From: Allolobophora icterica
Taxonomy: Eukaryota > Annelida > Clitellata > Crassiclitellata > Lumbricidae
Length of the DNA stretch: 64,000 nt
Direction of reading: 5' to 3'
Assembly: GCA_963556255.1 (NCBI GenBank)
Contig: OY744607.1
Span: 53,745,283 to 53,809,282 of the forward strand
Shown: piece after piece, positions 1 through 64,000 of the stretch
How positions within the stretch are numbered: position 1 is the first letter of the stretch
Layout: every line of letters begins with the position of its first letter
Translations under genes and position numbers: made by a program
The notes under the pieces: model-generated
The model's input: only the letters and a program-made list of their open reading frames with translations
Database searches by the model: none
What the model was told of the DNA's origin: nothing

Positions 1-247
1 ACCGAATGAGTGACCGACTGGATGAGTGACCGACCGACTGAGTGACCGACCGAATGAGTGACCGACCGACTGAGTGACCGACCGAATGAGTGACCGACCG
101 AATGAGTGACCGACCGACTGAGTGACCAACCGAATGAGTGACCAACCGAATGAGTGACCGACTGGATGAGTGACCGACCGACTGAGTGACCGACCGACTG
201 AGTGACCGACCGACTGAGTGACCGACCGAATGAGTGACCGACCGAAC
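1..247. repeat. 16-bp tandem repeat array
   Basis: Degenerate copies of a 16-bp unit (accgaccga then atgagtg or ctgagtg) run from the window edge to about 247. No gene is visible here. Confidence 0.85.
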
Positions 248-375
248 GACACGGTCTCCAATTGCATCCATCGGCAGACAAAGCTATCGTTTATATATAA
301 ATCGCCAATATTGCGAATGAAATTCATATGCATTGTGCTTGTTTGGTGTTTGCTTGAAAACCATGGCTTTCCAAC

Positions 376-570
376 ATTTGGTCTGTCTGTCTGTCTTTCT
401 GTCTGTCTGCATATCTGATGGTCTATCTCTGTTTAAAACTGTATAATAGGTTATACGACACAGTCGTCTATCTGTGTGTCTGTCATTGAGTCTGTTGTGC
501 GTCCGTATGAGTGTCTGTGTGCGTCTGTGTATCTGTCTGTCTGTGTGTCTGTCTGCCTGTCTGTCTTTCG
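376..570. repeat. CTGT-rich simple sequence
   Basis: Two stretches of TCTG/TGTC tetranucleotide repeats (about 376-412 and 470-570) lie on either side of unremarkable AT-rich DNA. Frames through them give only Cys/Val/Ser repeats. Confidence 0.75.
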
Positions 571-629
571 ACGGTTTGAAACCCAGATGGATGCAGAGCA
601 AAACGAACCGCTTCCGCTGACGATGAGAA

Positions 630-1990
630 GCCGATGCGATGGAGGAAGAGGAAGATGAGGAGAAAGTGGAGGAGGAAGAGGAGGAGAAGGAGGAAGAGGA
701 AGATGAGGAGGGGAGGAAGAGGAGGAGAAGGTGGAAGAGGAAGATGAGGAGAAGGAGGAGGAGAAAGAGGAGGAGGAGGAAGAGGAAGATGAGGAGAACA
801 AGGAGGAGGAGGCGAAGGAAGAAGAGGAAGAGGAGAAGTAGGAGGAGGAAGAGGAAGAGGGGAGGAAGAGGAAGAGGAAGATGAGGAGAAGGAGGAGGAG
901 AAAGAGGAGGAGAAGGAGGAAGAGGAGTAGGAGTAGGAGAAAGAGGAAGATGAGGAGGAGGAGGAGTAGAAGGAGAAATAAGAAGATGAGGGTTCTGATT
1001 AGAGTCGAACTCGCTCGTGTTCATATTCTTGCTCCGGGTCAAATTGTTAATCGACTGCTGGTTTCTGCTTATTGCCAGCATCAGCATCCTCATCTTCCAC
1101 TTCCTGCTCTGTTCCTCCTACTCCTCCTCCTCCTCCTCCACATCCTCTTGTCTAATTTTTCCTCTTTATTTCTTTCTCCTTTTCTTTGTTCACCTTTTCT
1201 TCTTCGTCTTTTCTTTCTTTATCTGCTTTTTTTTATCTCATTCTCCACTTCCCTTTCTCATCGTGTTTCTCAGATTTTTCCTCCTCCTCCTCCTTCTCCT
1301 CCTCCTCGTCCTCCTCCTTTTCCTCTCCTCTTCTCTTTCCTCCTCCTGCTCTTTCTCCTCTTCCTTCTCCTGTTCCTCTTCCTTCTTCTTCTCTTCTTTG
1401 TTTCATCACTCTTCCTTTCTTCTTTCTCATTCTTCTCCTCTTCTTCTTCTGCTTGCCTCTCTTCCTTACTGTCCATCCTCCTCTTTCTCCTCTTCCTTAT
1501 CCTTCTTGTCTTCCTTTTCCTCCTGCTTCTCTTCCTTCTTCTCTTCTTCTTCCTGTTCTTTTTCATTTCCTCTGCCCCTTCCTCTCCTCCACCTGTTCAC
1601 TTCTTTTCCTCACTTTTCTCATTTTCCTCTTCTTCCTCTTCTTCCCACGCCTCCTCTTCTTCTCATTCTCCAATTCTTGCTCATGGTCTTCTTCCTTCTT
1701 CCTCTTTTCCTCTTCTTCTCTGCCTTTCCTCATTTCAGCCTCTTCGTCCTTCCCCACATCCTCGTCCATTCGTATCTTTATCCTCTTCCTCTCATTCTTC
1801 TCTTACTCCTCCTCCTCTTCCTCTGTATTCTCTGATTCTTCTTTTTAACCTCCTTTTTAACCACTGATCCTCCTCTCTAGCCTCTCCTTCTTTTCCTCCT
1901 CCACCTTCCACTAAACCTCCTCTCTATCCTGTAATTCTTCTTTTCTTCCTCACTATCCTCCCGTTCTCCCCTTTCTTAATCCTCCTTCCA
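630..1990. repeat. Polypurine tract followed by polypyrimidine tract
   Basis: About 350 bp of nearly pure purine (GAGGAA/GGAGAA runs, 635-985) is followed, after a 100-bp mixed spacer, by about 900 bp of nearly pure pyrimidine (CTCCTC/TTCCTC, 1095-1990). The halves are roughly complementary in composition. All long frames here are low-complexity Glu/Arg or Ser/Leu/Pro strings, so I call no gene. Confidence 0.85.
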
Positions 1991-2106
1991 CTGATCCTCT
2001 TCCTTATCCTCTCATTCTTCCTATTCTCTGTCGCCCAGTGGTCATTTAGAGCATCCTAGATGATCGTTATTGGCATCGATTTATATGATTTCTCTGTCTA
2101 TTGCAG

Positions 2107-2155
2107 CCTCAGGACCCGACTCCAGTTCTCCATCATCACGACGCCGAAAAAGCAA
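2107..2155 (+). CDS. Possible upstream exon of the five-span membrane protein gene
   Basis: After a pyrimidine stretch ending in TTGCAG, an open frame of ordinary composition begins with Pro-Gln-Asp-Pro. A GT that would end it in phase 1, as needed to join the exon at 4943, falls after about 48 bp, but that donor is weak. The open frame continues to about 2270. This is only a candidate; no homology is recognised and no signal peptide is seen. Confidence 0.2.
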
Positions 2156-2319
2156 GTACCCTCCTCTCAGATAACGACACCCCCACCCAGTACCAGCACG
2201 GCGCCAGACGCTTTGATTTGCTGCTGGCTCATCATTCGATAGTCGCGTTAGATAAATATGATTGTGATGATGGTGATGGTGATGCTGCTGCTGATGATGA
2301 TGACGATAAAGAAAACCTT

Positions 2320-2720
<401 letters not shown>

Positions 2721-2844
2721 ATCAGTCGACTGTAACTAACATTGCTTTATCTTACAGTTTTCTTACTTACCCTAACTTACCTTACATTGCCTAACCTCAG
2801 CTTTCCTTAACTTACCTTGGAGCACGGTAACCGAATACATAAAG

Positions 2845-2985
2845 CGTCATTATGTGTGGAGAACTTGAGCAAGTCCCTCACTCACAGTTGCTCAGCGTCA
2901 TCGATGTTCTGTCGTATGGTAGTGTGTGCAGTTCTGAACTTCGGAAGGAGGTCAATATCAGATTACAGTTGCATTGTATTATAGC
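2845..2985 (+). repeat. SINE-type tail fragment
   Basis: The stretch beginning TTGAGCAAGTCCCTCACTC and ending in the TATTGTATC-type tail resembles sequence at 7605-7760, 13150-13235 and 27555-27625. At 13150 it follows a tRNA-like head, so these are taken as tails of one SINE family. The neighbourhood to 3650 shows nothing else I can name. Confidence 0.5.
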
Positions 2986-3779
2986 AAATACAGTTTTATT
3001 GTATCAAATAAAGTGTCCATTGTATTGTATCAAATGCAGTTGTATTGTATTGTATACCTTACCTCACCTGGGTTCAGAAAAAATTGGACGCACGACAAAA
3101 CAATTTTCAATTTAGATAACATCTAAATGCTTTAACGTGCCGTATTGCCGTTTTACAAAATACTGTTTCTGTGAGCATTTATTTCCGCTCTTGATTAAAA
3201 ATAATTTAAGAATGTTCTGTTTTGCTTGTTATGTAGCTGATTCAATTGCTTTAAAAAATATCGATGTGATGCCTATTCCTTGTGTGGATTTGATTTGGTG
3301 GGTTGACGCACGTGCGTCCAGTGCGTCACGCTGCGGGCGCCTCTGCCTGGGTTGATCTTTCCATAATTGCAACAACTGGGCGCATCTGACCTTCTTACTT
3401 GACTTCATTTTTCCATAAATGCGTCACTTTCCTCTGACTTAATCCGTTCTATCGGATGCCATCATGTCTATTTTGATGCAATATGTCAGCCTCATTAGCT
3501 GTGATCGAATAACCACCTGAGTGAGTTACCACGTGATCCAGTTACCTTATATTTCGATGCCATCTAACATGAACGTCACGAATCGTTGACACGATTCGGA
3601 TAGCCGGCGGCGCCTTAAATTACATTCCTGCTTATGAAAGATGTGAAATGGCGCTATATTAAGTGCCTAGATGCATAGGTATATACATACACACATACAT
3701 ACACATATACATACACACATACATGCATACATGTACATACGTACATGTATACATACACACAGACAGACATACATACATA

Positions 3780-4616
3780 CACTCATCAATCAATCAATAG
3801 ACCTTTATTGATAATTATTTACGACTGAGTTACAGTAAGTTGTTAGCATCCGCTAAATATCAAGTGCCTAATATAACAACACACTAGTATGCGGGAATTT
3901 TACAGTAAAAGCACTTAGTAGCTTTTAGAAAAAAGAAACAATTTTAATTGCACATGTTACCGTATAAATTTAGTATACAGTATAGTTTAAACCTTCGGTA
4001 GTCGCGAATAGCAAAGGGTAACCCTAAAGGGATGGAAGCCCCGCTATCCAGGGAAGCCCTGCTATTACTATTGCATAATTTAAAATGGCATTGAAAAGAT
4101 CCAATATCGGATACATGATTAGTAGGCATGAGGTTAGGTAAATTGCGTACTTAGGTCTTAACTAATTTTAACTAAAATCGTCAAGAGTATAAGGAAAATA
4201 AAAAAAATAACCCAAAACGAAGCCCAACACAATTGGCTTCGGTGAGTCCTAACTGGGACTCAACATAGGCCTACTCAATTGTTACTAACAGCGGTTTAAA
4301 GGAATACAGGAATGTAAAGACACAAACTCCTACATTTGACTCCGCCGTGGTTAGATTGCCCATAATCAGGAGTTGCCACAAAGGTGCAGATACCTTAAGA
4401 TAATTATTCGTTAATTAAAAATATTTTTAGGCTCTTTTTTAAAGTAAACTTATTTTTCGCATTTCTGATTTCCACTGGTATAGAGTTCCAAATTCGCGGC
4501 CCGGCTGACTTGATGCTGAATTTTCTCAAATTTGTTCGAGCTTTGGTGGGTCGATAGAGTGCAGCACCTCTAGTATAGTGTTCATGTATTTTTGAATTTA
4601 AGGTGAAGTACCCTTC
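3780..4616 (-). mobile_element. LINE 3'-end remnant
   Basis: On the minus strand, 4616-4404 encodes the C-terminal end of a LINE reverse transcriptase polyprotein: a Tyr-Thr-Arg-Gly block, an Arg-Thr-Asn-Leu-Arg-Lys-Phe-Ser block, then Gly-Pro-Arg-Ile-Trp-Asn-Ser-Ile-Pro. About 600 bp of AT-rich sequence down to 3780 would be its 3' UTR. The same C-terminus occurs on the plus strand at 59152-59376. Flanking CATA arrays lie at 3675-3785 and 4617-4735. The copy is 5'-truncated. Confidence 0.7.
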
Positions 4617-4689
4617 ATACATACATACATACATACATGCACACACAGATGTACACATGCACACATACGTACATACATACATATATACA

Positions 4690-4723
<34 letters not shown>

Positions 4724-4735
4724 CATACATACATA
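4617..4735. repeat. CATA tetranucleotide array
   Basis: Nearly continuous CATA repeats adjoin the truncated 5' side of the LINE remnant. From 4740 to 4900 there is degenerate GATTAGATTGG-type sequence leading to the first clear host exon. Confidence 0.85.
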
Positions 4736-4942
4736 ATGCTTACATACAGACATACCTAATAACGATCATATAAATCGTTATATTAGATCAAATTGGATCA
4801 CCATGGATCGGATAGAATTAGATTTGATTAGATTGGAATAGATTAGTTAGGTTGGATTAGTTTAGATAAGATTACGGCCGATCAGATTAGATTATCTTTG
4901 ATCCAATCAGCGTAACATCTCGCCGTCGCTGTCCATTTTCAG

Positions 4943-26543
<21,601 letters not shown>

Positions 26544-26639
26544 AATCGTAAATCGATCTGCCTTATAAATCTAATCGATCAGTGATGGAGCTATATAAAT
26601 GCCTAGTTTTGTTACATTGCATCCGGTTTCCAACTGTTT

Positions 26640-27340
26640 ACTCTCTGATACATCTGTTCACCAATAGGAATTATGAAATTCATCTAATCTAATCTAATCC
26701 ATTCATCTAATCTAATCTAATCCATTCTATTCTGATTGGATTAAATCGGAGCTGATCTACTCTAATCATATGTACGTTAATATAGTAGGATCTAATACAA
26801 TCCAGTTAAGTTCAGTCGATACCTTTGGTTATGCCTTTGATATGGTCTCTGATCTGACTTTTGATCTTGCCATTGATCTGACATCTGATCTGCCATTGAT
26901 CTTGCCATTGATCTGGCCAGTTCAATTCAGTTCAATTCAGTTCAATTCAGTTCAATATATTCCAATCTAGTTCAATTCAGTCCATTCCATTCCAGTTCAA
27001 CTCAGTCCAATCCAGTTCAGTTAAGTCCAATCCAAGTTCAGTTAAGTCCAATCCAACTCATTTCAATCAAATCCATTTGAATTCAGCTCGATACAGTATC
27101 ACAGTCCAATCTAGTTCAAGTCGGTCCAATCCAATGTAATCAGTGCAATTGAGTTCAACCCAGTCCAATTCAGTCGAAACCAGTTCACTTAAGTCAAATC
27201 CAGATCAATTTAGTCCAGACTAGTTCAATCCAGGCAAATCCAGTTCAGTTCAGTCTAATCCAGTCCAACCTCGTTCAATTCAATCCAATCCAGTTCAATA
27301 CAGTTCAAAACATTCTAAGCCAACGCGCTTTCCAACGAAG
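26640..27340. repeat. Degenerate TCTAATC and TTCAGTTCAATCC arrays
   Basis: Loosely periodic sequence fills this stretch; from 26910 to 27300 nearly every ten bases repeat a TCAGTCCAATCC-like unit. No gene seen. Confidence 0.75.
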
Positions 27341-27554
27341 TACAATAGGTTAGCAATACTCAATCCAGTTTCAATGTTCAATGATAATGAATATCAGTAT
27401 TAAGATTCCCCTCCTATCCATTTATCGTTTGTTAACCAGTAACTTCTATAGCTCCGGCGTCTACAGAACTGGGCATCAACTGATGGTGCACCAAAACCAA
27501 GCCGTCATCAGGTCGAACATCCTATGAGACAATAACTGATCCATGATAACTCTA

Positions 27555-27798
27555 ACCTTGAGCAAACCCTCCATACACAGTTGCACAGCGTCCATGACTG
27601 ATGCCATGCAACATATGGTGACGCTGTGTAAATATAAAAGTACCACTATTACGACAATGACTACTACTGCTGCTGCTGCTACTACTACTACTACAACTAC
27701 TGCTTCTACTACTACTACTACTAAATAATAATAAAAGTGATAATATGTAATAATAATAATAATAATGATGATGATGATGATGTTGTTGTTGTTGTTGT

Positions 27799-27856
<58 letters not shown>

Positions 27857-27945
27857 AATGTTGATTATAGCGATGATGATAAACATGATGATGATGATCA
27901 TTATCATATTGACTATGATAAAAATAACAACCATAAAGCAGCAAC
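27555..27945. repeat. SINE tail plus ACT and GAT trinucleotide arrays
   Basis: A family A SINE tail (27555-27640) is followed by CTA/CTG (27658-27722), GTT and GAT arrays that run up to the foldback element. Confidence 0.8.
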
Positions 27946-27958
27946 AGTAGTAAATAGA

Positions 27959-28182
27959 CCCAGAGTTCTGGGACAGCTTATAGCGTCCAACCCAGAGTTC
28001 TGGGACAGCTTATAGCGTCCAACCCAGAGTTCTGGGACAGCTCATAGCGTCCAACCCAGAGTTCTGAGACAGCTCATAGCGTCCAACCCAGAGTTCTGGG
28101 ACATCTCATAGCATCCAACCCAGAGTTCTGGGACATCTCATAACGTCCAACCCAGAGTTCTGCGCCATCTCATAGCGTCGGA
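27959..28182 (+). repeat. Left arm 32-bp array, seven copies
   Basis: Unit starts CCCAGAGTTCTGGG, itself a palindrome with 6-bp arms. Outer copies are most uniform; inner ones carry ACATCTC and GCGCCATC variants mirrored in the right arm. Confidence 0.88.
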
Positions 28183-28694
28183 CTATTGTTTATAGCGCAC
28201 CCTTAAACCCTATGACATGTTTAATTAATTCTTTTATATTTATTATAGTTTAATATATTTTAATATATTTGAAACCTAATTTGTACTCTTACACGATTTA
28301 ATTATGTTATTGGAGCAGCATATTTCAGATGTTGAATAAGCGTATTTCTTGCAGCAATTTTAAGTAGAGCACATATTTAAATTATTTTTGAACTTTACCA
28401 ATTTGTATAGCGCCCTAGCACAGCGAGGCTTATTTGAATATGGGATTGGGTTAGCCTATTTGGTAGATATTTTAAAATATATATTATGTTATAAAATAAG
28501 GTATATTAAAAGTGGTACTCTTTCGCAAACAGAAAAACAGACAAACAGAAAAACAGACAAACAGACAAACAGAAAAACAGACAAACATAAAAACAGACAA
28601 ACAGACAAACAGACAAACAGAAAAACAGACAAACAGACAAACAGCCAAACAGACAAACAGACGCACAGACAAACAGACAAACAGACAAACAGAC

Positions 28695-29345
28695 CCACGT
28701 GAAGAACGAGCAGAGGAGAAGGTGCATTTTTAGTGGCTTAGCGCTGGGAGGAACGCTGGGAGGAACGCTGGGAAGCTGCGGCAGCGCCAGATTTGTGGGA
28801 AAGGCAGGTTTTCGATTGAAACATGTGTGTAATATGGAGCACTTAAGATCATTTTGGGTGACGAAACTGATATGTATGGTATTTCTAGCGGGCCACGTGT
28901 GAAGTCTGAACATACAATTTATGGAAACTTAAAGTTTTTGTCTAAAATGTATGTGAAATTGTACCTCTTTTGGAAAATTTTGATGACGGATATGAGAGTT
29001 CTAACTGATAAAGTATGAAAAATGGAGTTACAATTTGTGAGAATAGAGTGTTTTCCTTTGGAAAGCATGGTGCATTTTAGAGAATTCTGATGTTGCCATA
29101 TTATTTCTTGATGAAGTTTATTCCTAGAGGTGATTTGTACACATACAATTGGATAGAAAACGAGGGGTTTCGCGTGCAAAGCATGTAATCTGTTGCATTT
29201 TTGGAGAGTTAGCTAGAGAAGCGAAACGTACAGCTCTTCTATAGACCTGCAACTTTGCGTATTTTCATTCTCAGGAGTGTTTCAATTGCATGCAAAATAA
29301 CTAAATACAGGAAGGAAGGAAGGAAGAAACGAAGGAAAGAGGAAA
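28695..29345. other. Unique centre of foldback element
   Basis: About 650 bp without inverted partner or coding signal. It contains three copies of GGAACGCTGGGA (28748-28775) and an AGGAAGGAAGGAAG run (29310-29330). Confidence 0.6.
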
Positions 29346-29964
29346 CAAAGAAACGTTTGTCTGTTTGTCTGTGCATCTGTTTGTCTGTGCATCTGTTTGT
29401 CTGTTTGTCTGTGCGTCTGAGGGTCTGTTTGTCTGTGCGTCTGAGGGTCTGTTTGTCTGTTTTTCAGTTTGTCTGTGTTTCTGTTTGTCTGTTTGTCTGT
29501 TTTTCTGTTTGTCTGTTTTTCTGTTTGTCTGTTTGTCTGTTTTTATGTTTGTCTGTTTTTCTGTTTGTCTGTTTGTCTGTTTTTCTGTTTGTCTGTTTTT
29601 CTGTTTGCGAAAGAGTACCACTTTTAATATACCTTATTTTATAACATAATATATATTTTAAAATATCTACCAAATAGGCTAACCCAATCCCATATTCAAA
29701 TAAGCCTCGCTGTGCTAGGGCGCTATACAAATTGGTAAAGTTCAAAAATAATTTAAATATGTGCTCTACTTAAAATTGCTGCAAGAAATACGCTTATTCA
29801 ACATCTGAAATATGCTGCTCCAATAACATAATTAAATCGTGTAAGAGTACAAATTAGGTTTCAAATATATTAAAATATATTAAACTATAATAAATATAAA
29901 AGAATTAATTAAACATGTCATAGGGTTTAAGGGTGCGCTATAAACAATAGTCCGACGCTATGAG

Positions 29965-30271
29965 ATGGCGCAGAACTCTGGGTTGGACGTTATGAGATGT
30001 CCCAGAACTCTGGGTTGGATGCTATGAGATGTCCCAGAACTCTGGGTTGGACGCTATGAGCTGTCTCAGAACTCTGGGTTGGACGCTATGAGCTGTCCCA
30101 GAACTCTGGGTTGGACGCTATAAGCTGTCCCAGAACTCTGGGTTGGACGCTATGAGCTGTCTCAGAACTCTGGGTTGGACGCTATGAGCTGTCCCAGAAC
30201 TCTGGGTTGGACGCTATAAGCTGTCCCAGAACTCTGGGTTGGACGCTATAAGCTGTCCCAGAACTCTGGGT
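29965..30271 (-). repeat. Right arm 32-bp array, ten copies
   Basis: Same unit in inverted orientation. Counting inward, variant units 2-3-4 recur as 5-6-7, so the right array has gained 96 bp relative to the left. Confidence 0.85.
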
Positions 30272-30299
30272 CTATTTACTACTAGCAACAACAGCAGTA

Positions 30300-30635
<336 letters not shown>

Positions 30636-30636
30636 C

Positions 30637-31925
<1,289 letters not shown>

Positions 31926-31934
31926 GTCATGATC

Positions 31935-32395
31935 TTAGGAGCCTATGAATTAATTAACGTTGTTGAATCCTCTCACAGTGTCCCAATTGGCAGATTTAGC
32001 ATCTGTTCATACCGGTCGTTGAATGGGACCCTACCCTTCTCCACTCCCTCCCGAATTAATTGTTTACCTACTGTCTCATCAGCAGCTGCCAGATGGCGCT
32101 AGGTAGATCGTAGCGAAGTCGAGGCGCCAGATTTTTTATTTAGACGATGGTACATGACTGGAATCGACGTCCGGGCTCTTTAGACCGCCCCCCCCTGGTG
32201 AGGACTGAAGATCATTCGGTGTTTGGAGATGATAAAACGTAATTATAATTGAAATAAGATTTATGTAGCGCCTTTTCAAGAAAGACTCGTCCGATTCTTA
32301 CTGGGTTTGAGTTGTAATGTTAAGGGCTGATTGGCGGCTGTCATTGTTAGCTGACAGGTGCGTTATGGTTGGAGCGATGATTGATAAGGATCTGT
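31935..32395. other. Unassigned sequence with TATGTAGCGCC signature
   Basis: No gene recognised. A LINE-end signature TTTATGTAGCGCC at about 32262 is followed by AAGAAAGACTCGTCC as in other copies. Confidence 0.4.
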
Positions 32396-32880
<485 letters not shown>

Positions 32881-33283
32881 CGTGACCTGTTGCGTGGACC
32901 ATCCATAACACAACCTTTAAAATATCGCCATCGTAATGGCTATTGATGTTGATGATGTCATCGGGCTGGGTACAGAGTCAGAGGAGTAGCACCGCCTCCT
33001 CAGAATCCCCGCTGCTGAAAACAACAGCATCTTCTTCAAACAATCAAATGATCATCAATTCATTGCAAATCAATCGAAAGTCCGTGATTCGCGAAACATA
33101 CACTGCAGTGCAAGGTGAAACTGAACATGGTTGTTTGAACAGCACAAAAACGATTTGTAGGCTGGTTCACCGGCTTAGTAGCATGAAATCGAGTCATGCA
33201 TGCAGACGCGAAGTTGCTAATCTGAAGGTCGGGATTCTTGAGGCCGTGGAAATCAAAATCGTGAGCGTTATATCGGGATTTCT

Positions 33284-33530
<247 letters not shown>

Positions 33531-33744
33531 AGCGTAATCTCGATATTTCTACAGCACCCAGCAGCGTAGTCGATGGAGCCAGCTTATTCCCATGCGGTCA
33601 GTAAAAACAAAATCGGTTTATGGTCAAGATACAAAGGGTCAGGCGGGCAGACAGTCAGACGACTACTGTGGATGATGTTGAGAATTGAAGCGGCGACAGA
33701 GGTAAGAAGATGAGCTGGAATCAGGGTACGAATTGTGGGGGTTC

Positions 33745-33960
33745 CGCTTTGGGTGAGAGACCAGTGCAGAGATAGCAAGAGGTAAGTATTGAATACATGG
33801 GTGAGAGACCAGTGCAGAGATATCTAGAGGTAAGTATTGAATACTCCAGAGCATTTTGCTCAGTCGCTTTTGTCATTTCGTTCTCAACTTAAAACTTACC
33901 TCTTTCAAATTGCTTATCCACCAGAGGCTGCCTCTCTGTCTTACGGACTGATCTTCTGGA
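33745..33960 (+). mobile_element. 48-bp tandem duplication and LINE C-terminal fragment
   Basis: GGGTGAGAGACCAGTGCAGA recurs about 48 bp apart (33752, 33800). It is followed by a frame with Ser-Phe-Arg-Ser-Gln-Leu-Lys-Thr-Tyr-Leu-Phe, typical of the last residues of CR1-like LINEs. The 33,960-34,300 stretch shows nothing else recognised. Confidence 0.5.
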
Positions 33961-34301
33961 TATTGACCTGATTACCAAGGCCGTTTTAAGGTCGCCGTAG
34001 GCTCTCTTGCATTCACAGACCCAAACTCAACTGCCAACTCTGCATTAAAGCTAAACGCATTCGCTTTGGCTTAACTAAACTGTTTCAGTACAACAGTTAT
34101 TAAATTTGAATTTGCTGTTTATTTGCAATTTTCCTTTTTCCGTTTTCCCGGTCACTCATTCAGTATCTCATTTTCAGACTTTCGTAGGCCCTCGAAGGGT
34201 TCGTAGGCCCTAGGCACAGTGCCTACTGTGCTTAGTGGATAAGGCGGCCCTGCTGATTACGGCTTAGTTTTGGTGCGCCATCGATTGATGCCATATGCAT
34301 C

Positions 34302-34533
<232 letters not shown>

Positions 34534-34668
34534 TTGTGAAATCTATGCGATAAATACTCCGTGGTATCTTTCCAGGCGTACGTCTCCGTGAAACCTGAGT
34601 GTGCATCATCAATCGTCGCTCTCCACTGAACTCGACAAAACCATCAGCTCAAGATATAGAAGGCTAAA

Positions 34669-37600
34669 ATGCGGACGATGAGGCGAGGTCCCGCACTGAT
34701 CCGCACCAGTCGTAGGTTCCTCGTGGTCACCGCGGCCCTCTGCGGAACGTGGCTGGCAATGGACGCTCTGCTCTTCTATGCCGGACCTTCCTCTATTAAA
34801 TCCGCGTCGGATCAGGTCAGGGACCCACCGCAAGCCAGGAATCATCGCCTGCTCGAGGAATTCGCCGCAGAAACCGGGAGAGTAGCCTCGTCTTCTGAAG
34901 GGGGCGGTTTCAATCGACAGGGAGCTGTTTTGAGGGACGGAAGACGGAAAGACGGCGAACAAGCACGAGATGAAGACCTTAGAGAAAATCGAGATGATAG
35001 TTTTCTGAAGAGAGAGATGGAGTTAAACGGCATCAACAACGAGCGCCTTCGATTCCAGAAGAATTCTCGGTTGCCCGAAACTGTCGCCAAGAACAGCGAC
35101 GGTCTTCCTTCAAACGAGCAGCTACAAAGAGCCTTCGAAGCTCCAAAAGCAAACGACTTCCCAGAGCTGCCAAATCTCCTTCCAGTGATCCAGTTCGGAA
35201 AATCGGAAAGAGACTCTCTTGCTGGACTCGATGACTTGAACTTAAAAAACTCCGAGAAACTCGTGGAGTCGATGGAACCTGGAGGAATTGACCCAAGTCA
35301 GGCGTTTCCACAGAAGGATTGGAACATTCCGGCGTTCGTAAACCCGATGCCGGACAACGTCATAGAAGCGGCGGACTCAATATTGAACGACGGGAAAAAA
35401 TCCGCTGCAACGAAATTTCCAGGTGTCCTTGAACGACACGGAGCCGATCTTGAAGGTCAACCGAAAATTAAGCAGACTGCGCAAAATACTGAAGCCCAAG
35501 TGCAGCATGACGGAATGATAAAGGAGAGTCAGTATGAGGGAAACCTGGATTTGAAGGCGATCCGTGAAACGATAAGGAACCCCGCAGAAGCGAACGTTCT
35601 AGAACAACAGCAGAATCTACTGCCTTCAAAGCAATCCATCCACTCGAATGACACCATCCACAGACGCGACGAAAATAAAGTACAAAGACGTGAGAAGCAC
35701 CCAGATTTGGCAACAGATGGCGGAGTTCGGAATCCGGTCGCAACGCCCCATCCCTCGGAAAACCCAGGACCTGCGAAGGAGGTCGAAACTTCGACGAGGA
35801 AGACTTGGAGGAGAGTTTCCCTCGACACAATGAGAGAAGGTTTCGTGCGAATCCGGGACTTTAACGTTCGGATGCTGCCCTTCGATCAAAGCAGTCCTGG
35901 TGAGGATGGTGCAGCAGTCTCGACGTCCATCTTCGAGCAAAAGAGAGTGGAAGCGATGTGGAGTCTGTCCTACTTCAACCAGCTGGCCAGCGATAAGATC
36001 TCCGTCGAGCGGTCGATTCCCGATACCCGACATCCCCTCTGCCGCGAGAAGGGGTACAACTACTCCCTCTTACCCCGTGTCAGCGTCATCATCTGCTTCA
36101 CGGACGAATGGTGGTCCGCTCTTGCCCGCTCGGTCCACAGCGTACTGGACCGTACTCCGCCGGAGATCCTCGAAGAGATCCTACTCCTCGACGACTTCAG
36201 CCAACGTCCAGACCTCAAGGACCCTTTGGGAAACTACCTGGCCGCTTACTCCAAGGTGCGACTGATCCACCTGGAGGAACGACATGGACTCATCCGCGCT
36301 CGAATGGTCGGCGTCCAGGCGGCCAAGGCCAAGGTCATCGTCTTCCTCGACTCGCATGTCGAGGTGAACCGCGGCTGGCTTGAGCCACTCCTCGAGGCAA
36401 TCCAGCGCAACCCGAAGGTGGTCGTGTCGCCGATTATCGATGGGATTGACGCAATGGACTTCCACTATAAACAGGCGCCAGATACGATCCGCGGTGGGTT
36501 CTCGTGGAATCTCCAGTTTCAGTGGAGATTGATTCCAAACGATGAGATGCAACGACGCAACGAAGACCCAACGGCGACGATTCGAACCCCGACAATCGCC
36601 GGTGGACTCTTCGCCATGGATCGCGACTACTTCTACGAGATCGGGGAATACGATCCGGGCCTGGACGTCTGGGGGGCCGAGAACCTCGAGCTGTCCTTTA
36701 AGACCTGGATGTGCGGTGGGTTGCTGGAGATCGCCCCTTGCTCCCGTGTTGGCCATGTCTTCAGATCGGCCCATCCGTACAGCTTTCCCGGGAAGGCGGA
36801 AACGCTGTACCGGAACAGTATGCGCGTCGCCAAGGTAAATAGAAACTTTCAACTGACATCCCTTTTCCTTCCTCACTTCCATTATTCCTTCCAATTCTTT
36901 CTTCTTTTCTTTATCCCTCCCTTTTCCCTTTCTTTCTTTCTTATATTCATCATTTTCCTGCTTTCATCCATCCTTTCGTCCTTCCTTTCTGCCTTCTCAT
37001 TGATTTATTCCTTCATTCAATCCTTCCTTCCGTCATTTCTTCCTTTCTTTATTCCTTTCTTTTCATAGTCTGTTATTCCTCCTTTTAATCTAGTCTAATC
37101 CAATGACTTCTATATCTAATCTAATCCAATGACTTCTATATTTAATCTAATCTAATCCAATGACTTCTATATCTAATCTAATCTAATCCAATGACTTCTA
37201 TAGCTAATCTAATCGAATTACTTCAATATCTAATCAAATCTAATCCAATGACTTCTATATCTAATCTAATCTAATCCAATGACTTCTATATCTAATCTAA
37301 TCTAATCCAATGACTTCTATATCTAATCTAATCTAATCCAATGACTTCTATAGCTAATCTAGTCTAATCCATTGACTTCTATATCTAATCTAATCTAATC
37401 CAATGACTTCTATAGCTAATCTAATCTAATCCAATGACTTCTATATCTAATCTAATCTAATCCAATTACTTCTATATCTAATCTAATCTAATCCAATGAC
37501 TTCTATAGCTAATCTAGTCTAATCCATTGACTTCTATATCTAATCTAATCTAATCCAATGACTTCTATAGCTAATCTAATATAATCCAATGACTTCCATA

Positions 37601-40344
37601 GCTAATCTAGTCTAATCCAATGACTTCTATATCTAATCTAATCTAATCCAATGACTTCTATAGCTAATCTAGTCTAATCCAATGACTTCTATATCTAATC
37701 TAATCTAATCCAATGACTTCTATAGCTAATCTAATCTAATCCAATGACTTCTATATCTAATCTAATCTAATCCAATGACTTCTATATCTAATCTAATCTA
37801 ATCCAATGACTTCTATAGCTAATCTAGTCTAATCCATTGACTTCTATATCTAATCTAATCTAATCCAATGACTTCTATAGCTAATCTAATCTAATCCAAT
37901 GACTTCTATATCTAATCTAATCTAATCCAATGACTTCTATAGCTAATCTAATCTAATCCAATGACTTCTATAGCTAATCTAATCTAATCCAATGACTTCT
38001 AGATCTAATCTAATCTAATCTAATCCAATGACTTCTATAGCTAATCTAATCTAATCCAATGACTTCTATATCTAATCTAATCTAATCTAATCCAATGACT
38101 TCTATAGCTAATCTAATCTAATCCAATGACTTCTATATCTAATCTAATCTAATCCAATGACTTCTATATCTAATCTAATCTAATCCAATGACTTCTATAG
38201 CTAATCTAATCTAATCCAATGACTTCTATAGCTAATCTAATATAATCCAATGACTTCTATAGCTAATCTAATCGAATCCAATGACTTCTATATCTAATCT
38301 AATCTAATCCAATGACTTCTATAGCTAATCTAATCTAATCCAATGACTTCTATAGCTAATCTAATCTAATCCAATGACTTCTATAGCTAATCTAATATAA
38401 TCCAATGACTTCTATAGCTAATCTAATCGAATCCAATGACTTCTATATCTAATCTAATCTAATCCAATGACTTCTATAGCTAATCTAATCTAATCCAATG
38501 ACTTCTATAGCTAATCTAATCTAATCCAATGACTTCTATAGCTAATCTAATCTAATCCAATGACTTCTATAGCTAATCTAATATAATCCAATGACTTCTA
38601 TAGCTAATCTAATCGAATCCAATGACTTCTATATCTAATCTAATCTAATCCAATGACTTCTATAGCTAATCTAATCTAATCCAATGACTTCTATAGCTAA
38701 TCTAATCTAATCCAATGACTTCTATAGCTAATCAAATCTAATCCAATGACTTCTATAGCTAATCTAATCTAATCCAATGACTTCTATAGCTAATCTAATA
38801 TAATCCAATGACTTCTATAGCTAATCTAATCGAATCCAATGACTTCTATATCTAATCTAATCTAATCCAATGACTTCTATAGCTAATCTAATCTAATCCA
38901 ATGACTTCTATAGCTAATCTAATCTAATCCAATGACTTCTATAGCTAATCTAATCTAATCCAATGACTTCTATAGCTAATCTAATCTAATCCAATGACTT
39001 CTATAGCTAATCTAATATAATCCAATGACTTCTATAGCTAATCTAATCGAATCCAATGACTTCTATATCTAATCTAATCTAATCCAATGACTTCTATAGC
39101 TAATCTAATCTAATCCAATGACTTCTATAGCTAATCTAATCTAATCGAATTACTTCTATGGCTAATCAAATCAAAAGGAATGACTTCTATAGCTAATCTA
39201 ATCTAATCTAATCCAATGACTTCTATAGCTAATCAAATCTAATCCAATGACTTCTACAGCTAATCTAATCTAATCTAATGACTAAGACATCAGTCGATGG
39301 TCGTTTCAAGTGAAATCACAATCAGAAATCATAATCCATTGGAGAAGCCAGGTTTAAAGTCGATTGATCTAGAAGTCAGCTGCAATCAGATTAGATGAGA
39401 TGGGATTGGATTTATTAGATGGCATTGAATTAGATTAGTTTGGATTGGGGTTAGATTAGATTAGATTAGAGTAAATTGGATTAGAGAAAATTGGATTCCA
39501 TTGGACTGGATTTGATTAGATAGAATTGGAATAAATTGGATTAGATTATAGAAAATTGGATTACACTAGATTGGATTAGATTATATTGGATTAGATTAGA
39601 TTCACTGGACTAATTCAGTCGGTTACCAACTTCTCTTAAGATTTTGTTTCAATTTTCCCTCACATTAAATTATCAGGTTTTCTCGTTTTCTTATTTCTTG
39701 GCTCGATATATTCACCCTTTTGCTATAAAGTGTGTTCAATTTATTCCAAGGTCTGGATGGACGATTACATCAACGTGGTTCTCAAGTACAATCCTCAATT
39801 TAGGGATATCGACACGGGAGACGTCTCCTCTCGCCAGGAACTTCGAACCAGACTTGGGTGCAAGAGTTTCCAGTGGTATCTCGACACGGTCTATCCAGAG
39901 TTGTACGTTCCAAGTTTCACCCCCGTTGCGAGAGGGGAACTACGGAACCTTCAGACGGGAACCTGCATGGATCGCGGAAAGGGCGGGATGATGCAGGTCT
40001 TCCCGTGTCACGGACATATTGCCAGCCAGTACTTCCAGCTGACAGAGGACAATCGTTTGGAAGTGTATACCGAGTGCATCGGGCTCTTCAACGAAACAAT
40101 AAGGGTGATGGACTGTAACATAGACGATCTGGTTCTGCGGCTCAGTCATCCGGAACCCGGTTCCACTCTGATGGATCTGAAGTCCGGGAAGTGCCTTGGA
40201 ATTGATCCGAGGGGTCAGAGGGGTCACCAGCTACTGCAGCTGGCACCCTGTCACCGGTCGCGGAAGGGGCAGAGATGGGTATTTTGGCAGTACAGGGACA
40301 ATAGTACCATCTATACAAACGTGTCGTCCATCGCTGACACCTAA
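34669..40344 (+). CDS. GALNT: Polypeptide N-acetylgalactosaminyltransferase, long-stem type (919 aa)
   Basis: Catalyses transfer of GalNAc from UDP-GalNAc to Ser/Thr, the first step of mucin-type O-glycosylation, in the Golgi lumen. Coding exons 34669-36834 and 39751-40344 join in phase 0 (CAAG|GTAAAT, TTCCAAG). A type II anchor (about residues 15-38) is followed by an unusually long charged stem to about residue 400. The catalytic domain shows Tyr-Phe-Asn-Gln-Leu-Ala-Ser-Asp, the metal-binding Asp-Ser-His (Asp561, His563), Trp-Gly-Ala-Glu-Asn (Trp668) and Val-Trp-Met-Asp-Asp at the exon junction. A C-terminal ricin-type lectin domain covers about the last 130 residues. Stem length recalls GALNT5, but the paralogue is not settled. 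ATG 34669 has A at -3; a 5' UTR exon may start at 34576. Confidence 0.93.
37085..39290. repeat. 31-bp satellite filling the GALNT intron (about 70 copies)
   Basis: A 31-bp unit built from CTAATC repeats plus CCAATGACTTCTATA repeats head to tail. Two main variants differ at TATATCTAAT versus TATAGCTAAT; rarer ones carry ATAATCC or CGAATCC and recur at regular intervals in the second half. It occupies about three quarters of the 2,916-bp intron. Confidence 0.95.
39370..39610. repeat. Degenerate TTAGATTGGATT array
   Basis: Loose GATTAGATTGGA-type repeats, partly the inverse of the satellite's CTAATC core, end about 140 bp before the last GALNT exon. Confidence 0.7.
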
Positions 40345-40483
40345 CGACGCAGGATGTTCTGGTGTAGGATGTAACGGAATTATTAGTTATTAAATTTTGT
40401 TGTTATAATTAATTCTTTTCAATTCTTATTAATTATTGGTTATGTTTAATTAAAACTTATTAATTATAATAGTCATGATTAAG

Positions 40484-40775
40484 AGGGTGCTCGATAGTGT
40501 AGTGGTAAGAGTGTTTGACTGTAACTGGAGAGGTCGGGGGTTCAAATGCCCGCCAGGGCAGAAATATTTGGTTCGAGATTTCTGGTCCACCTCCACCCCC
40601 TAGCCAACTAAGCAATAACGAGTGCACTGACCGTACACTAACGGTGGGAAGATGAGACGGCGAGAGAGAGAAGACTGACCGCCCACCATCATATGCCGAG
40701 GCTGAGAAAAAGAAGTCGCTAACACTTCATACCCATGGCTGTCTCTCAGGGCAGCATAATGGACTGATCCTCTTC
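40484..40775 (+). repeat. tRNA-derived SINE, family B, copy 2
   Basis: Box A-like TAGTGTAGTGG (40495-40505) and box B-like GGTTCAAATGC (40539-40549) are 34 bp apart. The body matches 24310-24580 to the end CATAATGGACTGATCCTCTTC. It lies 140 bp beyond the GALNT stop codon. Confidence 0.75.
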
Positions 40776-41054
40776 TAGCACGTTGGAGTTAACCGTTGCC
40801 GAGTTTACGCATCGGAATTTTCAACGTTTTGGACCGTACTTTTCTCAATAACATCTTGTTCTTTTAAAATATCCACTTACAATAAATGGCAGTTAAGGTA
40901 TTGCCAGGTAAGTTTTCGGAACCCAAGTACCAAAATATTTGGACTGTTTACCTAGCATACACAGTAAAATGTTGTTTAAACTTTAAAACTCTACATCTAA
41001 TATTTCCTTAACACTAAGCAGTCAAACCAATGCATATAGAGTACGTTCTAGAAG

Positions 41055-41260
41055 GTATGTATGAATGTATGTGAGTATATATGTATATATGTATGCATAT
41101 ATATATGTATGTGTGTATATATGTGTGTGCGGATGCATGTCTGTATGTGTGTATGTATGCATGCATGTATATATGTATGTATGCCATATGTATGCATGTA
41201 TGTGTGTATGTATGTATGCCACTATGTATGTATGTAAAGTGTGAATGTATGTGTGTATCT
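41055..41260. repeat. ATGT tetranucleotide array
   Basis: Degenerate TATGTATGCATG repeats, followed by an ATATAGCGCCTTTTGAG LINE-end signature at 41270. Confidence 0.85.
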
Positions 41261-41339
41261 GGACACTTAATATAGCGCCTTTTGAGTACCTCACAAAATC
41301 GCTGCCTACGCCAACCTAACTGACGTTAAAGTCATTAAA

Positions 41340-42360
41340 AACAAGAAGCTATATACACTTGAAAGAGTCACCACCGGCAATCCCCCGCAGACCCCATTCC
41401 CAGGCGACGGATTCACATCCATAGATTATGTTATGATTCCTTAACTGCGTAGTGTTGAAGCAGAGGAGCGACGACGGATGAAGAGGCTCGCAGCACACGA
41501 AACCTCCACCATCAAGCAGCCCCTCGCCGATGGTAGAAGACGCTGCGTTCGGACATCCTCTGTCACCAGGTCTGTGGGGAGGACATTCTTCGCAATCGGT
41601 TAGCACCAATCCACGGAATCTCTTCGCATTTCAAATGGAGTTTGACGCTGTTATAACCTGAAACCCCTTGATTGGGCGAGTTCATGTTTTAGGTGCGAAA
41701 CTTCGACAGCAGACGTGCCAAAATTTAAAAACAACAGTGAAAGAGAGAAATAACTCCACGCAGGGCAGTAAATCATGAGGAGGGAAAGGTGGGAATTCCC
41801 CACTTTTAACCTTGGGGAGGGAACTTGAATAAATTCCCTCCCCACAATTTCTCTAAGGTGTGTCATAAATATTATGGTGCTAGCCCCGTCGCCTCAAACT
41901 ATTCCTTGGCGATAATTCAAATATTTATGGCATATTAAGTTTTTTTTCTTACAATTTGTTCTTGTACATGAATGCGGTGTGTCATTCTTGTATTATAAAC
42001 GAATATACTACTGCTTGAATTTGTTTCGAGTTTACCCAAAACTGCGTGGCCCGCTTCTGTGTCTGCTTCTTGGTTAGTGACTGAAAAGTATTTTCAAATT
42101 GTTTGGTTCGACAAGAGAAGCTCCAGTTTTAATTGTTGCTCCCTGAAGTCGGAACCTATAAGCAGCAGTGTGAAGAATAGAAATTTGATAGCACTAACCT
42201 AGTGTGTAACCGACCTCAGTAGTGGGAATATTGTTTTCCTCAATGCATTAACTAAAGGGAAGTGTACACACCTTTCACCTTTTGAAGGGGCAGTTTTCCC
42301 AGCCCCATATGTCGAAATTAAGGATGAAACCCAATATGGTTTATAATCTAGTCTAGGGAC
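41340..42360. other. Unassigned 1-kb stretch
   Basis: A minus-strand frame of 86 codons (41609-41349) with a Cys-X2-Cys start and a Cys-Cys pair is the only open reading of ordinary composition. I recognise neither it nor the rest. A CTCCCCA/TGGGGAG inverted motif lies near 41810-41845. Confidence 0.3.
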
Positions 42361-42362
42361 TT

Positions 42363-42542
42363 CCATAGCGCCACTGTTGGCAGAGCGCTCGCCTTGTAAC
42401 GCGCAGAGTAGGCCTATACGGGTTCGATCTGTATGTATGTGCGTAAACTGTCTATGCATGCACTTGCATGTACGTGTGTGTATGTATGTGTGTATATGTG
42501 TGTATGTATGTATGTATGTATGTATGTATGTATGTATGTATG

Positions 42543-42573
<31 letters not shown>

Positions 42574-42750
42574 GCTTTATGTATGAATGTGTGCATTTTA
42601 TATATGTATGAATGTATTTATGTATGCATGCATTTAGTTATGTGTCCGTATACATTCATCTATTTATGTATGAACGCACGTATGTATTTGTGTATGTAGG
42701 CATGTATGCATGACTGTATGTATGTATGCACGTTCGTATGCATGGTATGC
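42363..42750. repeat. SINE head and ATGT array
   Basis: A tRNA-like head (box A-like TTGGCAGAGCGC, box B GGGTTCGATCT near 42419) runs into ATGT repeats to 42750. The SINE body seems replaced by the microsatellite. Confidence 0.6.
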
Positions 42751-43038
42751 ATGTATATATATATATAACATCTATTTTGTAGCACCTCTTTCTAAAGAAG
42801 CTCTTAACAACTTTTTTCATTTGCCTAACCTGCGTCATCATTCAGTTTCATCACTGTATACCAATGGAGCTCGTGTAACTGGAGACGGTAATGTAACTTT
42901 GCATCAATTTATTTAGCGCATAGTTTATAAATTACGACTCGACTGTTTAGGGAGTGAACGGTAAACTCAGAATTCCGGCTCAGCGGTTCGAATAATGTTC
43001 TTGCTTTTGGTGTTGTCCAAGTGATCAACGCATCGCAA

Positions 43039-43057
43039 TTAGGCAAATAGCACGATT
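43039..43057 (-). CDS. Cyclase exon 8, very short terminal coding segment
   Basis: Acceptor TTCGTTGTAG in phase 2. The frame reads Ile-Val-Leu-Phe-Ala then TAA (43041-43039). Ile-Val-Leu-Phe fits the family, but the final Cys pair is missing. Confidence 0.6.
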
Positions 43058-46000
43058 CTACAACGAAGAAACGTAAAGCTAAGTTCAACAAGAAGTTAAG
43101 CAAAATGGTAAAATAAGGTAAGGTAAACACTAAAAAAGGTAAGGTAAGGTGAAAAATAAATAAAGATAAGATAACATATCTTACCTTTATTTATTGAAGG
43201 GAATGGTGAATGTAGTCTAAATTAACAAAAAGGTGAATAAGGTAAAATTACACAATGGTAAGTTATGGCAAAGAGGTAAAGTAGAAAAGGTAAAGAATGA
43301 AGGTACTGTAAGTAAAATAAAGGTAAGGTAAGGTTAAGGGTAATTAAAGGCAAGGTAAAAGTAAATAGAGGTAATGTAAACAGTAAATAAAGGTAAGGTA
43401 AGCAGTAAATAAAGGTCTATCTAAATTATAAGACTGCAATCATTCCGATTACATGGTTTACGAAATCTTGCCGTGCTTAAATGTGTGTTACTATAATTAT
43501 AATTAAACATTTATAAAAGCGTTACTTAACGATTCAGAGGCGAAACGCAGTATACAGCGAACTGCAATATGCGACTTAAGCCTTTACTTTCCAAGCGGAT
43601 GAGACCATTCCGTACGATTGTCATCTCGTATAGTCAGGACGGGTGCTCTCTTAAAGAGGCGAAATATAAACAAGCACCTTGCATTTAGAATTGCTTACGC
43701 TGGGTCGTCTGCACATTTGAAGACGATTTTCTTCCGTTCAACGGCAGCCTTCAGATTCAACAGAGTTCCAGTCTTACACGTCTCCCTATGCAACATACAA
43801 GCCAAATATACAGCGTAAATTGTAATAGTAATTGAACATTCATATAGCACCACTCTAAGAGCAAAACAATTTATGATGTCAAATGTCAATACAAGCAAAA
43901 ATATTACATCTGTCAGTCGAACAATGCACAGTAAACTGGAAAAGTCGCCCATTGTGGGACCACGCACACTCGTGGAACCCAACCAACGGATTCCCGTTGA
44001 CAGTCGACAGACGACATGGGTGTTCAGAGTCTCAGAACCCAGTGACGTCGATAGGGTAGGGCGGATAACGTCATTTAAACGTTTCTACATAAAACGTCAC
44101 CGTAACGTCATTCAAACATAGTGTCCATGCATGTACGACGTCATTTCATTATTACATTCATATTGGACATTTATATATAGGACCTCTTCAAGGAGAACTA
44201 CTCAGAGGTGCTCCCGACTCCAGCACGGCTGAAAAGAGCAGTCTAAAGATGAGAAAAGAACATAGGAGAGAGGCTTCTGGGATAAAGCGGAGCGCCAGAG
44301 GGAGGCTATTCCAGGCCGAAGGTCCAACCACCAAGAAAGCACGATGCTGCCTGGTAAAGATGCTGGCAAAGGGAACAAAAAGCAGGCTTTGCATAGTTGA
44401 GCGAATGGATTCGGAGCTCACAAAGGTAGACCGGAGCGAGGGCCAACAAGCAGTGTGATTCTCCTTACAGATTTTATTTTAGTTATAGTTACAGTTATAG
44501 TTAATGGTTTTTCATTTTAGTTATAGTTACAGTTATAGTTACTGGACTTTTATTTTAGTTAATTTTAGTTAGTACATAGTTTAAAATTAACTGGCCCCGA
44601 TGGCGCTGCGCCTGGTCCCTATGGGGTCATCGATTAAATGTCAACAAATTTTCGGCAGTTTTTGATCTTCTCCCCCTTGTCAACAACTGTCAAACATTCA
44701 AGGACCCCTAACAAAATTATGTCAAAGAAAATTACCCCACCCCAGAAAATTTCTATGACTCTAACAAATGCAAAAACTTAAATTGCCGAAAAAAACCAAA
44801 ATGTTGTTATTCAGATTTGAATATGATACTTAATGGCTACAGTACATTTGGAATCGCTGTCTGTCACAGATGTTTAATTGATTTTTTCCTTTCAAAAATA
44901 CAATCTCGTTTTCTGTTAAATTTGATTTTTATTATGAGCATTTCTATGTTGAACATGAAGGTGATAACTCTTTTTTAATATTCCTTTTAACATAGAAAAT
45001 TAAAATCAAAACAAGTTTCTCACTCTTTAAATGACTTCTAATTTTGCGAATTTTCGCTAGTCAACTTGGGTCGTAATCGCTATAGAAACGTTTACACAAT
45101 AATTACACTTATGAGCCCATCGATATCTAAAAAAAAGATGAATGAGCCACTACTAACCTACTGGGTTAATTCACAAATCCAAAATTAGGGGCGAACAACG
45201 CGGTTCTAGCGCATTTTCACATTATCATGTTTATCGATATTGTACTCTTTATTTTATTAACGAAAATAGCGATGAATTTTCGTTAGTGTTATTTTCGTTA
45301 TAGTTATAGTTATAGTTGATGATATTTTTCAGTTATAGTTATAGTTATCGTTAACGAAATCATTTTTTGTTCGTTAACGAAAATTTTCGTTATCGTTAAC
45401 GTTAACAAGAATCACACTGCCAACAAGCAGTGCCAGATCATGGCGGCCAGTTTATATGTGACTCACAAGCTCAAGTGGCAGCCAATAGAGGACGTCGCGT
45501 ATGTAGCTAGTGATGTGACGTGGCCAGTTTTGGGTATGCGGCCTATGATGCGGGCAGCAGAGCGCAGGACTTGATCCGACCACCCCAAGCGGCTAGCAGG
45601 GAAGCAAAGCCAACATAAAGCGAGCAACAATAGTCGAGTCTCGATGTAACAAGGGAGTGGATAAGTTTGGATGTAGCAGAGGGAGTTAGCGACAGTTCGA
45701 ATCTGGCGCAGTTGATTGAAAGAGTCACGACTGAGGAGGTGGATGTGAGGAGCACAAGTGAGCTCTTGGAGCATGATGGCACCAAGGTCATTGATGACAG
45801 TGGAAAAGGTGAAAATTTAATGAGGGAAAGGAGCAGCAAGGGCGGCCAAGTCTAACCTAGCCAATTGCTGTCATGTGCACAGCCAGATAAGTTGGGTTTT
45901 ACAGCGTTAAGCCGCAGCCGATTAGATGACATCCAGGCGTCCCATAACCGTGCTGCATATTACCCTAATTTTATCGCTAACCAGTAGCTATGAACCCATC

Positions 46001-49000
46001 TCATTGAAAGGAACCCAATAAACTCCAGTGAAGATCTTATTACCCTCCCCTATCCGATTACCTGCAGGGTAGTACGTTACCCTACTATCCTCTATCCGAT
46101 TAAGGTGTACAGTACCCTACTCTCCCCTATCCGATTACCTGATGAGTTGCATATTATCCTACTCTCCCCGTCCGATTACCTGATAGATATTTTAGATATT
46201 TTCGTTTATTGCAAAATCAGACTGACACACCGCAGTCAGTAACAGTGGGGTCGGATTAAATTAGAATATGTTTGACAGTTGACAGTGCTGTCTGTACAAG
46301 CATGCTAACATATTGACGTCTGTAAAGAATTCGAGCGATATAGTTACGATCGTCTTTGGCAGGGAGTTTGATACTGTGGTGTCTTGGGCGGAGGTCATAA
46401 TGGCACAGGGCGATCGGTGCAAAAAGAGAGTGAAGGACATGCATCTCTGATCTAACTACTGCTTGGAGTAGTTTAGTCTCTGCAGCTGCAACCATCGTCT
46501 CAAATGATTCCACGGTGTGCGGGAGCAGGGACATTCGCTCCATCTTCCCCAGCAGGCGCTCCAGCCTGGATTGGTCCTCAGCAGATGCAAAGTCCCACCA
46601 GGACGGAGCCGCATAAAGTAGACGTGAGACGGTGGTCTCCTCTGCCACGACTTGCAGGGACTCGGGCGGCAAGCCATGGGCTCTCAGGACCCTTAAGGCG
46701 TGAAGAGAACCGGTGCCCGAGCTAAGGATCCGTTCGATATGTGATGTTGCGCGAAGGTCACTGCTGATGGAAACACCCTGGACAACCATTGATGTTACAC
46801 GCTCAAGAGAAGGGAGGGGAGGGGCAGACATATGCCGCCTGATCTGCGTGTGATCAGCATCTCCGTTGACTTGCTGGCATTGAGCTTGAGGTTGTTCCGG
46901 GAGGCCCAGGCAGCGATCGCCTCTAGCTCTTCGATAATCGTCGTCCTCATCGAAGTGACGACTATGAGGCATGTGTCTTCGGCGAACTTGACGATTCTGT
47001 TCTGGCTGTAAATTGGGTGACATTGACGATGAACATGGGAGGACCGATTGCGGACCCCTGGACGACGCTGGCATTGATGGTTGCCACCGTCCACAGCTGC
47101 CCGGCGAAGCGTGTCATGCGCTTCCGGTCCTGAAGGAAGTCTATCATCCAGTTGTAGACATTATCTGGTATGTCAAGATGAGACAGCTTGCGCGCTAGGA
47201 CGTATTGTCGGACGGTGTCGAAGGCTTTAGAAAAGTCGAGCGAGATTAGGGTGACATATGTGTTTTCTTTTAGAAGAGAGGAGGTCAGTTGGAGAATCGA
47301 GATTAGTGCGGCATTTGTGAAACTCGTCGGTCGAAAGGAGTACTGGTCGGCAAGATGGAGAGACATAGGTTGAGCCCGTAAGGAGGGGTACATGTAAGTG
47401 TGAACCAGGACTCGCTCGACCAGCCTGGACAGAACAGGAACTATGGAGATAGGGCGGAAGTCTGATGGAAGAGTCGGAGAATCGAGAATCGATGAGTTGC
47501 ACATTACCTTACTCTCCTTTATCCAATTACGTGATGAGGTGAATATTACCATACTCTCCCCTATCTGATTAACTGATGAGGTGCAAATTACCCTACTCTT
47601 CTCAATCTATGTCACTGCTGAGGTGCGATATACCATATTCTCCCTATCTGATTACGTGATTCGGTGCACATTACCCTACTCTCCCCATCCAATAACCTGA
47701 AGAGATGCATATTACCCCAGTATCCCCTATCTGACCGATTACCTGATGTCCCGTGGATTATTGCTCTTGTAAATCAGTTCAACACGAAGCACAGGATTGC
47801 GTCTGGATTCCAAGTTGGGAAGTTCGTACAGGGCAAAGATACTGCAATCAACATACAATCAATCAATGCACAATCAATTAATCAACATTATAGATAAACA
47901 ATTTACTTGATTGGAATGGATTTGCATTATGCCTCCCATATTTGGGAATGAAAACTTTCTTGTTTCAACAATCAATATACAATCAATACACAATCAATAT
48001 ACAATCAATAAACAATCAATAAGCAATCAATGAGCAATCAATACGCAATCAACATGCAATCAATACACAATAAATACGCAATAAATACACAATCAATAAG
48101 CAATCAATACGTTGTTGATGAACAATCAACTGTACTGGAATGGAATTATGCCTCCTATATTTGAAGGATAGAAATTTGTCTTGCTTTCTCAACTGTACAC
48201 TCATGCGAATCCCACATCAATACACAATAAATATTATTATTATTATTATTATCTTATATTAGTTTACCTTGCTTCACCTTTCTTAATTTCAACCTGTCTT
48301 TGATTTCTGGATCACTGCTATCATAATGCTCAAAGCATCAATTTATACCTTACAAGTTATATAGCGGAGCTATAGAAAATGGTCAGACTTGACTTTGACT
48401 TACCTTACTTCACATTGCTCCTTCTTACCTTCCTTTACTTTACCTTGCTTACTTTGCTCAATCTTATTACATCACCTTACCTTGCCTTGTTTTATCTCAC
48501 CTTACCTCAACTTACCTTACATTGCCTTACTTTACCTTTCCTTACCCTAGCTTGCTTTGACTTACCTTGGTTTGACTTACCCTGCCTTACCATTCAATAT
48601 CTAATCTTACCTGACCTCAACTTGCCTAACCTTACTTCGCCTTACCTTACTTCGCCTTGCCTTACTTCGCCTTACCTTACCTGACCTTATCTTACTTAAC
48701 TGCGCTTATCTCACCCTGCCTAACTTAATGTTATGCTACCTGACCTGACCTTACCTGAAGTTACCTTGCCTTACCTTCATCTGGATTCGTGAAGCGAAGT
48801 GAAGCTTAAGTAAGTAAACTAGTGGTAGGGTTACCTGTTGAGTTTGTAAGCGCAGCCGCTGCTACCATTCAGCATAAGGTGGACGTCGCCTTGAACAACA
48901 CGGGCAAACTGAATGAAAACAAAAACAAAAATTACCACCAAATTGCAAACAGCATGTTTTTATCAAGACAATTAATATAGCGCTCTTTAGGTACTTTACA

Positions 49001-50715
49001 AAAGGTACGATTTGATTCGATTAGATTAGATTAGATTCAAATTAGATTTAGATTAGATTTAGATTTAGATTAGTAGGCGTTGCATGATTAATACATTTAT
49101 TTCAGAATCAGGCGAGCAGTTTGCTTATGATCCATTTGTAAATGGTAAGTCATGTTACGTTATGTAAAGTTAATGTAATGTTAAGTTTTAGGCTAAGCAA
49201 CTTCTAGAACGTGGACAGATTGATCCGTGGTAGCAAGCGCAGCTCCATCGGGAGTCAAATCCAAGTTATGCTAAGTTATGTTATGTTAACAATATCTTAC
49301 AGCTGCAAGGACCGTGACGTCGATCTTATACCAGAGTCGGACTGGGACCATTTTGGGACCCTTGCGATTTAAATCATGCAAATGGCCCAAGGATCAAACC
49401 AGGCCCATAAAATGCAGTATTTTACGAATTGTTTTGATAGATCGATTGGGGCGATATAGTTGGCGATGGTAGTTCAATGGTCGCTTGGCGAGTTTGCATT
49501 TATTTAGAATATCTGTGCATTCATTCATTCATTCATTCATAGATTTATATAGCGCGTCTTCAAGGAAACTACTCAGAAGCGCTCCCGACTCCAGCACTGC
49601 GAAAAAGAGCAGTTTTCAGGCGGTCATAGAAGTTGCCAGAGGAAGATCTAGGATGTAGGCGCAGCTCAGGTGGAAGGCCATTCCATATGGTCGGGCCGAC
49701 CACCGAGAAGGCACGGGTCTGCATCATAGCATTGACGTATAGTTAATTCCTTTCTGCCCTATTGGCCACATGCGCTGAAACCAGAGGAGCCCGTGTGCCA
49801 CGTGACCAGACGACACATCCTCATCCCTATCTCACCTGCAACATGAACTGTTCAGTCTCTCTTTGCCTCTTTTCCTCAAACGATTGAAGGCCATTCTGTT
49901 TTAATCGTGGTGTTATGTAATGTAATGGAACATTTATGCAAATAGAAGCGCCAAACACGAGGCTAACAGTCAGGTGAACAAATGCTTTCTTAGTTGTCTA
50001 GAAAGGGCAGCAAAATCTCTAATGGTATTAGGGTCAGGCAGCAAAAGTGGAAGTCCATTCCAGATCGTCGTGCTGCAGCTGAAAAAATCTCGATGAACAT
50101 GCGTTATAGCTCGGAAACGCGGCAACAATTGAAAAAATTTCAACTACGCCGATGCCGCCACCTCTCTCTGTTAGGTCGGGAGCGCCTCTGATGAGTCTAT
50201 CTTGAAGTTGCGCTATATAAATTTACAATCACCATTACCATTTCCTAGCGCTGGAAGAGGAATTATATGATCCTTACGCTTCGAGACAGAGCCTTCCAGT
50301 AGGAGTTCTCAGCCTGGAGAGGGCACCGTATACTGTCCGATTCGGGACAGAAAACGGTGTTGATTCCAGGGGAGCTGAGCTGACCGCACCACGCGTCGAG
50401 ATCCGTTACGACGTGGCCTAAACATGCACATATCAAACTATAGATAATTCTGAATCTGTTGAGTGCCAACGTCTATTCTGTTTTGAACCAGGATGCATAT
50501 AAATTGTCCGTATATTATAGAATTTCATTTGTCCGAGAACTCCTACAAAGTTAACTATTTAAACCTACTCCAACCCAAACCACTCATGTATAATATATGT
50601 ATATAAATGTATGAATACAATAATAATAATAAAAATATTAATAGTAATAATAATAATAGTAAATTTATTATTATCATAAAAACTAATAATTATAATTATA
50701 ATAATAATTATAATG

Positions 50716-50759
<44 letters not shown>

Positions 50760-50784
50760 AATAATAATAACAATAATAATAATG

Positions 50785-50865
<81 letters not shown>

Positions 50866-53800
50866 TTAATAATAATAATGATGATACGCTTCGAAACAGA
50901 GCCTTCCAGTAGGAGTTCTCAGCCTGGAGAGGGCACGTTATACTGTCCGATGCGGGACAGGCAAAGGTGTTGATTCCAGGGAACTTGTCCTGACCGCACC
51001 ACTGGTCGAGATCCTTTACGACGTGGCCTAAACATGTGCATATCAAACTATGGATTATTCTGCATCTGTTGAGTGCCAACGTCTATTCTGTTTGGAACCA
51101 GTAATAATTACAATTATAACTATGATTATTGTTATTATTATACATATTGAAGTCACTAGCAATTATCACCTTTTATACTATTACTATTACTATTATTATA
51201 ATTTTTTTATTTCACTCCCTCAGGGACTTAGAAATTATTAGTATAATTATTCTGCAACGGCTACCCCTCTTCAGTGTCGGACAGAGCTTTGACAAAGTAA
51301 TCGCTGAACGCCACGGCATTAAAGCGTCGAAAAGTTATAGAGAGTCGCTGAAACAGAAAGCTGATCTCTCGGGGTTCGCCTGTAGCTTGAGTGAGGTGAC
51401 GGCCTAAGTCCGAAATAAAATCAACGCCCTTGTTGTTAATTGGGCCTAACGTTTCAACAGCTAACGGGATAAAGACATGCGACTTGAGGAATAGCATTGC
51501 ATTTCTTGTTTTTTCTGTCCTTTGCCGTCTCTGCCGCTGCTCCGGCTCGAGAGACTGTTGCGGAGAGATATGATGGCGCGAGCGCATCCATCACCGTGGC
51601 GTCCCAAACTAGGCCCCTGCCGGCTCTCCAAGGGATGAGGGTTATGCCATCCGGTCTTTTGCCGTGTGATCGGCTCAGGCCCCGTGGCTCCTTAACCGCA
51701 GGGCTCGGCATAATATTATCAGGTCGGTGATAACACCGTGTCTAACCACACGCCCAAAGCCTAGTGCGCAGCTAACTTCCCCTCTCGCTCAATCTCAGAC
51801 CGAAGGAAGTGACCGGCATAGAGACTGATAGAGTTGAGCCAGTCGGTGGCGTGTTGGGAGAGCTTTCCAGCGATCTTGGTCATATTTTTCCGAGACGATC
51901 CGTTCCAGGTGTTGCTTGTTCCATTTAGATTTTATGTGCGATGGGAAGTCATTTGTGATTGTAATCTCCAGGTCCGCCTGCCATTGCGCTGATAGTGCCT
52001 CGAAATGCTGGTCTGGATGGTTTATGGACGTTTGAGATGCAGTACTGAAAAGGGGAAATTTCCAACATAGAAATTTTTCACAAACGTTTAGGGGGTCTAC
52101 TATTCATCGGGCGGCTACTTCACATTCAACAAGACAGTGCCTCTGCACACCGAGCACGTGAGACCATTGCTCTGCTGTCCCGGGAGACACCCGACTTCAT
52201 ATCCCCGCAGCTGTAAACTTGAGATGCCGCCCAACAATCCAGACCTCAATCAACCAGACTATCAAATCTGGAGTGTACTGGAGGAGCGCGTTTATCGTTC
52301 CCGCATTCGTGACGTTGATCACCTGATCATCTGATTGAAGGGTGGCAGCTGTTTGACCACGTGATCATCGACCGGGCCATAAGACAGTGGCGTCTACGGT
52401 CTTGTGTCCGTTAACAAGGAGGACATTTTGAACACCAGCTGTAGCTGAACTTCACTTCCTTATAGCTCTTGTATGTTGGAAATTTCTTCTTTTCAGTACT
52501 GCATCTCAAACGTTCATAAACTTTACAAACTCACTAACATTTCCAAACGGCGTTACGATTTGGTGGTAATATGGCTACTGTTGTTGTTTTTAAAACTTCA
52601 GGCAAATGCTAAAAGTCTTGACCGAGTTATGACACTTTTTCTTCGGGTCTACTTTTCATCTGGACACAGTGTAGATCAGATTAGACTGGAATGGATTAGA
52701 CTAGATTGAATCAGATTCTAACCTTCCAGAGTGTCCGCTCTCGTTATAAACCTTCTGGCTTTCGCTAAGTATTTATATACGAACGAAGTGGAAACACCGC
52801 TCCAGTACATCGCCTACATCGACATTAGTCATGGTATAATAAGGTAAGGTATAATAAGACAAGGTTTAATAAAATGAGTTATAACAAGGTATGGTATTAA
52901 AAGGTATGGCATAATAAGTTATGGCATAATAAGGTATAATCTGTTCAGATATCATGAGGAAAGGTATAGGGTAAGGTATTATAAGGTAAGACATAAGTTA
53001 AGGTATAATAAGATAAGGTGTAATGAGGTATGATACAATAAGGTAAAGCATAATAAGGAGAGGTATAAAAAGGTAAGGCAACAGGTAGGACATAATAGGG
53101 TAAAGTAAAACAAAGGTATACTGAGGTAAGGCATAATAAGGTATGGTCATTGCAAGACAGGGTAAGGCAATAATAAGGTTAAAGGTCATAGCCAATAAAG
53201 TAACATACCAAAAGGTCAAGTTCAGTTTATGCAAAGCAAAGCACGCCAAGTAAGGTAAGGTTCACTCATTCCTTCATTAATAGAAGTTATATAGCGCTTC
53301 TCCGAGATAACTACTCAAGTTGCTTAAGGCGTGGCAAGGAATGGTAAGGTAATAAGGTCAGGTAAGGTAACATAAAGCAAGGTTAGGTAAAGTGACGTGA
53401 GCATGGTAAAGTAAGGTAAGTCAGGTAAGGTATTATAGTAAGGAGAGACAAGGCATGGTGTTATGTTAAGGCAAGGTATTTTAAGGCAAAGAATGTTTAG
53501 GTAAGGTAAGCTATAGTAAGATGACACAAGATATGGCGGTATGTTAAGGTAAGTTATGGTACGATGATGAGAAAAAAGTATGGTTATATTCTAATGAAAG
53601 GTATGTTATGGTATGGTGAGGTAAGTTACAAGTATGGTGGTATGGTAAGACAAGGTAAGGTAAGGTGAGCTGTGGTAAAATAGGACAAGGTAAGGTATGG
53701 TGTATGGTAAGGCATGGTGTGTCAAGGTATTTTTAGGTATGGTATGGTCATTAGTCAGGTTTGGTAACCTGTTTGCGCCGTTCGTCACTGGGATCTTCAA

Positions 53801-56800
53801 CACTTCTCTGCTGACTGGAGAATTTCCATCGAACTTCAGCGAAGCATATGTAACCCCAAGATTGAAGAAACAATCGCTTCCGTGTGATGATCCATCCAGC
53901 TACCGTCTCATCTCGAAAGTTTCCACATTATCGAAGCTTCTTGAGAGAATACTAAGTGTGCAGCTAATGGATTATCTCACCACATCTCACTTGCTATCAG
54001 GCCAACAATCGGCACACAGGCGGTTTCATTCAACGATGTGAGGCTAAAAGACTACACAGATCTTGTTGAGACTGCTGGCAGAGGAAACCACGCACTGCTT
54101 GGCCTCCTTGATCTGTCAGCCGCTTAGGACTGTATCACTCCATACTTATTGAGCGCCTTTCTCGTACCTTCGGGATAGGTTCCAAGGCGCTTGGATGGAT
54201 CCGTTCTCTTGGAGGTCTGTGGGGGTACGGCTGCCACCGTCTGATGCGGTTCGCGACATGGGTGTCCTACTCTGATCTCCTGATGACGGGCTACGTCAAT
54301 CAGTTGGTCAGCAGATGCTTCCCCCAATTGAGGCTAATCAGGAGCTGCATACGAGCTGTGCCTTTCGAGGCAGCAAAAACTGCAGTCGTCTATTTCGTGG
54401 TCATTCAGTTCGACCGCTGCAACAGCCTACTCGTGGTTGCACCTAAGTATCTATTGGACAGACTGCAGTCCGTTTTGAATTCGACAGCCAGGATAAACTG
54501 CAACCGCAGAAAGTACGATCGTGTTACACCGCTGCTTCGCGACGTACTGCACTGGCTGCAGGTACAGTATCGTATTGACCATAACTGGCACAGTTGGTGC
54601 ACAAGTCACTCCACGGCATTGCTCCCGAGTACCTCAGAATATACTGCAGTGACGTGGCTTCGTCTAGATCAGGACCTCCGTTGCGATCAGAGGTTAAAGA
54701 GTGATCTGAAAGCAGTGCCGTCTTAAGGCACGGGCATGCTGAGCAGTCACCAGGAACCCCACTATTCTAGGGGCCCCCCAAAAATAGTGCATACGCATAA
54801 TTTTGCTGGGGTACGAACGGTACCCGTACACCCATTTTTTGTACTGGATGGTACTTTACCCCCACTTTCATACCAACTGTTATACCAATTATTCCATTTC
54901 TCACAGGAAGCCCTCAAGACATAAAACAATTGCCGAGCATCGTCATCATCATTGTGATCACCATCATCATCTTCATTGTTATTGTTGTTATTGTTGTTAT
55001 TGTTGTTATTATTATTATTAATATTATGCATGGAATATAAACGAGGCATTGTTTAACAGTCACAAAGGGGAAACAATGCGAAATTTGGTATTCCCACTTT
55101 CTAGACTAAAGTTACGCCTATCTGAATTAATGTGTGCGTGGCCTCTACGCGCGGCTGAAGTAAAACTGCTTAGCTATGAGTGCAGACGTTGGAACAATAT
55201 TCCACCCTCAATTCGACAAACAGTTTTTAGGAATAACTCACTTTATTATTGTTCTGTGGCATTAAACATTCCTCCCTATTCTGGACTCTTTGACCTCAGT
55301 CTGTCCTGACGAAACGTGCAGAAGCTTATTCATCGATTGGAAATCTGTTCTCCTTCTTCAGTCAATTGAAAACAATAATGGTTGTGATGAGCTAAAGAAA
55401 ACGTGTGATCATCTGGCTAATGTGTATCGCTAAGACCTTGATTATGGTAACCTTCTAAATGAATGCACGCTTCTCAAGCACCACAACCCCCAAACCTTTC
55501 AACCTTCTTACATTCGCCAGGTATTCACCATCCAACCGTCCAGGTCTACTCGCTCATCATCATACCTTTCTCTATCTCGGCCTCCAATCTCTTCCTTTTT
55601 GAAATTCTGCAACCGCTTCTAAGTCTATTTAGTCTATACAGTACTGCACCGGCTCTTTGGAATGATCATCCAAAAGAAATCCGCCAGTTAGCTCATCGTC
55701 TTATCTCTCCTGTTAATTTCACCTCTCCTCCGTTTGAGCTCTCCTCCGCTGCTTTCCACTCACGACTGATAACCGACTCTTCGAGCTATCCTATCCTGAT
55801 TCTATTCCTGCGTCACCCCACAACCATTATCAACAGCGATTACCACCGTAGCTCCACGTTGTCTCCTCGGCCTAACCTCCGCGCACCTGGCACCGCAACG
55901 GACAAGGCAGCCTGGCTATCGCGGACTTGATCTGATGTAGGCCTATAGCGCAGGTCCACAAGCTGGTCTCCCAGACGTGGCTTTTGTGCGGCGATAAGAT
56001 ATTTCGGAGATTTACACTACATTACATGGTTCTGTTTTCAGACTCTCCTTGCGTTGTACAGAAAAATAAAAAAAAACGAAAACGTCGTTTTTTCAAAGAA
56101 GTAAAAAACGTAAAAGAAAATTTTAGACTCTGTTACATCTTGTACTGCAATTTAAAAGTAAAAACCTTTTTTGCACAATTTAACCAGCAGATAACACTGT
56201 ACTGTACTATTTATTTCTCAAATAAATGGGGAGGGCGATAGAGTAATAATAACACCATGGCCAGGAGTGCATCAGATCGCGGTTCGAAAAAAATTATTGT
56301 TATTAAATGATGACGTTAAATAGTGACCTAAATTAGTTAAATCTTTGAAAGTACGGAGACAAAGTAAGGGACATCATTCAAAAATCAAATTAAACAAAAT
56401 GTTAACAGACAGTAAATAAACAAGTAAAGTTACTTACAAAAAAACGGAAAAAACGTAACGAAAAACTAGATTTTTTGGAAATAAACTAAAAACCGAAAAA
56501 AACGGTTGATTAATAATAAATAGCTCCTACGGTACCATCTCTGTCTGAACGGCGTGTGGGCCCGGTCTACCAATTAATTATCATTTTATATGTTGAAATA
56601 TTTGTGTTTTATTGTTCAAAAGTGTGTGTTGATTTATCTTCACTATACAGTATGTTTCTTTACGTTTAGACATTCATTTTGTTACAAAGTGAATGTTGAA
56701 ATTACCTATAAATCTATAGGTTTAATTTATTAACCATTTAAAATTTAAACTTTAAAATTTTATCCCCGTGGGTGATGGGAAAGGGACCCAGTGCATTGTT

Positions 56801-58575
56801 TGCCCAGGGCCTGCCATGCTGACAGCTGTTACGACGGCACTGTCTGAAAGTCAGCAAATCCAAAACCTGCTTTGGAGATCGTACGTTCTCCGATGCAGGA
56901 CCTAAACGTTCGAACAATATTCCACCTTCGATACGTTCTGCAACTTCATTGAAGTCATTTAAGACCAGACTCAAGACATATTATTTCAAGCCGGCTTATA
57001 CTGAACTGTGTTGAACTTGTCAAAGCGCCCTTGTTACGGTATGTATCGTGTTACGGCGCTGTAGAAATCGTCGTATTCATCATCATCAACAATGTAAGGT
57101 AAGGAAGACAAGGTTTGGCATGGCATGGTATGTTAAGAAAATGTAAACTGTGGTAAGGTAAGGTATGGTAATACCAGCCATGGTATGGTATAGTAAGAAA
57201 AGGTAGGCTATGGTATGGTAAGGCATGGTAAGACAAGGTCAGCTATGGTAAGGAAAGGTAAGACAAGGTAGACTAGGGTAAGGTATGGTAAGATAGGGTA
57301 AGGTACATTATGTTTGTGTCAGGTAATGTAATTAAGATAATGTAGGATATGGGGTATGGAATAGGTATAGACGGCGTTAGTGACGAGAGGTAAAGAATTG
57401 TAGGCCCTACATTATATGTCTTTAATTTACCCTATCCTGTGTGCAGATGTCACGCTTGGCGGCCAGTAGAAAAGGATCGTAGCTGGCAACCGTAACGTTA
57501 CATGGATCCTTGTACTTGTACGCTTGATTGAACAACTGTAACAGTTTGTTGCAGTCCTTCAAGCTGCGATTTCAAAAATACAACATAAGTAATGCGAACG
57601 TTTTCAAGAGTGCATGATTATGCAAGGCAAGGCAATGAAATGGTTTCAAAGGTAAAGTAAGACAAAATGATACAAGGTAATGTAAGGCAAGGTAAGATAC
57701 GGTGAGATAAAGCAAGGTGAGACAAGAAAAGGAAAGGCAACGCAATACAGTTCAAAAGGTCTATGATACAGTGAGGCAAGGTCAGGCACGATAGAGTAGC
57801 GTAAGTAGGGTGATGTCGTTTCTTTTCTGCCTTCCGGGACACCACAGCGCAGAGACATAGACTACATTGACATCTCTGAGTGATAAGCAGAAACGTAAAT
57901 TACGTAATCTAAGCAATATAGACGAGTGTCAAATCGTATTTATTTTTTGTAATTTCCTGCACAACGCAACAACTTTTTTGCCTTTGACAGACTTATGAAA
58001 AGTTTGGGAATCCATATTGAAGTTCATGTTGATCAGAAGTTCTACAGTTGAGCATCTATTTCTTGTATAGGACCAGAATGATTCCATCAAGCTAAACACT
58101 CTTTCTACTGCAGCGTTTGAAGCAGATATGCTCATGATGAATGCGAATATCATCAAACGATCTGATAAATTGTCAGTTCCTGCTTTTTGGAATACACCTG
58201 CCCGTGTTTAATTATAAATAAAAAAAATTATGCTGGACATTTCATTGTTCCGGAAAGGACGTGTCCGGGACGAGAGACTTTTCAAATTTCGGAACTGTCC
58301 CGAACAATCCGGGACATGTGGTCAATATAAATGTAAGGCAAGGCAATGTAAGCTAATGCAAGTATTGTATTGTAATGCATTGTAATATTGAAAATTAAAT
58401 TTATTATTGTCCACAGTACTCACTCGTTAACGAACAAGTCCGGTCTTATGACTCGCTGATATTCGTTACACCGTTTAAGAATGAGCTCGTCAATGTTCGC
58501 TGGGGTCCCTCCTCCGTGCACGGCTTCTGTCAACAGCGCAACGCAAACACTCAGAATCATGTGGGATTTCCACAT
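43039..58575 (-). CDS. ADPRC: ADP-ribosyl cyclase / cyclic ADP-ribose hydrolase family protein (CD38/BST1/Aplysia cyclase)
   Basis: The family makes cyclic ADP-ribose and NAADP from NAD(P) for calcium signalling. Exons in transcript order: 58575-58424, 57563-57431, 52813-52723, 51027-50888 or 50417-50278, 48908-48835, 47841-47743, 43785-43699, 43057-43039. All phases agree; either exon 4 gives 264 codons plus stop, near the family's usual length. Exon 1 has a signal peptide (MWKSH, then about 15 apolar residues) and the Lys-Arg-Cys start. Exon 2 has Asp-Pro-Cys-Asn-Val-Thr and exon 3 Tyr-Trp-Ser-Gly-Val. Exon 4 has Trp-Cys-Gly-Gln and Ser-Tyr-Trp (CD38 Trp189 position), exon 5 Val-His-Leu-Met-Leu-Asn-Gly-Ser, and exon 6 Tyr-Glu-Leu-Pro-Asn-Leu (catalytic Glu position). 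No membrane anchor is visible, so it is probably secreted or vesicular. The usual Thr-Leu-Glu-Asp-Thr signature reads Thr-Arg-Ala-Asp-Thr. Confidence 0.9.
43080..43425. repeat. AGGTAAGG-type array (intron 7 of cyclase gene)
   Basis: Degenerate AAGGTAAGGTAAA units with AAATAAAGG variants. No coding signal. Confidence 0.8.
43699..43785 (-). CDS. Cyclase exon 7
   Basis: 87 bp, acceptor GTTGCATAG, donor CAGC|GTAAGC, phase 2 to 2. Thr-Cys-Lys-Thr-Gly-Thr-Leu-Leu ... Phe-Lys-Cys-Ala-Asp-Asp-Pro aligns by eye with the C-terminal part of Aplysia cyclase. Confidence 0.82.
44165..45885 (-). mobile_element. LINE 3' portion, split by a MITE
   Basis: Minus-strand frames at 45839-45463 (Ser-Arg-Leu-Asp-Tyr-Cys block and Arg-Ile-Ile-Gly-Arg-Ile-Pro block) and 44421-44188 (Val-Val-Gly-Pro-Ser-Ala-Trp-Asn-Ser-Leu-Pro) are successive parts of one LINE C-terminus. 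A 969-bp element lies between them. The 3' end at 44165 is the ATTTATATA(G)-type signature. The copy is decayed and sits in intron 6 of the cyclase gene, same direction. Confidence 0.7.
44451..45419. mobile_element. hAT-type non-autonomous element, 969 bp
   Basis: Perfect 12-bp terminal inverted repeats CAGTGTGATTCT / AGAATCACACTG are flanked by the exact 8-bp target duplication CCAACAAG (44443-44450, 45420-45427). Both ends contain TTATAGTTATAG-like subterminal repeats. No transposase is encoded. Confidence 0.88.
46025..47755. repeat. Minisatellite of about 42 bp grown from a splice donor, interrupted by a LINE
   Basis: Units at 46025-46190 and 47495-47755 read, on the minus strand, CATCAG-GTAATCGGATAGGGG followed by AGAGTAGGGTAATATGCAC. 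The unit at 47743 contains the real exon 6 end and donor. Roughly ten units are seen in total. Confidence 0.8.
46200..47512 (-). pseudogene. CR1/jockey-type LINE reverse transcriptase, decayed
   Basis: Minus-strand frames cover Asp-Phe-Arg-Pro-Ile-Ser, a Leu-Asp-Phe-Ser-Lys-Ala-Phe-Asp block, a Gln-Gly-Ser-Ala-Ile-Gly-Pro block and, after a frameshift near 46990, Phe-Ala-Glu-Asp where Tyr/Phe-Ala-Asp-Asp is expected. The C-terminal half is open to 46256. The changed catalytic motif and frameshift mark an inactive, 5'-truncated copy lying in the minisatellite. Confidence 0.75.
47743..47841 (-). CDS. Cyclase exon 6 (catalytic Glu)
   Basis: 99 bp, acceptor GATTGCAG, donor ATCAG|GTAATC, phase 2 to 2. 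Tyr-Glu-Leu-Pro-Asn-Leu holds the catalytic glutamate position. The donor region is the first unit of a tandem minisatellite. Confidence 0.85.
47845..48120. repeat. CAATCAATACA-type short tandem array
   Basis: Roughly 10-bp units of AATCAATACAC repeat through two blocks separated by a unique 80 bp. Confidence 0.75.
48370..48790. repeat. CCTTACCTTACTT array
   Basis: Degenerate pyrimidine-rich ACCTTACCTT units, the reverse complement of the AGGTAAGG families elsewhere. Confidence 0.85.
48835..48908 (-). CDS. Cyclase exon 5
   Basis: 74 bp, acceptor CATTCAG, donor AACAG|GTAACC, phase 0 to 2. The Val-His-Leu-Met-Leu-Asn-Gly-Ser run matches the Val-Met-Leu-Asn-Gly-Ser stretch of CD38. Confidence 0.85.
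48965..49535. other. Intron sequence with LINE-end signature and weak repeats
   Basis: AATATAGCGCTC at 48975 is a LINE-end signature. GATTAGATTTAGATTAG repeats follow at 49010-49070, then sequence I cannot assign. Confidence 0.4.
49536..49735 (-). mobile_element. LINE 3' end, minus strand
   Basis: The reverse strand encodes Arg-Ala-Phe-Ser-Val-Val-Gly-Pro-Thr-Ile-Trp-Asn-Gly-Leu-Pro and Leu-Lys-Thr-Ala-Leu-Phe, then runs to ACGCGCTATATAAAT at 49543. This links the signature directly to a LINE C-terminus. Confidence 0.75.
50120..50245 (+). mobile_element. LINE 3' end, plus strand
   Basis: TTGCGCTATATAAATTTAC followed by an ATTACCATT tail marks a plus-oriented copy ending about 30 bp beyond the distal exon 4 donor. 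Confidence 0.5.
50278..50417 (-). CDS. Cyclase exon 4, 3'-distal alternative copy
   Basis: 140 bp, acceptor CATGTTTAG, donor AAGC|GTAAGG (closer to consensus than the other copy), phase 1 to 0. It encodes the same segment with Leu-Ser-Ser after Trp-Cys-Gly-Gln. Ten of 46 codons differ from the proximal copy, all changing the residue. Confidence 0.87.
50605..50885. repeat. AAT microsatellite between the two exon 4 copies
   Basis: AATAATAAT with AATG interruptions separates the duplicated exon units. Confidence 0.92.
50888..51027 (-). CDS. Cyclase exon 4, 5'-proximal alternative copy
   Basis: 140 bp, acceptor CATGTTTAG, donor AAGC|GTATCA, phase 1 to 0. It encodes the Trp-Cys-Gly-Gln to Ser-Tyr-Trp-Lys segment with Asp-Lys-Phe after Gln. 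An AAT microsatellite starts within about ten bases of the donor. The copy duplicates 50278-50417 together with roughly 75 bp of upstream intron. Confidence 0.85.
51260..52020 (-). pseudogene. Degraded LINE C-terminus with nuclease-like motif
   Basis: Two overlapping minus-strand frames match the 30646-31749 protein: Glu-Pro-Arg-Gly-Leu, Lys-Arg-Pro-Asp-Gly-Ile-Thr-Leu-Ile-Pro-Trp, Trp-Asp-Ala-Thr, then Phe-Leu-Phe-Gln-Arg-Leu-Ser. A frameshift near 51510 and stops break it. Its 3' side is an ATT-type tail (51120-51260). Confidence 0.7.
52021..52520 (+). mobile_element. Mariner-type deletion derivative, 500 bp
   Basis: Terminal inverted repeats of 49 bp with three mismatches (52021-52069 and 52472-52520) enclose a transposase remnant. 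It shows Gln-Gln-Asp-Ser-Ala-Ser-Ala-His and, about 34 residues on after a frameshift, Asn-Pro-Asp-Leu-Asn-Gln-Pro-Asp-Tyr. These are the second and third catalytic Asp motifs of mariner-like DD34D enzymes. TA occurs at both outer edges. Confidence 0.72.
52723..52813 (-). CDS. Cyclase exon 3 (Trp-Ser-Gly and altered TLEDT signature)
   Basis: Acceptor TCGATGTAG, donor GAAG|GTTAGA, phase 0 to 1, 30 codons plus one base. The order Tyr-Trp-Ser-Gly-Val ... Phe-Ile-Thr-Arg-Ala-Asp-Thr-Leu-Glu-Gly follows Aplysia cyclase, but Leu-Glu of the signature is Arg-Ala. The plus strand is also open here, a shadow. Confidence 0.85.
52840..53760. repeat. AAGGTATAATAAGGTAAGG arrays
   Basis: Two blocks (52840-53260 and 53335-53760) of AGGTA-based repeats flank a LINE-end signature TTATATAGCGCTTC at 53287. 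Confidence 0.85.
53761..54730 (+). pseudogene. CR1/jockey-type LINE with internal deletion
   Basis: The first frame (53761-54041) has the N-terminal reverse transcriptase blocks (Ser-Tyr-Arg-Leu-Ile-Ser, Leu-Leu-Glu-Arg-Ile-Leu). After a short non-matching segment, 54340-54720 encodes the C-terminal Tyr-Leu-Leu-Asp-Arg-Leu-Gln-Ser-Val-Leu-Asn block. The catalytic core between them is missing. Confidence 0.75.
55045..55315 (+). mobile_element. LINE C-terminal fragment
   Basis: Trp-Asn-Asn-Ile-Pro-Pro-Ser-Ile-Arg and following residues match LINE C-termini; ends at TGA 55307. It follows an ATTGTTGTT array (54955-55025). Confidence 0.55.
55600..55935 (+). mobile_element. Possible LINE C-terminal fragment
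   Basis: Ala-Pro-Ala-Leu-Trp-Asn-Asp-His-Pro-Lys-Glu-Ile-Arg is LINE-like; the remainder of the frame (to 55930) is Ser/Pro-rich and not diagnostic. From 55940 to 56870 I see only AT-rich sequence. Confidence 0.4.
56865..57060 (+). mobile_element. LINE 3' end
   Basis: A frame with Gly-Asp-Arg-Thr-Phe-Ser, Asn-Asn-Ile-Pro-Pro-Ser-Ile-Arg and Phe-Lys-Thr-Arg-Leu-Lys-Thr-Tyr-Tyr-Phe ends at TGA, then GGCGCTGTAGAAATCG and a CATCATCATC tail. Confidence 0.65.
57090..57310. repeat. AGGTATGGTAAGG array
   Basis: Another member of the AGGTA family; a further block lies at 57615-57795 in the adjacent intron 1. Confidence 0.8.
57431..57563 (-). CDS. Cyclase exon 2
   Basis: Acceptor ATCGCAG, donor AGG|GTAAAT, phase 2 to 0. 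It carries the Lys-Asp-Cys and Asp-Pro-Cys-Asn-Val-Thr motifs that identify the family. Confidence 0.88.
57930..58200 (-). pseudogene. hAT transposase C-terminal dimerisation domain relic
   Basis: The minus-strand frame 58156-57929 has Ser-Ala-Ser-Asn-Ala-Ala-Val-Glu-Arg-Val-Phe-Ser and Arg-Asn-Arg-Cys, the pattern of the hAT family C-terminal domain. Only this end is visible, within intron 1 of the cyclase gene. Confidence 0.65.
58424..58575 (-). CDS. Cyclase exon 1: signal peptide and N-terminus
   Basis: ATG at 58575. The 50 codons end in phase 2 at CGA|GTGAGT. The extra phase-2 GA plus C from exon 2 makes Asp. Confidence 0.85.
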
Positions 58576-58780
58576 CTCGACGATACAACAGAATTTTCGA
58601 CTCAAATAAATGCCGCATAAACTAGAGCGAGACTTTTATATCAACGAAGAACTGATGACTATGGTTATAGCTCGCATGTTAGTCACGTGCTTAAGGCGCT
58701 CACCTGCTCATTTTTGGCACGATTTATGTGCGGCATAAAAAGTTGGGATATTTGAATGGATGGATGCATATATATATATC

Positions 58781-58840
58781 TCTGGAGCCTAGACCGTGAG
58801 CTACCCACATTATTTTTCATCTTTGTTAGTTAAGGTTGTT
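58781..58840. repeat. 60-bp direct repeat, left copy
   Basis: TCTGGAGCCTAGACCGTGAG... recurs without visible change at 59413-59472, flanking the TA/GA microsatellite and a LINE fragment. Confidence 0.85.
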
Positions 58841-58842
58841 GA

Positions 58843-59412
<570 letters not shown>

Positions 59413-59472
59413 TCTGGAGCCTAGACCGTGAGCTACCCACATTATTTTTCATCTTTGTTAGTTAAGGTTGTT
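59413..59472. repeat. 60-bp direct repeat, right copy
   Basis: Matches 58781-58840. The spacing of the pair equals the inserted microsatellite plus LINE. Confidence 0.85.
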
Positions 59473-59858
59473 AAGGCTATACTTGCTTTGCTCTCCCTCT
59501 ACAGAGTTCATATTATATCATATAATAGGTAATAGGCACTGCGTGAGAGGGAGAAACTAATTATCTGCCATCAAACATTTTGGGAAATTTACTTAGTCGG
59601 GTAGCCCTGCATAGCGGGACTCTGTCCCTTTTGGTTCGCCCATTGCCTTCGGTACCAATAATTGATAAATTCTTAAAAGCTCATTGTTAACTTACCATTC
59701 CTAATTATCAAAATCGGAAAGAATGTTACTTAATAAAGCTTACTGAACTTACCGGCTGATTATTGGTACTTTAAAAAACTGCTGTATTTCGCCTTAAATC
59801 GCATAGATTCAAACGATTTGTTAACTGATTGTCATGGAAAGCAATAAAGATATATATG

Positions 59859-59859
<1 letters not shown>

Positions 59860-59892
<33 letters not shown>

Positions 59893-60500
59893 TGGACGGA
59901 CGGATGGATGGATGAACGGACGGACGGACGGACAGACAGACAAATATATAGATAGACAGATCGACATGCACGCAATCACTCTAAAACTCCATAACACAAA
60001 CCTAACCACTTTCAATGTCTACCTCCCTCTTTTCTCCCCCTTACACTCAAGTAATCTGTCTTCCCTTAAGACTTCACTACCCTCCTCTCCACCAGTGGTG
60101 TCCACCAATGGGATTGTTAGTATAACGCTATCCCACGATTGCCAGGAGTGGAGGGGAGTGTTTGATGAACGTTCTGGACATAATCTTGGGGGTAGTTTAT
60201 ATGATTATTTCCAAAAATATATTTAATTTATATAGCGCCTTTTCGCGACAATGCAGAGATTATCTGTCCGTTAAAATTGCACATGAAACAACAATCAACT
60301 CACAGGACAAAAAGGGGAGATAAAAGAGAGAGAAAAGAGAAAAAGGGAGAGAAAAGAAGAGAAAAAGAGAAAAAAGGAAAAAGGAAAAAGAGAAAGGGAG
60401 AAACGAGAGAAACGAGAGAGAAAATGGAAAAAAGTGAAAAGGAAAGAAAAAAGAAAAAAAAGATAGAGAAAAGGAGAGAAAAGATAGAGAATTAAACTCA
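59860..60500. repeat. TA, GGAC/GATG and AGA-rich simple sequence
   Basis: Short TA and GGACG arrays (59860-59945), a TTTATATAGCGCC LINE-end signature at 60228, then a purine-rich GAGAAAAAG tract (60315-60495). No gene. Confidence 0.7.
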
Positions 60501-60629
60501 GCATGGCGTAGACATAAGATTAAAAACATCTGTCTAAAGATGATATCGACGAAAATTCATCAAAATTGCACTTGGTAATGACAATTAATTCATGTCGCAA
60601 AAGAAAACAGAAAAAAAATGTAAACTGCA

Positions 60630-61351
60630 TGTCGCGATCGAAGGTCGCCTGTCGTGTGTTTGCCGTGTGTTGATGTCGACCCTCGACTCGCTTGTTCTTT
60701 TACTTGCACTTTTATTTAACGTGCCTAACTTTTCTATAGAAGATTCACGACGAACTTTGTTTAATTAATAAATGAATTTAATTAAAGAAACAAATATATA
60801 CAATAACTCTACGGGAGCTTCCACGTAGTATTAAAGCGTTTAGATATTAAATCGGACTATCTCAATGTTGCTTCGTACAGCCTAACTACAGATCGTTCTT
60901 CGCGTCAGTCTCTGAATCTGACGGACTATACTCTGCCGCCGCCGCTGGTCGTTCCTCTCGATGTTGATCGCTCGACCGATGTTCACACGTCGCCCTCGTC
61001 AGTAGTACAAGTCCCGTATTCTCCTTTTCCCTCTGTTAAGTAGGAACTTCAGCGTCCATCGGTCAGCCCCCTCCCCACGTCATGCTATCGTCAATTAGTG
61101 TCAGATTGCTCTTCGAGACGCGGATCGTCGCTCGCCTGCAGCGCGGGCGGTGTCTGGTTACACCTTAGCCGCGAGGTGTCCTATTACACCTTGGCTGTGT
61201 GGTGTCCGATTACACCTCGGCCTCGCTGCCTTCATTGTTGATCAATTGGGGACTGGCTTTCGTCCGTCATCATTCCATCTCGACCGCCAACGACGACTAC
61301 ATCAGGGTGATGATGACATCTCGTCGTTGTCGTCGATCTCCTCACGCGACA
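60630..61351 (-). repeat. 3' LTR of second Gmr1-like copy, 722 bp
   Basis: Same length class and termini as 16468-17200, with scattered substitutions and small indels, so it is older than or a different lineage from the first copy. Confidence 0.88.
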
Positions 61352-61722
61352 CCTCCCTTCCCGGGGGAGGACAAAGCCAGTCATTGGTTCGCCTCCCGGC
61401 TGAGAATGATGTCGTTCCCTCCGTTGATTTCCTCCAGACCATGTCCTCGTCGTTCCCATGAAAATACAAAATATCAGCACAGTTAGAAATTATTATTTAC
61501 AGTTGTCGCGGTGCCTTACATGGTAGTCCGCCTTCTCCTCAATCATAGTCTGGACAAAAGATCAGCGGGAATATTCAGCGATCCAGGTCGATATTCAAAA
61601 GAAATATCGAAGTCCTGGAGTGCCAGAGCCCATCTCGCAAGTTTAGCACTGGTGGGCGTAGAAGCAGTTAGGAAAGTCAAGGGGTTGTGATCAGAATAGA
61701 GGGTGGTCCTTGACATAAAAAT

Positions 61723-64000
61723 CTAATTCCTAAACTTCTTCAACGCAAAGATTACGGCATACGCTTCGCGTTCCACAGTGGACCAACGCGCTTGCGTAGC
61801 ATCTAATTTAGAACTGGCGAAACATATTGGCCGTTCTGTTCCATCGTCTTGAATTTGGAATAAGCAGCAACCGACTGCTTTGTCTGAAGCGTCAGTCGAT
61901 AGACCAAACTCTCTGCCGTAGTCAATTGTCTGCAAACATACAGCGTGGTTTAAATCGTGCGTAAGTTTATCTAGCGCATTTTGGTGTTCAGCTCGCCAGG
62001 GTATCTTAGCAGGCACCGATTTCTGGGTCAAGTCAGTGAGAATTCTGGCTGTCTCAGCCAGGTTAGTGATGAAGTTCCTAAAATAACTGAAGAAACCAAT
62101 TATTCTCCGTATGTCCTTTTTGGACTCGGGTTGAGGGATTTTCCCTAGCCCTTCGATTTTAATGGGATCCGGCTCAATGCTCCCTGATCCGATCAGGTGA
62201 CCTACAAACGTTGTTTGTCGCCTAGCAAACGAACTCTTCTTAATGTTAAGGGTCAGACCCGACTGTTGAATTGTCGTTAAATATTTCTCTAGGTGTTTCA
62301 TGTGATCCGGCCACGTCATCGAGTGCACTGCCATGTCATCCACAAACGTCTCAGTGAAGTCGCGAATGGGATGAAGGACCTTTGACATGCAGCGGATGAA
62401 AGAATTTGAGGCTGATTTCAAACCAAAGGGTAATCGCACAAATTCAAATAGGCCAGCGTCACATACGAAGGCTGATAGCCAACGAGAGTCCTTGTGGAGT
62501 CCAATCTGGTAGTATCCTTGACGTGCGTCAAAGCAGGATATGAAGTTTGCACTTCCCACCTTCTGTAACACTTCCTGGATGTCGGGGGTGGGGTATGCGT
62601 CACCCGCTGAGAACTTGTTTACATACCGGTAGTCAATGGCCAGTCTTAAACCGCCTTGACCTCCCTTTTTCACAACGCACACAACGGGACTAGCCATTTC
62701 ACTATGTGAGGGAGTGATGATACCTAGGGCCAAAAGTTCGCGGATCTGCTTCTCCATCTTCGGTCTGAGCAGTTCCGGCACCTTATAGGCTCGCAAACTC
62801 TTCGGCCTGAACTCCGCGCTAACAGTGATTGTGTGTTCTAGGACGGGACAGAACCCTGGTTTGCCCGAGAACACATCTGGAAACCTGTCTAACAGATTAA
62901 ACAGCTGTTTCCGTTCGGGTACCGTTAAGTGTGCAACGGCCTTAGGGTCTACTTGTGCACTGGGCCTTGTCTGACTCGTGACGAAGCTACCCACTGCTTC
63001 CACGTGACCGAAGTCTTCGTCCTTCTCGAACAGAATGGAGCAATTGTTAATCAATGCTTGCTGTATTCTTTCGTTATATTTGCGAATACGATTTGCGTGC
63101 AATAGGCGGCTCTTGCCCCCTATCTCCACGATGTATGTGTAGGGCGATTTCACCTGAACGATGATGGCCGGGCCTTGCCATTGGCCCTCCTTCTTTGCTC
63201 CTCGCGCTTCCGGTGATTGGATGATGACTTTGTCCCCTACTTCATAACGCCTGTCCATGCTTCTTAAATTGTAATGAGTAGCATAGCGCTGCTGTTCAAT
63301 GTCTGAATAATATTCGGCATATAACTTAGACATTTCAAGGTTATCCCTTAATTGGTCCAAGTAAGCCGCGGCGCCTGCGCCCAGACTTAATGGAGAATCC
63401 CGCTCTCCCGCCCATTCCTCAGAAAGGACAGATAGAGGTCCTTTAGGCAGGGTACCATACACCAGGGTGTAGGGACTCACGTGGGTGGTTGCCGAGGGGC
63501 GTTCTCTTAAGCTCCAAAGCACGTAAGGTAACAGTCTGTGCCATCCCCTCGGGTTTTCTTCTGCCAATTTATGAATCATGGTCTTCAGTGTGGCATTGCA
63601 GCGCTCCACTAGACCTTGTGACTCAGGATGTGCGACTGGCCCAAAGCGTGGTGAGCACCCCATACGCTGCAGACACTCTTGGGTTAATTTGCTGTTGAAA
63701 TTCGACCCGTTATCGGACCGAATCGTTTTTGGAAAACCGAAGGTCGTGAAGATCTGCATATATGCATCACATGTCGCTTTTGCCGTTAATGATTTCAGAG
63801 GATAGGCCATCGGCCATCTTGAAAATTGGTCAACTACCACTAAGGCGTAGTTGTACTCGGGTTTTGGGCTTGTGGGGTCTACGTTGGTTACTATAGGCCC
63901 AATACAATCTGCCACTAGGCAACCGAATCTGGTCTCGTCGTTGCGAGGGATAGAAGTTATGGGGGCACGCTGCGCCACTCGCAGCGGCGCATGCCTTTGG
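61723..64000 (-). pseudogene. pol: Pol of second Gmr1-like copy, with premature stop in RNase H
   Basis: Continuous frame from the window edge through integrase, reverse transcriptase (Val-Asp-Asp present) and part of RNase H. It stops at TAG (61725-61723) where the first copy has a Trp codon TGG, a single G-to-A change. The sequence beyond the stop still encodes the rest of RNase H to about 61545. Otherwise it is nearly identical in protein to the first copy. Confidence 0.88.

Follow-up and report, generated by a model that had tools for sequence, protein, structure and literature searches.

In a window of 64,000 nucleotides from Allolobophora icterica (the whole stretch of DNA analysed here), exon 4 of an ADP-ribosyl cyclase gene is duplicated in tandem, and the duplication is real and has correct frame logic. 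The most economical reading of the two copies, to which we give a probability of roughly 0.55, has 4A as the working exon and 4B as a copy that is silent or fading. With its poor splice signal and the loss of an active-site serine, 4B has the look of a fading duplicate more than that of a tuned switch. Exon 4 and 74 nt of its upstream intron would have been copied in tandem within a fast-evolving gene of the CD38/Aplysia type. 4A would be the exon used in the enzyme mRNA, and 4B, probably skipped in most or all transcripts, would be a silent and slowly decaying duplicate. Splicing of 4B together with 4A would break the frame, and such an mRNA should be degraded. That all codon differences between the copies are replacements would be largely an effect of small numbers, to which tandem double mutations contribute.

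The cyclase gene lies on the minus strand, from 58575 to 43039, with eight coding exons (Table 1), and each isoform (4A or 4B) has 264 residues. The family assignment made in the first-pass annotation was upheld by PF02267 domain matches of 196.1 bits for the 4A isoform and 190.1 bits for the 4B isoform, at a Pfam gathering cut-off of 25. The best solved relative by sequence was the Aplysia cyclase (E 1.6e-42). The catalytic Glu203 and the two active-site tryptophans, Trp99 and Trp166, are kept, and Trp99 in exon 3 is presumably CD38 Trp125. A protein search for a sequence from the source species returned none close enough (best match 59%), and a 101-residue query found no fragments.

Table 1. 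Positions in the window of the cyclase exons and of the elements around the duplicated exon 4, in transcript order
Feature	Positions	Strand	Remarks
Exon 1, coding part	58424..58575	(-)	hydrophobic start
Exon 2	57431..57563	(-)	
Exon 3	52723..52813	(-)	Trp99
Copied upstream intron, copy B	51028..51101	(-)	74 nt, acceptor TTTAG
Exon copy 4B	50888..51027	(-)	first in transcript; 140 nt; phase 1 in, phase 0 out
Donor of 4B	50882..50887	(-)	AGC/GTATCA; matrix score -6.83; directly adjoins the ATT-rich microsatellite
ATT-rich microsatellite	50620..50884	(-)	AAT on plus strand; intron between 4B and 4A; ends approximate
Copied upstream intron, copy A	50418..50491	(-)	74 nt, acceptor TTTAG
Exon copy 4A	50278..50417	(-)	second in transcript; 140 nt; Ser170 and normal donor
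Donor of 4A	50272..50277	(-)	AGC/GTAAGG; matrix score 0.57, top 12% of 893 GT sites
Exon 5	48835..48908	(-)	
Exon 6	47743..47841	(-)	catalytic Glu203
Exon 7	43699..43785	(-)	
Exon 8	43039..43057	(-)	early end at TAA

The duplicated unit is 217 nt long and differs at 21 of these between the copies (90.3% identity), and 4B and 4A are 470 nt apart. When the unit was compared with the window by blastn at word size 7 and an E limit of 1, there were two hits, itself (8e-112) and the other copy (5e-83), E-values that exclude a chance origin of the repeat. The first-pass annotation had counted 15 base differences in 10 of the 46 codons, all ten of them changing the amino acid, and these counts were reproduced. 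The shared acceptor and donor positions and the exon length were confirmed as well, and the copied intron, previously put at about 6 differences in 75 nt, has 6 in its 74 nt. Both copies have the same three donor nucleotides, GTA. By codon position, 5 of the 15 differences are at the first base, 9 at the second and 1 at the third, and adjacent double changes occur in five codons, a degree of adjacency with P 0.008. The frame argument also held: the phase is 1 after exon 3 and 0 after either exon 4, so that inclusion of both copies or of neither leads to premature stops. 4B is free of frameshifts and retains GT-AG and its reading frame, and no in-frame stop was found in either copy. About 10% of animal genes carry tandemly duplicated exons, as cited in PMC9013439, and in human many of the pairs predicted to be mutually exclusive were no true splice events according to PMC9741552.

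The two copies could instead be truly mutually exclusive and switch, by tissue or stage, between an active 4A form and an altered or non-catalytic 4B form, having been driven apart by selection. Their equal length, phase and acceptor are in line with such a pair, as is the break of the frame when both or neither are included; we nevertheless hold it to be somewhat unlikely, one point against it being the donor of 4B. Donors were scored with a consensus matrix and by U1 pairing energy, against the 893 GT sites of the locus as background. The seven other donors of the gene lie in the top 4.6-14.0% by score and the top 3.0-10.9% by U1 energy. The 4B donor, however, is no better than background, 71% of the GT sites having an equal or better score and 48% pairing at least as well with U1 (-1.5 kcal/mol for 4B). 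The acceptors of 4A and 4B are alike. A candidate short deletion in the 4B donor has a 4-nt match past the gap, and chance yields such a match in 8.6% of trials. Regulated exons can have weak donors. Judged from its sequence alone, 4B largely shows the splice defect in one copy that the first-pass annotation had named as evidence against its proposal.

Competing RNA pairings are one known mechanism of exclusive choice, not a universal one. Six shuffle tests for a docking partner of the copied intron segments gave 48, 50, 24, 1, 8 and 6 of 60 shuffles as strong as the real sequence, the strongest being that of copy A with the inter-exon intron (1/60). No docking site stood out in these tests and no pairing partner was established, which also counts against an exclusive pair. 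The flanks of 4B form a duplex of -62.3 vs -45.0 +/- 4.2, stronger than 100 of 100 dinucleotide shuffles. In a control with the same flank lengths, 144 of 200 random pseudo-exons from the locus showed pairing of at least this strength, a rough figure, since base composition differs between flanks. Pairing around exons 5, 6 and 7 was as strong as or stronger than that around 4B, and around exons 2, 3 and 4A it was weaker. Looping-out of 4B by its AU-rich flanks, suggested by a fold of the whole region, was dropped, the pairing being unspecific by the pseudo-exon control. The claim of mutually exclusive exons thus keeps its frame logic, but exclusion in practice is doubtful, given a 4B donor at background level and no specific pairing found to make the choice.

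The absence of silent differences had been read as a sign of diversifying selection. Between 30 and 37 of the 138 sites are silent, approximately and depending on the transition bias assumed. With the 15 bases taken as independent, binomial P values were 0.025, 0.015 and 0.009 under three transition biases, Fisher's test of pN vs pS gave P 0.041, and codon simulations without stops gave P 0.032-0.060; the binomial and Fisher results argue for an exclusive pair. For 30.2 silent sites, zero silent changes compare with 2.4 expected at the divergence of the copied intron (P 0.08) and 3.0 at that of the whole unit (P 0.04). When the differences were counted as five single and five double events, however, 8.4-13.1% of trials had no silent codon, and this P of 0.08-0.13 counts against a pair. 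No difference in divergence was detected between the exon (15/140) and the copied intron (6/74, Fisher P 0.63), nor did the replacement sites and the copied intron (P 0.34), and equal divergence is what is expected under little net constraint. Diversifying selection is thus favoured by the independent-base tests and unproven once tandem doubles count once, and the zero-silent pattern is suggestive at most. Silent-site counts in a single short exon call for a test that allows for tandem double mutations.

At the protein level, residue comparison with 69 relatives singled out site 170, four residues after the helix Trp166. Of these relatives, 65 came from one collection and four were added from the protein search. 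Here 4A has Ser and 4B has Phe. The relatives have Ser in 65 cases, Ala in three and Gly in one (apparently misaligned), and never Phe, a further point against an exclusive pair; all 44 sequences used for folding also have Ser. We take residue 170 to be CD38 Ser193, four residues after Trp189. The CD38 pocket contains Ser193, Trp189, Glu146 and Glu226, as described in PMC5700923. A literature search found no account of a catalytic role of CD38 Ser193, and nothing on Ser144 of the Aplysia ADP-ribosyl cyclase. Over the ten differing sites, the profile log-odds were -9.5 for 4A and -18.7 for 4B; the gap is mostly due to site 170, and the scores were close when this site was omitted. Residues absent from all 69 relatives occur in 4B at 139, 141, 147 and 170, in 4A at 130, 134 and 148, and in both at site 156, indicating that both copies have moved. 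As the first-pass annotation had stated, changes cluster right after Trp-Cys-Gly-Gln, at residues 139-141.

The ten differences lie on family-variable columns more often than by chance (P 0.03), and the conserved Cys, Trp, Gly and Pro of the 4A segment are all kept in 4B. This bias towards variable columns hints at remaining constraint. The sites were mapped on the secondary structure of the predicted model of the sister sequence P0001 (mean pLDDT 93.2), where eight fall in coil, one in a gap and one, Ser170Phe, in the helix of the active-site Trp. The variable columns, the eight coil positions and the lack of a stop in 4B are compatible with an exclusive pair. Since the tenth change puts Phe for Ser in the active-site Trp helix and the others lie in coil or a gap, lost or crippled activity of 4B is favoured over the earlier proposal that the isoforms differ in substrate or product choice. 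A protein made with 4B in place of 4A should have little or no activity. A working switch between a normal cyclase and a catalytically dead or re-purposed NAD-binding protein, with Phe and a remodelled loop, driven apart by protein-level selection, appears unlikely. In use, the pair would switch splicing between an enzyme and a likely pseudoenzyme of the cyclic ADP-ribose pathway. An unused pair would instead show how a young exon duplicate with an intact reading frame can mimic diversifying selection even as its splice signal and active site fail.

The gene as a whole has changed fast. A tree was built from 63 of the 71 rows, without eight that were short or odd, and in it the gene groups with P0001 (support 99/88) on a branch of 0.67 vs 0.14 for P0001. 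In a relative rate test against this sister, it had 43 changes of its own vs 10 at 197 testable sites (P 5.6e-6). Within the range tested, from residue 24 to the end of exon 7, such changes occur in each of exons 1-7 and are most numerous in exon 3, so fast change is not special to exon 4. Eight of the ten conserved family cysteines are kept, and the terminal pair is absent behind the early TAA of exon 8. The sequence behind this stop, down to 42980 on the minus strand, still resembles the C-terminus of the relatives, and its frame has Ser where the last conserved cysteine would stand. Two cysteines lie outside the conserved set: Cys91 in exon 2, with no Cys there in P0001, P0006, P0007 and P0009, and Cys191 in exon 5, with no Cys there in P0001-P0005. 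They are possibly unpaired or a new pair.

The 43:10 excess, the stop ahead of the last Cys pair and the extra Cys91 and Cys191 would suit a degenerating paralogue in which the exon pair is part of the decay. This is quite improbable, as exons 1-7 are open with usable splice sites and Glu203, Trp99 and Trp166 are retained. In addition, 24 of the 27 columns conserved at 90% or more are kept in the 4A isoform, two of the three losses being the terminal Cys pair, and the 9 losses among the 48 columns conserved at 80% or more are within the 5-12 of the eight nearest relatives. It is very improbable that 4B is a poison exon, at times spliced with 4A and lowering the enzyme level through frame break and mRNA decay; inclusion of both copies does give a premature stop, but it would require the poor donor of 4B. 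An assembly artefact joining two divergent exon 4 alleles in one contig is highly unlikely too, for although the stretch between the copies is largely microsatellite, where assemblies may break, the repeat is only 217 nt, its flanks differ on both sides and 10% divergence is high for alleles.

A single working exon with a fading 4B is consistent with the background-level donor, Phe170, the gap in profile score, the fast gene and the lost Cys pair. Against it stand the open frame, GT-AG, the conserved residues, the variable-column bias, the P values of 0.009-0.06 if changes are independent, the unseen residues that 4A and not 4B has at 130, 134 and 148, and the closeness of the scores without site 170. 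The earlier interpretation was thus supported in part: the family, the duplication, the frame logic and the change cluster stand, whereas diversifying selection is unproven and it is doubtful that 4B is used.

The window also contains other open reading frames. An open reading frame at 17709-22718 (+) belongs to a retroelement with integrase domains ahead of reverse transcriptase and RNase H, that is, gypsy-type domains in a copia-like order, an arrangement that we assume to be that of Gmr1-like elements. By eye, the open reading frame at 61723-63978 (-) is similar to this element, and the repeated frames at 16456-16860 and 22775-23302 are perhaps terminal repeats. A polypeptide GalNAc-transferase-like gene at 34669-40344 (+) has a glycosyltransferase family 2 frame and a separate ricin-type lectin frame. 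Within intron 6 of the cyclase gene, open frames at 46256-47552 (-) resemble, by eye, a non-LTR reverse transcriptase.

In exon count and residue placement, the gene resembles human CD38, with eight coding exons, an exon 4 Trp and an exon 6 Glu. It differs from the CD38, CD157 and Aplysia cyclase genes in the doubled exon 4 and the missing last Cys pair. Human CD38 has eight exons, with Glu-226 in exon six and a functional Trp (numbered Trp-185 there) in exon four, according to PMC9033130, where a legend draws attention to cysteines 8 and 10 of a zebrafish relative. The Aplysia cyclase was the best structural match of the P0001 model (TM-score 0.85 by query length). In the TLED motif, the acidic position is occupied by Ala here, by Glu in 57 of the 69 relatives and by Arg in P0001, P0006, P0007 and P0009.

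A literature search found no paper combining ADP-ribosyl cyclase and a mutually exclusive exon, and the cyclase was absent among the matches listed. The two copies are adjacent and equal to each other in length and phase, like the mutually exclusive tandem exons described in PMC6071210 (Dscam, srp and 14-3-3 zeta) and PMC2581893 (SNAP25 exon 5). Copying of an intron arm could create exclusive exon choice, as modelled in PMC6071210, and the copied 74 nt of flanking intron fits this setting. Unlike those pairs, the present one has a background-level donor and no established competing pairing, and is known from sequence alone. Human CD157/BST1 exon 1b, as presented in PMC5698419, is likewise a lineage-specific extra exon in this family, and its donor is changed in chimpanzee and bonobo; it differs in being a 45-bp in-frame cassette thought to derive from an intron, and not a copy of a catalytic exon.
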